Below, piece by piece: positions 1 to 64,000 of a stretch of 64,000 nucleotides of DNA. Position 1 is the first letter of the stretch; each line of letters starts with the position of its first letter. The notes below the pieces were generated by a model. It was not told where the DNA came from and ran no database searches. It saw only the letters and a list, made by a program, of their open reading frames with translations. Location: the NCBI RefSeq assembly GCF_011759375.1, contig NZ_JAARML010000004.1:682001-746000 (forward strand), given 5' to 3'. Source of the stretch: Paraflavitalea devenefica. Lineage in GTDB: Bacteria; Bacteroidota; Bacteroidia; Chitinophagales; Chitinophagaceae. Made by a program: the position numbers and the translations under genes.

Positions 1-22
1 ACAAATCTGTCAGGTCCTTCAA

Positions 23-71
23 ATTCTATCTTCTGTATTCTGTCTCCTGTATTCTGTATTCTATTCTTTCA
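23..71. repeat. Degenerate 7-bp-period array after a stop codon
   Basis: About seven heptamer units start at 23, 30, 37, 44, 51, 58 and 65. The core word is ATTCTGT. The array runs up to and across the stop codon (61-63) of the minus-strand T9SS gene. The array at 33795 uses the same words and also abuts a minus-strand stop. Confidence 0.75.
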
Positions 72-2826
72 GTATCCTAATAGTTTGTCCATTCTTCAAT
101 TTCAACGTATACACTCCGGCGCTGTACTCCAGCATCGGTATGGTGATGATGCTTTGCGTTATTTGTATCCGCAGCAATTCCCTGCCTGTTCCATCATACA
201 GGTAAGCAGGCGTATTCAACAGTTCTTTATCGGTGACATTCAAGGTAGCGGTCTTTTTAACCGGGTTGGGATAGAAGATCACCCATCCCTTGCGATCGCT
301 CTTCAGCAGGAGGGTCCTGCTATAGGTTGACCGTCCGTCGAGATCAGTTTGTTTGATCCGGTAGGATGCGTTGCCTGTTAAGGCCTGTGTTTCCTGGTAG
401 CTATAGGTATTTTCACCACTTCCTTTTGATAACAGACTGGTCATGGCCACAAATGGCTGTCCGCCTATCGATTTCTCGATGGTATAGGAAGCCACCTGGC
501 TTTCTTCCACTTTCCAGGTAATGACCGGCTGCTCCTGCGCATTCAGTACCCCGTTCACAGAACGCCAGGTAACGGGCAGCAGTGTTTGGGAAGTTTGCAG
601 GAAGAAACCGCTAAAGCCGGTTACGTTAAAGCTGATCTCCCAGCGGTTCTGTGTAGCATTCCATACAATGTCACTATCCACGGGATCAATTACTACGCCG
701 GGACCGGGATAAGTGCCAGGCAGGCCGGTAACGTTGCTGCTGACGCCTATCTGTTTAGAGAAGCGTACATTGGCTTTACCGCCACCATCTGAGGGACCTG
801 TGGGCAGTTTCAGCGGGGTGTTGGGCGCTGCGTTAAATGCATCGAATTCCGGCTGTGTAAAGTAGAGGGTTACACGCGCTGTAGCAGTAGCTGCCCCGGA
901 AGCCGGCATGATCTCATAATGCCGTGCCACATAAGGACGGTTTAAATAGGTGGGCACACCCGCTTCGAACCATATACGGGCAGCCACCGTACCACTTACC
1001 GGGGCGCCGCCATTGGGTACGAGGGTGGCTATGAAGTTACAGCTTGCATCATAAATATTGTTGTTGGTAGCCGATACAGTAAAGGAGGTATTGGAAGTAT
1101 TGGCTGATGCCAGTTGGCTGGCAGGCGTAATCGTATAATTCTTGCTAACCGTGTTGCCGATAGCGTCTGTTACGGTTACACTTAATGTGGCGCCGGGACA
1201 CAGACCGGTGGCAGTATTGGTAGTACTTACATTGGGCGTCCAGGCGTAGGTATAAGGCGTTACTCCACCGGATGGTGTAACTGTAGCAGTTCCATTACAG
1301 CCTACGTTACAGGTGGCGGGCGTTTGCGACTGGGTAGCGGTAAGCGGCAGGGGATCATCGTACCTGGCCAGTATTACATCGGATGTTGAGGTACCGGGAG
1401 GGGCCAATACCGGCAATGGAGAAAGGGTTAAGTTACTGCCAAAGCTGCCGGTGATCCATATAATACCGGGAGCGCCGGCAGCGACTGCCAGGCCCTGGTT
1501 GGATATAACAGTAGTATTGTCTCCCGCACCATGCCCCAGTAATTGTCCGTTCCCGTCTGTTGCGTTGACACGCGCCAGGAATATATCATCCCCATTGGTC
1601 CGTGTGTTGGTGATGGTAACAGGCGATGCGAGGTTGGTAGGCAGGCTAAGCGTTCCGCGGAAGGCCCCTACGATAAGAATGCCACCGCCCCCATCAGAGG
1701 TAATACCATTACCCCTGTCAACACCGGCGCTGCTGCCGGCCGCTTTTGACCAGGCAAAGGAATTATCATCCGGGCTATACCTTGCATAAAAAGCATCATT
1801 GGTGGCGCTGGCATTGGTCAATGCGGGATTGGAGCCAAAGGTGATGCTTGAGCTGGCAAAAAAACCCGTGAGCACCACATCCTGTGTAAAGGCGTCATAG
1901 GCAATTCCCAATCCATCATCAGCAAGTGTACCGCCTACTCCAATACCGCTGATGAAGGCGCCATTGGCAGCATTGACTTCCAACAGACAGATATCCGTTG
2001 ATCCGGCATTGGTGAGTATAACAGATGATGCAGGCGTAGTAGTAGTATAAGTAGCGGAGGCACTGTTGTAACTACCGGTAACGATGACCTCATTCAATGC
2101 AGCCACGTAAGTAATGCTGCTCCCTTGTCCGTTATCAGTATTACCTAATGCACCACCCGTACTCACCCAATTAAACGCACCGGATGTGGGGTCTAACTGC
2201 GCCACAAAAAGATCAGAGGAAGTACCCCCATTTACATTGCGCGTAAAGGGACCAAAGGTAGAGCTGGTAAAGAAATTCCCGGATACGTACACATTTCCCG
2301 ATCCGTCCAGGCAAAGCGCCTGCGCATTGTCCACACTGCCGCCGCCAAAATCGGTGACCCATATACCAGCACCGGTGGCAGCACTCAGTTTGGCAACAAA
2401 CCCCTCTATACCGGTGCCTGTTACCGGGGCCAGCGGGGGCACTGTTAAGGTACCGTTATAGCTTCCGGCCACATATACGGAAGTGCCATCAGTAACGATG
2501 GCATTTCCTACATCATTGCCGGTACCTGCCGGGAAACCAACGGCCCACTGGCACGCACCGGCAGCATTAAATTTAGCTACATAGCATTCATTGGCCGTAG
2601 CTGCAGGCAAAGGCCCTGTACCAAAATCAATGCTACCCACATAGCTGCCGGTGATATACACATTACCGGATGCATCGGTAGCAATGGCAAGCCCCCTGTC
2701 GGTCCCTGGTGAATTGGTGCCAAAGCCGTCCCGGAAGGCCCAGGTTTGGGCTACAGTGGTCATTGACCCCAACAAACATATCGTTAGTAATAATACAGAT
2801 AGTACAGCGTACAGTTTTGATTTCAT
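61..2826 (-). CDS. T9SS-sorted surface protein with SBBP-like repeats and a SprB repeat
   Basis: This 921-residue protein is predicted to be exported and anchored at the surface or released by the type IX secretion system. Residues 1-27 form a signal peptide ending in VAQ. Residues about 30-490 hold repeated blocks of the type 'D-x-x-GN-V-Y-ITGSY', typical of SBBP beta-propeller repeats. Residues about 497-570 match a SprB repeat (GG-V-x-PY-x-Y-x-W, then VTDAxGN). The C-terminus has the type A sorting domain (FYPNPVKK near residue 850, ending IRILKE). It is the last gene of a minus-strand run, 24 nt after the formyltransferase. Ligand and role are unknown; adhesion is only a guess. Confidence 0.88.
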   Translation of the reverse strand: MKSKLYAVLSVLLLTICLLGSMTTVAQTWAFRDGFGTNSPGTDRGLAIATDASGNVYITGSYVGSIDFGTGPLPAATANECYVAKFNAAGACQWAVGFPAGTGNDVGNAIVTDGTSVYVAGSYNGTLTVPPLAPVTGTGIEGFVAKLSAATGAGIWVTDFGGGSVDNAQALCLDGSGNVYVSGNFFTSSTFGPFTRNVNGGTSSDLFVAQLDPTSGAFNWVSTGGALGNTDNGQGSSITYVAALNEVIVTGSYNSASATYTTTTPASSVILTNAGSTDICLLEVNAANGAFISGIGVGGTLADDGLGIAYDAFTQDVVLTGFFASSSITFGSNPALTNASATNDAFYARYSPDDNSFAWSKAAGSSAGVDRGNGITSDGGGGILIVGAFRGTLSLPTNLASPVTITNTRTNGDDIFLARVNATDGNGQLLGHGAGDNTTVISNQGLAVAAGAPGIIWITGSFGSNLTLSPLPVLAPPGTSTSDVILARYDDPLPLTATQSQTPATCNVGCNGTATVTPSGGVTPYTYAWTPNVSTTNTATGLCPGATLSVTVTDAIGNTVSKNYTITPASQLASANTSNTSFTVSATNNNIYDASCNFIATLVPNGGAPVSGTVAARIWFEAGVPTYLNRPYVARHYEIMPASGAATATARVTLYFTQPEFDAFNAAPNTPLKLPTGPSDGGGKANVRFSKQIGVSSNVTGLPGTYPGPGVVIDPVDSDIVWNATQNRWEISFNVTGFSGFFLQTSQTLLPVTWRSVNGVLNAQEQPVITWKVEESQVASYTIEKSIGGQPFVAMTSLLSKGSGENTYSYQETQALTGNASYRIKQTDLDGRSTYSRTLLLKSDRKGWVIFYPNPVKKTATLNVTDKELLNTPAYLYDGTGRELLRIQITQSIITIPMLEYSAGVYTLKLKNGQTIRILKE

Positions 2827-2850
2827 ATAAAGGTTTTAAGTGTTTATTGT

Positions 2851-3771
2851 TTAGGTAAGTTGGTGTCCTTTTTGTAATCCGAAGGCAGCCAGTTTATGAC
2901 CGGGATAAAATCCCTCTTCACAATAGACCACTTCGGCTTTAATAGCTTTTCCGCCTTTGCAGGCGATGGTAAACCCTTCTTCCGTATTGATGGAAATAAC
3001 AGTACCGGGCAGCTTTTCACCGCCTGTTTGATTGACCACAGCCGCATGGCTGATGCCAAACATCCAATCATTCCAGCGGGTAGCAGCGCCTTTGTTCCAG
3101 GGATTGCAGGCATTCACCAGGGCGTTGACCTCAGCGGCCTCCATGGTAGCCCAGTTGATGAACAGATCAGCCGGGGCCGGCCTGGCATACCAGCGGGCTT
3201 TGGTATGGTCCTGTTCTGTTTTTTGCAGGGTACCGGTAAGCAATCCATTGAGCAACATGCCGGAAACATGTACGCCGGCATAAGCAAGCTGTGTATAGAA
3301 AAGTCCAAAGTTGACGTCTGGCGTAAGCGGTACCGGCTGTTGCAATAGTATAGGACCGGCATCGAAGGCTTCGTTCATTTCATGCACCGTAACAGCGCCT
3401 GCGGTTGCCCGGTTACGTATCATCCAGAATAAGGGATTGGCGCCCCGCCATTCCGGCAGCGGCGCGTAATGAAAGTTGATGAACCCGAATTTTGGCATAC
3501 GGATAGCTTCACCCGGAATGAGGAAGGGAAATGTTTTTACCAATACTACATCGGGCCTGTAGCGCGTAAGCCAAAGGAACAGGTCTGTATCTATGGTACG
3601 CTTGTGAAAACCTTGTATAGGTACATTAGCCCGTGTACAGGGTTGTTCTATCAACAGGCGTATTTCCTGGTTGCGTTGCGGTACGCCCACCGCCACCACC
3701 AACCCGGTGGCCAGCAACTGGTCCAATGCCGGCAACGCAATCCTGTCATTACAAAGTATCGCAATACGCAT
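2851..3771 (-). CDS. Formyltransferase family protein (Fmt-like)
   Basis: This 306-residue protein is related to methionyl-tRNA and other 10-formyl-tetrahydrofolate-dependent formyltransferases. The family's catalytic triad appears intact: Asn99 and His101 in FINFHYAPLPEWRGANP, and Asp137 in DAGPIL. The C-terminal third (from about residue 210, with NPWNKGA and PGTVI) resembles the Fmt C-terminal domain. It starts 3 nt after the stop of the binding-protein-like gene, so the two are probably translationally coupled. It is followed by the T9SS gene. The context has no deformylase or translation gene, so a specialised substrate such as an amino sugar or amino group is more likely than initiator tRNA. 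The substrate cannot be told from sequence. Confidence 0.85.
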   Translation of the reverse strand: MRIAILCNDRIALPALDQLLATGLVVAVGVPQRNQEIRLLIEQPCTRANVPIQGFHKRTIDTDLFLWLTRYRPDVVLVKTFPFLIPGEAIRMPKFGFINFHYAPLPEWRGANPLFWMIRNRATAGAVTVHEMNEAFDAGPILLQQPVPLTPDVNFGLFYTQLAYAGVHVSGMLLNGLLTGTLQKTEQDHTKARWYARPAPADLFINWATMEAAEVNALVNACNPWNKGAATRWNDWMFGISHAAVVNQTGGEKLPGTVISINTEEGFTIACKGGKAIKAEVVYCEEGFYPGHKLAAFGLQKGHQLT

Positions 3772-3774
3772 AGG

Positions 3775-4896
3775 CTATATACATAAGTAGTTGTTCTTCC
3801 AACCAGATCCCATTTCCGGTTTATCATGGTGCACCAATTCATGATCGGCGGCCGAAACAAGCAGGGTTTCCCTGGTGTGCAAGGCACACTTACCCTGTTC
3901 ACCGGCCATGATCACGCCTTTGTATAAAGGCGCATAAGTAAATTGTGTTTGCGGGTGGATGGTAACAATGCCACGCGGACTGTTGTATGAAAACCCGTTC
4001 AATGTATCCACCCCTTTTTCCAGGGCCTGCAGCAATACGCTGCCTGCTTCCCAGCCGAGCAGGTGAAAGATGTTTGGTTTTTTCTTTTTCTCCCGGCTGA
4101 TGGTAGTTGTAAACAGTTGCTGTTCTTCACCCTGGATGTCGGAAGCCCAGGGTACGATGGCATAGAAGGTACCACCCGGAAAATCACATTTGGATAAGAG
4201 TTGCTCTTCGGCCATGAAAGGAGAGCAATAAAAAGGCAATGCAATGGCAGCGGGATATTTTTCTTTCAGTGCTTTTATAAAGAGATCGGCCAGGTAGGCA
4301 CTGAAGCAGGCAGCCACTGATTGGGCGCCCGAACTATGCAACAGTTCCAGGTAGTTATCTATACTGAATTCGGCTTCTTTATAACCGCTGACATAGTTGC
4401 CGCAGATACTGCCGCCGGCTTCCTCCAGGCCACGGGAATATTCCCATGGTCCGCGGTAACCGCCATCATAAAAGGAGGTGGCCATTAATACTTTCCGGTT
4501 CTTTTCACCAGCCATGTAACCAGCTATCCGGCAGGCATGGACACCCTGCAGGGAGATATGATAGCAATAAGGATGTGCTGCTGCTTCGGGCAACTGCATG
4601 CCGGGATCAACAAAGATGAATGGCTTACCGGCGGCTGCAGCCAATGCATAAATCGGCTCGGCATTGGATACATTACAATAAGCAATGACTGCCTCCACAT
4701 TATCCTGTAATAATAGCTTCTCCGCCTTTGCATAGTTGAGGGCATGGTCTTCGCCATACCCTATGTTCTCCGCAATAAACCGTATGTCTTCCCGCTGGTG
4801 GTGGGCAAGGTGATACCGGAGACCATCCAGTATATCAAAACCCAGTGATGGATAATCGGTGGAACGTGGTAATAAAAGTCCGACAGCTATGGACAT
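3775..4896 (-). CDS. Periplasmic-binding-fold protein (LivJ/AmiC-like) lacking a signal peptide
   Basis: This 373-residue protein has the layout of type I periplasmic binding proteins (Peripla_BP_6-like). It opens with a beta strand, IAVGLLLPRS, has an early segment on binding a past stimulus (VEAVIAYCNVSN), and carries the LLGWEAGSVLLQAL helix near residue 280 that LivJ relatives share. The N-terminus begins straight into the fold, with no signal peptide or lipobox, and no ABC permease or ATPase lies nearby. It may therefore act as a cytoplasmic sensor like AmiC, or leave the cell by another route. It lies 35 nt after the third collar gene and 3 nt before the formyltransferase. The ligand is unknown. 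Confidence 0.7.
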   Translation of the reverse strand: MSIAVGLLLPRSTDYPSLGFDILDGLRYHLAHHQREDIRFIAENIGYGEDHALNYAKAEKLLLQDNVEAVIAYCNVSNAEPIYALAAAAGKPFIFVDPGMQLPEAAAHPYCYHISLQGVHACRIAGYMAGEKNRKVLMATSFYDGGYRGPWEYSRGLEEAGGSICGNYVSGYKEAEFSIDNYLELLHSSGAQSVAACFSAYLADLFIKALKEKYPAAIALPFYCSPFMAEEQLLSKCDFPGGTFYAIVPWASDIQGEEQQLFTTTISREKKKKPNIFHLLGWEAGSVLLQALEKGVDTLNGFSYNSPRGIVTIHPQTQFTYAPLYKGVIMAGEQGKCALHTRETLLVSAADHELVHHDKPEMGSGWKNNYLCI

Positions 4897-4931
4897 AGTA
4901 TCTTTTTAATAATGAATGCCGGTTAATGCTA

Positions 4932-5474
4932 TTAGTTCCTGGAAGGGAATACACCCGATGTACAAATGAGATAATTGAGCGCCATTACCGGATGCAGGTT
5001 CGAAAAAGGTGTTGAGTTACCGACAGGCTGCATGGTCAGGTTACCCGGGTAAGCCTGCATCTGGGCAGTCGGTGCAGATCCGTAAAAGGGTTCACCGGAA
5101 GCGGAGGTGGCATATACGTTGCCTGCCGGTCCGGTAGCATCAGACGTAGCTGCCGCCGCAGGTATGATCTGCAAGGTGGCAGGATGATTATGAACTGCCA
5201 ACTGGGTGCTGATGAGTGTGGTATTTTCTGTTCCGTCCACCTGTCCCAGGTCGTACGGTGAAAGTCCCGGTCCCTGGCCCTGGCCCACTACAGCGCGTCC
5301 GCGCAGGTCGGGTAAGGCAAAGGTGGTTTGACCATTGCCACCATAGGTGGTGCCCAGTATGGAAAAAAGGGCTGTATTTTGTGCAATGGATAATATTTGT
5401 CCACTACAAAGCGCAAATGACCTGGGCGCGAAGTTGCCGGCAAAGATGGTTACAGATCCAAGAATATAGTCCAT
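4932..5474 (-). CDS. Tail-collar domain protein (MdpB-like), third of a tandem triplet
   Basis: This 180-residue protein carries the phage tail collar fold. Residues about 5-60 hold FAGNFAPRSFALCSGQ, LGTTYGGNGQTTFALPDLRGR and GQGxGPG, and the protein ends in the family hallmark FPSRN. No signal peptide is seen. Related proteins are called phage tail proteins or microcystin-dependent protein MdpB in databases, but no capsid, baseplate or lysis genes occur here. It is the third of three tandem paralogues, 41 nt after the previous one and 35 nt before the binding-protein-like gene. The middle third diverges between copies, as expected for a variable tip. Function is unknown; surface display or an adhesin-like trimer is an inference. 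Confidence 0.85.
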   Translation of the reverse strand: MDYILGSVTIFAGNFAPRSFALCSGQILSIAQNTALFSILGTTYGGNGQTTFALPDLRGRAVVGQGQGPGLSPYDLGQVDGTENTTLISTQLAVHNHPATLQIIPAAAATSDATGPAGNVYATSASGEPFYGSAPTAQMQAYPGNLTMQPVGNSTPFSNLHPVMALNYLICTSGVFPSRN

Positions 5475-5515
5475 AATAAGTTTGTTTAGTAGTGCAGGTA
5501 ATAGTTTATAACTGG

Positions 5516-6070
5516 TTAATTGCGCGATGGGAAGATGCCCTCTAGTGCAATCACATAGTTCATGGCCAGGTAGGGCGATATAATAGATATTGGCTGGCTC
5601 TGCCCGGCAGGCGCCGTAAAGGTGGAGCAGGTAACTGTTGCCATTACATTGCCGGTAGGGGCCGTAGCATACACGCTATTGGTAAACACTAAGGCAGGCA
5701 CTGCGTTGGTGGGATCGGCTACCGTTCCGGCAGTGCCATGGCACGCAGGCTGGCCGGTAGCGGTTAGAAGCGTATGTGGGTGCGGCGGAAGATTGGCAGC
5801 CAGCATGGTAACGTTTTCCGTGCCACCCACTTGTCCCAGCTCATAGGAGCTCATACCGGGCGCCTGCCCCGCATGGATGGCTACGCGACCGCGCAGGTCG
5901 GGCAATGCAAAAGTGTTTACCCCATCGCCTCCGAAGGTGGTGCCCAATAAGGCAAAAAGGGCTTCATTTTGTGAAATGGCCATCAGTTGTCCCTGGCAAA
6001 GGGCCCAGCTCCTGGGCGCAAAATTGCCGGCAAAGATGGTAATAGTGGCTAAGTATGGTTGTGCAAACAT
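5516..6070 (-). CDS. Tail-collar domain protein (MdpB-like), second of a tandem triplet
   Basis: This 184-residue paralogue has the same frame as its neighbours: FAGNFAPRSWALCQGQ near residue 13, LGTTFGGDGVNTFALPDLRGR, then a variable region (about 95-155), and the terminal FPSRN. The N-terminus is four residues longer (MFAQPYLATITIF). The cysteine of ALCxGQ is conserved in all three copies. The variable region carries its own pair of cysteines (QPACHG and VTCST), absent from the other two. It sits 42 nt after the first copy, so a single transcript for the triplet is likely. Confidence 0.85.
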   Translation of the reverse strand: MFAQPYLATITIFAGNFAPRSWALCQGQLMAISQNEALFALLGTTFGGDGVNTFALPDLRGRVAIHAGQAPGMSSYELGQVGGTENVTMLAANLPPHPHTLLTATGQPACHGTAGTVADPTNAVPALVFTNSVYATAPTGNVMATVTCSTFTAPAGQSQPISIISPYLAMNYVIALEGIFPSRN

Positions 6071-6112
6071 AGTTGACGACTTTTAGAATGATCAGATAGA
6101 TGGTGTAATGCA

Positions 6113-6655
6113 TTAATTACGGCTGGGGAATAGTCCCTGCAGGCAAATGATATAATTGACGCCGAGATAAGGGCTGAGCATGGGAAGCGGCTGACCGCCT
6201 CCGGCACTACCGATGGTCCCTGTATAAGTGGGCGCGTGCATGGCAATACCGTTGGTAGGCGTAGGTGCGTAGGCATTGATAAAATTGCCCGGATAGTTAA
6301 AATCGGGCGCCGGATCGGTACCCGGATTGACATCAGCATCGAGCTTGAAATTAGCAGGTCCGTTGTGGGTATGCGAGGGCATGTTGTTCAACAAGAGCGT
6401 AACGGCTTCGGAACCGATCTTTTCTCCTAATGTATAGGGTGATAGACCAGGTCCCTGTCCTGCACTAACAACCGTACGGCCACGCAGGTCGGGCAAAGCA
6501 AAAGTAGTGGTTCCATTCCCCCCATAGGTTGTCCCCAATAGGGAGAACAATGCCTGATTTTGACTAATCGGCAGAATTTGCCCGCTGCAAAATGCCCAAC
6601 CACGGGGAGCGAAGTTTCCTCCAAAGCAGGTTACAAATGCAAGAATTCCTTCCAT
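6113..6655 (-). CDS. Tail-collar domain protein (MdpB-like), first of a tandem triplet
   Basis: This 180-residue paralogue is the promoter-proximal gene of the operon. It has CFGGNFAPRGWAFCSGQ near residue 10, LGTTYGGNGTTTFALPDLRGR, GQGPGLSPY, a variable region about residues 95-155, and the terminal LFPSRN. There is no signal peptide. The ATG at 6655 is chosen because the conserved collar core begins only nine residues later. All three copies keep nearly the same length with diverged middles, which argues for retained, differentiated roles such as a heterotrimer rather than recent amplification. No TANNTTTG promoter was found just upstream. Confidence 0.85.
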   Translation of the reverse strand: MEGILAFVTCFGGNFAPRGWAFCSGQILPISQNQALFSLLGTTYGGNGTTTFALPDLRGRTVVSAGQGPGLSPYTLGEKIGSEAVTLLLNNMPSHTHNGPANFKLDADVNPGTDPAPDFNYPGNFINAYAPTPTNGIAMHAPTYTGTIGSAGGGQPLPMLSPYLGVNYIICLQGLFPSRN

Positions 6656-7129
6656 AAATGATTATTTAGGTTTACGTGATACAATAACATACTTGAGCTA
6701 AAAAAGCAGCGCTTCTTTAACAGGGACAATGAAGTACGTAAACAGGAGCATTAACCGTGTATAAGGGATCGGATAAGGCTAATAACTACAATACATTAGC
6801 CCTCAGGGTTAGGGATAGTTGCTACAAAGAAGTCAATGGGTGTGTTACCGGGACGGATTAATGTGGTGGAGAGTCATCATAAAGAGGCGTTATAAAAGTA
6901 GGCAAATTTGATAACATACTATCAACGCATAAAGTTTTTTAACGTAGGCTGGAAAACATACGATCATCACAGTAAGCTATTATACTTCAACATCTTCTGC
7001 CCTTAGAGTGATAATTAATGCGAACAGTAGCCGACCTAAGCGAATAAGATTGCGTAGTACTACGGTGCCCTCTGCTGCCCTTATCGTCCCCCTGTTCCTT
7101 TTTAATTAACTTGCCGCCAAAACAACAGG
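6656..7129. other. Divergent intergenic region without a gene
   Basis: This 474-bp spacer separates the minus-strand collar operon from the plus-strand DUF2130 gene and must hold both promoters. I see no convincing ORF, tRNA or consensus -7 element. A perfect 12-bp palindrome (CGTAGTACTACG) lies at 7053-7064, about 65 bp before the DUF2130 start; its role is unknown. Confidence 0.5.
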
Positions 7130-8410
7130 ATGGCAACGGATATAAAATGTCCCAAATGCGGGCATCAGTTTGATATTGAAGACGCTGTATCGGAAGAATA
7201 CAAGAAGGAACTGCGGGAACAGATGGTCGCTTATAAAAAGCAACGGGAAGAAGAATTTGCCAAAAAGGAGAAGGAGCAGGCTGAACAGTTCAGCCGCCGG
7301 GAAAAGGAATTACAGCAACAGGCACAGGCCAGGGAAACAGCCTACACCCAAAGGTTCCAGGAAGAGAAAGCAAAACTGCAGCAGTCGCTGGAAGAAAACC
7401 TGCGCAAAAGCATCAGCGCCGATTATGAGAACCAACTACACCTGCTGGCACAAAATAATAAAGACAATGAGGAGAAATTGAAACTGGCCCGGCAAAAGGA
7501 GCTGGAATTCCTGCAAAAGGAACAGGCCCTGCAAACCCGGGAAGCCGAGCTGGAACTGTCGGTACAACGCAAACTGCAGGAAGAACGGGGCAAGCTATCA
7601 GAAGAGCTAAGAAAACTGGAAGAAGAGAAGACGGCTGCCAAAGATATTGAACATCAACTGCGGCAGAAAGAACTGGAAAAACAACTGGAAGACCAGAAAC
7701 GGCTGATCGAAGAGATGAAACGCAAGGCAGAGCAGGGCTCCACCCAATTACAGGGAGAGATCCAGGAACTGGCACTGGAAGAGATGTTGAAAGTGGCTTT
7801 CCCCTTTGATATGATCAGCGAGGTAGGTAAAGGTATCCGCGGGGCCGACTGCATACAAACCGTCCGCAACCAGTTTGGCCAGGAATGTGGGCGTATTATT
7901 TATGAAAGTAAGCGCACGAAACATTTTGACAAGGCCTGGATAGAAAAGCTGAAGACCGATATGCGTAGCACGACGGCCGATGTGGCAGTGATTGTAAGTC
8001 AGGCTTTGCCGGAACAATTGAGCAAGTTTGGGCAGGTGGAAGGTATCTGGATCTGTTCTTTTGCCGAGGTAACCGCCCTGGCGCATGTACTGCGGGACGG
8101 TATTGTTAAGATCTTCAATGCTGCCAAATCGCAGGAGAACCGCGGCGATAAGATGCACCTGCTGTATGATTACCTCACCAGCAATGAGTTTGGTGAACAG
8201 TGGAAGGCCATCCGGGAAGGTTTCCAGGCGATGAAGTTATCTATCCAGCGGGAAAGGGATGCGATGGAAAAATTGTGGAAGGCCCGGGAGAAACAACTGG
8301 AGAAGGTATTGCTGAATGCCGCTCATATTAAGGGCTCCATTGAAGGCATTGCCGGCAGTGATCATATTCAGTTGAATTTACTGGATGAACCTGATCTGTT
8401 GGAGGAATAA
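7130..8410 (+). CDS. DUF2130 domain protein with zinc-finger-like N-terminus and long coiled coil
   Basis: The protein is 426 residues long. The first ten residues hold a CPKCGHQF knuckle. Residues about 18-205 are a highly charged Glu/Lys/Gln-rich coiled coil. Residues about 215-345 match DUF2130: MLKVAFPFDMISEVGKGIRGADCIQ, then GRIIYESKRTK and WIEKLKTDM. The 'ADCIQ...YESK' spacing resembles the D...ExK core of PD-(D/E)XK nucleases; that is an inference and no activity is established. It is a cytoplasmic protein. The next gene follows 32 nt downstream on the same strand. Start ATG 7130 places the CxxC motif right at the N-terminus, as in family members. Confidence 0.88.
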   Translation: MATDIKCPKCGHQFDIEDAVSEEYKKELREQMVAYKKQREEEFAKKEKEQAEQFSRREKELQQQAQARETAYTQRFQEEKAKLQQSLEENLRKSISADYENQLHLLAQNNKDNEEKLKLARQKELEFLQKEQALQTREAELELSVQRKLQEERGKLSEELRKLEEEKTAAKDIEHQLRQKELEKQLEDQKRLIEEMKRKAEQGSTQLQGEIQELALEEMLKVAFPFDMISEVGKGIRGADCIQTVRNQFGQECGRIIYESKRTKHFDKAWIEKLKTDMRSTTADVAVIVSQALPEQLSKFGQVEGIWICSFAEVTALAHVLRDGIVKIFNAAKSQENRGDKMHLLYDYLTSNEFGEQWKAIREGFQAMKLSIQRERDAMEKLWKAREKQLEKVLLNAAHIKGSIEGIAGSDHIQLNLLDEPDLLEE

Positions 8411-8442
8411 ACGTATACTTGCGGCCGATTTAAGGCTTTGAT

Positions 8443-9138
8443 ATGAAATATGTATTTGCTTTCGTACTGGTTGTAAATAGTTTATTGGCTGCTGCACAAA
8501 GTTACCGGTATCCGCCCCGTAATGAGGTGAGTAAGGACAGTTCCCTGAAGGTATTTGTCGACACGCTGAAAGCAGTGGTGGCACGCAAGGATGCTCCTGC
8601 CCTGCTGAAGTTGTTGAGTCCCACTGTACAGGTAACTTTTGAAGATACAGAGCGTAAGGAAGATTCGCACAATAATGTCAAGGGATTTAAGGAAATGTAT
8701 GCGCCACAGTATCCCTCATCACAGGTATGGAAGAACCTGCATACCGTGATCTCCCTGGGAGGTGTGTTTGGAGGAGATCAAAATGGGTTTGTCTTTCCTT
8801 ATGCCTCCCAAATGGAGATCAGGGGTAAAGAGGATTATTGTAGCGGTTGTGGCGAATGCCTCACTATTATAGCGCCGGACGTGAACGTACGCAAGAGTCC
8901 TGACAGGCTATCGGCTGCCCTGGGGAGGTTGAATTATGATGTCGTGAAAGTGATAGAGGAGCCTGTTTCAAAAGTGTTTGGCGGTAAGTCCGACAACTGG
9001 GTGTATATCCAAACCTTCGACGGTAAATTAACCGGCTGGGTAAGAAATGACCTTACCTGGGATATATGCGATTACAGGCTACTACTCGAAAAGAAAAAGG
9101 GGAAATGGCAGATCGCCGCCTTTATTGCGGGAGATTAG
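8443..9138 (+). CDS. Exported SH3-domain (SH3b-like) protein
   Basis: This 231-residue protein has a cleavable signal peptide (MKYVFAFVLVVNSLLAAAQS). The N-terminal half is unassigned. Residues about 140-205 look like a bacterial SH3 domain: APDVNVRKSPDRLSAALGRL, then NWVYIQTFDGKLTGWVRNDL. SH3b domains usually bind peptidoglycan peptides or mediate contacts in the periplasm. It follows the DUF2130 gene by 32 nt and may be co-transcribed, though no functional link is evident. A CSGCGEC cluster near residue 131 could form disulfides. It ends 4 bp from the convergent phosphopantetheinyl transferase gene. Confidence 0.75.
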   Translation: MKYVFAFVLVVNSLLAAAQSYRYPPRNEVSKDSSLKVFVDTLKAVVARKDAPALLKLLSPTVQVTFEDTERKEDSHNNVKGFKEMYAPQYPSSQVWKNLHTVISLGGVFGGDQNGFVFPYASQMEIRGKEDYCSGCGECLTIIAPDVNVRKSPDRLSAALGRLNYDVVKVIEEPVSKVFGGKSDNWVYIQTFDGKLTGWVRNDLTWDICDYRLLLEKKKGKWQIAAFIAGD

Positions 9139-9142
9139 GGCA

Positions 9143-9781
9143 TCAGGTCACCACCCAGGCCAGGCCCAACTGATCAAACAGGCGGGCCGTGACGGTCATA
9201 GGAACAACGGTATGTTTCCGGAACTCAAAAGGCATGATGATCCATTCGTTGGCGCCCGACACAACAGGGCCACAAAGCCGGATATGTTCCCTGAAATCAA
9301 CCATCCCATCCCCATACCACTTATAAATGGCCTCTTTGGCGCTCCATAGCAAGGTGGTCAGTTCCAGGTGTAGTTGCGACAGTGGCTCCCAATCCTGCAG
9401 GAAAAGCGCCTCCTCCTTATGTAGAAATTTCTCTGAAATACCCCGCAAACGGGGAGTCACCAGCTCAATATCCACCCCTACCCGGCGGGTACTACTCACG
9501 ATGGCAGCGGCAAAGTTGCCACAATGGGAAATGGAAAAGTGATAGCGCTCATTTTCCAGGAAAGGCTTGCGGGTATCGGCCACCAGTATTTCAGACAATG
9601 GGAAATCCCCGAATAAAGCAGGCAGCAGGTACCGGCCTGCCAGGTGCTGCAAACGCTTGTACGGGTGCGACACATCCCGCTTGAGCGGTACTTTCTCCAG
9701 GAAGAATGATTCCGGCTCTTCTATTCGCCAAATCCCCACTTTTGTATTGTCGTTAATATTATGTTGATAAAACAGCGCCAC
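9143..9781 (-). CDS. 4'-phosphopantetheinyl transferase (Sfp superfamily)
   Basis: The enzyme moves the 4'-phosphopantetheine arm of coenzyme A onto a serine of carrier proteins. Of 212 residues, the motif VGVDIELV gives the Mg-binding Asp104 and Glu106, and WSAKEAIYKWYG gives Glu150 and Lys154. His86 in SISHCG fits the CoA-binding region. The length suits a short Sfp/AcpT-type enzyme. No polyketide or peptide synthetase genes are in the window, so the partner could be the fatty-acid ACP. A TATATTTG -7 element lies 47 nt upstream of the start (see 9828). Confidence 0.88.
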   Translation of the reverse strand: MALFYQHNINDNTKVGIWRIEEPESFFLEKVPLKRDVSHPYKRLQHLAGRYLLPALFGDFPLSEILVADTRKPFLENERYHFSISHCGNFAAAIVSSTRRVGVDIELVTPRLRGISEKFLHKEEALFLQDWEPLSQLHLELTTLLWSAKEAIYKWYGDGMVDFREHIRLCGPVVSGANEWIIMPFEFRKHTVVPMTVTARLFDQLGLAWVVT

Positions 9782-9827
9782 TGTATAATTTTAGCATTTA
9801 CTTTCGCTTCCTGAGCTAAATTCACCT

Positions 9828-9835
9828 CAAATATA
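9828..9835 (-). promoter_or_regulatory. Candidate -7 element TANNTTTG for the phosphopantetheinyl transferase gene
   Basis: The minus strand reads TATATTTG, an exact match to the Bacteroidota -7 consensus, 47 nt before the ATG at 9781. No TTG -33 element was found at the usual spacing. Confidence 0.4.
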
Positions 9836-9850
9836 AAATAAGCATACCAC

Positions 9851-10387
9851 ATGATCTTGTCGGACAAGCGCATATTGGAAGAAATAGAGAAGGGAACCAT
9901 AAAGATAGAGCCTTACCAGCGAGAATGCCTTGGCAGTAATTCCTATGATGTGCACCTCGGCAAGGTACTGGCTACCTACCGGGAGCATATACTGGATGCC
10001 AAAAAACACAATACCATTGAGTCTTTCGAGATCCCCGAAGAAGGATTTGTATTATATCCCCATGTTTTTTACCTGGGTGTTACGATGGAATACACAGAAA
10101 CCCATGCCCATGTGCCTTTCCTGGAAGGAAAGTCCTCCACAGGCCGGTTGGGTATTGATATCCACGCCACTGCGGGAAAAGGGGATGTGGGCTTTTGTGG
10201 CAACTGGACGCTGGAGATCTCGGTAAAACAGCCGGTAAAGGTGTATGCAGGTATGCCGGTAGGTCAATTGATCTACTTCCCCGTAGAAGGGGAGATTGAG
10301 GTGAAATACAACCAGAAGCAAAATGCCAAATACAGCGGCCAGCCCAACAGGCCCGTGGAAAGCATGATGTGGAAGAATAAGTTTTAA
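9851..10387 (+). CDS. dcd: dCTP deaminase
   Basis: Dcd converts dCTP to dUTP and ammonia in the cytosol, feeding dTTP synthesis. The 178-residue length is typical. Conserved parts are present: MILSDKRIL at the start, EGKSSTGRLGI (Ser95/Ser96/Arg99) and GNWTLEIS with catalytic Glu122. The C-terminal KYSGQ segment that closes over the triphosphate is also there (near residue 157). The sequence cannot separate a mono-functional deaminase from the bifunctional dUTP-forming type with confidence. Its stop overlaps the convergent DUF3810 gene by 4 bp. Confidence 0.93.
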   Translation: MILSDKRILEEIEKGTIKIEPYQRECLGSNSYDVHLGKVLATYREHILDAKKHNTIESFEIPEEGFVLYPHVFYLGVTMEYTETHAHVPFLEGKSSTGRLGIDIHATAGKGDVGFCGNWTLEISVKQPVKVYAGMPVGQLIYFPVEGEIEVKYNQKQNAKYSGQPNRPVESMMWKNKF

Positions 10388-11463
10388 ATAGCTGCTGCCC
10401 CATACTTTTTATAGTAGGCAATGAGCCATGCTATCACTTCATTATAACTCAGCTTGCCGGACGGCTGTTCATTGGCTTTAAGGTATTGCGCATATAATTT
10501 ATCAATCACGGCTTCCACCGGGTTGCGATGGCGGCGCAGGAAGTCCCTCAGTTCCGCATAATCTTTCTGCACCCCTACCGGCAGGGCCAGGGTGAACTGC
10601 TTCGCCAGTATAGAATCCTGCCGGTACAGGTAATACCAGGAATAAGAATACAGGTCAAAATAAACAGAATAGCGGAAGGCGGGATCGGCAGAAGATTTGG
10701 CAGCCAGGTAACCGGCAAAGTTGGCTTCATTCTCTTTCGCATATCCCAACTGATGACCTATTTCATGACAGGTAGTAAAAGGCAGTACAAATACCGGCAT
10801 GGTGGTGTTGACCTGCGCTTCTCCTGAAAAGGGATTATAATACCCCGAAAACCCCAGGTAATTACCCAGGTAACTATACAAGGAAGGTTTTACTGACTGA
10901 AAAGAATAACTGATGCCTTTGTAATGCAGGTTAAGACTATCGTAGGCATTGACCGCGCCTTTAAACAAGGTACGTTTTTTATACAGGGCTTCCCGGTTGA
11001 GCCGCCCCGTTGAGTCCAGCGCATACAACCTCTCGGTAATCGTTTGTATAACGGCCACCAGGTCGTTCCTGGAATAAGGGTGCACCTGCAAGCCCATATC
11101 AGCCGCAATACCATGACGGTTATAGTTAAGTCCCCACAGGAGATTGAAGGAGATATAGACCCAGCAAAAGATAACTAACGCTAACCGGGCGCCCTTTGCC
11201 CAGTATTGGCGGTCGGCTTTCCTTCTGTATAAGCGTTTGATCAGGTCAATCAATTTGCGCAGGAGGAAGAGGATCGCTATACCGTAGAAAAGATCGCCGA
11301 TGCTGAAAGGTATCCAGCCGAAAAGGGCGCGCTGTACGGCCGAAGTAAAGCGATACAATCCATGGGTATAATACCGCTCTACCGCATTGGGGAAAAGGGA
11401 GAATAATTTGATGATGAATGCCACTGCCAATAATATAACCAGGGTCTTGTTTTTCTTCCACAT
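10384..11463 (-). CDS. DUF3810 membrane protein with zinc-metalloprotease motif
   Basis: This 359-residue protein begins with hydrophobic segments at about 8-25, 55-70 and 93-112, followed by a large soluble domain. HEIGH at residues 233-237 is a classic zincin motif, and Glu246 in the downstream ENEANFAGYL is a plausible third zinc ligand. DUF3810 proteins are widespread in Bacteroidota and Firmicutes and are predicted but not proven peptidases. The soluble domain is likely periplasmic and membrane-tethered. Substrate is unknown. It overlaps the 3' end of dcd by 4 bp on the opposite strand. Confidence 0.85.
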   Translation of the reverse strand: MWKKNKTLVILLAVAFIIKLFSLFPNAVERYYTHGLYRFTSAVQRALFGWIPFSIGDLFYGIAILFLLRKLIDLIKRLYRRKADRQYWAKGARLALVIFCWVYISFNLLWGLNYNRHGIAADMGLQVHPYSRNDLVAVIQTITERLYALDSTGRLNREALYKKRTLFKGAVNAYDSLNLHYKGISYSFQSVKPSLYSYLGNYLGFSGYYNPFSGEAQVNTTMPVFVLPFTTCHEIGHQLGYAKENEANFAGYLAAKSSADPAFRYSVYFDLYSYSWYYLYRQDSILAKQFTLALPVGVQKDYAELRDFLRRHRNPVEAVIDKLYAQYLKANEQPSGKLSYNEVIAWLIAYYKKYGAAAI

Positions 11464-11577
11464 AGCCTTTAAAAATAGTAAAATCTTTCCGGGTCGTTAA
11501 GACAAGTGCGTTAAACTTGTATAAACCTCCCCGGTTTCAGCGAAAAGCTTATTTTGTGCTATCTAAACGCTTGCATC

Positions 11578-13209
11578 ATGAATATGGAATTTAACAAGAA
11601 TGAAGATGTAATGAAACTATCCCTGAGTCAGTTGCGCCAGCGGTTTGACCAGGTGGCATTGGGAGGCGGCAAGAAGGCTATTGAGAAACAGCGCGAGAAG
11701 AATAAGCTTACTGCCCGTGAACGCATTGAATATTTACGCGACCAGGATAAACCTTTTACAGAGATAGGCGCTTTTGCAGGCTGGGAGATGTATGCCGATC
11801 AGGGCGGTTGCCCATCGGGCGGTACGGTAGCGGGCCTCGGCTATATCAGTGGCCGGCAGTGCGTTATTGTTGCCAATGATCAAACCGTGAAGGCAGGCGC
11901 CTGGTTTCCCATCACCGGCAAAAAAAACCTGCGCATGCAGGAGATCGCTATGGAGAACAACCTGCCGGTAGTGTACCTGGTAGACAGTGCAGGCGTTTTC
12001 CTGCCCATGCAGGATGAGATCTTTCCCGATAAAGAACATTTTGGACGCATTTTCCGCAATAATGCGCGCATGAGCGCCATGGGTATTCCACAAATAGCAG
12101 CCGTGATGGGTTCTTGTGTAGCCGGGGGCGCTTACCTGCCCATTATGAGCGATGAAACGCTGATGGTGGAAGGCAATGGCTCTATTTTCCTGGCTGGCCC
12201 CTACCTGGTAAAAGCCGCCATTGGAGAAGAGGTAGACAGTGAAACCCTCGGCGGCGCCGTAACCCATACCGCCATTAGCGGCATTGCCGATTATAAGTTT
12301 GATACCGAACAGGAATGCCTTGACCAGGTAAAGAAGATCATTGGCAAGCTGGGCCACCATAGCCAGGCAGCCGGCTTTGACCGCATAGCACCTGCTGAGC
12401 CGAAGAAACCGGCCACAGAGCTATATGGTATTATCCCATCAGATGCTACCCGGCCGTATGATATGCTGGATGTTATTGAACGGCTGGTAGACGATTCCGA
12501 ATTTGAACAATTCAAACAGGATTATGGCAAAACGATCCTGTGTGGTTATGCCCGGATTGACGGATGGGCAGTAGGCATTGTAGCCAACCAGCGTAAGATG
12601 GTGAAAAGCAAAAAAGGCGAGATGCAAATGGGAGGTGTGATCTATAATGACAGTTCGGATAAGGCAGCCCGGTTTATCATGAACTGCAATCAAAAGAAGA
12701 TACCGCTGGTATTTTTACAGGATGTAACCGGCTTTATGGTAGGCTCACGCAGTGAACAGGCCGGTATTATTAAAGATGGCGCCAAGATGGTGAATGCCGT
12801 AGCCAACTCTGTTGTGCCCAAGATCACGATTGTAGTAGGCAATTCTTATGGCGCCGGTAATTATGCCATGTGCGGAAAAGCCTATGATCCCCGGTTCATT
12901 TATGCCTGGCCGGGCGCCAAGATAGCAGTTATGGGAGGCGACCAGGCCGCTAAAACTTTATTACAGATACAGGTAGCCGGTATGAAAGCCAAAGGCAAGG
13001 AAGTATCAGCAGAAGAGGAACAACAATTACTGAACGCCATCAAAGGACGGTATGATCAGCAAACCACCCCTTATTATGCCGCTGCCCGTTTATGGGTAGA
13101 TGGTATTATTGATCCGCTGCAAACCCGTCGTGTTATTTCGGAAGGACTGACTGCTGCCAATCATCAACCCTATATGCCACCCTTTAATACAGGCGTGATA
13201 CAGGTGTAA
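11578..13209 (+). CDS. Acyl-CoA carboxylase beta (carboxyltransferase) subunit
   Basis: This protein is about 543 residues and belongs to the propionyl/methylmalonyl/methylcrotonyl-CoA carboxyltransferase family. It moves carboxyl from biotin to an acyl-CoA. It has two crotonase-fold halves: the N-half with GGCPSGGTVAGLG and GSCVAGGAYLPIMSDE, and the C-half with FLQDVTGFMVGSRSEQAGIIKDGAKM and GNSYGAGNYAMCGKAYDPRF. The length and C-half motifs lean toward methylcrotonyl-CoA or a broad acyl-CoA carboxylase. The biotin carboxylase partner is not in the window. The frame extends up to a TTG at 11554, but ATG 11578 is preferred because the following MEFNKNEDVMK looks like the family N-terminus; 11584 or 11611 are possible. 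Confidence 0.88.
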   Translation: MNMEFNKNEDVMKLSLSQLRQRFDQVALGGGKKAIEKQREKNKLTARERIEYLRDQDKPFTEIGAFAGWEMYADQGGCPSGGTVAGLGYISGRQCVIVANDQTVKAGAWFPITGKKNLRMQEIAMENNLPVVYLVDSAGVFLPMQDEIFPDKEHFGRIFRNNARMSAMGIPQIAAVMGSCVAGGAYLPIMSDETLMVEGNGSIFLAGPYLVKAAIGEEVDSETLGGAVTHTAISGIADYKFDTEQECLDQVKKIIGKLGHHSQAAGFDRIAPAEPKKPATELYGIIPSDATRPYDMLDVIERLVDDSEFEQFKQDYGKTILCGYARIDGWAVGIVANQRKMVKSKKGEMQMGGVIYNDSSDKAARFIMNCNQKKIPLVFLQDVTGFMVGSRSEQAGIIKDGAKMVNAVANSVVPKITIVVGNSYGAGNYAMCGKAYDPRFIYAWPGAKIAVMGGDQAAKTLLQIQVAGMKAKGKEVSAEEEQQLLNAIKGRYDQQTTPYYAAARLWVDGIIDPLQTRRVISEGLTAANHQPYMPPFNTGVIQV

Positions 13210-13347
13210 GAAGCCATATCCACACTACCCACTCTCCATGAGTGTTTGCGCTCATTCTAACCCCATTTAGTAACCGGCCTTACACACTTTAGGAAAAGAT
13301 ATCATAATTGCAACAGGTGGCTAAGTAGTTTTTGAGATTTTATCAAA

Positions 13348-13374
13348 AAATGATTATTTTCACTGTAATCATTT
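13348..13374 (+). promoter_or_regulatory. Inverted repeat in the leader of the anchor-J lipoprotein gene
   Basis: Perfect 9-bp arms (AAATGATTA at 13348-13356 and its complement at 13366-13374) with a 9-nt spacer lie 17 nt upstream of the ATG. It could be an operator or an mRNA hairpin; no U-tract follows. Confidence 0.35.
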
Positions 13375-13390
13375 ACCAAACTATCTGTTC

Positions 13391-14188
13391 ATGAGAAAAT
13401 TTACCCTGACCAGGATCATTCTGTTCATGTGTGTCATTGTTACAGGAGTAACTGCCTGTAAAAAAGATGATCCGGCAACCCTTATCCCTCCCCCACTACC
13501 AGACCAATCATTTGTAGAAGAATTTGATACGGTGGCCAGTGCTTATCACCGTGGCTGGATGCCCATTAATAACAGCAGTCCCCGGGGCTACAGTTTATGG
13601 TCACAGGGAGGCGGACCGCAACCTTACTTTGCCCCCTATTCTTCAAAAGGTTCCTATGCGGGCTTTATTGCCTGTGATGCATTGGTTACTGAAGCGGATG
13701 CTGCGGTGGCCAGTAACTGGCTTATCTCCCCGCCTGTATGGATGAAGAACGGCGATAAAATTGTGTTCTACACCCGCGCGGTCCTGTTCCTCGATGGCTC
13801 TTTCTCCCAGGACTATGGCAATAACCTCGAAGTTTGTATTAATCGTAAGAATGATGGCACCAATGTAGGGGCAGCAGTGGATCCCCGCTCACCGGGTTTT
13901 GACTATGCTGCCGACAGGGGCGATTTTGAGTTGATACACTCTATTAATCCTCCTACTTACAGCAATGCCGACGACTGGTTTTATTACCGCATCTCTACCG
14001 ACGATCCGGCGGCCTATGATCCGAAAGCCTACCCTGCCAACTGGACAAGGTTTGAGATCACACTGGCTGGCTTCAGCAAGCCACACAAGGGACGGTTTGC
14101 CTTCCGCTACTATACCCTTGATGCCGGCTATACCGGCAATGGCAGTGCTGTAGGCATTGACAGTGTAGCGTTTGTAAGTAAACAATAA
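13391..14188 (+). CDS. Choice-of-anchor J-type lipoprotein, first copy
   Basis: This 265-residue lipoprotein has a signal peptide with Cys23 (GVTACKK) as the probable lipidation site. The body looks like the 'cleaved adhesin/choice-of-anchor J' beta-sandwich: an early ESFDT-type motif (VEEFDTVASAYHRGWMPIN), then SNWLISPPVWMKNGDKIVFYTR, and near the end GRFAFRYYTLD and GIDSVAFVS. Such domains bind carbohydrates or decorate surface proteins. A shorter paralogue follows 26 nt downstream, so the two are probably co-transcribed. The ligand is unknown. Confidence 0.78.
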   Translation: MRKFTLTRIILFMCVIVTGVTACKKDDPATLIPPPLPDQSFVEEFDTVASAYHRGWMPINNSSPRGYSLWSQGGGPQPYFAPYSSKGSYAGFIACDALVTEADAAVASNWLISPPVWMKNGDKIVFYTRAVLFLDGSFSQDYGNNLEVCINRKNDGTNVGAAVDPRSPGFDYAADRGDFELIHSINPPTYSNADDWFYYRISTDDPAAYDPKAYPANWTRFEITLAGFSKPHKGRFAFRYYTLDAGYTGNGSAVGIDSVAFVSKQ

Positions 14189-14214
14189 TTCCCGCGCTCC
14201 AAAAAAACATTCTT

Positions 14215-14922
14215 ATGAATAAGCAATTATTCCTTTCCTTAACAGGGCTGTCAGCACTCGTACTGCTGGTCATTTCCTGCGAAAAAGATTTTAAAGCAGA
14301 AGAAAAACAGGCCCCGCCGCCCGTTGTTTCCAAATCATATAAAGAATCCTTTGATACGGTAGGCAATCTTACCAAAAAAGGATGGCTGATCGTTAATAAC
14401 AGTGAGCCGCTAGGGCCTATCGGATGGCGGCAGGGACGCTATGAGCTGGGCGGCAAACTGGGCGATGAAATCGTAGGATTCCCGGCCTATTACGGCGTTT
14501 ACAGCCAGAATGAATATGCGAGCGTGGACATGAACTGCGGACAGGGAGCGGCCATCCTCAGCGCCTGGCTGATCACCCCACCCACAGACATGAAGAATGG
14601 TGATGAAATTATTTTTTACAGCCGTACCAAAGGAGATTATGCAGACCGCATGCAGGTATGGCTGAACAAAACCACCAGCAATCCCAACCCGGGCAAGGGA
14701 GCTATGACCACCGGCGATTTCACCGTGAAGCTGCTGGACATTAACGAAAGCATGGGAGCCGATTATCCCGTTGAATGGACAAAATATACGCTTACGCTGA
14801 GTGGTATTTCCGGCACAGTAAAAGGCCGTATCGCGTTTCGTTATTATGTAGAGGACGGCGGCCCCGGTGGCTCTTTTGGCGACCAGGTCGGTGTTGATGA
14901 ATTTGAATTTGTAAGCAAATAA
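14215..14922 (+). CDS. Choice-of-anchor J-type lipoprotein, second copy
   Basis: This 235-residue paralogue of the preceding gene has Cys22 (LVISCEKD) as the likely lipidation site. It repeats the same landmarks: KESFDTVGNLTKKGWLIVNNS, AWLITPPTDMKNGDEIIFYSR, GRIAFRYYVEDGG and GVDEFEFVSK. The pair differ in the central region, so this is an old tandem duplication. A strong hairpin terminator at 14948 ends the transcript 26 nt after the stop. Confidence 0.78.
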   Translation: MNKQLFLSLTGLSALVLLVISCEKDFKAEEKQAPPPVVSKSYKESFDTVGNLTKKGWLIVNNSEPLGPIGWRQGRYELGGKLGDEIVGFPAYYGVYSQNEYASVDMNCGQGAAILSAWLITPPTDMKNGDEIIFYSRTKGDYADRMQVWLNKTTSNPNPGKGAMTTGDFTVKLLDINESMGADYPVEWTKYTLTLSGISGTVKGRIAFRYYVEDGGPGGSFGDQVGVDEFEFVSK

Positions 14923-14947
14923 ATACAACTTACTTTTTGCTATTGCG

Positions 14948-14981
14948 ATCGTTCCCGCCAATAACGGGAACGATTTTTTTT
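14948..14981 (+). terminator. Rho-independent terminator after the lipoprotein pair
   Basis: A perfect 10-bp stem (ATCGTTCCCG at 14948-14957 with its complement at 14965-14974) has a 7-nt loop and is followed by a run of T's. It lies 26 nt after the stop of the second lipoprotein. Confidence 0.9.
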
Positions 14982-15027
14982 ATTGTTCATTTTTGCCGAT
15001 CATTGTCCCTATGTTACCAGCCTTATA

Positions 15028-15765
15028 ATGCGTGTATTACTATTCATATCCGCTTTGTTCATCGGGCTATGGCCTGCCCTTACCGGCTGCCAGGGCACGG
15101 AAGAAACTGCCGCCCATCCCCCCGATGAGGTAGCAATGGAAATACAGCAGATGAAGAAAGCCAATGATTCGATGATACAGGATGCCCGAAGGGTCATTCA
15201 GCCTGGCGACCTGGTACTCCGCACCGGCACCGATTATGCCAGTGAGCAGGTGAAAGCATTATCAAAGCAGGACCGCACCTATTCGCACGGAGGCATTGCG
15301 GTTGTTGACAGCGGCAAAATATTCATTTATCATGTAGAACCGGATAATCACCATGTACATGATAAGGTACGGAAGGAGTTGCTGGACAGCTTTTGCAATC
15401 CGGCCAAAAACCTGGGCTTTGCGGTAGCACGGTATACCCTTGCTGATGAACAGAAAACAAAGCTCCTGGCTTATATGGACAAGCAATACCGGCAGCAGGT
15501 GGTTTTTGATATGCATTTTGACCTGAAAACAGATGATAAACTGTATTGCTCTGAGATGATCAAAAAGGGACTGGCGCAAGCTACCGGCAACCACATCGTG
15601 GTGGCAACTGATCGCATCACAGACCGTAATAAGTTTAAACTGATCAAACGATATTTCAAGTTAACCGAAAAGCAGATTGTGACGCATGACCTTGTTCCCA
15701 TTGACCACCTCTACCTGAACCCATGGTGCACTGTTTTAAAACGATACCCTTTTCAAACGCTTTAA
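15028..15765 (+). CDS. YiiX/YebB-type permuted papain-fold lipoprotein
   Basis: From ATG 15028 the protein is 245 residues with a lipobox (PALTGCQG, Cys21). The reading frame is open further upstream, but the signal peptide fixes this start. Family landmarks of the permuted NlpC/P60-like hydrolases are in the expected order: QPGDLVLRTG at about 58-67, SHGGIAVV with His87, and YCSEMIKKGL with Cys174. Relatives are amidases or peptidases acting on cell-wall peptides or lipids; the substrate is not known. RNase HI follows 12 nt downstream and may be translated from the same message. Confidence 0.85.
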   Translation: MRVLLFISALFIGLWPALTGCQGTEETAAHPPDEVAMEIQQMKKANDSMIQDARRVIQPGDLVLRTGTDYASEQVKALSKQDRTYSHGGIAVVDSGKIFIYHVEPDNHHVHDKVRKELLDSFCNPAKNLGFAVARYTLADEQKTKLLAYMDKQYRQQVVFDMHFDLKTDDKLYCSEMIKKGLAQATGNHIVVATDRITDRNKFKLIKRYFKLTEKQIVTHDLVPIDHLYLNPWCTVLKRYPFQTL

Positions 15766-15777
15766 TCCATTTCCATT

Positions 15778-16248
15778 TTGACGAATAATAAAGAACTGAT
15801 TGTTTATACCGATGGCTCTTCCCGTGGGAATCCCGGTCCCGGCGGCTATGGCGCTATTTTAATGTATGGCGGTAAAAGCAAGGAACTGTCTGCCGGTTAT
15901 CGCCGTACTACCAATAACCGTATGGAATTGCTGGCCGTAATAGCTGCCCTGGAAGCATTGAACCGGGAAAGCTTAACGATCACGATCTATTCCGACAGCC
16001 AGTATGTGGTAAAAGCCGTAAAAGAAGGCTGGCTGAAGAAATGGATCGCTACCAACTTCAGCGGCGGCAAGAAAAATAAGGACCTCTGGCTGCGCTACCA
16101 TGCACTATCACAAAAGCACAATATCCGTTTTGTGTGGGTGAAAGGACATGCGGAGAATGTATACAATAACCGCTGTGATGTGCTGGCCACTACAGCAGCA
16201 GATGGGAAGCACCTGTTGATAGATCAGGGATATGAAGCGGAAGGGTGA
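15778..16248 (+). CDS. rnhA: Ribonuclease HI
   Basis: The enzyme cuts the RNA strand of RNA-DNA hybrids. In 156 residues all metal-binding acids are visible: Asp12 (YTDGSSRGNPG), Glu51 (TTNNRMEL), Asp74 (IYSDSQYV) and Asp135 (NNRCDVLA), with the flexible-loop His125 (VKGHAEN). The start appears to be TTG at 15778: the conserved beta strand KELIVYTDG begins four codons later and no ATG is available. It lies 12 nt after the YiiX-like gene. Confidence 0.93.
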   Translation: MTNNKELIVYTDGSSRGNPGPGGYGAILMYGGKSKELSAGYRRTTNNRMELLAVIAALEALNRESLTITIYSDSQYVVKAVKEGWLKKWIATNFSGGKKNKDLWLRYHALSQKHNIRFVWVKGHAENVYNNRCDVLATTAADGKHLLIDQGYEAEG

Positions 16249-16253
16249 GGAGG

Positions 16254-16274
16254 AGCGGTTAGCTTTTAGCGGTT
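16254..16274. repeat. Short 7-bp-period array after rnhA
   Basis: Three heptamer units at 16254, 16261 and 16268, the outer two being AGCGGTT, lie six nt after the rnhA stop. This is the weakest member of the 7-bp class. Confidence 0.45.
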
Positions 16275-16313
16275 GACAAGTTGATCGCAGACACAAAAGA
16301 TAATATTCATAAG

Positions 16314-16350
16314 AAAGCCCGGCATCCATTGGTGAATGCCGGGCTTTTGT
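16314..16350. terminator. Bidirectional terminator between rnhA and the DUF6580 gene
   Basis: A perfect 12-bp stem (AAAGCCCGGCAT at 16314-16325 with its complement at 16336-16347) encloses a 10-nt loop. A-rich and T-rich flanks suit termination from both convergent genes. Confidence 0.9.
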
Positions 16351-16370
16351 ATGTTAAACAGTTTAAATAA

Positions 16371-16955
16371 TTAATCTGCGAAGGCTGCTGTGGCAGGCGC
16401 CTTGTGTTTTACCGGCCTGCTCCTGTTCACAAAATAATATACGCCAAAGAAGATAGCGCTGAAGAAGAAGGTGCCTATAACAGATCCCTTGAAGAAAGGA
16501 AGGGCACCGGTAAAACAGGCAACCAATCCATCCCAGGTTAAGGGATAAAGGTCTACCCCTACACCCAGCCATACCATCAGGTTGGACACTATGAAAAAGT
16601 AAGTGGGTGCTATGAGCGATCCCAATACAATATTCTTAATGTTTACCTTTTGCAAGGCAATACCTACCAGGGTAACAGATGCCATGATGAGGTAATTCAC
16701 CAATTGGCCATCATAGAATCCCCTGATGGGTGTCAGCCCTTTGGTGTACAGTATTTCATAAATAACGTCAGAAATAAAGAGCGAAAAGAGTGGCAAGGCA
16801 AAAGCCCATGCCTTGTTGCGGATGGCCAGGCCACCAAATAAAGCCATGGCAATTTGTGGCGCAAACCCCAGCATACGGTTGTCAAAAGCACGGTACACCG
16901 AAGCCGCCGCAATGAGCACGATACAATAAATGACAGTTGATCTGTTAAGTTTCAT
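16371..16955 (-). CDS. DUF6580-type membrane protein (putative transporter S-component-like)
   Basis: This 194-residue integral membrane protein has about six hydrophobic segments. It shares with the DUF6580 family the N-terminal RAFDNRMLGFAPQIAMALFGG and a conserved SDVIYE after the third segment. The layout is reminiscent of ECF-type transporter S components such as vitamin uptake modules, but no energising genes are nearby and the substrate is unknown. The gene stands alone between the terminator at 16314 and manA. Confidence 0.75.
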   Translation of the reverse strand: MKLNRSTVIYCIVLIAAASVYRAFDNRMLGFAPQIAMALFGGLAIRNKAWAFALPLFSLFISDVIYEILYTKGLTPIRGFYDGQLVNYLIMASVTLVGIALQKVNIKNIVLGSLIAPTYFFIVSNLMVWLGVGVDLYPLTWDGLVACFTGALPFFKGSVIGTFFFSAIFFGVYYFVNRSRPVKHKAPATAAFAD

Positions 16956-17009
16956 ACGCGAAATTAATAATGCAAAATTAGCTTATTTTTCTCAAAGGTG
17001 GTAGCCTAC

Positions 17010-18230
17010 TTACGCAGGCACTGTAGCCGTGAAAATGACGGTATTGTCCGTGCTTTTAAACTGCACGCCGGTTCCCGCTTTGGCCAGCATGGCCTCTCCT
17101 TTTTTGAGGGGCAGGTGCTCACTGCCCGCTGTAGCTTCTGCGCTGCCCTGGTACACAAAATAGATATCGGCTGTGGTGGCTGTTACCGTGGTTTGTTCGC
17201 CCGCTTTCAGGGATATCCGGTGCAGTTCAAAATCATTGACCGGTGTAGGGAATATCTCCTCTCCTTTTGCTTTGCCGGGTACGCCCGTAATAACCTGGGG
17301 CACCACCGGCTCAAACCGCACATGCTTCATCAGCTCACTGACGTCAATATGCTTATTGGTCAATCCGCCCCGCAATACGTTGTCCGAATTGGCCATGATC
17401 TCCATATTCTGCCCTTCGAGGTAAGCATGCAGGATACCCGCGTCCTGGAAAATGGCTTCACCGGGATGCAGGTTTACTACGTTGAACAGGTAGATGGAAA
17501 AAATACCACGGTCTGTTCTACCCGGCTCACAAAAAGTGTTGAAGGCGCGGGCTGCCCAGAAATCTTCCTGCTCTTTTTTCAACGCTCCTTTTTCATACAG
17601 GGGCAGGATGCGATCCAGCAAAGGCTGCAGGTGATCATTAACGGCCTGCTGGTCCATTTCCATCACCGTCTTATACAGGGCGGCATAGTTACCTTCGCCA
17701 AAAACAGGCAGCAGGAATTGCAATTCCGGTGTTTGCTGCAATACCTGTTTGAGCTGGTGGGCCGGTTTAAATCCATGCAATAGCCAGAAATCGCTGAGCG
17801 CCAGCATCAGTTCGGGCTTGTGGTTGTCGTCCTTATAATTCCTGTTGGGTGCTGTAAGGGCCACTCCCTGTTTATTTTCTGCCGCAAAGGCTTCCACCGC
17901 CGCCGTTTTCTCAGGATGCACCTGGATAGACAGCATATCTTTTACGTCCAGCACCTTGAACAGGTACGGGAGCCTGCCAAAACGGTCATTCACTGTTTTC
18001 CCCAATATCGTGACAGGGTCCTGCGCCACCAAGGCATTTAATGGCTGTTTCTGGCCATTGGCAGTGATGATATCCGCAGGCGCATTATCATGGGCGCCCA
18101 TCCAGTATTCAGCCGCTGGTTTATTATCCGGATTACCCTGTTGCAACAAAGCAGGGATAAATTGTGATCCTCCCCATGCATACGGTTGAACCTTTCCCTG
18201 AAGCTTACTTATTTTTGTACTATTGTCCAT
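17010..18230 (-). CDS. manA: Mannose-6-phosphate isomerase, class I
   Basis: ManA interconverts mannose-6-phosphate and fructose-6-phosphate using zinc. The 406-residue protein shows PYAWGGSQFIP near the N-terminus, PAAEYWMGAHDNAP, then the metal-site segments LSIQVHPEK and NHKPELMLAL, and a C-terminal cupin-like jelly roll. The frame can be read from a GTG at 18248, but ATG 18230 (MDNSTKISKLQG) is preferred. The divergent yraN gene starts 39 bp away. A near-consensus -7 element (TATTATTG, minus strand, 18248-18255) overlaps this short spacer. Confidence 0.9.
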   Translation of the reverse strand: MDNSTKISKLQGKVQPYAWGGSQFIPALLQQGNPDNKPAAEYWMGAHDNAPADIITANGQKQPLNALVAQDPVTILGKTVNDRFGRLPYLFKVLDVKDMLSIQVHPEKTAAVEAFAAENKQGVALTAPNRNYKDDNHKPELMLALSDFWLLHGFKPAHQLKQVLQQTPELQFLLPVFGEGNYAALYKTVMEMDQQAVNDHLQPLLDRILPLYEKGALKKEQEDFWAARAFNTFCEPGRTDRGIFSIYLFNVVNLHPGEAIFQDAGILHAYLEGQNMEIMANSDNVLRGGLTNKHIDVSELMKHVRFEPVVPQVITGVPGKAKGEEIFPTPVNDFELHRISLKAGEQTTVTATTADIYFVYQGSAEATAGSEHLPLKKGEAMLAKAGTGVQFKSTDNTVIFTATVPA

Positions 18231-18268
18231 AATCCTGTTTAAGGGCACAATAATACAAAAAGCTTGTC

Positions 18269-18628
18269 ATGGCCCGACACAATGAAACCGGTAAAAAGGG
18301 AGAAGCATTAGCCGCCAGCTACCTACAGCAACAGGGATTTACTGTACTGCACAGCAATTGGCGCTACGAGCGTTATGAAATAGATATTATTGCCACCCGG
18401 GAAGAGGTATTGCATTTCATTGAAGTCAAAACCCGTCAGTCCCTCAGCTTTGGCCTTCCCGAAGAAAGCGTTACCTACCAAAAGATCAGGCATATTGTTA
18501 CGGCAGGCGTGGCATTTCAATACCAGTACCCCTCCTGGAAACGGGTACAATACGATGTACTGTCCATTCTGCTCATCGATGAGCAGCCACCGGAATACCT
18601 GTTTATTGAGGATGTGTATTTGTTGTAG
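18269..18628 (+). CDS. yraN: YraN family (UPF0102) nuclease-fold protein
   Basis: This 119-residue protein has the restriction-endonuclease-like fold of UPF0102. Landmarks are GKKGEALAASYLQQQGF, then YEIDIIATREEVLHFIEVKTR, where the D...E-V-K pattern matches a PD-(D/E)XK core, and the C-terminal RVQYDVLSI. In many bacteria yraN is near rnhB or the signal recognition genes. Biochemical role is not firmly established. A YkgJ-type gene follows 61 nt downstream. Confidence 0.9.
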   Translation: MARHNETGKKGEALAASYLQQQGFTVLHSNWRYERYEIDIIATREEVLHFIEVKTRQSLSFGLPEESVTYQKIRHIVTAGVAFQYQYPSWKRVQYDVLSILLIDEQPPEYLFIEDVYLL

Positions 18629-18689
18629 AAGCCAGAACCCGGATTCTCTTTATATTGCACTTATTTATACATCTAACCCAGGTATTAAG

Positions 18690-19190
18690 ATGGCCTTCAA
18701 TCTTCGTTCATTCAAAAAGATCATGCTCAGCAACCGTTCTATGTTCAGACGGTTCCTTACCAAACTGGAAAACAATCCACCCCGTGGCCTGGACCAACTG
18801 GCTGCCCGTACAGATATAGAAGTATGGAAAGAGATGGATTGCCTGGCCTGCGCCAACTGTTGCAAAACCATGAGCCCTACGTTTACACAAGTGGATATTA
18901 AACGGATCTCCCGCCACCTGGGTATGAAAGACGATGAGTTCCGCAAGAAGTGGCTGTACAAAGACCGCAATGGGGACTGGATCAATAAACAACAGCCCTG
19001 CCAGTTCCTGAACCTGAAAGACAATAAGTGCTCCATCTATGAAGTGCGCCCGCGCGATTGTTCCGGCTTTCCGCACCACACCAAGCGCCACATGACCGAG
19101 TATATGCATGTGTTTAAACAGAACGTAGAATATTGTCCCGCTACCTATAAACTGGTGGAGAAGATGATGGATAAGGTGAACGCAAAATAG
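18690..19190 (+). CDS. YkgJ-family cysteine-cluster protein
   Basis: This 166-residue protein starts at ATG 18690 (MAFNLRSFKK); the frame is open for 300 bp upstream over yraN, but that stretch is not conserved-looking. The cysteine pattern of the YkgJ family is complete: CLACANCCK, QPCQFL, CSIYEVRPRDCSGFP and a final YCPAT. These probably bind a zinc or iron-sulfur centre. Function is unknown. A 7-bp-period repeat begins immediately after its stop. Confidence 0.88.
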   Translation: MAFNLRSFKKIMLSNRSMFRRFLTKLENNPPRGLDQLAARTDIEVWKEMDCLACANCCKTMSPTFTQVDIKRISRHLGMKDDEFRKKWLYKDRNGDWINKQQPCQFLNLKDNKCSIYEVRPRDCSGFPHHTKRHMTEYMHVFKQNVEYCPATYKLVEKMMDKVNAK

Positions 19191-19218
19191 TTCCGGGTTT
19201 GGCGTTCCGCGTTCCGGG
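19191..19218. repeat. 7-bp-period array directly after the YkgJ-type gene
   Basis: Four heptamers start at 19191, 19198, 19205 and 19212. The first and last are TTCCGGG. The array begins on the base after the stop codon. Confidence 0.65.
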
Positions 19219-19295
19219 TCCTTCACGTGTAACTTACTGCTGCTATGGTAAAATCGCTGTCACTGTAAAGTCAAGCTGATCAAGAGGCGGAGCAA

Positions 19296-19323
19296 CCCGA
19301 AACTAAAAACCCGAAACCCGAAA
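19296..19323. repeat. 7-bp-period array just upstream of xerD
   Basis: Heptamers at 19296, 19303, 19310 and 19317; three of the four are CCCGAAA. The array ends 6 nt before the xerD ATG. Confidence 0.7.
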
Positions 19324-19329
19324 CATCTT

Positions 19330-20229
19330 ATGTGGGAACCATATAAAAAAGGATTCAGGGCTTTCCTCCAACTGGAGAAATCACTGTCCGACAACTCCGT
19401 GGAAGCTTATGGCCGCGATATTGAAAAGCTCACCCAGTTCCTGCAGCAACAGGGCATAGAGAAAAATCCGGCTGCACTGGAACTGAACGACCTCCAGCAA
19501 TTCATCCGGTGGGTAGCAGAGTTGGGCATGACCTCCACCTCCCAGGCAAGGATCATCTCCGGCATCAGGGCCTTCTACAAATATTGCTCCCTTGAGCAGA
19601 TCGTTACCAATGACCCGACCGTATTACTGGAAGCACCCAAACTAAAACGGGCCTTGCCGGATGTGTTGAGCGTGGATGAAATAGAAAGTATCATCAGCCA
19701 GATAGACCTCAGCAAACCGGAAGGCGGGCGTAATAAGGCCATCCTTGAAACAATGTACAGTTGCGGACTGCGTGTAAGTGAGGTGGTGAACCTCCGTATT
19801 TCCCAGTTATACCTCGATGTAGGTTTTATCCGCGTTATTGGCAAAGGCGATAAAGAACGGCTGGTGCCCATTGGCACTTCTGCCACCAAATACATCACTA
19901 TTTACCGGAACGATATACGGGTGCATGTACCCATTAAAAAGGGACAGGAAGATATTTTATTCCTCAACCGCCGTGGCAGCAAGCTCACCCGCGTCATGAT
20001 CTTCCTGATGCTGAAAGACCTGGTAAAGAAAGCCGGCATTACCAAGCAGATCTCGCCCCATACTTTCCGCCATTCCTTTGCCACACACCTCGTAGAAGGC
20101 GGCGCCGACCTGCGCGCTGTACAGGAAATGCTGGGCCATGAAAGCATTACCACCACCGAAATATATACCCACCTCGACCGGGATTTCCTGCGCGATACTT
20201 TGCAAAGGTTCCATCCGGCGTTTAAATAG
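19330..20229 (+). CDS. xerD: Tyrosine recombinase XerD
   Basis: XerD acts with XerC at dif to resolve chromosome dimers. The 299-residue protein has the SAM-like N-terminal domain (about 1-90) and the catalytic domain with Arg148 (CGLRVSE), Lys172 (GKGDKERLVP), His244 and Arg247 (HTFRHSF), His270 (LGHESITTTEIYTH) and nucleophile Tyr279. Length and completeness indicate the housekeeping enzyme rather than a phage or island integrase. It is flanked upstream by heptamer repeats and downstream by a secreted hydrolase. Confidence 0.92.
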   Translation: MWEPYKKGFRAFLQLEKSLSDNSVEAYGRDIEKLTQFLQQQGIEKNPAALELNDLQQFIRWVAELGMTSTSQARIISGIRAFYKYCSLEQIVTNDPTVLLEAPKLKRALPDVLSVDEIESIISQIDLSKPEGGRNKAILETMYSCGLRVSEVVNLRISQLYLDVGFIRVIGKGDKERLVPIGTSATKYITIYRNDIRVHVPIKKGQEDILFLNRRGSKLTRVMIFLMLKDLVKKAGITKQISPHTFRHSFATHLVEGGADLRAVQEMLGHESITTTEIYTHLDRDFLRDTLQRFHPAFK

Positions 20230-20349
20230 TATTTGCACGGCGCCAGGGCCGTCCTCGTTACTGCCGGTGAACCTGTCAATACCGGGGGTGAAATGTGTTA
20301 TGATTGATTAAACGTTCCCTGTATCTTGCCGGTCAAACGTCCTATATTC

Positions 20350-21471
20350 ATGAAAAAGATACCCATGCTGATTCACGCTGCAGGCCGGTGCGCCCTGCTC
20401 ATCCTGGTTGCCCTTGCTTCCTTTACGCAAAACGCCCATGCCCAGTATGATTTTTCCAAAGTTGACGACTGGCTGGCCGATAATGTATCGAAGATGGGAG
20501 GCCGCACTATCCTTCTCGTATACAAAGATGGAAAGATCATTCATACCGAAGCCGTTAATGAAATGAGCAGGCGGCAGAAAATGGTAGGAAAGTTCATCGC
20601 AAAGCGCCAGGGGAAAACGGCCAACACAGACGACTTTACGCCCACTACCCGCCAGTTGATAGCCAGTTGCAGCAAATGGTACAGCGCTGCGCTCGTGATG
20701 ACCTTTGTAGACGAAGGCAGGCTGAAATTGGAAGATACCGTGGGCAAATGGTTGCCGGCGCTTGCCCGGAGTGGTAAGGGCCATATCACCATCAGCCAGT
20801 GTCTTTCACACATGACTGCCATCAAAGCGCCCGACCTTAAAGAAAGCCTGCAGGAAATGCGAAAATTCAACAGCATGGACGAAGTCATTGAGAAAATAGC
20901 CTCCTACCCGATGGAAGGACAACCCGGCAAGGTGTTCCGGTACAGCAATACAGGCCTACAGATAGCCGGCGCTGTTATAGAAAAGATCAGTGGCAAAAAC
21001 TTTGAGACCTTGTTTGCCGAACGTATAGCTCGTCCGCTCGATATGAAGAACTCCGATTTTGGCAAAGGCAAAGTAGCGCTTCCTGCCGGTGGGGCCAGCA
21101 GTACGCCCAATGACTATATGAACTTTCTCATCATGCTGCTCAACAAAGGTGTCTTCAACGGGAAACGCATCCTCAGCGAAAAAAGCGTGGCCGATATGCA
21201 GGTGAACCGTGTTACTAACGATGTTAAAGTAGCCTATGCGCCTGCGGAAGCAGGCAACTTTGGCTATGGCTTTGGCGGATGGGTGATGCGGTCGCATGCC
21301 GCCGGTGCCACGCAGGGGCCCGTTACCAGTCCCGGTCTCTTTGGCAGCTATCCCTGGATTGATAACCAGCAAGGTTACTGCGCCTTCCTGATGTGTTTCT
21401 ATCTTAAAAACGATGGCCGCCACGAACGCTACGTACAACTGAAAAAGCTGGTGGATGAGGCGGTGCGATAG
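20350..21471 (+). CDS. Exported serine hydrolase, class C beta-lactamase family
   Basis: The protein is 373 residues from ATG 20350, with a signal peptide ending QNAHAQ. The frame also opens at TTG 20326, which would place residues before the signal peptide, so it was rejected. Catalytic motifs are SCSK (Ser106, Lys109) and YSN (Tyr198, Asn200). The third KTG-like box is unclear; HAAG near residue 310 is a candidate. Relatives are esterases, D-amino peptidases or beta-lactamases, and the substrate cannot be inferred. Confidence 0.87.
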   Translation: MKKIPMLIHAAGRCALLILVALASFTQNAHAQYDFSKVDDWLADNVSKMGGRTILLVYKDGKIIHTEAVNEMSRRQKMVGKFIAKRQGKTANTDDFTPTTRQLIASCSKWYSAALVMTFVDEGRLKLEDTVGKWLPALARSGKGHITISQCLSHMTAIKAPDLKESLQEMRKFNSMDEVIEKIASYPMEGQPGKVFRYSNTGLQIAGAVIEKISGKNFETLFAERIARPLDMKNSDFGKGKVALPAGGASSTPNDYMNFLIMLLNKGVFNGKRILSEKSVADMQVNRVTNDVKVAYAPAEAGNFGYGFGGWVMRSHAAGATQGPVTSPGLFGSYPWIDNQQGYCAFLMCFYLKNDGRHERYVQLKKLVDEAVR

Positions 21472-21690
21472 GCATCATTGAAGAGAGGCTAGTGGGGTGA
21501 TGGGATCTCCTTCACCTCTCCTTCGCTATTGCTTCATACCATGTTCGCTCCCCTGCCCTATAAGTGCGCTTTAAACACGGCTATGGTACGAAGCAATCCC
21601 AAAGCAAAAGCAAGGAACCTACCAATATCCGGACAATAATCCCTAACCGGGAGAAAGCTGGTCCGTGATTACAAAACTGATTGATCCTAA

Positions 21691-21811
21691 GTCCATTGCC
21701 TGGCCCCATCCTTGTCCAATCCTTCTTTTACCCTTGTACCAACCATGTGCTGGGTGCGCTTTAACCTACAAGGATCACACAAGGATTGCACAAGGTTTGC
21801 ACTTCCCTGCC
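21691..21811. repeat. Degenerate 11-bp-period array
   Basis: Eleven units of 11 bp start at 21691 and recur every 11 bp to 21801. The last block is clearest: units at 21768, 21779 and 21790 all begin ACAAGG. Units at 21691, 21702, 21713, 21724 and 21757 all end in CCT. No ORF spans the array. Confidence 0.65.
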
Positions 21812-21815
21812 ATTA

Positions 21816-21988
21816 TACCCATTTCAGGGTATTGCCCTGACGGTCAACATCTATTAATTTTTAAGTAGCATATAATCCTTCCCAGCAGAGTCTCCCGAAG
21901 GGACTCTGCGTCCACCCGAAGGCATTTTTACCCACTTCACGGTATTGTCCTGACAGCCAACATCCATTAATTTTAAGTAGCATATATT
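21816..21988. repeat. Pair of diverged 60-bp direct repeats upstream of the unknown gene
   Basis: Copy 1 (21816-21876) and copy 2 (21929-21988) align over about 60 bp with roughly nine differences. Both end in TTAAGTAGCATATA. Copy 2 stops 2 bp before the ATG at 21991, so the repeated unit is probably a promoter and leader that was duplicated. A perfect 8-bp hairpin (GCAGAGTC at 21885-21892 with its complement at 21902-21909) lies between them. Confidence 0.8.
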
Positions 21989-21990
21989 AT

Positions 21991-22473
21991 ATGGCTAAAT
22001 TCACCGGCATACCGCCCATTACGGGAACTATTGGTCCCGTTTGCATCTACCAGATGTACGGGCAGTATTTTATGCGTACCCGCAGTTCCCTCACTGGTGA
22101 GCGGGTGAAGAAAGACCCGGCCTTCCGCAAGACCATGGAATATGCCTCCCTGCTGGCCAAAGCCTCACGTATTGGTTCAGTAGTATATGCTGCCCTGCCA
22201 GCCGACAAAAAGCAACACAGCCTTTACCGGAAACTTACCGGCGAAGCCATGTTCTGGCTGAAGCATGAGTGGTCAGTAGAAGATGTACTGTCTTTTCTGC
22301 TCAAAGTATATGGCGGGCAGGAAGTGCTTACGGAAACGCCGCCTGCCCAGGAAGCTGAAACAGTTTCCATAAAAGGATCCATCCTCGACAAAACGCAGCG
22401 GTTGAAAAGAAAAAACCGCAGCGCTCTTCCTTATACGGCATTGATAAGAAGCTACATTGCGGATAGCGGTTAA
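21991..22473 (+). CDS. Conserved-looking protein of unknown function
   Basis: This 160-residue basic protein is not assigned to a named family. The N-terminus (FTGIPPITGTIGPVCIYQM, then RTRSSLTGERVKKDPAFRKTMEY) looks like a family I associate with Chitinophagaceae genomes, but I cannot name it. There is no signal peptide or membrane segment. The C-terminal 50 residues are Lys/Arg-rich and may bind nucleic acid; that is a guess. The gene is preceded by a duplicated 60-bp leader (21816-21988). It marks the boundary between normal chromosome and the AT-richer island. Confidence 0.65.
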   Translation: MAKFTGIPPITGTIGPVCIYQMYGQYFMRTRSSLTGERVKKDPAFRKTMEYASLLAKASRIGSVVYAALPADKKQHSLYRKLTGEAMFWLKHEWSVEDVLSFLLKVYGGQEVLTETPPAQEAETVSIKGSILDKTQRLKRKNRSALPYTALIRSYIADSG

Positions 22474-22708
22474 TGACACACGTCGGAATATCAAGATTTC
22501 TTAACGATTATCTCTGTATTGACAGGCATATGGGCAAAATAAAGGATGCCTGCGGCATGGTTTTGCTACCCATTTGATAGATAGAGTTCCGATGTAACGA
22601 GGATACAAAAACTAACCTAAGTTGTATTTGCGGCACACGGAATACCGCCATATCGAAAATGCTTTAACGTCATACGCAATAAAAACTCCTTAACACAAAC
22701 TTCCCTTT

Positions 22709-23191
22709 ATGAATCTTCTTCACTACGAATTTATTGATGGCCCAGACGATTCAATTAACGGCATGCTACGAAAACTCGTAACAGATGTCAGATATAATCG
22801 ATCAATGGTATCTATCGAAGAGTTCAGAGCTACATTGCCTAGTCTGAAAAAAATTGAACAACAAGTTCAACATTCAGACACGCAAATTGGGCGACCTTAC
22901 CGTAATTATATAGAAGAAATAATGCAAGAACTGGAACAGGAATCTGAAAATGAAATAAATATTGAAGATGACCTAAGAAGAGCTACAGTTGCAACGATTA
23001 CCTCCATTTTAGGTCAGCAACTCAATTTTGAGAGTTTATCATTTTCGATTGGAAAGGCAGAACATTATCCTTGGCTAAGATTCTCAGGATACCTTGATGA
23101 AAGTCCAGCTGACGCCAATATTGTAATAGCCCGGGAAGTATTTCGATCCATATGTAATAAGTATAACTATATTTTTATTGATTTATCATAA
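22709..23191 (+). CDS. Unknown protein in the AT-rich island
   Basis: This 160-residue acidic protein has no recognised domain, signal peptide or membrane segment. It is predicted mostly helical in the centre (EEIMQELEQESENEINIEDDLRRA), with a beta-rich C-terminus (YPWLRFSGYLDE). Base composition is clearly more AT-rich than the genes before 22.4 kb, suggesting recent transfer. Small orphan proteins of this kind in Bacteroidota islands are often immunity-like, but nothing here proves that. Confidence 0.55.
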   Translation: MNLLHYEFIDGPDDSINGMLRKLVTDVRYNRSMVSIEEFRATLPSLKKIEQQVQHSDTQIGRPYRNYIEEIMQELEQESENEINIEDDLRRATVATITSILGQQLNFESLSFSIGKAEHYPWLRFSGYLDESPADANIVIAREVFRSICNKYNYIFIDLS

Positions 23192-23225
23192 AACACAATG
23201 CATATAACAACATGGCATTGCCGCA

Positions 23226-23345
23226 ATTGGGGCTAACAAACAAATTTCAACGGTTGTGGCATTATGGAACTTTAGTGCTAAATTCAACAGACGATTTTCA
23301 AATTTCCCCGCTACAGAAATACCCAAACCGTTAGCTGCAACCCCT
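23226..23345 (+). repeat. Possible integron-type recombination site (attC-like dyad)
   Basis: A non-coding stretch begins near GGGGCTAAC (23229-23237) and ends with CCGTTAGCTGCAACCCC (around 23328-23344). The outer GCTAAC/GTTAGC pair is inverted, and the ends GGGG/CCCC are complementary. Size (about 115 bp) and position between two small same-strand genes fit an attC site. The GTTAGCT core departs from the canonical GTTRRRY by one base, so this is tentative. Confidence 0.35.
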
Positions 23346-23364
23346 TCAACATAAAACCAATACA

Positions 23365-23707
23365 ATGAAAAAAAAATTCCATACTCCTTTATCAGCAGTG
23401 GATCGGACAGGCGAAATTCTAATCAACTTCTTTCTTATCTTCAGTAATTCTATTGGGCTTCTGTTCCGGCTAACGGATCACAGAATACCAGCACAGCAGC
23501 AAGCCCTGTACGTCGAAGGCAATTCAGCCAAGATTGTCAAACTAAAATAGGAGATGAGGATTACCTAAGAGCATATATATTGTCAGAAAAGAATAAACCA
23601 TGGTTTATCCACAATTTGGGGTTTTGATTTGGAGAACCCAGGAGAACCAATATTCTACGACTTGAATAGTGCTGTCGAACACATTAATAACAAAATGAAT
23701 GAATGAT
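23365..23707 (+). pseudogene. Frameshifted small gene remnant
   Basis: The first frame (23365-23550) reads about 61 codons. A coherent peptide then continues in a second frame from about 23547 (KIGDEDYLRAYILSEKNKP) and in a third from about 23618 (ENPGEPIFYDLNSAVEHIN) to a stop at 23705-23707. Joined, the pieces would give a protein of about 112 residues. Two single-base shifts therefore seem to have broken the gene; sequencing error is the alternative. The product is not recognised. It is AT-rich like its neighbours and on the same strand. Confidence 0.5.
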
Positions 23708-23761
23708 AAAACTAAGACAAATAAACTGTATATAGTCCCATGCATGAAACCATAACATCAA

Positions 23762-24385
23762 ATGCAAGTACTCTACATAATTCTTACAGCCTTAATTTTT
23801 ATCATACTTATCAGGCTATTATTCCGAAAAGTATTAGACTTACCGGCTTATTCCGGTAAACTCCTGACAGACAATTCAAGTGTTGACAATCTAATGCCAG
23901 AGGGTAAATTTTGGGAAATAATACATGAGACAAAAAAAAGCAGCAACCGGCGTTATCAAATCCAATGTCAGCTATTGACAGAACACCTCAATAATTTAAG
24001 CGGAGAAGAAATTATTCAGTTTGACAGGACTTTTAGTTTTCTGATGGCAAAGTCGTACAGTTACAAATTATGGGAGCCTGCCTATGCATTAAACGGTGGG
24101 TGTTCCGACGATTGCTTTGAATATTTTCGTTCATGGCTTATTGGACAGGGAAAGAATACATTTTATTGGACCACAAAATATCCCCGGGTTTTATTTCTCG
24201 TTGGAGTAAAAGAGTTAATAGAAAATTATGAAGGTATTGCTTATTGTGCATACGAAGCTTATCAATACAAGACGGGACAGGATTTACCTGAAAGACAAGA
24301 CATACAATATTCAGATGGCGGAGAGGTGTTTAAAGAAGGAGAAGCTTTTCTACGTTATCCTGAGCTTGCGTTATTAGCTTGGTGA
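23762..24385 (+). CDS. DUF4240 domain protein
   Basis: In 207 residues, an N-terminal hydrophobic segment (about 3-20) is followed by DUF4240. The domain shows KFWEIIHETK near residue 49, LNNLSGEEIIQF, then LWEPAYALNGGCSDDCFEYFRSWLIGQGK near residues 105-135. DUF4240 proteins often occur beside WGR or immunity-type genes, and their molecular function is unknown. The added membrane segment is unusual and would tether it to the inner membrane. The gene is one of several small same-strand genes in the island. Confidence 0.85.
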   Translation: MQVLYIILTALIFIILIRLLFRKVLDLPAYSGKLLTDNSSVDNLMPEGKFWEIIHETKKSSNRRYQIQCQLLTEHLNNLSGEEIIQFDRTFSFLMAKSYSYKLWEPAYALNGGCSDDCFEYFRSWLIGQGKNTFYWTTKYPRVLFLVGVKELIENYEGIAYCAYEAYQYKTGQDLPERQDIQYSDGGEVFKEGEAFLRYPELALLAW

Positions 24386-24461
24386 CGAATGGTTATATAC
24401 AACATCCGGGTTGTTGGTATGCATTAACTTTGGCTTGTAAGCAGACAGAAAAAAATTGGGA

Positions 24462-24947
24462 ATGATAGAGATCAGAAAAGCCACACCGGAAGACCACGAC
24501 CAAATCTGGAATATTATCAGGCAAGTAATTGCCGGAGGCGACACGTATGTTTTTAGCCCGGACAGTTCGAAAGAAAAGATGTTGGCCTATTGGTGTGGGC
24601 AGGATAAGCATACTTATGTTGCGACCATTGACAGCCAGGTTGTCGGCACTTTTGTTATTAAAGACAACCAACCTGACCTTGGTTCCCACATTGCCAATGC
24701 ATCTTATATGACATCGCCTGCTGCAACAGGACAAGGTGTTGGAAAAGCGATGGGGGAATTTTCGTTAGCAGAAGCAAAGCAACTGGGTTATAAAGCAATG
24801 CAGTTTAACATTGTTGTTTCAAGCAACCAGAGAGCAGTACGTTTGTGGGAGAAACTGGGATTTAAAATAATCGGAGAAATTCCAGAAGCATTTAACCATA
24901 AGCAATATGGACTTACGAATGCTTTTATCATGTATCGTAAGCTTTAA
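24462..24947 (+). CDS. GNAT family N-acetyltransferase
   Basis: This 161-residue enzyme is predicted to transfer an acetyl group from acetyl-CoA to an amine. The N-terminus MIEIRKATPEDHDQIWNI is typical. Motif A is visible as SPAATGQGVGKAMGEFSL (the Q/R-x-x-G-x-G/A acetyl-CoA loop), and motif B ends in LWEKLGFKIIGEIP. ATG 24462 is preferred over the TTG two codons earlier. The acceptor is unknown; the sequence resembles the broad GCN5 group with phosphinothricin-acetyltransferase-like members. The downstream spacer has a GTTAGCAGC motif similar to the attC-like site at 23328. Confidence 0.85.
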   Translation: MIEIRKATPEDHDQIWNIIRQVIAGGDTYVFSPDSSKEKMLAYWCGQDKHTYVATIDSQVVGTFVIKDNQPDLGSHIANASYMTSPAATGQGVGKAMGEFSLAEAKQLGYKAMQFNIVVSSNQRAVRLWEKLGFKIIGEIPEAFNHKQYGLTNAFIMYRKL

Positions 24948-25010
24948 TCGGGAAGAAGAAGAGCGCTTCGTTAGCAGCTATTTTTCAGGACATCTAAACA
25001 AAAAAGCAAG

Positions 25011-25136
25011 GTGACGGAAAAGGATATTCTCATACGGAATTTAATTGTGGAAACCGGGACGAAAGACAATCAGCCCACCAGTTTTATCCCAGGATGGGTT
25101 TTCAACCAAAATCAACAGGATATGTTAAACGGTTAG
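25011..25136 (+). CDS. Possible 41-residue ORF, perhaps a gene fragment
   Basis: A GTG-initiated frame of 41 codons follows about 27 bp after a CGTTAGCAGCTA motif. That is the same arrangement as seen before the frameshifted gene at 23365. The peptide is not recognised (it includes PTSFIPGWVFNQNQQ). It could be the start of a truncated gene or chance. Translation is uncertain. Confidence 0.25.
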   Translation: MTEKDILIRNLIVETGTKDNQPTSFIPGWVFNQNQQDMLNG

Positions 25137-25384
25137 ACTAAAGTCACTTCAGGACTTATTTTACTCTCTCCATAGCTATTTTAGAACGAAACATAGCCGC
25201 ATATTGGACGGGTTTGGAAAATTTGGAGAGACTACCACATTTTCGGTCTTATCTGTTCCTGTCGCGCATAAGCCTATCCAGTTGGCTTCCAGGCCAGCGC
25301 AAAAACATCGATAGCTGCGGCGGCATGAATACAAGATCATTATGGCAAGACTATTTCTACTGTCCACGCAATCGTTTGTCAATA

Positions 25385-25413
25385 TGAAGTTAAAAACGCA
25401 AAACCTCCGCTAT
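25385..25413 (-). terminator. Terminator hairpin beside a tRNA-like remnant
   Basis: A 7-bp stem (CCTCCGC and its complement, at about 25397-25414) with a short loop is followed on the minus strand by TTTTGCGTTTTT. It would terminate minus-strand transcription coming from the tRNA-like remnant at 25437. Confidence 0.6.
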
Positions 25414-25436
25414 CGCGGAGGCTGTGCTGATCTTGG

Positions 25437-25476
25437 TTTGTCGGGACGGCTGGACAATTGTCGAACCAATATTTGG
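25437..25476 (-). other. Probable tRNA 3'-end remnant (attachment-site scar)
   Basis: On the minus strand, GGTTCGA is followed after a short spacer by TCCAGCCGTCCCGAC. This resembles the T-arm and 3' acceptor strand of a tRNA whose T loop has been disturbed. No matching 5' acceptor, D arm or anticodon arm is found upstream on that strand, so no complete tRNA exists. A hairpin terminator follows. Such 3'-end duplicates are left by elements that integrate in tRNA genes. Confidence 0.4.
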
Positions 25477-25624
25477 ATGATTTGATAGATATTCAGCAAC
25501 TTAAATATTTAATAATAAGTAATTACAGTAGTCGTGGTGGTTTCCCCTAATTCGATAGGTCGAAAAGTGAAGTTTAGCATTCTCTCAACAGTAATCGAAC
25601 TAATTTTGAGAAACCTCTGCCGTC

Positions 25625-26617
25625 ATGAAAATTCTCCCGCTCATAGCCCTATTCCTGATCAGCCAGCTTAAGGCTGCAGCCAGCGATATTTTTTACTGGA
25701 ACTGGTGCATTGTCGATGAGAAGCTTCATGTGTCAGGCAGACTCGATAATCAGCAAGAAATAACCATTACCCTCGATGCACAAACTACGATTTACCGGTT
25801 TACCCACTTGTATGTGGCCATTGAGGAAAAAAATCATTCCGGGCTTTCACAGTTCCTGAAGACTGTCGACGCTTTAAGCAACGAGCTTGTCAAACCTTTC
25901 ATAGGAGCTTTACGGCAAAGCAAAGCCATTGTACTTACAATTGATTGGCGACTGTTGTTTTCGCCCATTGAAGTGCTGATGACAGATTCAATGCAACTGG
26001 CGCTTTACCGGCCAATGCTATTCCAGATGGGAAACAAGCCTGCAGATATCGAAGGAGATACAATCCGGATCAGTAAGGGACTTATACTACGGGACACCAC
26101 TGCGGACACCGACAATAACTGCCAGCAGATTCTCAGTAGGTATCCTCAATCTGAACTAAAGTATATTCATACCCTTAGTGAAAAGGACCTGGCAAGCAAT
26201 TATAATATTGATTTTCTTTTCGTGAGTTCTCATGGGCAGATCGATGGCGCTACCCTTTCTGGTGGAATAAAAATTAATGACACTACCATTGTCAGTGAAA
26301 ATATTCTACGGCACAATAATCCCAAACTTATTTACATGGATGCTTGCGCACTAGGCCTTAGCGTTCCTTACCTCTACACATTGTCTCAGACCAAAGAGAT
26401 CAATTACTATATCGGATCACTCATAACAGTAGATATAAGTGATGCAGCTACTTATACTATAAACAGGTTCTTTTATCTCCTCGAAAAAAACCACAACCCG
26501 GTCATCTCACTCTGGAAGACTAAGCAAGCTTGCTTTCATAATTATGGCCCGGAGTATGTTAAGTCGATGCTTACGACGATCAACAAGTCGTTAATGTTCA
26601 GAGTTTATAAATTGTAA
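25625..26617 (+). CDS. Exported CHAT/caspase-like cysteine protease
   Basis: The 330-residue protein has a signal peptide (MKILPLIALFLISQLKAAAS). From about residue 85 it follows the CHAT layout: SKAIVLTIDWRLLFSPIEVL corresponds to the 'D-x-L-x-x-IPFEAL' block, FLFVSSHGQIDG provides His203, and NPKLIYMDACALG provides Cys241. Together these form the expected His-Cys dyad. CHAT proteases are normally cytoplasmic, partnered with TPR or gasdermin-like targets. Here there is no TPR and the protein seems destined for the periplasm. No partner gene is adjacent. Composition is moderately AT-rich, in line with the island. Confidence 0.7.
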   Translation: MKILPLIALFLISQLKAAASDIFYWNWCIVDEKLHVSGRLDNQQEITITLDAQTTIYRFTHLYVAIEEKNHSGLSQFLKTVDALSNELVKPFIGALRQSKAIVLTIDWRLLFSPIEVLMTDSMQLALYRPMLFQMGNKPADIEGDTIRISKGLILRDTTADTDNNCQQILSRYPQSELKYIHTLSEKDLASNYNIDFLFVSSHGQIDGATLSGGIKINDTTIVSENILRHNNPKLIYMDACALGLSVPYLYTLSQTKEINYYIGSLITVDISDAATYTINRFFYLLEKNHNPVISLWKTKQACFHNYGPEYVKSMLTTINKSLMFRVYKL

Positions 26618-26756
26618 TAAATCGGGATGATTTATGAGGTAAGGCTTATACTTTTTAAGGGCAGGATAAAGCACCCGTTTAGCTAAGTGATAAAAAATAG
26701 CCTGTAAAAATTGTTTACAACTAAAACTATTGTTTTAGTTCCCCGCCACTCACCTC

Positions 26757-27863
26757 CTACTGCAACAACACTTTCGCCTGGTACACCTTTTTATCGGTAG
26801 CATTGGATAAGCGCATCCAATACACGCCCCGGCTCCAGGAAGATTGTGTAGGCATGTTGGCAACCTGTGATTTTTGTGCCACCTGTATTGCCTGCACCCA
26901 TACCAACTTACCGGAAGCATCCATCAACTCCAGTTTATATTCGCCTGTTCCTTTTAGGTTCATACTAATATTAATGCTGCTGCCGGGTACTACCGGATTG
27001 GGATAAATGCGCACATCCTTTTTGATGAGCAACCATTCTTTGACCTGACGTTGTACTTTTTCTACCACAGAATCTTTCCTGATTACTACCAACTCGCCTA
27101 CCTTGCCCTCCAGGGAAAAAACAGCATTATCTTTTTGGACCGGAGGCGCTACTGAAACCTTGCCAATTGTACGTCCGTAACATATTACCTCTACCGGTTT
27201 TAATTCATCTGCTTCGGGTGTTAAATATATTTCAGGCGCCTTCGAGCCATATACTTCCACTTCATATTCGCGGGTAGTATACCCCACTGCACTGACTACA
27301 AGCGTAACCTTATTCCTGTCGCCGGCTGTGGTCAATTCAAACCGGCCGGCTTCATTGGCTGAAACGCCTGTTTCAGCACCCTTGATACGGACAGAAGCAA
27401 AACTTACCGGATTACCTGTACTGTCCTCCCTGACCACACCGCTTATGGTCCTGTCGGGTACTACTACAGCCACTGTTCCAACCACCAACGGGGGTTTCAG
27501 CGGTATCAATTTTTTCTTGTTAGCAACTACATGCCGCTTTACGGGAGTCTTTGATTGCGCTGTGGCGGCACCGGCTGTCAACAGGAATGCAGCCGTTATC
27601 ATATTCCAGGCATAACGGAACGTAAAAGACGGCTTGATCTTCTTCTCCACATAGGTTTTATTCAACTGGTCATTATTGAAACGGCCGCAAACAGCCGAGG
27701 AAGCCCGCGAAATATGATCCAGTATTTCCTGGTCGCTCATGAGTGTAAAATCTACTACTGTTTTCTGGCAGGCCATACAATGGCGGCCTTGTTCATTAGG
27801 CGTCATTTGTTGCCAGTTCTCATGGCATGGCTCCGGGATGGTTACGTGTATGGGTGTAGGCAT
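26757..27863 (-). CDS. T9SS-sorted protein with CHxxW-CxxC N-terminal domain and carboxypeptidase-like repeat
   Basis: Three modules are visible in 368 residues. Residues 1-70 form a cysteine/histidine domain (Cys13-His14, Cys29, Cys32, Cys59) with the phrases PCHENWQQMTPNEQGRHC and VVDFTLMSDQEI. A hydrophobic segment (about 84-104) looks like an internal signal anchor. Residues about 135-215 form a carboxypeptidase regulatory-like beta domain (TISGVVREDSTGNPVSFASVRIKG). The C-terminus (RIYPNPVVPG onward) is a type A sorting domain. Having a cytoplasm-facing domain before the export signal is unusual. The next gene is a paralogue sharing both ends. Confidence 0.83.
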   Translation of the reverse strand: MPTPIHVTIPEPCHENWQQMTPNEQGRHCMACQKTVVDFTLMSDQEILDHISRASSAVCGRFNNDQLNKTYVEKKIKPSFTFRYAWNMITAAFLLTAGAATAQSKTPVKRHVVANKKKLIPLKPPLVVGTVAVVVPDRTISGVVREDSTGNPVSFASVRIKGAETGVSANEAGRFELTTAGDRNKVTLVVSAVGYTTREYEVEVYGSKAPEIYLTPEADELKPVEVICYGRTIGKVSVAPPVQKDNAVFSLEGKVGELVVIRKDSVVEKVQRQVKEWLLIKKDVRIYPNPVVPGSSINISMNLKGTGEYKLELMDASGKLVWVQAIQVAQKSQVANMPTQSSWSRGVYWMRLSNATDKKVYQAKVLLQ

Positions 27864-27941
27864 AAACGCTGGTTTTTATACCAGATGCGGGAATGAAAAG
27901 AATTACATAAAAGAGAGGAATTAATCAGATTTGACTGTTAG

Positions 27942-29066
27942 CTATTGCAACAACACCTTCGCCTGGTATACTTTTTTATCCGTGCCACTGGATATTCGCA
28001 CCCAATATATGCCCCGGCTCCAGGAGGATTGTGTAGGCATTTTGGCAACCTGCGATGGCTGCGCTACCTGCAAAGCCTGTACATATACCACCCTGCCAGC
28101 GGCATCCATCAATTCCAGCTTATATTCTCCTGTTTTACCGAAGTCCAGGTTAATATTTACGGTATTGCCAGGTATTACCGGGTTGGGATAAACACGTAGC
28201 GCTTTTTTGAAGGGCAACCATTCCTTCACCTCACGCTTTATTTTTTCTGCAACAGTCACTTCATGACTGACCGTTATCCCGCCTGCTATGGCTACCATGC
28301 TGTCTTCTATTATGACTACCGTATCATCTACCGGTAGCACAACTAAATCCGTTTCCTCATTAGGAATTGGTACTTTCATGGAAGGCATCGCTATGGTATC
28401 AGTCATTTTACCGGTTGTTTCCTGTACGGCAGGGTCTGCTGTACCGCATTTTATTGGCTCAATTTTGTCAATAATAGGTTCGGTAGTATCAAGTAGTATA
28501 ATAGCAACAGACCCCAGTGTAGCATAGGTAGTATCAAATTGTATTTCTTCTTCTACCGGTGGGGCCACTTTTCCCATCACTACCCCTTTTATTGTACCAA
28601 AATCGTCATCCTCCACCGTTATAGATGGAGGTTCGCTGAAACGGGAACGTTCTTTCGGGGGAGTAATAATACCAAGGGTAACATACTCTCGTGCGGCACC
28701 CGGTTCCACTTCCCGACTGCTGTTAATAGCCCGTTTTTTCTTACCTGTTTTCCTTAGTTGCGTGTCGGCAGTGCCACCTATCAGCAAGAAAGCAGCCGTA
28801 ATCATATTCCATGCATAGCGGAAGGTAAAAGACGGTTTGATCTTCCTCTCCGCATAGGTTTTATTCAACTGGTCATTATTGAAACGACCACAAACAGAAG
28901 AGGAGGCCCGGGAAATATGATTTAGTATTTCCTGGTCGCTCATGAGGGTGAAATCAACCACAGTCTTCTGGCACGACATACAATGGCGGCCTTGCTCATT
29001 GGGCGTCATTTGTTGCCAGTTTTCATGGCACGGCTCAGGGATGGTTACGTGTATAGGTGTAGGCAT
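27942..29066 (-). CDS. Paralogue of the CHxxW-CxxC T9SS protein with a replaced centre
   Basis: The N-terminal ~100 residues and the last ~90 residues of this 374-residue protein are almost the same as in the neighbouring gene, including the five cysteines, the hydrophobic segment and the YPNPVIPG sorting domain. The middle (about 105-275) is different: a low-complexity, Val/Ile/Asp/Glu-rich linker without the carboxypeptidase-like domain. About 50 bp upstream of the two start codons are also alike, so the duplication included the leader. The two genes are 78 bp apart and co-oriented. Confidence 0.82.
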   Translation of the reverse strand: MPTPIHVTIPEPCHENWQQMTPNEQGRHCMSCQKTVVDFTLMSDQEILNHISRASSSVCGRFNNDQLNKTYAERKIKPSFTFRYAWNMITAAFLLIGGTADTQLRKTGKKKRAINSSREVEPGAAREYVTLGIITPPKERSRFSEPPSITVEDDDFGTIKGVVMGKVAPPVEEEIQFDTTYATLGSVAIILLDTTEPIIDKIEPIKCGTADPAVQETTGKMTDTIAMPSMKVPIPNEETDLVVLPVDDTVVIIEDSMVAIAGGITVSHEVTVAEKIKREVKEWLPFKKALRVYPNPVIPGNTVNINLDFGKTGEYKLELMDAAGRVVYVQALQVAQPSQVAKMPTQSSWSRGIYWVRISSGTDKKVYQAKVLLQ

Positions 29067-29118
29067 AAACAGCAGTTTTTTATATGAGATGCAGAGATGA
29101 AAGAAATTGCATAAAACA

Positions 29119-29200
29119 AGCTGCGAGCAGCGGGCTTCGAGCTACGAGGGTTCTTTAAAGCGCAGGCTCGCAGCTCGAAGCTCACAGCTCGTAGCTTACT
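29119..29200. repeat. Two facing 7-bp-period arrays after the QW-repeat gene
   Basis: The left array has units at 29119, 29126, 29133 and 29140 (e.g. AGCTACG). The right array has units at 29166, 29173, 29180, 29187 and 29194 (e.g. GCTCGCA). The left is roughly the reverse complement of the right, so the pair can form a long imperfect hairpin. The right array begins 3 bp from the stop of the gene at 29203. A 13-bp word from it recurs inside the E2 gene at 61273. Confidence 0.75.
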
Positions 29201-29202
29201 TA

Positions 29203-30531
29203 CTACTTCGTCTTGATCAAAAACTCTATATCCTTATCAATAGACAAGATCAACAAACAGGTGGCGGTACAAAATACCGGACTTGTAATACAGTGATGGC
29301 CGTTCCAGCTTCCGTCATTATTCTGGATCTGTACCAGCCGGCCGCTCATTTTCTCATACCAGCTTTTCCAGTCATTATTACCGCCAATGATCAGCGACTC
29401 GCCGGTCATGAGGTAACTGAGGAATTCCTCTCCGCCATTATTGCCAAAGCCTGTGATCACATCTCCATCCTGTGCACGTGATGCGGCTGCGCCTTTTATC
29501 TTATATGCCGTAGCGTACTTCTGTGCGGCTGTTTTACTCAATCCTGCCTTTTCCAGGTTCGCTTCATTTACTTCCGCCTTACTGTCCAGCACACCTTTCT
29601 TTTGCGCTTCCTTTATGGCAGTTTTTGCCTGCCTCGCCTCTTTGGCGCTGGCCCTGGCAGAGCCGCTTACGGAGTACAACATGACGCCGGCCGCTTTGCC
29701 GGTCACTGCCGAATTGGTTTTCACATCATAGTTCTGCTTCTGGTAATTCCTGGACCTTTCCAGTACTTTATCATCCACTTTAGCCCCCATATCCTTTGCC
29801 CCTTCCAGCGCATTATTGGCAAGCGCCGATTGAAGTACCGGCGCCCAGCCGCCATCTTTCCAGCCGCCGTCATGGTCCTGCGCCTGTTGTATCTTACTTA
29901 CACATTTTTGCAGGGCACTTTCTACGGCCTTCTTTAATTCATGGTTACTGCCAAGGTGGTGAAGGGCATTGCTGAAAAACTGGGCAGTAAGGATCACATC
30001 AATATTTTTACCCAGCTTGGTTTGCGGTTGGGTATTGGTAAGTGTAGTGATGTTCACCTGCTGGGCCGGCGTATTGTCTACCGCCTTTAACAAATACGTG
30101 GTTGCTTTTTTCAACTGTGCCGCCTGTTTTCCTTCAAATGGTTTCTCTTCCGTACGTAACAAAGCCATCCCTACCAGGGCGGTGGTGGCGGGGTCGGACT
30201 GCACGGCATGCGGGTCGTGTATATCCTGGTGCTGGTGACTCCCGGCTCCCCAGCCCCCATTTTGCTGCTGCGCTTTCATCAGCCAGCTCATACCGCTGCG
30301 CACAGAAGCGTCAATGAGTTTACTATTGACCATTACCTGGCTGGTATCGAAAGGGGCCAGGCCGGTAAGCGTGAGGAAAACGCAGGCCTTTTCCGGCGTA
30401 GCGCAAGCCACTACCGGCTTGCTTATTGCTGCTTGTTCATAACGGGGAACAAAAGCCACCAGGGCTATACAGGCGATTACTGTACAAAACAGTAAGCGCG
30501 CCATTGGTTTGTGATCTTGTGTCATGGCCAC
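29203..30531 (-). CDS. Prenyltransferase/squalene-cyclase-like QW-repeat protein
   Basis: After an N-terminal membrane or signal segment (about 10-28), this 442-residue protein has repeats typical of the alpha-alpha toroid of terpene cyclases and prenyltransferases: MKAQQQNGGWG near residue 85, HDGGWKDGGW near 220, and QNNDGSWNGHH near 415. An Ala/Lys-rich insertion lies at about 275-340. The DxDD-type catalytic motif of cyclases is not seen, so the fold may bind ligands rather than cyclise squalene. The predicted location is the periplasm. A sigma factor gene diverges on the other strand. Confidence 0.75.
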   Translation of the reverse strand: MAMTQDHKPMARLLFCTVIACIALVAFVPRYEQAAISKPVVACATPEKACVFLTLTGLAPFDTSQVMVNSKLIDASVRSGMSWLMKAQQQNGGWGAGSHQHQDIHDPHAVQSDPATTALVGMALLRTEEKPFEGKQAAQLKKATTYLLKAVDNTPAQQVNITTLTNTQPQTKLGKNIDVILTAQFFSNALHHLGSNHELKKAVESALQKCVSKIQQAQDHDGGWKDGGWAPVLQSALANNALEGAKDMGAKVDDKVLERSRNYQKQNYDVKTNSAVTGKAAGVMLYSVSGSARASAKEARQAKTAIKEAQKKGVLDSKAEVNEANLEKAGLSKTAAQKYATAYKIKGAAASRAQDGDVITGFGNNGGEEFLSYLMTGESLIIGGNNDWKSWYEKMSGRLVQIQNNDGSWNGHHCITSPVFCTATCLLILSIDKDIEFLIKTK

Positions 30532-30632
30532 TTGTATTTAGTGAAGAAATAAAGAGGTATAAATCCTGAGATGTGGCCGGCTTAATATTTACATATTCCG
30601 TTTAAACTATCTTTTGTTAATTTTATCGGTCA

Positions 30633-31232
30633 GTGGCCTTCATTAAAAACATACACGATAACGCTCTGCCGGACAAGCAACTGGTAGAAATGTTTCAATC
30701 CTCCGGCGACCTGGAGGTGCTGGCCATTCTGTTTCAACGGTATATGGACCTTTTATACGGGGTTTGCCTGAAATACCTGAAAGAGCCGGAAACGGCCAAA
30801 GATGCTGTTATGCAGGTATTTGAGGAACTGGTGCAAAAGCTGCCAAAGCACCAGGTAGATAATTTTAAGAGCTGGCTGTACACACTGGCTAAAAACTACT
30901 GCCTCATGCAGTTAAGGACCCCCAAAAACCTGAAAACCACGGAATTTAAGCCGGACAGTATGCAATCCGGCGAAGAAATGCATCTGAATGGTGTGATGCT
31001 GAAGGAGGAAAACCTGGAGAAGATGGAACGTTGTTTGCAAACCCTTTCGGCAGAACAAAAGGTAAGCGTGGAGCTCTTTTACCTGCAGAATAAATGTTAT
31101 AAAGAAATTGCAGATATAACCGGTCTGGATTGGAATAAAGTACGCAGCTATATCCAAAATGGCCGTAGAAATCTGAAGATCTGTATGGAAAAAGGGGAAG
31201 AAGTTGATAAGTTAATCAAGTTAAAAAATTAA
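30633..31232 (+). CDS. ECF-type RNA polymerase sigma factor
   Basis: This 199-residue protein starts at GTG 30633. Region 2 is seen around residues 25-95 (LAILFQRYMDLLYGVCLKYL, AKDAVMQVFEELVQKL, NFKSWLYTLAKNYCLMQLR). Region 4 lies around 125-185 (LSAEQKVSVELFYLQNKCYKEIADITGL...VRSYIQNGRRNLK). It lies 11 nt before a gene whose product starts like an anti-sigma factor, the usual sigma/anti-sigma pairing. The sequence TATCTTTTG about 25 bp upstream resembles the TANNTTTG -7 box. Target genes are unknown; the adjacent QW-repeat and duplicated T9SS genes are candidates. Confidence 0.9.
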   Translation: MAFIKNIHDNALPDKQLVEMFQSSGDLEVLAILFQRYMDLLYGVCLKYLKEPETAKDAVMQVFEELVQKLPKHQVDNFKSWLYTLAKNYCLMQLRTPKNLKTTEFKPDSMQSGEEMHLNGVMLKEENLEKMERCLQTLSAEQKVSVELFYLQNKCYKEIADITGLDWNKVRSYIQNGRRNLKICMEKGEEVDKLIKLKN

Positions 31233-31243
31233 GTGATCCGTTC

Positions 31244-32770
31244 ATGTCCGCCAACGATCATATAAAGCAATATTCAGCAGCAGATATCCAACTATATCTG
31301 GGAGGCAAAATGTCGCCTGCTGAAATGCATGCGCTCGAACAGGCAGCGCTGGATGATCCATTCCTCGCCGATGCCATAGAAGGCATGCAGCAAACACTGG
31401 CGCAACACGATGCTTCGGTGATAGATGCCCATCTGCAGGACCTCCAACGGCAGGTATATGAAAGGACCCGCAAGCAATCGAAGCAGGCGCCGGTAGTAGC
31501 TTTCCGCTGGTGGCAGGCCGCCGCTGCTGCAGCGGTAATCGTCATTATAGGTGGTATATGGGGATATAACTATTTTCAGCAAACGGAAAATAAAGAACCT
31601 GCGTCACAACTGGCAGTAGTAAAGCAGGGAGAAAAACAGGATAGTGTAACCCCTTCATTGGCACCCGCCCAGCCGGAAACCACTGCTACTGTTGCCGACG
31701 GAACAATCGTTGGGCTTGATTCACCTGCCATTGCTGCCAATAAAACTGTAGCTGTCCCGGCAGATAAACAGGTAACAGCGTCTCTGGCTACACCGCAAAA
31801 GGCTGAAGCAAATGATGATGTAGTTGCCTATAACTACACCACGGAAGAGAAAAAATTGGAACTTACAACTCCCAACGCCAGGCAGATCTTTTCCAAAGAC
31901 ACTAAGCCCGATAGCGCCCTTGTAGCCTATTATAAGGATCAGGCGCTCAGGAGAAGCAATACCGCCAAAACCTATCAGGACTTCCAACAAGCGAAGCCCG
32001 TTGATTACGAGCAGATCGTGATTGCCAAACAGGCCAGGGATACCACCCTGGCAGGAGCTTATACGAAACCACGGGAACGCGAAATGAATCTTTCCCGCAA
32101 AGAATTGTCAGAGCGGCAGGCAAAAAAGAATCCCAATGCATTGCTGAGCGGCTTCATCGTTGGGCGGGTAACCGATCAGGCCAATAACCCGCTTTCCAAT
32201 GCGTTGCTGCGGGTAAACGATAACCGGGACTTCTTCACCGACCACAAAGGCAATTTCAAAATACCGGCCAATGACTCGGTAGTGAACGTTGCCGTTGGAG
32301 TAACAGGTTATTATACCCAGAACTTACAGTTATTGAATAATACGTATGACAACTATATTGCCCTGAACCAACTGGGTGTAAAAGCGCCTAATCCCCGGTT
32401 GAATAGCGAATCCACGCAAGTAGTGCGCATAAGAGGCATTAGTTCATTAGGTGCTGTAAAGAGCAAAGAAGAGTATCGTAACAACTATCCCGAAGTAAGG
32501 GTGCAGGATGCACAACCGGTGTATGGATGGATGGCCTACCAGCAATACCTGGAGAAGAACAGGAAAGTCCCGGCCGTCAGTGAGGAACTGACCGGCACAG
32601 TGGTCGTTACCTTCCAGGTGAACCGGAAAGGCGCCCTGTCGGATTTTAAGATTGAGCAATCACTTGGTAAAGAATACGATGAGGAAGCCATCCGCCTTAT
32701 CAAAGAAGGTCCCTCCTGGCAACTGCTCAAAGGACGCAAGACAAAAGCCACCGTGCTGGTACGATTTTAA
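31244..32770 (+). CDS. Anti-sigma-like membrane protein fused to carboxypeptidase-like and TonB C-terminal domains
   Basis: Residues 1-85 of this 508-residue protein look like an anti-sigma domain (DIQLYLGGKMSPAEMHALEQAALDDPFLADAIEGM). A single membrane helix is at about 88-108. A disordered linker follows, then a carboxypeptidase regulatory-like beta domain about 300-375 (FIVGRVTDQANNPLSNALLRVND). The final ~90 residues match the TonB C-terminal fold (GTVVVTFQVNRKGALSDFKI, then YDEEAIRLIKEGPSW). It probably inhibits the preceding sigma factor and relays an envelope signal, the TonB domain contacting a receptor. That is inferred from layout and the 11-nt spacing. Confidence 0.8.
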   Translation: MSANDHIKQYSAADIQLYLGGKMSPAEMHALEQAALDDPFLADAIEGMQQTLAQHDASVIDAHLQDLQRQVYERTRKQSKQAPVVAFRWWQAAAAAAVIVIIGGIWGYNYFQQTENKEPASQLAVVKQGEKQDSVTPSLAPAQPETTATVADGTIVGLDSPAIAANKTVAVPADKQVTASLATPQKAEANDDVVAYNYTTEEKKLELTTPNARQIFSKDTKPDSALVAYYKDQALRRSNTAKTYQDFQQAKPVDYEQIVIAKQARDTTLAGAYTKPREREMNLSRKELSERQAKKNPNALLSGFIVGRVTDQANNPLSNALLRVNDNRDFFTDHKGNFKIPANDSVVNVAVGVTGYYTQNLQLLNNTYDNYIALNQLGVKAPNPRLNSESTQVVRIRGISSLGAVKSKEEYRNNYPEVRVQDAQPVYGWMAYQQYLEKNRKVPAVSEELTGTVVVTFQVNRKGALSDFKIEQSLGKEYDEEAIRLIKEGPSWQLLKGRKTKATVLVRF

Positions 32771-32810
32771 CCTTTTGTGTAACTAAACTTTCTCTACTAC
32801 AATTATCGTT

Positions 32811-32818
32811 TACCTTTG
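32811..32818 (+). promoter_or_regulatory. -7 element TACCTTTG for the DUF2911 gene
   Basis: Exact TANNTTTG match 15 nt upstream of the ATG, giving a very short leader. The same TACCTTTG octamer precedes cinA (59306) and the E2 gene (60615). No TTG box at -33 was seen. Confidence 0.5.
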
Positions 32819-32833
32819 CGCAAATTTATTGTC

Positions 32834-33688
32834 ATGCGCAAACTCATCAACGTATTTGCTTTCACACTGGTGATGGTATATGCCGGTCACGCACAGTTAA
32901 AAACACCGGCGCCTTCTCCTACACAATTCATTAAACAGGACTTTGGCCTGGGCACTATTGAACTGTCCTATTCCCGCCCTGCCATGAAAGGCCGTAAGAT
33001 CATGGGCGACCTGGTGCCTTATGGCAAGGTATGGCGTACTGGCGCCAACCAGCCTACCACACTTACCTTTACGGATACGGTAATCATCGGGGGTACAAAA
33101 ATTCCCGCCGGTAAATACGGGCTGGTAAGCATCCCTGATGCCGCCAACTGGACCTTGATCATCACCAAACAACTGGATGTTAACTCTCCCGCTAACTACA
33201 AAGCAGAAAATGATGTGGTGCGTGTAAAGGCTAAATCACGCCTCGTGCCCACTACTGCGCAATCCTTTACCATGCAGTTTGTAAATATTTCAAATACCAA
33301 ATGCGAGCTGCAACTTCAATGGGACAAAACGGTAGTAGGTCTGCCTATTACAACTGATATTGACGCCAGGATAATGGCCCAGATCGATGAGCAGATCAAT
33401 GGCAATACCGACGAATCCAAAAAGCCCTATTTCACGGCAGCCCTGTATTACATGGACAATGGCAAAGACCTGAACCAAGCCCTGGAATGGTTTAGGAAAG
33501 CTGCCGCACAAAATACCAAAGCTTTCTGGGTATTGCACCAAAAGGCCAATTGCGAAGCAAAAATGGGTAAAAAGAAGGAAGCGATCGCTTCTGCCAACGA
33601 GTCCATTAAACTGGCTACAGAAGCTAAAAATGACGATTACGTAGCACTGAATAAGAAGTTGCTGGCAAAGCTGGCGGCGAAGGGATAA
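32834..33688 (+). CDS. Exported DUF2911 protein with C-terminal TPR-like helices
   Basis: The 284-residue protein uses ATG 32834, after the -7 element; the TTG at 32816 lies inside that element. A signal peptide (ending YAGHAQ) precedes DUF2911 at about 35-165, with SYSRPAMKGRKIMGDLVPYGKVWRTGANQPTTL and AGKYGLVSIPD as landmarks. The last ~80 residues (LNQALEWFRKAAAQNTKAFWVLHQKANCEAKMG) resemble one or two TPR units. The function of DUF2911 is unknown; the protein is expected in the periplasm or outer membrane. Confidence 0.87.
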   Translation: MRKLINVFAFTLVMVYAGHAQLKTPAPSPTQFIKQDFGLGTIELSYSRPAMKGRKIMGDLVPYGKVWRTGANQPTTLTFTDTVIIGGTKIPAGKYGLVSIPDAANWTLIITKQLDVNSPANYKAENDVVRVKAKSRLVPTTAQSFTMQFVNISNTKCELQLQWDKTVVGLPITTDIDARIMAQIDEQINGNTDESKKPYFTAALYYMDNGKDLNQALEWFRKAAAQNTKAFWVLHQKANCEAKMGKKKEAIASANESIKLATEAKNDDYVALNKKLLAKLAAKG

Positions 33689-33723
33689 GAAGCCGGAAGT
33701 CAGAGGTCTGAAGTCCGACAAAA
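33689..33723. repeat. 7-bp-period array directly after the DUF2911 gene
   Basis: Heptamers at 33689, 33696, 33703, 33710 and 33717 (typical unit GAAGTCC), beginning on the first base after the stop codon. A nearly identical array lies at 35854. Confidence 0.75.
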
Positions 33724-33766
33724 TGCGAAGTCCGTAAGTACCTCGATACTTACGGACTTCGCATTT
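33721..33766. terminator. Long bidirectional hairpin between the DUF2911 gene and aguA
   Basis: A perfect 20-bp stem (33721-33740 pairs with 33747-33766) encloses a 6-nt loop. The A-rich/T-rich bases at the foot suit termination on either strand. Part of the stem (GAAGTCCGTAAGTA) recurs in the hairpin at 35891. Confidence 0.85.
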
Positions 33767-33794
33767 ATCCGCTATTATAAACTACACGCTCCTT

Positions 33795-33843
33795 GATTCT
33801 TTATTCTGAATACTGGATTCTGTATTCTGGATTCTTTCCTCAC
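33795..33843. repeat. 7-bp-period array at the 3' end of aguA
   Basis: Heptamers at 33795, 33802, 33809, 33816, 33823 and 33830 (units such as GATTCTG and TATTCTG), running to the aguA stop codon. Same word family and same position relative to the gene as the array at 23-71. Confidence 0.75.
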
Positions 33844-34886
33844 ACTTCCGGCTCCTGCTGGCTCAGACAATGGAAGCTGCCCAGTCCCCAGATGATCTCT
33901 GTGGAGTCAATGCCCACCACCTTCCTATCAGGGAAACATCCCTGGATGATCTGTAAAGCCTTATCATCCTTATCGCAACGGAAAGTGGGCACGATCACCG
34001 ATTTATTGGCAATATAGAAATTGGCATAAGAAGCCGGCAGGCGCTGGTCTTCATATACTACTTCATCGGGCATGGGAAGTTCTACAATATTCAACTGCTT
34101 GCCATTCAGCAGGCGCATGGCTTTCAACTGCTTCAGGTTGTGTTGCAGCAATCCATAATTCTCATCCTGCTTATTCTCCTCTACCACGGTCAATACGGTG
34201 TCTTCATTCACGAAGCGGACCGTATCATCAATATGGCCGTCGGTATCATCGCCCACAATGCCTTCATCTACCCACAACACCTGTTCCATGCCATAATAAT
34301 TGATGAGGTATTCCTCTATCTGCTGCTGGTTCAGGTGTGGGTTGCGGTTGGGGTTGAGCAGGCAGGCGGTAGAGGTCATTACAGTGCCTTTACCGTTGAA
34401 TTCTACAGAGCCGCCTTCCATCACAATACCAGGATGATACACTGGCAGGTTAAACTGTTTGCCAATGAGTGTGGGTATCACATCATCAAGGTCGTAAGGA
34501 GGATATTTATCGCCCCAGGCATTGTAGCCCCAGTCTACGATCACCTTCTTTACAGCCGCTTCCGGATTGATCAGGAATGCAGGACCATGGTCCCGGCACC
34601 AGGCATCATTGGTAGGATGTATAAAAAACTCCACTTTATCCAGGTCGGCCCCGGCTTCCCGGATATACTTCAGCGCGAAGGCCTGCATGGCCTCGTTCAC
34701 TACGTTAATGCGCACCTTTTCGCTCAGCGTCAGTTCCCTGATGAACATACTATAATACGGATAGATGGCATCAATTTTTCCGGGCCAGGAAGCCTCCTTG
34801 TGCGGCCAGCTAAGCCAGGTAGCAACATGGGGAGCAAATTCAGCGGGAAAGTAATATCCTAAACTTTTCGGCGTAGTTAATTCCAT
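33840..34886 (-). CDS. aguA: Agmatine deiminase
   Basis: AguA hydrolyses agmatine to N-carbamoylputrescine. The 348-residue enzyme belongs to the peptidyl-arginine-deiminase family: ATWLSWPHKEASWPG near the N-terminus, NDAWCRDHGPAF, VMEGGSVEFNGKGT, DDTDGHIDDTVRF, and the nucleophile Cys340 in LGSFHCLSQQEP at the C-terminus. It lies 2 nt downstream of aguB on the same strand, so the two consecutive steps to putrescine form an operon. Confidence 0.93.
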   Translation of the reverse strand: MELTTPKSLGYYFPAEFAPHVATWLSWPHKEASWPGKIDAIYPYYSMFIRELTLSEKVRINVVNEAMQAFALKYIREAGADLDKVEFFIHPTNDAWCRDHGPAFLINPEAAVKKVIVDWGYNAWGDKYPPYDLDDVIPTLIGKQFNLPVYHPGIVMEGGSVEFNGKGTVMTSTACLLNPNRNPHLNQQQIEEYLINYYGMEQVLWVDEGIVGDDTDGHIDDTVRFVNEDTVLTVVEENKQDENYGLLQHNLKQLKAMRLLNGKQLNIVELPMPDEVVYEDQRLPASYANFYIANKSVIVPTFRCDKDDKALQIIQGCFPDRKVVGIDSTEIIWGLGSFHCLSQQEPEV

Positions 34887-34888
34887 TG

Positions 34889-35767
34889 TTATGCTTCCTC
34901 GTCAATAAAACGTTTGGTAATTGGCTGATAAGAATCTATACGGCGGTCACGCAGGAAAGGCCAGTGCGTGCGGTAACGATCGGTCTTTTGCAGGTCCAGC
35001 TCCACCACTTCCACTTCTTCCTGGTCATGGGTGGCTTTATAAATAAGACTGCCAAAAGGATTGGACACAAATGAGCCTCCCCAGAATTTCATAGCGCCGT
35101 TTTGCTCCATCCCTACCCTGTTTACACTCACCACATGCACGCCGTTGGCCACGGCATGGCTGCGCTGAATGGTTTGCCAGGCATTGTATTGTTCTGTATT
35201 GGTGGCTTCATCCTGAGAGGTAGCCCAACCGATAGCGGTAGGATAAAACAGTATTTCGGCGCCCATCAGGGAAGTAATGCGGGCAGCTTCGGGGTACCAT
35301 TGGTCCCAGCAAATGAGCACGCCAAAAGTGGCAAACTTAGTCTTGAATACCTTATAACCGAGATCGCCCGGTGTGAAGTAGAACTTCTCATAATAGGACG
35401 GATCATCGGGTATATGCATTTTGCGGTACTTGCCAAGGTAAGTACCGTCCGCATCCAGTACGGCGGTCGTATTGTGATAAATACCCTGTGTTCTCTTTTC
35501 AAATAAAGAAGCAATGATCACTACGCCTGCTTCCCCCGCTACCTTGCCCAGCGCTTCGGTAGAAGGTCCGGGTATGGGCTCCGCCAGCTTGAAGTTGTCA
35601 TAATCTTCCACATCACAGAAATAGAGTGAAGTGAACAGTTCCTGCAGGCATACGATCTGCGCACCTTTGGCGGCCGCTTCTTTTACCTTTACGATCGCCT
35701 TCTGCAGGTTTTCTTCCTTGTTAGCGGTGCAGTTCATCTGCACCAGCCCTACTTTTACTTTTGACAT
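34889..35767 (-). CDS. aguB: N-carbamoylputrescine amidohydrolase
   Basis: This 292-residue nitrilase-superfamily enzyme converts N-carbamoylputrescine to putrescine, CO2 and ammonia. The Glu-Lys-Cys triad is visible as Glu43 (CLQELF), Lys116 (LGKYRKMHIPDD) and Cys153 (VLICWDQWYPE). The phrase LFTSLYFC and the IPDDPSYYEKFYFTPGD segment are typical of the plant and bacterial AguB group. It is the first gene of the aguBA operon, with a TATTTTTG -7 element 26 nt upstream. Confidence 0.93.
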   Translation of the reverse strand: MSKVKVGLVQMNCTANKEENLQKAIVKVKEAAAKGAQIVCLQELFTSLYFCDVEDYDNFKLAEPIPGPSTEALGKVAGEAGVVIIASLFEKRTQGIYHNTTAVLDADGTYLGKYRKMHIPDDPSYYEKFYFTPGDLGYKVFKTKFATFGVLICWDQWYPEAARITSLMGAEILFYPTAIGWATSQDEATNTEQYNAWQTIQRSHAVANGVHVVSVNRVGMEQNGAMKFWGGSFVSNPFGSLIYKATHDQEEVEVVELDLQKTDRYRTHWPFLRDRRIDSYQPITKRFIDEEA

Positions 35768-35792
35768 GATAGCTCCGTTAAAAAATGAAGTG

Positions 35793-35800
35793 CAAAAATA
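35793..35800 (-). promoter_or_regulatory. -7 element TATTTTTG for aguBA
   Basis: Exact TANNTTTG match on the minus strand, 25 nt before the aguB ATG. A TTG on the same strand (35817-35819) lies 16 nt further upstream and could serve as the -33 box. Confidence 0.55.
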
Positions 35801-35853
35801 GTTTTTTAACCGGGAACAAGACGCAAAATGACCGGCAATAGTTGCGTTGAAAA

Positions 35854-35888
35854 GAAGTCTGAAGTCAGAGGCCTGAAGTCCGATAAAT
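35854..35888. repeat. 7-bp-period array between aguB and the desaturase gene
   Basis: Heptamers at 35854, 35861, 35868, 35875 and 35882. Four of the five units match the array at 33689 closely, and both are followed by a related hairpin. Confidence 0.75.
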
Positions 35889-35926
35889 GTAAAGTCCGCA
35901 AGTAACCTGGTACTTACGGACTTTTG
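35889..35926 (-). terminator. Terminator hairpin downstream of the desaturase gene
   Basis: Arms at about 35891-35904 and 35911-35924 pair over 13 of 14 positions around a 6-nt loop. Minus-strand transcription from the desaturase gene would end here. It is a diverged copy of the hairpin at 33721. Confidence 0.65.
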
Positions 35927-35970
35927 TATCTTAATTATCTTTACAGGCTTATCTTTTTTCCGACTTCCGG

Positions 35971-37041
35971 CTACGCCGCTCTTCCCATCTGCTTTAAAAA
36001 AGCCACGTGGGAGGCAACAGCATACCGTACCCGGGGATATTCAATGTAGGCAATACCATACTCCTGGCAAGCCTGCCGGATGATCTTGCTGATAGCCGGG
36101 TAATGTACGTGTGATATCTTGGGAAATAAGTGGTGTTCTATCTGGAAATTCAATCCGCCCACCAGCCAGCTTACCAGCTTGTTATGAGTAGCAAAATTGG
36201 CTGTCGTTTTAATCTGGTGTACGGCCCATTCATCTTCCATTTTACCGGTAGCTTCGTTTGGCATAGGGAAAGCTGTATGCTCTACCGTGTGCGCCAACTG
36301 GAATACGAGGCTTAATACAAGACCCGCTACCAAAGTGAAGATGATAAAGCTGATGAGCCAGGAAGTAAAGCCTACCATGTAAATAGGCAGCCCTACAAAA
36401 AGGAACAGGTGGAATACCTTGAAACCCCAGAATACGAGGTGGTCAGATAACTTCATTTTCTTCAGGGGCATGTTACCGACCTTGCTTTTGAAGTACTTCT
36501 GGTAATCCAGTACAAAGATCCAGAACAGGTACAACAAAGAATACAGGAACCAGAAATAGATGTGCTGGTATTTATGCAGGCGGTACTTTTTCTGCGTAGC
36601 GCTCATACGCATCCAGGGTTGGATGTCAATATCATCATCCACACCATCTACGTTGGTAAAGGCATGGTGAATCACATTGTGCTTCATATTCCACATAAAG
36701 CTGTTGCCACCAAGGATATTGAGCGAAAAAGCGGCAAATGAATTTATCCATTTGTATTTACTGAAGCTGCCATGCGCGCCATCATGCATCACATTAAAAC
36801 CAATAGCGGCCACTACGCCACCCAGCAGTACACTCTCCAGTACCTGCCAGATAACAGCAGGCGTAAAAAATATAAGGTGGATATAAATAAGCACAAAGCT
36901 CACCATCAGGATCACCGCCTTTATGAAAATAGGATAATCGCCGGTTTGAGATTTTCCCACTTCTTCAAAATACGAACTGATACGCCGCTTTAACTCGGTA
37001 TGGAAGGAATGTTGAACGTTCGCAAACTTGGGCACTGACAT
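35971..37041 (-). CDS. Membrane fatty-acid desaturase (acyl-CoA/front-end type)
   Basis: This 356-residue integral membrane enzyme should introduce a double bond into an acyl chain using a di-iron site. Its three histidine boxes are HDGAH (86-90), HNVIHH (121-126) and QIEHH near residue 300. The QIEHH box, with Q in place of the first H, marks the linoleoyl-CoA/delta-6-like front-end group. No cytochrome b5 domain is fused. Membrane segments flank about residues 40-80 and 160-240. A TAACTTTG -7 element sits 30 nt upstream. Confidence 0.88.
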   Translation of the reverse strand: MSVPKFANVQHSFHTELKRRISSYFEEVGKSQTGDYPIFIKAVILMVSFVLIYIHLIFFTPAVIWQVLESVLLGGVVAAIGFNVMHDGAHGSFSKYKWINSFAAFSLNILGGNSFMWNMKHNVIHHAFTNVDGVDDDIDIQPWMRMSATQKKYRLHKYQHIYFWFLYSLLYLFWIFVLDYQKYFKSKVGNMPLKKMKLSDHLVFWGFKVFHLFLFVGLPIYMVGFTSWLISFIIFTLVAGLVLSLVFQLAHTVEHTAFPMPNEATGKMEDEWAVHQIKTTANFATHNKLVSWLVGGLNFQIEHHLFPKISHVHYPAISKIIRQACQEYGIAYIEYPRVRYAVASHVAFLKQMGRAA

Positions 37042-37071
37042 GAGCTTCTCTTTTTAAATATAAATGGTTGG

Positions 37072-37079
37072 CAAAGTTA
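37072..37079 (-). promoter_or_regulatory. -7 element TAACTTTG for the desaturase gene
   Basis: Exact TANNTTTG match on the minus strand, about 30 nt before the ATG at 37041. No -33 TTG was seen. Confidence 0.45.
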
Positions 37080-37182
37080 CGCTTAACCTGCTAATAAACG
37101 TCGAAAAATGTGCAATAGATGTGCCGGATTCGGGAATTTTAGCGAGACGCTAACTTATGTGACAGTTTGGGGACAAAACTGA

Positions 37183-37920
37183 TCAGGTTTCCACCTGCAC
37201 CAGCGCATCCAGGTTCCGGATACCGATCTTCTTTTCGCTGATAAATCCTTCCGCATATTTAACACCGATGCGCTTGCCCAACATACGTGCCCGCGCAATC
37301 ACACTGTCCAGGAAATCAGGGGAGGAAATATAGGTTTGCGGCTCTGTATTATCAGGGCCGCCGTTGAAGAACTGTGTCGAATAAGCCTCGATCGATTTCA
37401 TGCGCTGCTCAAACACATCACTGATATCAATCAATATATCCGGCTCATGAAACCAATCCTGCATATAATGCAGTACATATTTGGGCCGCCAGCGGGCTTG
37501 TGGATTCCCGGTCCCATCCTTTGTTTCAATCTTGATCAGTCCGGAAAGAAAACAGGCATCTGCGATCAGGTGCCCTGCACGGCCATGGTCCGGATGACGG
37601 TCATTCAGGATATTGGCAATCACGATTTCGGGTTGATACGTGCGGATGGCCTGTATCAGCTTGAGCTGGTGCTCCTCATCATTGCGGAAAAAACCATCCC
37701 GCATGTGCAGGTTGTCCCGCAGGTGCACACCTAGTACGCGGGCAGCCTCGGCCGCTTCGGCATACCGCGTTTCCACGGTGCCGCGGGTACCCAGCTCTCC
37801 CTGTGTAAGATCAAGGATGCCTACCTTCTTACCCAACCTGATTTCATTGAGAATAGTGCCGGAGCAACCCAGTTCCACATCGTCCGGATGTACCCCGATA
37901 GCGAGAATGTCTAATTTCAT
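37183..37920 (-). CDS. bshB1: Bacillithiol biosynthesis deacetylase BshB1
   Basis: This LmbE-type zinc deacetylase removes acetyl from GlcNAc-malate in bacillithiol synthesis. The 245-residue form starts at ATG 37920 (MKLDILAIGVHPDDVELGCSG); the frame is open 10 codons further. Metal-site motifs are HPDD at 11-14 and HPDHGRAG near residue 111. The LTQGELGTRGT and YSTQF segments are typical of BshB1. bshA and bshC are not in the window. A TACTTTTG -7 element lies 28 nt upstream. Confidence 0.92.
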   Translation of the reverse strand: MKLDILAIGVHPDDVELGCSGTILNEIRLGKKVGILDLTQGELGTRGTVETRYAEAAEAARVLGVHLRDNLHMRDGFFRNDEEHQLKLIQAIRTYQPEIVIANILNDRHPDHGRAGHLIADACFLSGLIKIETKDGTGNPQARWRPKYVLHYMQDWFHEPDILIDISDVFEQRMKSIEAYSTQFFNGGPDNTEPQTYISSPDFLDSVIARARMLGKRIGVKYAEGFISEKKIGIRNLDALVQVET

Positions 37921-37947
37921 ACCTGATTGAATTGCAATTAAGCGCGA

Positions 37948-37955
37948 CAAAAGTA
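37948..37955 (-). promoter_or_regulatory. -7 element TACTTTTG for bshB1
   Basis: Exact TANNTTTG match on the minus strand, 27 nt before the chosen ATG at 37920. It lies within the extended reading frame, which supports the shorter start. Confidence 0.5.
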
Positions 37956-37972
37956 GTAAAACACTAAAAGAG

Positions 37973-39109
37973 TTAAAAAGTTCGTCCCCACCTTATTAAA
38001 GCATCCACTTCGGCCGGGGCGCCATTGATCCGGATGGGAGAGCGCTTCTTGCCCAACCGTACTATTACCAGTTGTTTATCGGGAATTACGATAATATACT
38101 GCCCCAATATGCCACGGGCATAAAATATTTCCGGTGCATTGGGCACGATCCACCACTGGTAACCATAATAATCGCAGGGATGGCCCGATTCATCAGGAAT
38201 GCCACAGGGCTTTACAGAAGCCGCATAATAATCCGGTGTTATGATCTCGTTACCTTTCCAGCGGCCGCTATCCAGCATCAACTGTCCCAGCCGGGCAAAA
38301 TCCCGGGCGTTGGAATTAAAGCAGCAATAAGCCTTCTCATGACCGCCTGTATGGTCGGTGCTCCAAAGCGCCGGATGCTCGGCCCCCAATGGTTGCCACA
38401 GCTTTTCGGCTGCATAAGCGCTTAATGACTTACCGGTAGCCTTTTCCAACACCAGGCCAAGCAGTTGCGTATCACCCGATTTATAGCGGTGCAGCGTTCC
38501 CGGGATGGCTGTAATAGTAACCCCAATAGCGGCTTTATAAATATCACTGCCATAATAAGCTTCGGTAGTCACAGAAAGCGGGTTGGAATAGGATTCATCC
38601 CAGTCACTGCCACTGCTCATCGTAAGCAGGTCAATGATCTTTACAGCGGCTTTTTTACCGGATGCGAATTCCGGGAGGTAATTGCCCACGGGATCCTGGA
38701 GGGAATGGATCTTCCCTTCTTTCAAAGCAGCGCCAATGAGCAGGCTGGTAATACTTTTGGCCACAGAAAAAGAACCCGACCAGGAAGAGTCATTATAGCC
38801 TTCTCCATATTGCTCAAACAGCAGGGAGTCGTGCTTCACAACAAGTACGGCAACAGTGCCCAGTTCCTGCAGCATTTGCCCGAGGCTGTCGGGCATCTTC
38901 TCTTTATTATAAGCTGCCGCCAGGTTCCAGGGCTGGTGTACATCGGTGGTGACGGTATTATTGCTGAACTTCTCGTAATCATCAATATCTGCAAAATTGT
39001 ACCATACAGCCCTGAAGAGATAGGTCCTTCCGCTGGCAAAAGCATAGATGGAAAAAGTGGCTATCAGCAGGAGAATAAAATAGAGAATATAACGTGCTAT
39101 TTTTTTCAT
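37973..39109 (-). CDS. Membrane-anchored serine hydrolase, class C beta-lactamase family
   Basis: The 378-residue protein has an N-terminal membrane anchor (about 5-25). The catalytic motif SVAK gives Ser115 and Lys118. The second box is YKSG near residue 212, a variant of Y-x-N, and HTGG near residue 255 may be the third. The long VTTDVHQPWNLAAAYNKEK segment before the catalytic domain is shared with 6-aminohexanoate-dimer-hydrolase-like relatives. The substrate is unknown. It is transcribed toward bshB1, 52 bp away. Confidence 0.85.
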   Translation of the reverse strand: MKKIARYILYFILLLIATFSIYAFASGRTYLFRAVWYNFADIDDYEKFSNNTVTTDVHQPWNLAAAYNKEKMPDSLGQMLQELGTVAVLVVKHDSLLFEQYGEGYNDSSWSGSFSVAKSITSLLIGAALKEGKIHSLQDPVGNYLPEFASGKKAAVKIIDLLTMSSGSDWDESYSNPLSVTTEAYYGSDIYKAAIGVTITAIPGTLHRYKSGDTQLLGLVLEKATGKSLSAYAAEKLWQPLGAEHPALWSTDHTGGHEKAYCCFNSNARDFARLGQLMLDSGRWKGNEIITPDYYAASVKPCGIPDESGHPCDYYGYQWWIVPNAPEIFYARGILGQYIIVIPDKQLVIVRLGKKRSPIRINGAPAEVDALIRWGRTF

Positions 39110-39277
39110 GAAACGGCAGCTTTGGCAAGGAAGTTACTGAATAAACAGTTGACTGCCATCTGCTGTTATACATAGCGCTCATTTGGCTTTTTTAGCATTT
39201 TCGAGTAGCTTCGCTGGTCTTTTGAGCAGTAAAGCATTCATATTCAGCAATCAGAAATCTAAAATCGTACATCAAAT

Positions 39278-40681
39278 ATGGCATACGACGTAGTAGTTCT
39301 CGGTAGCGGCCCCGGCGGATACGTGGCAGCTATCCGCGCCGCACAGCTTGGGTTTAAGACCGCAATTATTGAAAAAGAAAGCCTGGGAGGTATCTGTCTC
39401 AACTGGGGTTGTATCCCCACCAAGGCCCTCCTCAAGAGCGCCCAGGTAATGGAATATATTAACCATTCAAAGGATTTTGGTATTGAAGCTTCCGGCCAGG
39501 CCGACTTTGCAGCCGTTATCAAACGCAGCCGCGGAGCCGCCGATAAAATGAGCAAGGGCGTTCAGTTCCTCATGAAGAAAAATAAAATTGATGTGGTGAT
39601 GGGCTTTGGTAAACTGAAAGCCAAAGGCCAGATAGAAGTAACTGCCGCTGATGGCAGCAAACAGGTGGTGGAAGGAAAACACATCATCCTGGCTACCGGC
39701 GGCCGCAGCCGTGAACTGCCCAACCTCAAGCAGGATGGCAAAAAGGTAATTGGTTACCGTGAAGCGATGGTATTGCCCCAGCAACCCAAAAGCATTATTG
39801 TGGTAGGCAGTGGCGCCATTGGCGTTGAATTTGGCTACTTCTACAGCAGCCTGGGTAGCAAAGTGACCATCGTTGAATTCATGCCAAGGATAGTGCCGGT
39901 GGAAGATGAGGACATTTCAAAAGAACTGGAAAAGAACTTCAAGAAAAAAGGCATTGATGTATTAACCAGCGCCGAGGTAACCAGTGTGGATACCAGTGGT
40001 AATGGCGTTAAAGCAAAAGTAAAAACTGCTAATGGTGAAATAACCCTCGAAGCCGATATCTTGTTGAGCGCCGTAGGTGTTGCTGCCAACATTGAAGGTA
40101 TTGGCCTGGAAGAAACAGGTGTTAAGACCGACAAAGGCAGGATCGCTGTTGACAAGTATTACCAAACCAATGTTCCCGGCATTTATGCCATTGGCGACTG
40201 CGTACCTGGCCAGGCCCTGGCGCATGTAGCTTCCAAAGAAGGCATCATCTGCGTAGAGAACATCGGCTACAATGAAAAGAAATATAACCACCAGCCCGAG
40301 CCGCTGGATTATGGCAACGTTCCGGGTTGTACTTATTGCACGCCTGAAGTAGCCTCTGTAGGCTTCACCGAAAAGCAGGCCAAAGAAGCCGGTTATGAAG
40401 TGAAGGTGGGTAAATTCCCCCTGAGCGCTTCGGGTAAAGCAGTAGGCGCCGGTCATACCGAAGGTTTCGTGAAAGTGATCTTCGATGCCAAATACGGTGA
40501 ATGGTTAGGTACCCACATGATCGGTTACAATGTAACTGAAGTAATCGTGGAAACAGTAGTGGCCCGCAAGCTGGAAACTACCCACCATGAAGTATTGAAC
40601 AGCATCCACCCCCACCCCACCATCAGCGAAAGCATTAAAGACGCTATCGAAGCAGCGTATGGTGAGGCGATACACTTGTAA
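39278..40681 (+). CDS. lpdA: Dihydrolipoyl dehydrogenase (E3)
   Basis: E3 reoxidises the lipoyl group of 2-oxoacid dehydrogenase complexes with NAD+. The 467-residue protein has the FAD-binding GSGPGGYVAAIRAAQLG, redox disulfide Cys40/Cys45 (GGICLNWGCIPT), NAD-binding VVGSGAIGVEFG, the second FAD motif YAIGDCVPGQALAHVA, and the catalytic His-Glu pair in HPHPTISE near the C-terminus. The E2 gene in this window (60668) is 20 kb away, so E3 is encoded separately and probably shared. A strong terminator follows. Confidence 0.95.
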   Translation: MAYDVVVLGSGPGGYVAAIRAAQLGFKTAIIEKESLGGICLNWGCIPTKALLKSAQVMEYINHSKDFGIEASGQADFAAVIKRSRGAADKMSKGVQFLMKKNKIDVVMGFGKLKAKGQIEVTAADGSKQVVEGKHIILATGGRSRELPNLKQDGKKVIGYREAMVLPQQPKSIIVVGSGAIGVEFGYFYSSLGSKVTIVEFMPRIVPVEDEDISKELEKNFKKKGIDVLTSAEVTSVDTSGNGVKAKVKTANGEITLEADILLSAVGVAANIEGIGLEETGVKTDKGRIAVDKYYQTNVPGIYAIGDCVPGQALAHVASKEGIICVENIGYNEKKYNHQPEPLDYGNVPGCTYCTPEVASVGFTEKQAKEAGYEVKVGKFPLSASGKAVGAGHTEGFVKVIFDAKYGEWLGTHMIGYNVTEVIVETVVARKLETTHHEVLNSIHPHPTISESIKDAIEAAYGEAIHL

Positions 40682-40703
40682 GAAACGAGTAGTAACAAAA
40701 TAT

Positions 40704-40736
40704 AAAAGCGATCCTCTTTGGAGGATCGCTTTTTTT
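40704..40736. terminator. Strong terminator after lpdA
   Basis: A perfect 13-bp stem (40704-40716 with 40721-40733) has a TTTG loop and ends in a T-run. The A-run on the other side would also let it end minus-strand transcripts of the DUF4197 gene. Confidence 0.92.
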
Positions 40737-40761
40737 ATGGTTGAAGTTGGAACGAAAACAA

Positions 40762-41481
40762 TTAACTCCCCTGCGCCTGCTTGCTGCCAAATACCTTCTT
40801 CAATATTTCAGTAGTGCGCGCAACAGGATCTTTGCGGATCTTCTGTTCTTCCAGTCCTACCTGGTAAAAAATACCGTCCATAGCTTTACCAGTAACAAAG
40901 GAAGCCAGGTCGGGATTGATTTTATTGGTGGCAAAACGATTGTAATTCGTAAATACATCCGACCAGTATTTGGTAGCGCCTACCTTACTGAGCGATTGCT
41001 CTATCACGGGGCGGAAGGCTTCTGTTAACTGTGCTGTTGTCTTTTGCTTCAGGTAACTGGTAGCAGCAAAATCACCGCCTTTAAGAATGCCTAATGCATC
41101 CTGGATGCTCATGCTTTTTACGGCATTGATAAAAATAGGTGCGGCTGATTTGGCAGCATCTTCAGCAGCCCTGTTCACAGAAAGGATTGCTTTATCTACC
41201 AGGCTGCCCAGTCCCACATCACGTAGTGTTTTTTCTACCTTTTGTGCTTCCTCCGGTAATAGTATCTTTATAGCAGCATTCTTAAAGAACCCGTCCAGCG
41301 CGGAGAGTTGATTGGAAGATTGCTGGGCGCCTACAGACAGCGCTTCCTTCAGGCCCGACACAATGTCGGCATTCGTCAGTCCACCGGAAGTTTGTCCGTA
41401 ATCTTTCAGGATTTGATGCGCAGTTTCGCAACTGTTTAGTAAAAAAACACTAAGGATTAAAGCGTAGATAGATTTTTTCAT
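40762..41481 (-). CDS. DUF4197 lipoprotein
   Basis: The 239-residue protein has a lipobox (LLNSCETAH, Cys18). The rest matches DUF4197: GLKEALSVGAQQSSNQLS, ILLPEEAQKVEKTLRDVGLG, GGDFAATSYLKQKT, and a C-terminal MDGIFYQVGLEEQKIRKDPVARTTEILKKVFG. The family is widespread in Proteobacteria and Bacteroidota and has no established function. It is probably attached to the outer membrane on the periplasmic side. Confidence 0.9.
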   Translation of the reverse strand: MKKSIYALILSVFLLNSCETAHQILKDYGQTSGGLTNADIVSGLKEALSVGAQQSSNQLSALDGFFKNAAIKILLPEEAQKVEKTLRDVGLGSLVDKAILSVNRAAEDAAKSAAPIFINAVKSMSIQDALGILKGGDFAATSYLKQKTTAQLTEAFRPVIEQSLSKVGATKYWSDVFTNYNRFATNKINPDLASFVTGKAMDGIFYQVGLEEQKIRKDPVARTTEILKKVFGSKQAQGS

Positions 41482-41628
41482 AAGGAAATAATTTGGAGTC
41501 GTAGTGATTACTTATATTTTTGTTTTATGTCAAGCACAAACGTACAATATTCTGGTCGCTTTTACCGTATGTGTCTGGGCTTTTTAATGGCGTTCAAAAT
41601 TAATACCAGTATTCTATAAAAAACTTTT

Positions 41629-42762
41629 ATGCAGATCTCCATTTGGGAAAAAGAGAGTTTTTATGCGCCAAAGGATGTGATCATTGTAGGCAGCGGACTG
41701 GTAGGATTATGGAGCGCTTATTACCTGAAAAAACAAAATCCCCGGTGTTCCGTAGCTATTGTAGACAGGGGCGTCATTCCTACCGGAGCCAGCACCCGCA
41801 ATGCCGGGTTTGCCTGCTTTGGCAGTGTTACAGAACTACAGGAAGACTTTACAAAAATGGGCGAAGACAAAACCCTCGAACTGGTCAGTATGCGCTACCA
41901 GGGTTTACAGCGTATGCGCAAGATCCTGGATGAAAAGCTGATTGACTTTGAACTATGCGGCGGCTATGAGCTGATCGCTGCGGATAGTGATCCCGGCATG
42001 GAAGCGCTGGAAGAACAGATAGCAACCATGAACAAGAAACTGAAACAAGCCATCAAAACAAGCCAGACTTTTAAATTATCCGATAAAAAGATCAGTGAAT
42101 TCGGCTTTCAGCATGTAGCGCATCTGCTGGAGAATAAACTGGAAGGCTACCTGCATTCCGGCAAACTCTGCCAGGCTTTGCTTCAACTGGTACAATCCAT
42201 GGGTGTTATTGTATTCAACGGCGTAGAGATCACCCATTTTGAAAAGATTGTAGACAAGATGGTCTTATACACCAAACAGCAACTGCGTTTTACTGCTTCA
42301 AAAATACTGGTATGTACCAATGCTTTCGCTAAAGAGCTATTGCCTGCACTGGATATTATACCTGCCCGTGGGCAAGTGCTGGTGACTTCCACCATACACG
42401 GATTAAAGCTCAATGGCACCTTTCATTATGATGAAGGGTATTATTACTTTCGCAACATCGGCAACCGCGTATTATTGGGAGGGGCCCGTAATAAGGCTTT
42501 TGAGGAAGAACGCACCACAGAAATGAATACCACCGATACCATACAAAAGGAGCTGGAACATTTCCTGGCGCATTACATCTTGCCCGGCAAAGAATACGCC
42601 ATCACCGACCGGTGGAGCGGTATCATGGGCATGGGATCGGAGAAAATGCCCATCATGCAGGAAGTATCCCCCCAGGTATATTGCGCCGTACGCATGAGTG
42701 GTATGGGCGTTGCCCTGGCGCCTGTTATCGGAGAGAAGGTAGCCGAAATGCTGAAGGACTGA
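41629..42762 (+). CDS. FAD-dependent amino-acid/amine oxidase (DAO family)
   Basis: This 377-residue flavoenzyme starts with the Rossmann motif VIIVGSGLVGLWSAYYLK (about 18-35), followed by GASTRNAGFACFGS, typical of glycine oxidase and gamma-glutamylputrescine oxidase relatives. The C-terminal WSGIMGMGSEKMPIMQEVS closes the FAD site. The presence of a putrescine-forming aguBA operon makes an amine substrate tempting, but it is 7 kb away and on the other strand, so that link is only a suggestion. A heptamer array directly follows the stop. Confidence 0.85.
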   Translation: MQISIWEKESFYAPKDVIIVGSGLVGLWSAYYLKKQNPRCSVAIVDRGVIPTGASTRNAGFACFGSVTELQEDFTKMGEDKTLELVSMRYQGLQRMRKILDEKLIDFELCGGYELIAADSDPGMEALEEQIATMNKKLKQAIKTSQTFKLSDKKISEFGFQHVAHLLENKLEGYLHSGKLCQALLQLVQSMGVIVFNGVEITHFEKIVDKMVLYTKQQLRFTASKILVCTNAFAKELLPALDIIPARGQVLVTSTIHGLKLNGTFHYDEGYYYFRNIGNRVLLGGARNKAFEEERTTEMNTTDTIQKELEHFLAHYILPGKEYAITDRWSGIMGMGSEKMPIMQEVSPQVYCAVRMSGMGVALAPVIGEKVAEMLKD

Positions 42763-42767
42763 AGACA

Positions 42768-42802
42768 AGAATACAGCAATCAGAAGCCAGCATACAGAAG
42801 CC
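42768..42802. repeat. 7-bp-period array after the FAD oxidase gene
   Basis: Heptamers at 42768, 42775, 42782, 42789 and 42796 (AGAAGCC occurs twice), starting 5 nt after the stop. Read along the gene, the words resemble the complement of those at 23-71 and 33795-33843, so all three have the same sense relative to the preceding gene. Confidence 0.7.
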
Positions 42803-42835
42803 TGTGTCGTCGCAAATGCATTGCCGACTGCCGGC

Positions 42836-44092
42836 TCACTTACTAATTAAAACTTTAATCACTTTGGAAGTACCTTCTACACGAAGATAATACACACCAT
42901 CCGCCAGGTGCCGGATATTCAGCCCCATCGTGCCTTTGGTGATCTTCACCTGCATGGACAGTTGCCCCAGGTGATTACGCAGGGTAATCGTCTTACCTAT
43001 CAATTCTCCTTCCTTACCTGCTTCTACAGTAATAAAATTAGCCGACGGATTGGGATATACTTTGGCAACCACTTCAGTAATCACAGCAGGCTCTTCTGTG
43101 GGAGTTGCTACAGGCCCTGTTACCGGTGTACCTGTAAGGGCTTTTGAAAACAACAAGGAATAGCGGGCTGAGCCGGACTGAAAGAGGCTTCTCATCTTAT
43201 TACGCTGCCCCAGGGTGAAGAGGTTAAGGCAGGCGTCGTCCGTAAAGTCCATATAATTCGTATACATATTGCCATACGGATTATTATCGCAGCTAACCAC
43301 CACACCGGTAGGACAACTACGGGTAGCACTTCGCTGGGGAGGCGTATCGTCCACATGATCATCGCCGCAATAAGAATCACCCCATATATGACGAAGCCCC
43401 AGCCAGTGACCGATTTCATGAGTAGCCGTACGTCCTTTGTTATAAGGAGCCGCGGCAGTACCCATCGTTCCAAAAGCGGAAGGAGAGATGGCTACACCAT
43501 CTATTGCTTTGGCGCAGCCAATAGTGCTGGCATAGCCGAGCAGTCCGCCTGCCAGGTTACCAATCCATATATTAAGATAACTGTCGGCATCCCAGGCATT
43601 CTCACCGCCACTGCCTGAATACTTAATGCGGTCATCCAGGCCAAACATCAGGATCGACGTCTTCTTCCGCGTAATTCCTGTAGTAGCCCTGCCGGAAGGA
43701 TCAATCTTAGCCAGTTCAAATTCCAACTGGCAGTCAGCCGCCAGGTGTCTGAACACAGCCGGTATGTTTACCGTATCCCCATTGAGCTTCCTGAAGTCTT
43801 TATTCAATGCGGCTATTTGTGATCGTATTTGTTCATCGCTGATATTCTGGGAAGCAGTATTATACAACACGTGTACAACTACAGGTATTTTAATAACCTG
43901 TGGCGTAGGCGACACCGTTCCGTTGAGCATAACTTCGCTGGTGCGGGGCGCTTCAAAAGCAGCGATCCGCTGGGCCAGCAAAGGATCGGCCTGTAACTGT
44001 TGCTGCAGGTATTCATGCGAAGCACAATTGCGCTGAGCGGGAACAACCTGGTAAGCCCATAAAAGTAAAAACGCGAGTACAAAATGTTTCAT
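42836..44092 (-). CDS. Secreted M43-type zinc metalloprotease with T9SS sorting domain
   Basis: The 418-residue protein starts at ATG 44092 with a signal peptide (MKHFVLAFLLLWAYQVVPAQ). The frame also opens at GTG 44119, which would put nine residues before the signal. The extended zinc motif HEIGHWLGLRH and the later YMDFTDDAC Met-turn identify the pappalysin/cytophagalysin family. Several cysteines (CGDD, SCPTG, SCDNN, DDACLN) match the family disulfides. The last ~75 residues, from VYPNPSANF, form a type A T9SS sorting domain. The mature protease is probably extracellular. Confidence 0.92.
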   Translation of the reverse strand: MKHFVLAFLLLWAYQVVPAQRNCASHEYLQQQLQADPLLAQRIAAFEAPRTSEVMLNGTVSPTPQVIKIPVVVHVLYNTASQNISDEQIRSQIAALNKDFRKLNGDTVNIPAVFRHLAADCQLEFELAKIDPSGRATTGITRKKTSILMFGLDDRIKYSGSGGENAWDADSYLNIWIGNLAGGLLGYASTIGCAKAIDGVAISPSAFGTMGTAAAPYNKGRTATHEIGHWLGLRHIWGDSYCGDDHVDDTPPQRSATRSCPTGVVVSCDNNPYGNMYTNYMDFTDDACLNLFTLGQRNKMRSLFQSGSARYSLLFSKALTGTPVTGPVATPTEEPAVITEVVAKVYPNPSANFITVEAGKEGELIGKTITLRNHLGQLSMQVKITKGTMGLNIRHLADGVYYLRVEGTSKVIKVLISK

Positions 44093-44558
44093 GGTAACGA
44101 CTTTCTTTGTGGTCGTCACATAGGCGCTGGAAGTCGTCTTCCTAAAGGATTTGTGCGTAACAGGCGATTACTCAGCAGGAGATTGGAAAATACAGGTTGA
44201 ACCAATAACAATATTGCACAACTGATCCCTGCCTACAACAGGGTCATGCCAAAACAATTACTGTAGATGATATTGGAGTAAAGCAATAAACAAACAACAG
44301 GAAAATAAAGACTAACGGGTCCACAGAGTTACCTATTCATTGAGCCACTCTGCTTAAAGCAGGAAATTGAGAAAGGAGGTACGTTGTTGAGTGGTATTCA
44401 GACGATAAGCTGATGTAAAGCAAATAAAAGTTTTCAATAATTCAAAGCACTTTACCAAAATTTTCAAGGGCGTTCTCCCTTAACTTAGGGGGCGTATTGT
44501 ATTTTTGGCTCCTAAGAATAACAATTTGTATTTTTAGCGTTATTGAGGATAACCTATT
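44093..44558. other. Divergent intergenic region without a gene
   Basis: This 466-bp spacer separates the minus-strand M43 protease from the plus-strand glutaminyl cyclase. No ORF or RNA gene was recognised. A consensus -7 element is at 44500-44507. Confidence 0.5.
44500..44507 (+). promoter_or_regulatory. -7 element TATTTTTG for the glutaminyl cyclase gene
   Basis: Exact TANNTTTG match 51 nt upstream of the ATG at 44559. No -33 TTG was seen. Confidence 0.45.
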
Positions 44559-45383
44559 ATGAAGAAAGTCAGCTACATAGCATTTGCGATGGCCATTACA
44601 ACCTGGTCTTGCGGAGGTCCTGACACCAACGCTCCCGACACTCCCAATCCGGGAACGTCCGACGTCCCGCCTCCTGTAATCCCTTTTTCAGTGGTCAACA
44701 AGCATCCGCACGATACCACCTATTTCACAGAAGGGCTGGAATTCTACAAAGGCCAGTTGCTGGAAAGTTCGGGCGGTAATGACGACAGCAGTCCCTACCC
44801 TTCAGAATTTGGCGTGGTAAACCGGGAAACAGGCAAAGTAATGACGAAAGCCAAACTGGATAAATCAAAGCATTTCGGCGAAGGCATTACCGTTTTTAAG
44901 GATAAGCTCTACCAGTTGACCTGGCAGAGCGGAGCAGCCTTTATTTATGATGCCAATACCTTTAAGCTCATCAGGGAATTTAAGCTGCCTACCCGTGAAG
45001 GATGGGGCTTAACGCATGACACCGCCTCCCTCATCATGAGCGATGGCAGCAGCAACCTGTATTACCTGGACCCGGATTCCTTACGGGTAAAATATACGGT
45101 GACCGTCATCCACAATGGCAGCCCCGTCAACAACATCAATGAACTGGAGTATGTCAATGGCGTGATCTATGCCAATAAATGGGGAGCGAATGTCGTTTTT
45201 AAAATTGACCCGCAAACCGGTAAAATATTGGGACAACTCAACCTGGATAGCCTTGACCGGGAAGCGAAAACACTGTATCCCGCCGCTGCAGAATTAAATG
45301 GTATTGCCTTCGACAGCAGCACCGGAAAAATCTTTGTTACCGGGAAAAAATGGCCTACGATGTACGAACTGCAGGTGCAGTAA
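44559..45383 (+). CDS. Glutaminyl-peptide cyclotransferase lipoprotein
   Basis: The enzyme converts N-terminal glutamine of proteins to pyroglutamate. Periplasmic cyclotransferases of this beta-propeller family are common in Bacteroidota. The 274-residue protein has lipobox Cys18 (TTWSCGG), a Pro-rich linker, and then the family landmarks: HDTTYFTEGLEFYKG, LLESSGG, FGEGITVFKDKLYQLTW, EGWGLTHD, NNINELEYVNGVIYANKW, and LNGIAFDSSTGKIFVTGKKW at the end. Signal-peptide cleavage often leaves N-terminal Gln in this phylum, which fits such an enzyme. Confidence 0.92.
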   Translation: MKKVSYIAFAMAITTWSCGGPDTNAPDTPNPGTSDVPPPVIPFSVVNKHPHDTTYFTEGLEFYKGQLLESSGGNDDSSPYPSEFGVVNRETGKVMTKAKLDKSKHFGEGITVFKDKLYQLTWQSGAAFIYDANTFKLIREFKLPTREGWGLTHDTASLIMSDGSSNLYYLDPDSLRVKYTVTVIHNGSPVNNINELEYVNGVIYANKWGANVVFKIDPQTGKILGQLNLDSLDREAKTLYPAAAELNGIAFDSSTGKIFVTGKKWPTMYELQVQ

Positions 45384-45384
45384 T

Positions 45385-46287
45385 CTATTTGGTGATAACA
45401 TAAATCAGGGAACTGCATTGCTCCTTATTCCGGAGCGCTTTTCCGTTGGAAACAAAGCCACGGAAGAAGCCTTTTACCACGCTGGCTTTTCCTGTTTTAT
45501 ACTTTTCACTCAACAGGCTCACATAGAAACTATCAAACCACATCGGTTTTATTGCTTTTACGGTAAGGCCATGCTGTTGCAACAGTACCCGCATGGAAGC
45601 CGGTGAAAAATGATACAGGTGCCTGGGAACATCATAAGCAGCCCAGTGTGATGCATAAAAGGTGGCATCCGCTGCTGTATAATTGGGCACCGCAACCAAC
45701 AATACCCCGCCGGGTTTTAATAATGTCTTAAGCTGGTCTAGGCAGGCATGCAGGCGGTGTACGTGCTCCAGCACATGCCATAAAGTGATGGCGTCAAAAT
45801 GACCCGCCGGCAACTTAAACAAATCACTTGTATCCTGTAAAGTAATACGGTGTTGCTCCAATGCCCGTTTACGGGTTTCAGCATCAGGCTCCAATCCTGT
45901 TACCTGCCATCCCTGCTGACGCATAAAGCCCGCAAAGGCTCCTACCCCCGCTCCCACATCCAGCAATGTGCCGGTCGTTTTTTGGGTAAACGCCTGCACA
46001 AGCCTTTTTTTGCTGCCCAGTGTATAATTCCGGACGATATGATAAAGCCGGTTAACAAGCCCTTTGCTGGTATTGGTATGGGAAATATAGTTTTCCGACT
46101 GGTAGTATTGGCCTATAGCATCTTCTGCCGGCACATCCTGCGTAAAACGTAAAGTACAGGCATCGCAATGCCATACTTCAAAAGATTGCTGCGATACGGT
46201 ATAATCCTTTACAGCCAGTACCTGGTGTATGGCAGTGGCATTACAGCCCGGGCAATGCGTGTGATGAATAATTGCTGACTTTTCCAC
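45385..46287 (-). CDS. Class I SAM-dependent methyltransferase with N-terminal zinc ribbon
   Basis: From GTG 46287 the protein is about 300 residues (VEKSAIIHH...). Earlier in-frame starts run into a repeated sequence at 46337-46390 and were rejected. Residues about 12-50 form a zinc-ribbon-like CPGC...CDAC pair. The Rossmann core has LLDVGAGVGAFAGFMRQQGW (motif I), then VTGLEPD and ITLWHVLEHVHR. The zinc ribbon plus methyltransferase layout is common among sugar or polysaccharide methyltransferases; the substrate is unknown. Its 3' end lies 1 bp from the cyclotransferase stop. Confidence 0.82.
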   Translation of the reverse strand: MEKSAIIHHTHCPGCNATAIHQVLAVKDYTVSQQSFEVWHCDACTLRFTQDVPAEDAIGQYYQSENYISHTNTSKGLVNRLYHIVRNYTLGSKKRLVQAFTQKTTGTLLDVGAGVGAFAGFMRQQGWQVTGLEPDAETRKRALEQHRITLQDTSDLFKLPAGHFDAITLWHVLEHVHRLHACLDQLKTLLKPGGVLLVAVPNYTAADATFYASHWAAYDVPRHLYHFSPASMRVLLQQHGLTVKAIKPMWFDSFYVSLLSEKYKTGKASVVKGFFRGFVSNGKALRNKEQCSSLIYVITK

Positions 46288-46336
46288 GGTTGCAAAGAAA
46301 GGGAAAGAATGCGGAATACAGAAGTCACGTCGTTGA

Positions 46337-46388
46337 ATTGTCACCCTGAGTATTGTCACCCTGAGCTTGTCGAAGGGTTGTCGAAGCC
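46337..46388. repeat. Short direct repeat after the HU-like gene
   Basis: ATTGTCACCCTGAG occurs at 46337-46350 and 46352-46365, followed by two TTGTCGAAG words. The combination is the much repeated Bacteroidota sequence that reads CCTTCGACAAGCTCAGG on the other strand. It begins just after the stop of the gene at 46392. Confidence 0.7.
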
Positions 46389-46391
46389 TTC

Positions 46392-47024
46392 TTACCGGCC
46401 TACACCAATACGCTGCTGGTTACCTGTACCGGAGGTAGAAAAGCCATTTTTATAGAAATTAAAGAAGATAATACTTAATGCAATGGCGGCAATGATCAGT
46501 GCATAGATCCACCAGGTATTCCTGACGGCCTCTTCCTCTTCCGGGAAAGGATTATCTACCTCGGCGGTATTGATCTCACGGGTTACTTCATGATCGCCCA
46601 CCAGCATCGTATGCTGGGTATGGCTGTGGATCACCCGCGTAGCAGGAGCAGGCTGCTGGGCAGAAGGAATGGCCCCGGAAGCTTCAAAAACAATATCGCC
46701 CGAAATATCTTTCTTCAGTAAACCCACGCCTTTCCATTCCACTACTTCATCCGTGCGCAGGCGGTTGCGCAGTTCATACGCCCACTCATTGTACCATTTG
46801 ATGGCTTCATAGTCGGCAATATCCTTTTGCTGGGCCAGGTAAGTAAAAAACTCCTTGTCCGGCGCATCGAAATACTTGTCAAAACGGAAATGATAAGAAG
46901 GCGGCAGTATCTGCTTATTCACAAAATCAGTTTGAGCCGGGATCCGTTCAATATAGACGGTCCCCAGGCCCGGAATACTTATACTTTTATGTTGCAGTAA
47001 GTAACTGGTCAGCGCTTCTATCAT
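46392..47024 (-). CDS. CCDC81-like HU-domain membrane protein
   Basis: In 210 residues, two N-terminal segments resemble the prokaryotic CCDC81-like HU domains: residues 1-55 (LTSYLLQHKSISIPGLGTVYIER) and about 55-120 (WYNEWAYELRNRLRTDEVVEWKGVGLLKKD). A single membrane helix lies about residues 168-188 (TWWIYALIIAAIALSIIFF), with a short tail. Family members usually end in a SPOR domain that binds denuded peptidoglycan; here it is missing. It may link DNA or a cytoplasmic scaffold to the envelope. The gene is downstream of the TonB-type gene, 107 bp away. Confidence 0.75.
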   Translation of the reverse strand: MIEALTSYLLQHKSISIPGLGTVYIERIPAQTDFVNKQILPPSYHFRFDKYFDAPDKEFFTYLAQQKDIADYEAIKWYNEWAYELRNRLRTDEVVEWKGVGLLKKDISGDIVFEASGAIPSAQQPAPATRVIHSHTQHTMLVGDHEVTREINTAEVDNPFPEEEEAVRNTWWIYALIIAAIALSIIFFNFYKNGFSTSGTGNQQRIGVGR

Positions 47025-47081
47025 GTTCCACAGGTTTTAGCGTTGCGAAGCAACAGTATTTTACGGGAAAAACAAAGAAAA

Positions 47082-47130
47082 CTTACAGTCTTCCCGCCTT
47101 TCCGGCTCCCGGTCTTCAGCTTCAGACTTC
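47082..47130. repeat. 7-bp-period array after the TonB-type barrel gene
   Basis: Seven heptamers at 47082, 47089, 47096, 47103, 47110, 47117 and 47124 (e.g. CGGCTCC, CAGCTTC), ending at the stop codon of the gene at 47132. Read along that gene, units resemble GAAGTCT-type words like those at 33689. Confidence 0.7.
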
Positions 47131-47131
47131 G

Positions 47132-48790
47132 CTATTTCTGATTAAAAGAATACGTTATCCCGCCCAGTATATTAAACCCGAATACCTCATACTGATTCCA
47201 GCGTTCGTACTTATTATTGAGGATATTGTTCATCTGCAACCACAGATTAAAGTTTTTGGTAATCCGGAACTCAGCACCTGCATTCAGGTCAAAGCCCCCA
47301 TCCCCTTTGTACGACAGTCCATCTTTACCACGCCAGCGCGGGGAATTCCAGGCCCAGAGGTCGGTATGAAACCAGAGGTCTTTCATCATCTGCCAGCGCA
47401 GGCCTACATTCAGCTCCACAGGAATAAGCCCCCAGGCTTTTAATTCCCGCTCTACTTTGGTAAACCAGTTTAAGTTAACAGCGGCTGTTGCATTAAACTT
47501 TTCCCCTATATTATAACCTACTTCCGTATGCAGGTTCACCGCCTTTATCTTAGGCTCATAAATCGTTTTGAATGTTTTACCATCCACGGTATCATTCGTA
47601 AACAAGGCCATATCGGTAAACGTCTGCAGCCCTATTTTAGCCGAATAACTGAAGTGGCCTGCCAGTGATCCCTTGAAACCGGCATACCGTTCTTCTACCC
47701 GGGTATTTCGTAATGAATCCGGCTGCGCCAGCCAGGGATTGATGGAAGCAAAACGCTGGTAAGAACCTTTCAGGTAATAGCCGATCCAGCCCAGTTGCAG
47801 GGTAAGTTGCTTATCATTGGTGGAGATATCGGCCATCAGGTTGGGCAGCAGGTTAAAGCGGTCACTCTGCCAGGTTGGTATCACTCCGCCATGAATATAC
47901 AGGTTGGGCGTTTTGTACAATACAGCCGCCGATACCTGGTACAGGTTATTATTATCAGTAAACTTATTGCTGCCGCTATCCATCTGGTAATTGGTAAGAT
48001 CGGCAGTTACACCCAGCTTAAAGGCAAACTCATCGCCAAATGATTTTTCCAGCGGCAGGTTCAACACCGTATTGGCTTCACGGCCTTTCACATCATGGTT
48101 ATCGCCAAACACACTTACCCGCAAACTGGGGTGATAACTGAGCCCGAACTCTGTAGGCTCTATGTTACGGAAATGTACCTTCCCTTCAATCGTCTGGAAA
48201 CGCTGGCGCAGGTCGCGCTTGGTAAATTGCAGGGTTTCCGGGCGAAAGCCATACAAATAATAGTCGTCACTGCTAAAGCCGAGCGTACCATTCCATTCCA
48301 GGTTTTTAGGCGTTTTATACGTAACTGCCGCGCCTACACTGGCAAGGCTGTTCTTTTGAAACTCCTTATCGCCTTTTGAATTATAATAATTGGCAAATAC
48401 ATTAAAGAACGTATTCTTATTATCGCCAAAGCTGAAGCCCGCTTTCACATAAGGCTGGTGCACATTACCAATGCCTACTTTAATATAATTATTGTACAGC
48501 CAGCTATTAATAGAGTCCATTTGCAGGGCCACCGGCTTCAGTTCTGCAGGCTGGTAAGTGAAATATAAATTCTGTACAGGTATATTATAATTAAGTGCAG
48601 GCCGGGATGTATCTACCAAAGGAGGCGCCGCATTGAAATTGATCTTCGATGCCTCCCGCAGTACCGGTTTAAAAGTGGAAGTAATATCAATCGTTTTGCG
48701 TTTCGTAGTATCCTGCGCCAGGGCAGCCATTCCCGCTCCTATCAAACAGGCGCTCATGGTTACCACTTTAATAACTGCTATATTATTCAT
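47132..48790 (-). CDS. TonB-dependent-receptor-like outer-membrane beta-barrel protein
   Basis: The 552-residue form starts at ATG 48790 (MNNIAVIKVVTMSACLIGAGMAALAQ, a signal peptide). The frame opens two codons earlier at TTG. There is no obvious plug domain. Repeated amphipathic strands with aromatic ends (KAGFSFGDNKNTFFNVFANYY, LTLQLGWIGYYLKGSYQRF) and the C-terminal GGITYSFNQK match TonB-dependent receptor barrels. It follows the large TPR gene by 49 bp, and this pair may form an envelope module. The substrate is unknown. Confidence 0.8.
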   Translation of the reverse strand: MNNIAVIKVVTMSACLIGAGMAALAQDTTKRKTIDITSTFKPVLREASKINFNAAPPLVDTSRPALNYNIPVQNLYFTYQPAELKPVALQMDSINSWLYNNYIKVGIGNVHQPYVKAGFSFGDNKNTFFNVFANYYNSKGDKEFQKNSLASVGAAVTYKTPKNLEWNGTLGFSSDDYYLYGFRPETLQFTKRDLRQRFQTIEGKVHFRNIEPTEFGLSYHPSLRVSVFGDNHDVKGREANTVLNLPLEKSFGDEFAFKLGVTADLTNYQMDSGSNKFTDNNNLYQVSAAVLYKTPNLYIHGGVIPTWQSDRFNLLPNLMADISTNDKQLTLQLGWIGYYLKGSYQRFASINPWLAQPDSLRNTRVEERYAGFKGSLAGHFSYSAKIGLQTFTDMALFTNDTVDGKTFKTIYEPKIKAVNLHTEVGYNIGEKFNATAAVNLNWFTKVERELKAWGLIPVELNVGLRWQMMKDLWFHTDLWAWNSPRWRGKDGLSYKGDGGFDLNAGAEFRITKNFNLWLQMNNILNNKYERWNQYEVFGFNILGGITYSFNQK

Positions 48791-48839
48791 CTGCAAAATT
48801 GATTCTGGTTTGTGTTTGATTGTAAAACGGCTCGTTGCC

Positions 48840-51800
48840 TTATTCCACCTTACTATTCTTCTTCTCTGCCTCCGCGGTCTCCTTCAATTTCCTTTCTGCT
48901 TCCATCCGCAATTCTTCTATCTTGGCATTGTCTACCACGCTCTGGTAAGTGGCTTTGGCATTGAAATAATCATTCTCTTTAAAATACACATCGCCAAGCA
49001 GGATATACGCTTTCGTTACCCAGTTCTCATAAGAACCTGCTTTATTGATCACTTCAAAAGCTGCTTTCTCTGCATCGTTCAGGCGGTTTTGCGCCAGGAA
49101 ACTATTAGCTATCTCATACCGGGCCTCAGCACCATAAGCCGATTTGCTCAGTGATACCACCGAACGGTAAGCAGTGATTGCCTGCTCGTAGGCTTTGGCA
49201 TTCTGGTGCGATTTGGCAATGGCCATATTGGCCAATACCTTATCATCTGTACCAATACCTTTTTGACTCAGCAGGTCTTTGGCATTGGTCACCGCATCAT
49301 CCCATTTCTGCAACTGGTACTGGCTGCGCAGCAAGCCACGCATAGCCTCCAGCTTATTCTCCTGTGAGGAAGCAAAATCTTTCAGCTTCTGGAAATACTT
49401 TTCCGCTTTGGGGTAATCTTTCAGATCAAAGAAATTAAGGCGGGCCGCATTCACCAGCGCCTTTTCACCAAACTTATGCGGCACCCTGTCGGCCAGTATC
49501 TCATAACCGGCAACCGCTTTGGCCCAGTCCTTCTGGTTGAAATAAATTTCGCTCTTATAATAAAGCGCTTCGAGGGAATACTTGCCTTCCGGGAACTTCG
49601 TGAGGTACTCTTCGAACTTCTTGGCAGCAGCGGGGAAATTACCATTGTTAAACTGTACTTCCGCTTCCTGGTAAGCCAGCTCATCTTCCTGTGTACCAGA
49701 AATCTCCTTACCCATTGTACGGGCAAAATTCACATACTCGCTCGTCTTACCCTGTTCTATATAAATGATCCGGGCATTTTCCAATGCTGCATCAGCTTCG
49801 GGGGAGTTGGGAAACTGTTTCAGGATCGCCGTATATTGATTTAATGCTTCTGTATTGTTATCCAGGTTATAATACGCAATGCCCATCTTAAGGTGTGCTT
49901 TGGGCTTGAGCGAGGAATTGGGATCACTCACTACATTCTTCAGATAAGGGATCGCTTCCCGGAATTGCTCATTGGCCAGGAGCGTTACCGCCACTTCCAT
50001 ATTGGCATCGGCCACCAGTCCCGAAGTAGGATACTTGCGGCTGATGGAAGACAACAGGTTGATCTTTTCCTTTCCATTATTAACCCCGGCGATCATCGCT
50101 TTCTGGAAAGTAGCATAATCGCTGGCCGGCCAGGAATAATCTAATACCTTATTGTACATGGACTCCGCTTTCTTATAATCGCGGTTCATATAATAACAGT
50201 CGGCCACACGCACATAAGCATCCTGTTCAATGGGAGCAGCATTGATCTTTGGTGAAGCAGGGGCTACCTGTTCAAAAAAGCCCTGGGCCTGCTTATAATT
50301 TTCCTTCTTCAGAAAGCAGTAACCAAGGTTATACTTCGCATTTACCGGGTTCACTTCTCCATTCACCACCCCGCTTTTCAGGTATTCGAAATAATACCGG
50401 ATCGCATCATCCAGCTTATTCAGGCGGTAGGAGATCTCTCCTTTCCAGAACTGCACATATGGCAATACAGCCGTATTATTGGGGTCAATTTCGGCCCGCG
50501 TAAGCAATTCCATGGCTGTTACCAGCATGCCATCATTGGCCAGCTCTGTAGCGCGGCCATACAATATCTTGGGGTATAGTCTCCTCGCATTAGGAGAAGG
50601 CGACTTCACACTTTCCAGCAGCGCCAAAGCATCTTTATAATTATTGGTATTGGCCAGCACGCTTACCATCAGCTCCCGCGCTTCATTCGTATATTCAGAT
50701 TGCGGGTATGCCTGGGTAAACTTCTGCAGTTCGGTCAGGGCCACATCCTGGTAGCCAAGCTCATAAGAGAGTTTGGCGTAATTGTACATGGATATCTCCT
50801 TTTGCTTCGCATTGCTGTTATTGGAAGCGCCAATAAGGAAGGCATTGCGGGCATTGGCCTTCTGGTTCGTTTTAAGATAAGCATCCCCCAACAGGTACAT
50901 GGAATTCTGCCCCAGCGAATCTTCTTTTCCGCTTATCTGCTTGAAACCATCTATCGCTTTATTCCAGTTTTTAGCCTTGTAATAACAATAAGAAAGCTCA
51001 TACACATCTTCCCGGCGCACCTTATCCGATTTGGTGACATAAGTCTCCAGGTAAGGCAATGCTTTCTCATATTGCTGCTTTTCAAAATATGCATGGCCTA
51101 CTATCTGGCGCATTTCAAGATCATAATGCAGGTTGCCCCTTTTCAGCTTATTCTCCGCATACTCAAGCGCTTTGTCTTTCTGACCCAGGGAGTAATAAAT
51201 ATTGGCCACATAATAGGGCACTACCTTACCATAATTCTCATGGTCTTCCACCACGGTAAATGCATCGAGCGCATCGCGGTATTTCTTGTCATAGAACGAC
51301 AGGAAGCCATAATAATAATTGGCATCAATGTAATTGGGATCATCCTTCATTTGCCGGATGGCATCGAATAAAGGTTTGGCCTGGCTGAATTGCTTATTGG
51401 TAAAATAAGCATACCCCAGGTGAAACTTCATGTCCGCAATCTCCCGGTTGGTAAGATTAGAAATGTCCGCCTTTTCGTATAAAGGAATAGCTTCTGTATA
51501 ATTTTGCTGGCGGAAATAATACTCTGCAAGGTGGAAGCCCATCATCTGGGTGCGGGCCTCATTATCTTCAAGGTCTATAAAATTCTTTGCCTTTTCTACT
51601 GCGCCTTGCTCATTTTGTTTGAGCGCGCATACGACGGTATAATACTTTAACTCCTGGTAAGGGATGGCCTGGTTGGTAATATCCGGCTCACGTTGTTTCA
51701 ACTGCAGGTCTTTGAGTAAAGGATAGGCCAGACTGTATTGTTCACGCTGAAAATATTCCTTTGCCTGCTTATAGGAAGCCTGGGGGTCGTTGAGAAAACG

Positions 51801-51866
51801 TGTTTGCTGGGCAATAGCGAATTGGGAAAGACCAAGAAGACCAATGATAACTGTCGTTTTTTTCAT
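48840..51866 (-). CDS. Large exported tetratricopeptide-repeat protein
   Basis: The protein has 1008 residues with a signal peptide (MKKTTVIIGLLGLSQFAIAQ). Nearly the whole length is TPR: repeats of about 34 residues such as YKQAKEYFQREQYSLAYPLLKDL, YYRQQNYTEAIPLYEKA-type units and QNRLNDAEKAAFEVINKAG, more than 20 in all. The C-terminal tail is highly charged (EELRMEAERKLKETAEAEKKN). It probably acts as a periplasmic or outer-membrane scaffold. The next two genes encode a TonB-type barrel and an HU-like membrane protein, suggesting a shared envelope role. Confidence 0.9.
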   Translation of the reverse strand: MKKTTVIIGLLGLSQFAIAQQTRFLNDPQASYKQAKEYFQREQYSLAYPLLKDLQLKQREPDITNQAIPYQELKYYTVVCALKQNEQGAVEKAKNFIDLEDNEARTQMMGFHLAEYYFRQQNYTEAIPLYEKADISNLTNREIADMKFHLGYAYFTNKQFSQAKPLFDAIRQMKDDPNYIDANYYYGFLSFYDKKYRDALDAFTVVEDHENYGKVVPYYVANIYYSLGQKDKALEYAENKLKRGNLHYDLEMRQIVGHAYFEKQQYEKALPYLETYVTKSDKVRREDVYELSYCYYKAKNWNKAIDGFKQISGKEDSLGQNSMYLLGDAYLKTNQKANARNAFLIGASNNSNAKQKEISMYNYAKLSYELGYQDVALTELQKFTQAYPQSEYTNEARELMVSVLANTNNYKDALALLESVKSPSPNARRLYPKILYGRATELANDGMLVTAMELLTRAEIDPNNTAVLPYVQFWKGEISYRLNKLDDAIRYYFEYLKSGVVNGEVNPVNAKYNLGYCFLKKENYKQAQGFFEQVAPASPKINAAPIEQDAYVRVADCYYMNRDYKKAESMYNKVLDYSWPASDYATFQKAMIAGVNNGKEKINLLSSISRKYPTSGLVADANMEVAVTLLANEQFREAIPYLKNVVSDPNSSLKPKAHLKMGIAYYNLDNNTEALNQYTAILKQFPNSPEADAALENARIIYIEQGKTSEYVNFARTMGKEISGTQEDELAYQEAEVQFNNGNFPAAAKKFEEYLTKFPEGKYSLEALYYKSEIYFNQKDWAKAVAGYEILADRVPHKFGEKALVNAARLNFFDLKDYPKAEKYFQKLKDFASSQENKLEAMRGLLRSQYQLQKWDDAVTNAKDLLSQKGIGTDDKVLANMAIAKSHQNAKAYEQAITAYRSVVSLSKSAYGAEARYEIANSFLAQNRLNDAEKAAFEVINKAGSYENWVTKAYILLGDVYFKENDYFNAKATYQSVVDNAKIEELRMEAERKLKETAEAEKKNSKVE

Positions 51867-52119
51867 TCCCTGCTTTTTTTATTCAATATCTTTTTGGAGA
51901 GGGAGAGCAAAAAAAATACGAATAGCGAATCGGATTTCAGCATATAACCGTAGGTCCTTTCCGGCATTCGTAATACATCTGTTTGACCGTCCCATCCGGG
52001 TTTTTAACGTCGTAAAGTTTCTAATTATTTCATCTTAAACCAAAGATCGTTCCTAACACTGTGGATAAGTGCAAGGATTAACAATTCTTTTTCATTATGA
52101 AATGCAAAAGCAAATCCAT

Positions 52120-52127
52120 TATTTTTG
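52120..52127 (+). promoter_or_regulatory. -7 element TATTTTTG for the doxX-thioesterase operon
   Basis: Exact TANNTTTG match 16 nt before the ATG at 52144. No -33 TTG was seen. Confidence 0.5.
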
Positions 52128-52143
52128 AGAAAACATCCTATCG

Positions 52144-52551
52144 ATGAGTAAACTATTATCAACCAACTACACCAGTGGCGCCTTCAATTTTGGTGCCCTG
52201 CTGCTTCGCCTTGCTGTGGGTGGATTATTGTTGCCACATGGCTACGATAAGCTCGTTCATTTTGCGGCTAATAAAGCACACATGATTAACTTTATGGGAA
52301 TCGGCGTAACAACTTCACTGGCGCTCCTCGTATTTGCCGAATTCTTTTGTTCCCTGTTTGTGATACTGGGGCTTGCTACCCGTTTGGCTGCCATACCACC
52401 TGCCTTTGCCATGTTTGTAGCACTGTGGAAAGGACATAACCTCGATATATTTGGCAAGGGTGAACATGCAGCCTTATTCATGTTTGGTTTCCTTGTAATC
52501 CTCATCATTGGCCCCGGTAAAGCCAGCGTGGACGGCGCTATGGGAAAATAA
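52144..52551 (+). CDS. DoxX family membrane protein
   Basis: The 135-residue protein has four predicted membrane helices. Family landmarks are LLLRLAVGGLLLPHGYDKL at the N-terminus, then LLVFAEFFCSLFVILGLATRLAAIPPAFAMFVA and LFMFGFLVILIIGPGKAS. DoxX-like proteins take part in quinone-linked or thiol redox processes in several bacteria, but this subgroup is uncharacterised. The thioesterase start codon lies 1 nt beyond the stop, so the two are co-transcribed. Confidence 0.9.
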   Translation: MSKLLSTNYTSGAFNFGALLLRLAVGGLLLPHGYDKLVHFAANKAHMINFMGIGVTTSLALLVFAEFFCSLFVILGLATRLAAIPPAFAMFVALWKGHNLDIFGKGEHAALFMFGFLVILIIGPGKASVDGAMGK

Positions 52552-52552
52552 C

Positions 52553-52990
52553 ATGTTTATCGCAGAAACACACATACGCGTACGTTATGCAGAGACGGAC
52601 CAGATGGACGTGGTCTACTATGGTAACTATGCCCAGTATTTTGAAGTAGGCCGCGCCGAATCTATCCGCCGGTTGGGATTTACCTACAAGGATATGGAAG
52701 CAAATGGCGTAATGATGCCTGTCGTGGAGTTGCACAGCAAATACCTGCGACCGGCACATTATGACGACCTGCTCACCATCAAAACTACCCTGCGGGAATT
52801 ACCGGCCAATCACCGCATCGAATTTCACCAGGAAGTATACAATGAGCAGAAAAAGCTGCTCACCGTCGGCCGGGTGGTGCTCTACTTCCTGGATATAAAG
52901 ACCAGGGCCAAAACCACTATGCCGGCCGGCCTGCGGGACGCCCTGGCCCCTTTTTTCCTTAATGATTCCTTAACGGCCAAAATTGAGTAG
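52553..52990 (+). CDS. Acyl-CoA thioesterase, hot-dog fold (4HBT/YbgC-like)
   Basis: The 145-residue enzyme hydrolyses acyl-CoA thioesters. It starts at ATG 52553 just after doxX; the longer frame back to 52508 overlaps doxX and lacks family similarity. The active-site segment RVRYAETDQMDVVYYGNYAQYFEVGRAE has the D-x-x-x-V-x-Y-G-x-Y pattern of YbgC-type thioesterases. The hot-dog core continues with YDDLLTIKTTLRELPANHRIEF. Chain-length preference cannot be judged. The terminator at 53137 is the first clear stop for this operon. Confidence 0.9.
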   Translation: MFIAETHIRVRYAETDQMDVVYYGNYAQYFEVGRAESIRRLGFTYKDMEANGVMMPVVELHSKYLRPAHYDDLLTIKTTLRELPANHRIEFHQEVYNEQKKLLTVGRVVLYFLDIKTRAKTTMPAGLRDALAPFFLNDSLTAKIE

Positions 52991-53136
52991 AATCTATTTA
53001 AAACCATTTCTTTGTGCCCGCTAACCTATGGAAAACCACCGGTCCTGTATCACTGAAAAACCAATAGTCCAAAATCCGGAAAAACCAGTCCAAATCCATT
53101 GAAGGAAAACCAATTTCCCGTCCAGAAAGTCCTTTG

Positions 53137-53170
53137 AAAAACATCCCCCCGCGGATGTTTTTCTCTTTTT
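53137..53170 (+). terminator. Terminator downstream of the doxX-thioesterase operon
   Basis: A 10-bp stem (AAAAACATCC at 53137-53146 with its complement at 53153-53162) with a 6-nt loop is followed by CTCTTTTT. It is 147 bp after the thioesterase stop. Confidence 0.8.
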
Positions 53171-53225
53171 AGCCCACACGCTATAAAACAGGCCCCCCAC
53201 CCACTCAATCGGCACCAAGCAAATA

Positions 53226-53544
53226 CTCGTCCCATTTGGGGAACACCCTTCAACGGGTACGCCTGCACCAGGACAATTACCTACCGGGGGTATCCTACTG
53301 GGAGCGGAATGCACTAAACATGGCCAGGGAATGCCCTGAAAAGCGCACTGGAGTGCTCTAAATACGGCTCTCTTCATAGTGTACCAGTGCAAGGTTCAGG
53401 CAATACTTAGGCCATTCCCTGAGCATTTCACCCCCAGTAGTATAGCTCCCTGGTAGCTTCCTGCTAAAGCCTCATTAACTCCTACCTGGATCTACTCCAA
53501 AGGTCAGGTAAAGGCACAACGCAGGCAGGACAGCCCATTCTGAT
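53226..53544. repeat. Long degenerate 11-bp-period array
   Basis: Splitting the spacer into 11-mers from 53226 gives about 29 units that share end words. Clear pairs include the units at 53314 and 53358, identical at 9 of 11 positions, both beginning CTAAA and ending GGC. Units at 53435, 53446, 53457, 53468 and 53501 end in TAG or TAA. The array ends 35 bp from the sdpI-like stop codon. The spacer 52991-53578 has no credible gene. Confidence 0.6.
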
Positions 53545-53578
53545 TAAACAACTGAAAATCAATGCATAATCTATTGCC

Positions 53579-54241
53579 CTACCCTTGTTTATGCAGTTGC
53601 TCCTGCTTTTTGAACTCAATAAAAGAGAATACGATGGGAATAGCTACAATAATGAGGAATATTGCTCCCGCCGCAATAAGCAGGGCCGTGTTCTTGTGTA
53701 TCAGGAAAGAAAGGATAATCATAAGCAAACCGCCGGCCACCCACAGGCGCGCCCCGAGATAATGTGTTTTCTTCCAAACCTCTTCATTTTCCAGTGTCCA
53801 GGGCGTACGGATACCCACAAAATAATTGGGCCGCAATGCCTGGAAATAATTCCCCAGCATGGCCACCATAAGGCCAATAAGGGCAATAAGCCATTGGGGA
53901 TTGGCCATCCTGCCTTCCCTGGTGATGTACAGCATATAAATAGCCAGGCCCGACATAAACACAACCAGCATCAACCGTAAACTATGGTATTTATCCCCCA
54001 TTTGCTGTAGCCTCTTTTTAGGATCAAGCGCAGGAAGCAACAATAGCAACAGGTAAATGCCAGCCGGCAAAATACAGGGCAGAAAAAACAGGATGGTCCT
54101 ATGCGACCAATCATCGGCTTCCCCCTCTATATTAAAATGCGTAGGCACCCGCTCCGGCAGTTCGTGCCAGCTATAAGCGAGGTATGCATACGGCAATACT
54201 ATCACTACCCATAACAGCAATTCCCTTATGTACTTATTCAT
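53579..54241 (-). CDS. SdpI family membrane protein (SdpI-like immunity/signal protein)
   Basis: The 220-residue protein has about six membrane helices. The N-terminal DUF1648 part includes the phrase LPERVPTHFNIEGEADDWSHR. The C-terminal SdpI part has NYFVGIRTPWTLENEEVWKKTHYLGARLW. In Bacillus SdpI gives immunity to the killing factor SdpC and sequesters the repressor SdpR. No sdpC-like toxin gene is nearby. The adjacent SdpR-like gene ends 3 nt upstream, so the pair is an operon. Membrane helices and the SdpR partner support a sensory or immunity role. Confidence 0.9.
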   Translation of the reverse strand: MNKYIRELLLWVVIVLPYAYLAYSWHELPERVPTHFNIEGEADDWSHRTILFFLPCILPAGIYLLLLLLPALDPKKRLQQMGDKYHSLRLMLVVFMSGLAIYMLYITREGRMANPQWLIALIGLMVAMLGNYFQALRPNYFVGIRTPWTLENEEVWKKTHYLGARLWVAGGLLMIILSFLIHKNTALLIAAGAIFLIIVAIPIVFSFIEFKKQEQLHKQG

Positions 54242-54244
54242 GAT

Positions 54245-54499
54245 TCACTTTTTAAGGGTGAGTATATACTGGATCAGATCGTCTACAACAGTAGTATTGA
54301 TAGAATAGTGGATGAATTGCCCCTCCCGCACCGTCGTCACCAGCCCGGCACGTTTTAATTTATCCAGGTGATGCGAAATGCTGGGTGCGGTCATGTCAAA
54401 CTTGGCGGCTATCTCACCGGCCGTCATATCCCGCTTCCTTAACAACTTAAGGATCTCCCTGCGCGCAGGATCATTGAGGGCCTTGAAAACTTCGTTCAT
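54245..54499 (-). CDS. SdpR-like ArsR-family autorepressor
   Basis: The 84-residue winged-helix protein is of the ArsR family: EVFKALNDPARREILKLLRKRDMTAGEIAAKFDMTAPSISHHLDKLKRAGLVTTVREGQFIHYSINT. No metal-binding cysteine motif is present, as expected for the SdpR branch. The SdpI-like gene starts 3 nt after its stop. A perfect 9-bp-arm palindrome at 54521-54542, directly upstream and overlapping the likely -7 box, is the probable operator. Autoregulation through SdpI sequestration is inferred from the Bacillus model. Confidence 0.9.
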   Translation of the reverse strand: MNEVFKALNDPARREILKLLRKRDMTAGEIAAKFDMTAPSISHHLDKLKRAGLVTTVREGQFIHYSINTTVVDDLIQYILTLKK

Positions 54500-54520
54500 G
54501 CTGCTACCTGCGTATTTGTA

Positions 54521-54542
54521 TATTTAGACAAATGTCTAAATA
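54521..54542 (-). promoter_or_regulatory. Probable SdpR operator
   Basis: TATTTAGAC at 54521-54529 and its exact complement at 54534-54542, with a 4-nt centre, lie 22-43 nt upstream of the repressor start. ArsR-type repressors bind such dyads. The minus strand reads GACATTTG within it, one base from the TANNTTTG -7 consensus, so binding would cover the promoter. Confidence 0.7.
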
Positions 54543-54573
54543 TTATCCGGAATAAACAAATCTATCTTGGGAT

Positions 54574-54604
54574 GAAAAAATCAGGGGCCCTGTAGCGGCC
54601 CCTG
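54574..54604 (-). terminator. Terminator after the DUF4304 gene
   Basis: An 8-bp GC-rich stem (CAGGGGCC at 54582-54589 with its complement at 54597-54604) has an A-run on its left, which is a U-run in minus-strand transcripts. It insulates the sdpR-like promoter from upstream transcription. Confidence 0.85.
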
Positions 54605-54679
54605 TATAATCTATTGTTTGTCTTTAAAAAGTATACCGGATTATCTCCCATTGATTACCGTAACAAATACAGGCCATAG

Positions 54680-55330
54680 CTACTCACCGGGTCCGGCGTT
54701 CAACACCTTTTCAAAGTCCGTTCTTCCAATAAACGTACTTGTGGGCTCAAGCTTTGAAAGCCCAAACCTGGCAAATTGCTTTGCCCTGGCCACATCCCGC
54801 TTCTCGTATATTTTTGTTAATGCCCAGGCAAGCCGGATGTCAGTTGTCATCAGGTCCATTCCTCCTAATTTGGAACTGACATTTTTATAGATATTATCGA
54901 GATCTGAAACTTCAATTTTGTCAAAAATATAGTCTTTATTTTTGAAGAGATCCATAATTGGAACAGCCTGATTAACAACAATACTGAACATTTCATTTGC
55001 GACCTGAATGTTCTTTTCCGGGTCATCCGAATATTGCCACCATTGATCAGACTTGTTATTATTCGTAAGTCGCGTCCTAAACTCACACTCACTATATTTC
55101 AGTTTCCTGAAATCAATTTTATATTCGCCTATCCCATCAATAGCCTTCGGCTGAATGCCAAACTCCGCGCAGCATTGCCCACCCCATTGGCTGGCCTGAA
55201 CACCAATGGTAAAAACAAAGTCATCCGTATCCATCAAATAATTAAACCCTGAACCTTTAAAACCCAACGTTCTTAAATGTCCGGCTAATGTTTTTGAGAT
55301 GTGTTTTTTAAAGTCTGATGCAGCAATCAT
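54680..55330 (-). CDS. DUF4304 domain protein
   Basis: The 216-residue soluble protein has the DUF4304 core in its first ~130 residues (FKKHISKTLAGHLRTLGFKGSGFNYLM, then FVFTIGVQASQWGGQCCAEFGIQPKAID). The rest is unassigned helical sequence. Such proteins are often found near toxin or immunity genes, and their role is unknown. Composition is more AT-rich than the surrounding sigma-factor and SdpI genes. It stands alone, ended by the terminator at 54574. Confidence 0.8.
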   Translation of the reverse strand: MIAASDFKKHISKTLAGHLRTLGFKGSGFNYLMDTDDFVFTIGVQASQWGGQCCAEFGIQPKAIDGIGEYKIDFRKLKYSECEFRTRLTNNNKSDQWWQYSDDPEKNIQVANEMFSIVVNQAVPIMDLFKNKDYIFDKIEVSDLDNIYKNVSSKLGGMDLMTTDIRLAWALTKIYEKRDVARAKQFARFGLSKLEPTSTFIGRTDFEKVLNAGPGE

Positions 55331-55422
55331 AGGCTTCCAATATAATTATTCATAACAATCTGAAGGCTGATGTAAGTTAATCCTTCCTGGGCAATTCAGC
55401 TATAACAATTGTTACAGGGATT

Positions 55423-56673
55423 TTAACAGCCAGGCGTTAACCTGTTAATCTTTTCCCGGATGGTATGCTTATCTGTTTGCGTCCTGGCCAATGCATAGGC
55501 TTTTTCAAGGTTTGCGATGGCATTGGAGAGGTCATTGTTCTTATACAACTCACCCAGCAGGATAAAGTAGAAATGATTATCGTGCAGGTTGAGCTTTTCC
55601 GCTTCTGCCATGGCTGTCTCCCATCCTTTCGCCTTATACAGGGCAAACAACCTGTTCAGTGCAACGCCTGGTGAATAATTGGTTTGTAGCAGCAGGTCAT
55701 ACAATTGCAGGATGCCATTCCATTTTTCGGGAGTGTCTTCCTTTTGGCAATGCCACTGGGCAATGCCCGCTTCGAGGTGATAAGAAGACACTTCACTCCC
55801 TTGTGCCGACTGGCTTAAAAAATAATCGCCCTGCCGCATCAGGTCTTTATCCCACAATGCAGCATCCTGCTGCTCATATAAAATGGGCGAGCCAGAGCTA
55901 TCCTGCCGGGCAGTAAAACGGGAGGAATGATAACACATCAAAGCGATTAGCGCATTCGTTTTGGGCTGGTTGGTGATAGCAAATTCAGTAAGCAATACAC
56001 CCAGGCGTAATGCTTCAATGCAGAAGTCTTTCCGCAATACCTCATTCTGGGTTTTGGAATAATACCCTTCGCTGAACAGCAGGTAAATAACGTGTAAAAC
56101 ATTGTCGAGCCGGTTGGCTATTTCATCTTCCGGGGGCAATTCCATCTTTACCTTTTCGATCCGCAGTTTATCCTTTGCCCTGAACAGCCGCTTATTGATC
56201 GTTTCTTTATTGGTAAAAAAGGCTTCGGCAATCTCATCAATACCAAAGCCGCAGAGAATACGCAAGGCCAGCCCGATCTGTGCTTCACTGGCAATGGCGG
56301 GATTACAAACGGCAAATAGCATCTGCAACTGACTATCCCTGATATGTTGCGGTGAAAAATCAAGGTCTTCCATCTCCTGCTCTTTTTCCTGGCTGCTTGT
56401 TATGGCAGGAATTACTTTCTTTTGCAGTATCTTATTGCGCCGGAAATAATACAGCGTTTTTTGTTTGGCTACTACATACAGCCAGGCAACAGGATTTTCG
56501 GGCGTGCCTTTCATTCCCCATGATTCGGTAGCTGATAAAAAAGTTTCGCTCACGATATCCTCTGCGATCTCAATATGCTGCAATCCAAACTGCTTGCTGA
56601 TCACAGCCACCATTTTGGCAAACTCCTGCTGGAATAACTGTTTTAAAGAATCGTATGGCTTTTCCATAATCAT
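55423..56673 (-). CDS. ECF sigma factor with C-terminal TPR-like extension (ECF42-like)
   Basis: The 416-residue protein has sigma region 2 (FAKMVAVISKQFGLQHIEIAEDIVSETFLSATESW) and region 4 (LALRILCGFGIDEIAEAFFTNKETINKRLFRAKDKLR) in the first ~190 residues. A ~220-residue helical extension follows, ending in TPR-like repeats. This layout is known for ECF42-type factors, which carry their own regulatory tail and usually neighbour a DGPF (YciI-like) gene rather than an anti-sigma factor. The YciI-like gene lies just upstream on the same strand, which fits exactly. Confidence 0.9.
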   Translation of the reverse strand: MIMEKPYDSLKQLFQQEFAKMVAVISKQFGLQHIEIAEDIVSETFLSATESWGMKGTPENPVAWLYVVAKQKTLYYFRRNKILQKKVIPAITSSQEKEQEMEDLDFSPQHIRDSQLQMLFAVCNPAIASEAQIGLALRILCGFGIDEIAEAFFTNKETINKRLFRAKDKLRIEKVKMELPPEDEIANRLDNVLHVIYLLFSEGYYSKTQNEVLRKDFCIEALRLGVLLTEFAITNQPKTNALIALMCYHSSRFTARQDSSGSPILYEQQDAALWDKDLMRQGDYFLSQSAQGSEVSSYHLEAGIAQWHCQKEDTPEKWNGILQLYDLLLQTNYSPGVALNRLFALYKAKGWETAMAEAEKLNLHDNHFYFILLGELYKNNDLSNAIANLEKAYALARTQTDKHTIREKINRLTPGC

Positions 56674-56676
56674 GTC

Positions 56677-56706
56677 AAAACCTGCTTTCCGGGGAAAGCA
56701 GGTTTT
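56677..56706 (-). terminator. Hairpin between the YciI-like and ECF sigma genes
   Basis: A 30-bp perfect dyad: arms of 14 bp (AAAACCTGCTTTCC and complement) separated by 2 nt. It sits in the 50-bp spacer, 3 bp before the sigma factor start codon on the minus strand. The short T-run could make it a partial terminator or attenuator, or it could mask the ribosome site. Confidence 0.7.
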
Positions 56707-56723
56707 ATTGGTTTATACTCATC

Positions 56724-57062
56724 TTATTGATATACGGGCCTGATCTCCACGCTGCCGCCGCTATCCAGGGCCGGGCAACCGTGGGCCAATGTGGTCGCAT
56801 CTTCCAGGCTTTCCGCTTTAATCACCATAAAACTCCCCAGCCGCTCCCTGATCTCTACAAAGGGGCCATCAGTAACAACGCCACCGGCTTTCAGTACCTT
56901 GCCTTCATCGGCCAGCCGGATACCAGTCTGCACCAGCTTTCCCTGTGCAGCAATACCCCCTACCCAATCCTGCCATTTCTTATACAGGTTTTGCATCTCG
57001 GCAGGTGATGTTTGGCTATAATCATAACTCGGCTGGCGGAATAGAAACATGAACTCTTTCAT
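56724..57062 (-). CDS. YciI/DGPF family protein
   Basis: The 112-residue protein carries the DGPF motif in VVTDGPFVEIRERLGSFMVIKAESLEDA, plus a conserved HGCPALDSGGSVEIRP at the end. The N-terminus MKEFMFLFRQPSYDYSQTSPAEMQ is typical. YciI-like folds form dimers with a His-Asp pocket, and no reaction is established for the DGPF group. It is the usual partner of ECF42-type sigma factors, probably as a target or effector gene. It lies directly upstream of the sigma gene. Confidence 0.9.
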   Translation of the reverse strand: MKEFMFLFRQPSYDYSQTSPAEMQNLYKKWQDWVGGIAAQGKLVQTGIRLADEGKVLKAGGVVTDGPFVEIRERLGSFMVIKAESLEDATTLAHGCPALDSGGSVEIRPVYQ

Positions 57063-57260
57063 CTTGTGCTTATTTTATTAGTTATTGAAGTGTGTTTACA
57101 CCTCAATAATGACCGGAACGACAGCAATTGGACAGATCAGGGGAAATATTTTCTAAGGTCGTTATAAAAAACTAAAAATCAAGATCACTCTGCGAGGCTT
57201 GCAGCTTTATTTTGATATTAGCAACATTGTAGTTCAAATAAGGAATTATTCCGGCTTTCA

Positions 57261-57288
57261 TTTAAGTGGTCAAATTCGACCACTTAAA
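57261..57288. promoter_or_regulatory. Perfect 11-bp-arm palindrome
   Basis: TTTAAGTGGTC at 57261-57271 and its exact complement at 57278-57288, separated by 6 nt. The inner TGGTC/GACCA core is like GntR-type operators. It lies about 200 bp upstream of the yciI-like gene, in a 712-bp spacer (57063-57774) without a recognised gene. Confidence 0.55.
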
Positions 57289-57476
57289 GATTGGGGTTAT
57301 TCAATTGTCGTAACAGTGTCACAACAATCAGCTTACCATAATCAGCTCTTTTATTTTGCAGGAGGTAGTCCTGCCATAACAATATAGTAAGTGTCCCATT
57401 TACTGCAGAGGCCACCTGGCATAATAAATCCTGGCTGTTTTGTGATAAAAACCGCTGATTTTCGTGAAATGGGTCA

Positions 57477-57575
57477 ACTATAGCTTTGGTATAGCGTAGG
57501 TATAGCTTAGGTATAGAGTTCCCATAGTCCAGGTATAGAGTATCTATAGAGTATCTTTAGCTGACCTATAGTGAA
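57477..57575. repeat. 11-bp-period array with TATAG core
   Basis: Nine units start at 57477, 57488, 57499, 57510, 57521, 57532, 57543, 57554 and 57565, each exactly 11 bp. Eight of nine have ATAG at positions 4-7 and the ninth has TTAG. Units at 57488, 57499, 57510 and 57532 all begin GGTATAG. It is intergenic and close to one helical turn per unit. Confidence 0.85.
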
Positions 57576-57774
57576 CCCTACCCTTTGCTCCTTTATTCCG
57601 ATACGATGTTTCAATTTTTCCTGGTCTCTTTTTTGTCCATTTTTCGTTTGTCTGCCAACTTCCACGCAAAGTAGCTAATCCTGCAACGATTCCCCATGCG
57701 GATGATGATATATGCAAAAAATGATTACAAATGATAACAAATACCTGCCGCTTACCAATCACAACCATAATATT

Positions 57775-59187
57775 CTACTTCAGCACATCCAACACCTTAT
57801 ACATCTTCTTTACCGCCTCTCCTGCGGAGCCGTCATAATTATTTACGATAATAGCATAAGCATATTCGTTGCCGTCTTTGGCAGTATGATACCCCGCAAA
57901 GGAACGGGCGCCCCCAACAGAGCCGCTCTTCATCTTCATGCCATTGTATTCCGGCAGACAATTATAGAAGGAAGTATACCAGGGCCTCGTTTTCGCATAT
58001 TGCAGCACCTGCACCAGGGCGCCAGTGGTAACCCGGTTCTGTGGCGATAATCCGCTACCATCCATGATATGAATGGCCGCTTTATCAATGCCCTGCTGCT
58101 GCCAGAAATTGCGTACCTGCTCTACGCCACGCTCCGTAGTAGCGCCAGGACCCTCTTTTTCATAGGCCAGCGTTTTAATCAGCGCTTCTCCATACAGGTT
58201 AATACTCCGGCGCAGGAACCAGTAATTAATACTGTCCAGTGGCGGCGACAACAATACCCCTAATGATTGCTGCATGGCAGGCCAGTTCCTGTTGTTGGCC
58301 TTTTTCTCTATATACAATTTGGAAGGCCCCTCTACTTTCAGTTTTTGTGTTGTCAATGCAACCTCCAGTTCCCGTGAAAACTGCAAAGGAGGATTGGTGA
58401 GTGAACCGGAAATAGTAAACGTATCGCCCAGGGGAACGGTCCCTTGTGTAAATCCGTAAGTAGCGTAAGGTGGATTGTAGATATAGCCATTGTCACCACT
58501 TCCTCTTTTACCGGTGGTGATGAGGTTCACCAGGCCTTCTGCCTGGAAGGCAGGACGGGTACCGGCTATTGTCGTTGCCTCCCCTTCTGCCTTACCGGGT
58601 TTAAGTAAGAGATCATATTGATTCTCCCGCCAGTTAATACCCCAGCAACCGGCTCCGTAATAATTGCCAATATCATCCCAGATCCAGCCGCCGGGCAGGG
58701 GCTGAATAGAAAAGATGGAATCATTCAACAATATCCTTCCTTCCACCTTAGTGATCTTATGAGCCTTCAGCATAGCAATAATCCTGTTGAGTACCGTATC
58801 AGGTTTGGTGGCAGACCAGCGCCAGCTACCCAGTGTAGGATCGCCGGAACCATTCACCTGCAGGTTGCCTTTTAATAGGCCTTTCTCTATCTTACCAGTA
58901 TATCCTATTTCTGTTTTGTACCGGTAGCCCTGGCCCAGCAGTTCAAAAGCTGCCGCACTGGTAAAAAGCTTTTGGGTGCTGGCAGGCGCCAGGCCCACAT
59001 TCCTGTTGTGGTCATATACGGGCTTCCCGGTTTTTATATCCACCACATACAAACTGACAATGGCATACTTCATTTGAGCATCGGCTTCAAATTGTTGTAC
59101 TGCTGCTGCCAGTTTCTGCGGCAGCGACTGTGCCATAACAATAGCAGTATTGACCAAACAGGCAAAAAGAAAGAAGATTCGCTTCAT
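57775..59187 (-). CDS. dacB: D-alanyl-D-alanine carboxypeptidase/endopeptidase (PBP4 type)
   Basis: The 470-residue form starts at ATG 59187 with a signal peptide (MKRIFFLFACLVNTAIVMAQ); ATG 59199 is possible, while the longer frame to 59301 runs into the cinA promoter region. The enzyme trims or cuts peptidoglycan cross-links. The motifs are SxxK as Ser70/Lys73 (APASTQKLF), SxN in MDGSGLSPQNRV near residue 335, and K-S/T-G in KMKSGSVGGARSFAG. The length and the domain inserted between the first two motifs fit the PBP4/DacB class rather than a class A or C lactamase. Confidence 0.92.
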   Translation of the reverse strand: MKRIFFLFACLVNTAIVMAQSLPQKLAAAVQQFEADAQMKYAIVSLYVVDIKTGKPVYDHNRNVGLAPASTQKLFTSAAAFELLGQGYRYKTEIGYTGKIEKGLLKGNLQVNGSGDPTLGSWRWSATKPDTVLNRIIAMLKAHKITKVEGRILLNDSIFSIQPLPGGWIWDDIGNYYGAGCWGINWRENQYDLLLKPGKAEGEATTIAGTRPAFQAEGLVNLITTGKRGSGDNGYIYNPPYATYGFTQGTVPLGDTFTISGSLTNPPLQFSRELEVALTTQKLKVEGPSKLYIEKKANNRNWPAMQQSLGVLLSPPLDSINYWFLRRSINLYGEALIKTLAYEKEGPGATTERGVEQVRNFWQQQGIDKAAIHIMDGSGLSPQNRVTTGALVQVLQYAKTRPWYTSFYNCLPEYNGMKMKSGSVGGARSFAGYHTAKDGNEYAYAIIVNNYDGSAGEAVKKMYKVLDVLK

Positions 59188-59305
59188 AAGCGGGTTCATT
59201 AATATAATTACCCAACGTAAGCAAAAATCATGAACCAGCCAATCACAACTGGCGCAAGTATGCAGCCATGCCTTGTGCGAAAGGGTACTTGTGCCTTCCA
59301 TCCCC

Positions 59306-59313
59306 TACCTTTG
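59306..59313 (+). promoter_or_regulatory. -7 element TACCTTTG for cinA
   Basis: Exact TANNTTTG match 19 nt upstream of the ATG at 59333. A TTG at 59289-59291 is 14 nt upstream, short of the usual spacing. Confidence 0.5.
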
Positions 59314-59332
59314 TTCCCCCAATTAATAAATC

Positions 59333-60589
59333 ATGGAGCAGGTCTTTGCATCAATCATAACCATTGGCGATGAATTACTGATCGGACAGGTAGTAGATAC
59401 CAACAGCGCCTGGATGGCGCAGGAACTCAATAAAGCAGGCATCTGGCTCAAACGCCGGGTAGCAGTAGGCGATAACAAACAGGAGATCCTCAACGCCCTC
59501 GACGACCAAAGCCGCGACACACAGATCATCCTCATCACCGGTGGACTCGGCCCAACGGCTGATGATATTACCAAACCCGTTTTGTGTGATTACTTCGGCG
59601 GCAAAATGGTCGTAGATCAAAATACCCTGGCCCATGTAAAATACCTGTTTGAGCAGGTATTCCGCCGTCCCATCACAGAGCGGAACCTGAAACAGGCAGA
59701 AGTACCTGATGTATGTACCGTACTGCACAATACCCGCGGAAGCGCTCCCGGTATGTGGTTCGAAAAGAACGGCCGGGTATTCGTATCCCTGCCGGGCGTA
59801 CCGCATGAAATGAAAGGATTAATGACCAATGAGGTATTGCCCAGGCTGCAACAACATTTTACCATGCCGTTCATTTCCCACCGTACCTTGCTGACGGCCG
59901 GGATTGGAGAAAGCTACCTGGCCGATAAGATCCAGACCTGGGAGGAAAAACTGCCCGCCCACTTCAAACTTGCGTATCTCCCCAACTATGGTATGGTTCG
60001 CCTGCGCATTACAGGATCAGGCCCTGATAAACAACAACTGGAAGAAGCGCTCGATACAGAATTCAGCAAAGTAAAAGCACTCGTAAAAGAATGGATGGTG
60101 GTGGATGAGGACCTGCCCCTCCATGTGGTCATTGGCAACCTGCTCAAACAACAGGGTAAAACCATGTCTACAGCAGAAAGCTGCACCGGTGGCTATATTG
60201 CCCACCTGATCACATCAGTGTCGGGGTCCAGCGCTTATTATAAGGGCAGTATTGTATCTTACGCCAATGAAATAAAGGAAAAGGTGCTGAATGTATCGCC
60301 CGAAACCATGAAAGCCGGAGGCGCTGTAAGTGAAGCCACCGTAAAAGAGATGGTACTGGGCGCCGTGGCCGCACTCAATACCGACTATGCGCTGGCTACT
60401 TCCGGCATCATGGGACCGGATGGCGGATCGCCCGAAAAGCCGGTAGGAATGGTGTGGGTGGCAGTAGGTAACCGGAACAAAGTGGTGACCCAGTTGTTTA
60501 ATTTCCGGTTCGATCGTATGCGGAACATTGAAATGACCGCTATCAATGCCCTCAACCTGCTGAGAAAATTTATAGCAGAACAGGCATGA
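59333..60589 (+). CDS. cinA: CinA: nicotinamide-nucleotide amidase/competence-damage protein
   Basis: CinA recycles pyridine nucleotides by hydrolysing NMN, and in some bacteria acts on ADP-ribose. The 418-residue protein has both domains: the N-terminal MoaB-like domain (ITIGDELLIGQVVDTNSAWMAQEL, then LITGGLGPTADDITK) and the C-terminal amidohydrolase domain (TAESCTGGYIAHLITSVSGSSAYYKGSIVSYANEIK, then ATSGIMGPDGGSPEKPVGMVWVAV). It may share a region with the downstream E2 gene, but that gene has its own -7 element. Confidence 0.95.
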   Translation: MEQVFASIITIGDELLIGQVVDTNSAWMAQELNKAGIWLKRRVAVGDNKQEILNALDDQSRDTQIILITGGLGPTADDITKPVLCDYFGGKMVVDQNTLAHVKYLFEQVFRRPITERNLKQAEVPDVCTVLHNTRGSAPGMWFEKNGRVFVSLPGVPHEMKGLMTNEVLPRLQQHFTMPFISHRTLLTAGIGESYLADKIQTWEEKLPAHFKLAYLPNYGMVRLRITGSGPDKQQLEEALDTEFSKVKALVKEWMVVDEDLPLHVVIGNLLKQQGKTMSTAESCTGGYIAHLITSVSGSSAYYKGSIVSYANEIKEKVLNVSPETMKAGGAVSEATVKEMVLGAVAALNTDYALATSGIMGPDGGSPEKPVGMVWVAVGNRNKVVTQLFNFRFDRMRNIEMTAINALNLLRKFIAEQA

Positions 60590-60614
60590 TGCGAACGATT
60601 GTTAGCAAAATCAT

Positions 60615-60622
60615 TACCTTTG
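60615..60622 (+). promoter_or_regulatory. -7 element TACCTTTG for the E2 gene
   Basis: Exact TANNTTTG match 45 nt upstream of the ATG at 60668. A TTG at 60599-60601 is 13 nt further upstream. Same octamer as at 32811 and 59306. Confidence 0.5.
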
Positions 60623-60667
60623 CCCCTTTGGACATAAAAACTAATCATAAAAAACCAGAAACTCATT

Positions 60668-62008
60668 ATGGCAGTTGTTGACCTGGTCATGCCTAAGCTG
60701 GGAGAAAGCATCATGGAAGCCACTGTTTTAAAGTGGCACAAGCAACCCGGCGATTCTGTGAAGATGGATGAAACCGTACTGGAAATAGCTACGGACAAGG
60801 TGGATAGTGAAGTACCCTCAACGGCCGAAGGCGTTATAGAAGAGATACTGTTCAAGGTGAATGATGTGGTGCCTATCGGTACCGTAATAGCCCGTATACG
60901 TACAGGTGCCGCCGAGCCCGTTAGCCCGGCCCCGAAGCCACAACCGGTTACCAGTCATCAACAACCACTCGCCACTCACCACTCGCCACTCACCACTCAC
61001 CAGCCGCAGGCATCTGTGAATGGCAGCGGAGGCCGCTTCTACTCCCCGCTGGTACTCAACATTGCCGCCAGCGAAGGCGTAAGCATGAGTGAGCTGGAGA
61101 ACATTCCCGGCACGGGCAATGAAGGCCGCGTAACAAAGAAAGATATCTTACAATATATAGAAAACAAAAAGCCCGGAAAAACGTCGGTCTACGAATCCAA
61201 AGCCATACCAACCCAACCTCAGCAACAGGCCCAGGTAATAAGCGTGCAGGAATCAAAGCAGCTCGCCGCTCAAGGCTCGCAGCTCACAGCTTATTCGGGC
61301 AACGTTGAGATCATTGAAATGGACCGTATGCGCAAAGCTATTGCCAGTCACATGGTAAACAGCAAACAAACAAGCGCACACGTTACCAGCTTTACGGAGG
61401 CCGATGTGACCAACATGGTATTGTGGAGAGAGCGGGTGAAAAAGGAATTTGAAAAACGGGAAGGAGAAAAACTGACCTTCACGCCCCTCTTCATTGAAGC
61501 AGTCATACGCTGTATCAAAAAATATCCCTGGCTGAACAGCAGCGTGGATGGCGATAAGATCATCATCAAAAAGGACATCAATATAGGCATGGCAGCCGCC
61601 TTGCCAACCGGCAACCTCATTGTGCCGGTAATTAAGAATGCAGACCAGTTAAACCTGGTAGGGCTCACGAAACAGGTAAATACCCTGGCCAATAATGCGC
61701 GTAATGCGAAGCTGAAACCCGACGATACCCAGGGCGGCACATTCACCCTCACCAATGTGGGTACCTTTGGCAGCCTCATGGGTACACCTATCATTAACCA
61801 GCCGCAGGTAGCGATCCTCGCTGTAGGAGCCATTAAGAAAAGGCCGGTAGTGATTGAAACAGAACAGGGCGACTCCATCGCTATCCGCCACATGATGTAC
61901 CTATCCATGTCATACGATCACCGTATTATAGACGGCGCACTGGGAGCTACCTTCCTCAATGCCGTTGCGAAAGAACTCGAACATTTTAACCCGGAAAGGG
62001 AAATTTAG
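60668..62008 (+). CDS. 2-oxoacid dehydrogenase E2 (lipoyl acyltransferase)
   Basis: The 446-residue E2 core carries acyl groups on a lipoyl lysine and passes them to CoA. Domains in order are lipoyl domain with Lys44 (IATDKVDSEVPS), a linker, the peripheral-subunit-binding domain about 118-160 (SPLVLNIAASEGVSMSELENIPGTGNEGRVTKKDI), a second linker, and the catalytic domain ending SMSYDHRIIDGALGA, which holds the active-site His and Asp. Both linkers contain in-frame 7-bp repeats (60952-61007 and 61261-61295). The layout leans to branched-chain or 2-oxoglutarate type. E1 genes are absent here; lpdA at 39278 could supply E3. Confidence 0.93.
   Translation: MAVVDLVMPKLGESIMEATVLKWHKQPGDSVKMDETVLEIATDKVDSEVPSTAEGVIEEILFKVNDVVPIGTVIARIRTGAAEPVSPAPKPQPVTSHQQPLATHHSPLTTHQPQASVNGSGGRFYSPLVLNIAASEGVSMSELENIPGTGNEGRVTKKDILQYIENKKPGKTSVYESKAIPTQPQQQAQVISVQESKQLAAQGSQLTAYSGNVEIIEMDRMRKAIASHMVNSKQTSAHVTSFTEADVTNMVLWRERVKKEFEKREGEKLTFTPLFIEAVIRCIKKYPWLNSSVDGDKIIIKKDINIGMAAALPTGNLIVPVIKNADQLNLVGLTKQVNTLANNARNAKLKPDDTQGGTFTLTNVGTFGSLMGTPIINQPQVAILAVGAIKKRPVVIETEQGDSIAIRHMMYLSMSYDHRIIDGALGATFLNAVAKELEHFNPEREI
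60952..61007. repeat. 7-bp-period array inside the E2 gene, first linker
   Basis: Eight heptamers at 60952, 60959, 60966, 60973, 60980, 60987, 60994 and 61001. Units 3 and 5 are CACTCGC, and units 4, 6 and 7 are CACTCAC. The frame stays open, encoding about residues 95-113, Thr/His/Pro/Ser-rich. Confidence 0.85.
61261..61295. repeat. 7-bp-period array inside the E2 gene, second linker
   Basis: Five heptamers at 61261, 61268, 61275, 61282 and 61289, four of them beginning GCTC. The 13-bp word AGGCTCGCAGCTC at 61273 is identical to 29164-29176 in the intergenic array near 29.1 kb. It encodes about residues 199-209 of the linker. Confidence 0.8.
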
Positions 62009-62032
62009 TGTTGTGTTGCTGCTACTTTAAGC

Positions 62033-62066
62033 AAGGCCTGGGCGCAAGCCCGGGCTTTCGTTTTAT
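62033..62066 (+). terminator. Terminator after the E2 gene
   Basis: An 8-bp GC-rich stem with one G-T pair (62036-62043 with 62048-62055), extended by A-T pairs, has a GCAA loop and is followed by a T-rich tract. It ends the E2 transcript 25 nt after the stop. Confidence 0.85.
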
Positions 62067-62075
62067 TGACTTTTA

Positions 62076-62597
62076 TCAATTGGAAGGAGCACCATACTTG
62101 AGGCGCTTGTATTTGATCTTCGTTCCCAAAAAACGCTTGTAAGTAACTACAAACAGGTTATCATACTCATTATCCTGCAGGTCAGCAGGTATGGTAGTGG
62201 CATTGGTTAATCCGTTCACAATATTGTCCACCGTATTGCTATGCCCCACGATCAGGGTGCTGTATTTGATCGCTTTCAGGTCCTTAAAAAAAGCCGAATC
62301 GGGCAGGGGGCCATACGTCCGGATATCAAGGGCCCGGTAACTACGCAGGGGTTCTGCGGTGGCCCTGGTGCGTATTGTATTGGTGGAATAGATATATTCT
62401 ATCTTTTTATCCCGTAAAACCTCTTTCAGCGCCTGGGCCCGCTGCTCTCCCGCTGCACTGAGGGGTGGATCATTGGGGGTAGACATAGTGAGACCAGGAG
62501 ATGGAACCGCTTTTTCTGCGTGGCGGACCACATAATAAGTATGGCTACAAGACGTTAGCAATAAGGATAAGGTTAAAACAGTGAGTAGGGATCGCAT
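62076..62597 (-). CDS. Histidine phosphatase family lipoprotein (SixA/phosphoglycerate-mutase-like)
   Basis: The 173-residue protein has a lipobox near the N-terminus (LLTSCSHTY, Cys17), so it is probably periplasmic and membrane-attached. The phosphatase core has the catalytic RH motif in VVRHAEK (His26), SAAGEQRAQAL, STNTIRTRATAEPL and the second catalytic His in LIVGHSNTVDNIV. Size suits the SixA-like group. The substrate is unknown. Confidence 0.88.
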   Translation of the reverse strand: MRSLLTVLTLSLLLTSCSHTYYVVRHAEKAVPSPGLTMSTPNDPPLSAAGEQRAQALKEVLRDKKIEYIYSTNTIRTRATAEPLRSYRALDIRTYGPLPDSAFFKDLKAIKYSTLIVGHSNTVDNIVNGLTNATTIPADLQDNEYDNLFVVTYKRFLGTKIKYKRLKYGAPSN

Positions 62598-62792
62598 GGT
62601 AGGGTTTTTAACATTTTAAAATTAAACGTCATTTTTTATCACCCGTCAATTTTCGTAAATTCATTTTACCGCTAAACCAAATTACGTGATGAATGACAAT
62701 GCTATCGCCCGGTTGTTGCACCATATATGTTAAAAAGGCTTAGCAGTACCTGGTAGCATTGAAAGCATCACAGGATCTTAAATAATCACCAG

Positions 62793-63506
62793 ATGAAGAC
62801 ACTCTCCGAAACCTGGTTTGCCGATGGCTACATTGACTTCGAACTGAAAAAGTACACCCTGCTGGCCTACTTACAGGAAGTTCACAAGTACTTTGACGCC
62901 AACAAACTCTACCCCCAACTGGCAGATGTTATTTTCCACTACAACAACCTCGTTGCCTTCCGGGAGAATAAAAAATACCTGCAGGAACAATTCCCTAAAA
63001 AACTGACAGGCATACAGCTTGAAAAACTGCAGTTATTATATGAACAGATCATTGAAGATGATGAAATGATGCAGGAACTGGAAGATATCATCAACTACTC
63101 TACCGGCAAAATGCAGAAGGCCATCAGCAATGGCACTGAGATCTATGAATTCGTAGAGAACAAGCTCACCATTTTCCCCGTTGGCCTCATACCGCTGGAT
63201 GTCCGGGAGGGCTACTTCTTCTTAAGTGAAGGCAATTACCGCAATACGCGCGTATACCAGTACCGCCTGAGCTTCTTTGAAAAGCACGACGAGAAATACC
63301 GCGCCATTAAAACCGAGTACATTGACCAGTGGGAAAGGAATATGGTGAATTCGTATGAGAACATCAAGGCAGAACTCATACGCAATAAAAAAGACCTGCC
63401 CAACCCGGCTGTTTATTCCATTGAAACACCGTTGACCTTCCCGGTAGATGAAACCTTACTGCCCGTAGCCAAGCGCAGCCTGGTAAGGTATATTACCGCA
63501 GCATAG
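62793..63506 (+). CDS. Conserved-looking protein of unknown function
   Basis: The 237-residue protein has no signal peptide or membrane segment and no domain that I recognise. It is rich in Tyr, Glu and Lys and largely helical by appearance. Distinctive stretches include WFADGYIDFELKKYTLLAYLQEVHKYFDANKLYPQL near the start and VGLIPLDVREGYFFLSEG in the centre. Composition matches the chromosomal average, unlike the island genes, so it is probably an ancestral Bacteroidota gene. Its stop touches the stop of the convergent peptidase gene. Confidence 0.65.
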   Translation: MKTLSETWFADGYIDFELKKYTLLAYLQEVHKYFDANKLYPQLADVIFHYNNLVAFRENKKYLQEQFPKKLTGIQLEKLQLLYEQIIEDDEMMQELEDIINYSTGKMQKAISNGTEIYEFVENKLTIFPVGLIPLDVREGYFFLSEGNYRNTRVYQYRLSFFEKHDEKYRAIKTEYIDQWERNMVNSYENIKAELIRNKKDLPNPAVYSIETPLTFPVDETLLPVAKRSLVRYITAA

Positions 63507-64000
63507 TCAAAACGCTTTCTTCTCCTCTACCTGTGTTCCCCAGTCAATTCCCTTATCCAGGGCAGGCACACCTTCTGCAATCCATTTGGCGGCAGGCGCC
63601 CCTTTAAGGAAATGATCAAAGAACTGTCCCAGGCGGATGCTGAGGTCTTTGCGGTTCCTTCTTTCCACCAGGTTATGGTCTTCCCCATTATACTGCAGCA
63701 GCCATGTTTTTTTACCGAGACGGCGCATGGCAGTAAAAAACTCAATGCCCTGGTACCAGGGTACAGCCCCATCCGCATCATTGTGCATGATCAATACAGG
63801 CGTAGTGATCTTATCGGCCTTGAATAAAGGAGAGTTCTTGATATACAGCTCAGGCTTTTGCCAAAGGGTAGCGCCAATACGGCTCTGGCTGCGTTCATAC
63901 TGGAACTGGCGGTTCAGGCCTGTACCCCAGCGTATGCCGCCATAAGCGCTGGTCATATTGGCCACAGGAGCACCCGCACCGGCAGCAGCAAACATTTTGG
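63507..64000 (-). CDS. S9 prolyl-oligopeptidase family peptidase, 3' part only
   Basis: Only the C-terminal ~163 residues are in the window; the gene continues past 64000. The visible piece is the end of an alpha/beta-hydrolase domain. Catalytic Asp is in MHNDADGAVPW, and catalytic His is in EDHNLVERRNRKDLS. The Ser nucleophile would lie just beyond the window's end, and PVANMTSAYGG is consistent with the region following it. Relatives are secreted dipeptidyl or acylaminoacyl peptidases with an N-terminal beta propeller. The final MEEKK-type tail is short. Confidence 0.87.
   Translation of the reverse strand, partial: KMFAAAGAGAPVANMTSAYGGIRWGTGLNRQFQYERSQSRIGATLWQKPELYIKNSPLFKADKITTPVLIMHNDADGAVPWYQGIEFFTAMRRLGKKTWLLQYNGEDHNLVERRNRKDLSIRLGQFFDHFLKGAPAAKWIAEGVPALDKGIDWGTQVEEKKAF

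Follow-up and report, generated by a model that had tools for sequence, protein, structure and literature searches.

An 11-bp tandem array of Paraflavitalea devenefica, probably orphaned from the 5′ control modules of a multigene protein family

The intergenic 11-bp array analysed here very probably belongs to an orphaned control module, of the kind that lies 5′ of the genes in a multigene protein family. It lies in a 64,000-nucleotide stretch of the P. devenefica genome (the window, contig NZ_JAARML010000004.1, positions 682,001 to 746,000). Our best overall explanation, that the window carries such an orphan and that arrays of this kind are cooperatively bound DNA operators, is put forward tentatively, at slightly less than an even chance. 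The following features were recognised, in window coordinates:

57415..57745 (limits approximate), strand unassigned: whole dispersed element, A1 subfamily, from BLAST and the alignment of copies.
57434..57455, + strand: imperfect conserved hairpin, stem 57434-57441 with 57448-57455 and one pyrimidine mismatch, from model R1 and covariation.
57476..57574, + strand: nine-unit 11-bp array with cores TATAG/CATAG/TTTAG, from direct reading, TRF and a shuffle test.
57666..57697, − strand: degenerate promoter remnant, with TACTTTGC at −7 for TAnnTTTG and ATGGGG at −33 for the TTTGG of other copies, from the alignment of sister copies.
57698..57745, − strand: AT-rich short repeats of the AAATGATAAC type, putatively upstream repeats, in the same place as the 9-10 bp repeats of other promoters.

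The array is real and far above chance. Its cores begin at 57479, 57490, 57501, 57512, 57523, 57534, 57545, 57556 and 57567 (seven TATAG, one CATAG and one TTTAG, spanning 57479-57571), a step of 11 bp throughout, and the nine exactly spaced units with a TAG triplet of the original prediction thus stand; our phase begins each unit one base earlier than the 57477 given there, which has no consequence. TRF reports period 11 (also 22) at this position, and the region scores 62/88 at period 11, whereas 1000 dinucleotide shuffles reach no more than 50 (mean 38.8) over all periods from 5 to 24, and no more than 44 at period 11 alone. Also as predicted, no gene covers the array, which is flanked by a yciI-like gene (YCII domain, PF03795) on one side and a Peptidase_S13/dacB gene on the other, the nearest named relatives of the latter being from Niastella and other Chitinophagaceae. 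A coding repeat was rejected, given that the 74-aa minus-strand ORF belongs to no family and that copies differ by single-base indels.

The search for TATAG at 11-bp spacing proposed with the prediction finds such arrays in the same genome and in all four congeners. At the dacB locus, the array is absent from three congeners, in which the YCII gene is a near neighbour with other genes between, and from the fourth, in which the YCII gene was not found within 1.5 kb. The array at the window site is thus lineage-specific, and conservation applies to the array family, not to this site. Neither is the array unique, an outcome that would have spoken against the prediction, since it forms the middle of a dispersed element that spans about 330 bp and has some ten other copies in its own genome. 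BLAST aligns 57415-57740 with C2:1710193-1710519 (88% over 330 bp), and further copies match at 98% and 93% over 192 bp. Three TATAG cores at 11-bp spacing yield 49 overlapping matches (about 20 places) in the 8.7-Mb genome, versus 2 for the reversed pattern. Copies differ in unit number by whole units, and the genes that flank them are diverse. The same genome holds a second dispersed array family, composed of TATAGAGCTCT followed by GATAATCCGGG units, of which seven out of eight copies have a gene of the same orientation some 45-225 bp upstream, in the manner of a 3′ UTR element (L001, L008, L011, L018, L024, L035, L037).

An imperfect hairpin, with the consensus GCTGTTTT-loop-AAAACYGC and one mismatch, stands before the array. 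In the window it is followed by a T-run on the + strand (57459-57462), and model R1 matches C4:739430-739484, which corresponds to window 57430-57484, with an E value of 7e-8. At E 0.1, the covariance model of the hairpin retrieves 21, 12, 10, 20 and 5 copies in five congeneric genomes. Among 55 distinct copies, five of the eight pairs have changed on both sides (21 cells versus 4.6 shuffled, 0/500), a figure that leans in favour of the structure to which the alignment was fitted; partners slid by 1-3 columns score lower. Sister species keep the hairpin with different array units, and despite these differences the strongest tandem period beside it is 11 in 59/59 copies examined. When aligned by phase, the units have in common a loose core, SYAYRS, that is (C/G)(T/C)A(T/C)(A/G)(C/G), with phases 5-8 nearly free; its local version is TATAG. 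Outside the genus, the leader gave a single match in 119 genomes, without an adjoining array, which we take as chance. Dissimilar leader elements also stand in tandem, 170-350 bp from one another and in the same orientation (G000 C2:608058, 608405 and 608672; G001 C13 and C1; G002 C1:7785487). A viral origin of the leader was discarded, the five pattern matches in viral contigs having no arrays and the associated protein no phage match.

That protein, of about 250 aa and with a start like MAKQINRHIKLRGTIDDISFYKSQDGF, recurs beside element copies in the five genomes (G000-G004), and in five copies (G000, G001, G003 and G004) the hairpin lies about 99 bp before its start codon. Searches of Pfam, PHROGs, NCBIfam and PDB gave no match to it, and it has no recognised DNA-binding domain and no relative among phages; a partial relative is found on one Marivirga plasmid. 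Protein searches put the family at 29, 17, 18, 14 and 22 genes in the respective genomes, with 33 in G000 when a profile is used, and find it in 29/80 Chitinophagaceae genomes. When members are searched independently of the element, the top period in the 600 bp before in-genus genes is 11 in 44 out of 49. An 11-bp array scoring at least 40 is found within this distance in 36/49 in-genus family genes versus 18/637 ordinary genes; some eight members were first met via the element and ordinary upstream windows hold more coding DNA, caveats that fall far short of explaining the gap. Outside the genus, 6/27 family genes have a strong upstream 11-bp array. Arrays of the window type, with TATAG cores, precede family genes at C2:1328958 and C2:691516, while many element copies have no family gene nearby. 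Several members (L273, L272, L310, L028) have as divergent neighbour a gene for a small hydrophobic protein (MQSPTPPFFAKLRNWGLILAAVSGA...).

Unit sequence follows the protein to some extent. Between nearest cross-genome protein relatives the unit similarity is 7.09/11, versus a mean of 5.53 and a maximum of 6.13 in 1000 permutations; over all pairs, protein distance and unit similarity are weakly correlated (rho 0.12-0.15). Taken together, these values suggest that the units change rapidly in sequence but stay within broad types. One such type, TTACTACTGCC, lies ahead of MAKVISPFKLSGSLGD-type genes in three species.

Most copies have a promoter match on the strand that enters at the far end of the element and passes through the array to reach the hairpin: TTG-N19-22-TAnnTTTG, the Bacteroidetes −33/−7 consensus (PMC6847099), occurs there in 36/55 copies, and at least TAnnTTTG in 44/55; full matches have a background rate of 0.11 per kb per strand in intergenic DNA. 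In compact forms, 122-135 bp separate promoter and hairpin, and short repeats of 9-10 bp are found upstream of the promoters. The order of an intact module is upstream repeats, promoter, 11-bp array, hairpin, about 100 bp and start codon, in which the promoter match and the hairpin-gene distance are observed and transcription is predicted from them. The flanking hairpin, the opposite-strand promoter and the gene family with such arrays in its 5′ regions had no place in the original prediction. The window copy has no full match to TTG-N19-22-TAnnTTTG and, with both boxes altered, is probably silent. Having lost gene and promoter match, it is probably an inert or decoy site.

What the array does in intact modules can be proposed with less assurance. 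Spacing that stays constant while the sequence drifts, together with a short alternating core always in the same phase, fits a cooperatively bound DNA operator, a mechanism that we regard as possible though short of probable. The original prediction held that one unit per helical turn would present the core on one DNA face to a cooperatively bound protein. The spacing indeed remains constant as sequence diverges, with the degenerate core at a single phase, the pattern expected of a helically phased binding array. The single face itself fares less well: at 10.5 bp per turn, successive units of an 11-bp repeat are rotated by about 17 degrees, so that one face requires a protein setting its own twist. 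Cooperative protein binding with one site per turn is a plausible candidate mechanism. Approximately one protein subunit would bind each 11-bp unit, at the SYAYRS core, and the occupied operator would control transcription starting beside the array, a regulatory role that is predicted, as is the binding. The 11-bp step would be kept because the subunit spacing is fixed, and differing unit sequences would insulate paralogs from one another. The binder could be a shared protein or the product of the family itself, acting by autoregulation; the latter identification is doubtful.

In an alternative scenario the array would act as RNA, within a 5′ leader or a small RNA, its 11-nt units being sites of an RNA-binding protein and the hairpin ending or stabilising the transcript. 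Given that the array is downstream of the inferred start, and so inside the transcript, an RNA role fits this arrangement equally well. The promoter at the far side, on the strand that traverses the array, the compact forms with only 122-135 bp between promoter and hairpin, and the covariation of the hairpin all point the same way. Against it, the folding energy of the inferred transcript is unremarkable (z about +1 to −2.3), the T-run of the hairpin is on the strand opposite to the promoter, and non-Watson-Crick pairs are more often G-T on that opposite strand (11 vs 4). Neither did any curated Rfam model match, one sub-threshold match to a eukaryotic snoRNA being taken as chance. We consider an RNA-level role unlikely overall. 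A stable RNA fold of the array itself was rejected, with z near zero.

A mobile element, with the arrays as subterminal transposase or initiator sites, the hairpin as a single-strand end and orphans resembling MITEs, would account for a dispersal that is lineage-specific, for the absence of the window array at the orthologous locus, for dissimilar elements grouped in the same orientation and for the diversity of flanking genes. The combination of hairpin and 11-bp repeats also recalls the pMV158 origin (PMC9943647). Nevertheless, terminal inverted repeats and target duplications were not found in the aligned copies (inspected by eye, with inexact limits), no transposase recurs beside copies, and neither a promoter nor a fixed distance to a start codon is expected of ends alone. 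We consider this reading improbable. The three Y1_Tnp genes, which also count against it, have no 11-bp arrays within 1.5 kb, and mobilisation of the RAYT/REP kind was rejected on that account.

Arrays of this period are a wider property of the genus. Genome-wide period statistics rest on 864 kb (103 kb intergenic and 761 kb coding), in which 16-23 period-11 arrays, depending on threshold, are intergenic and none is coding; periods 10 and 13 give 0-1 arrays in the same intergenic DNA. Their unit sequences vary (ACCCTAAGATG, TTAGGCCATTC, AACCATGTGTC, TTACTATTGCC, TTACAGCGACC and others). They are frequent in the genus, with 17 in 864 kb, 4 in 200 kb and 1 in 60 kb; at the same threshold, two other members of the bacterial family gave none in 200 kb and 140 kb, and a few occur in other Chitinophagaceae. 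Some form long palindromes in which each arm is itself a run of 11-bp units (own genome, C1:85709, 223900 and 326572; C2:1645637 and 1890011). In the 864 kb, 7-bp arrays are intergenically as common as 11-bp ones (20 vs 18, same threshold) and are also found in coding DNA. That the arrays are neutral minisatellites, made by slippage and read by nothing, would suit the whole-unit changes and the common intergenic 7-bp arrays, but is very improbable given the abundance of period 11 beside the near absence of 10 and 13, the phase and core shared by unlike arrays, and the link to one gene family.

Several known systems have a comparable layout. As in ParR/parC, direct-repeat arrays stand beside a promoter; the parC repeats of plasmid R1 are also of 11 bp, and in Clostridium perfringens the parC repeat sequence is family-specific and sets specificity (PMC9426499). 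The arrays described here are, in contrast, chromosomal, in many copies and accompanied by a hairpin; no ParM/ParR genes were seen beside them (neighbours read by eye, part scanned), the recurrent neighbour being the undescribed family, whose protein matches no ParR model. CarH/CarA operators are likewise tandem 11-bp direct repeats at promoters with a short degenerate core, nnnnTnnACAn (PMC9304148). However, CarH sites, at carotenoid genes, consist of three to five repeats, whereas here 14-33 paralogs per genome have diverging units, whose consensus is SYAYRS and not the TnnACA core. The double-strand origin of pMV158, with RepB, joins a hairpin to three 11-bp repeats in tandem, spaced by one helical turn (PMC9943647), but it is a plasmid replication origin and the present arrays are longer and variable; no RepB-type initiator is linked to them, the undescribed family being the sole recurrent gene among the neighbours of the copies examined. 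Finally, the BrickBuilt MITE of Porphyromonas gingivalis, also in Bacteroidota, is a dispersed leader with tandem repeats, a tail and promoter activity (PMC4596501); its 23-nt repeat has one sequence, and the available part of its description gives no link to a gene family. The layout resembles the first three systems and, as a dispersed element, BrickBuilt; membership in none of the four was found.

A more ambitious view, in which each family member reads its own hypervariable array in a paralog system spanning Chitinophagaceae, with fixed spacing and drifting sequence insulating dozens of paralogs and with orphans as decoys or a trail of mobility, is at present speculative and rather unlikely. 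In any case, the arrays account for some of the intergenic repeats in these genomes, and a large gene family unmatched in databases, with 14-33 paralogs per genome, is now tied to a single regulatory architecture. Its approximately 100 natural array variants, fixed in spacing and drifting in sequence, make the co-evolution of binder and repeat site, as well as the insulation of paralogs, directly testable.
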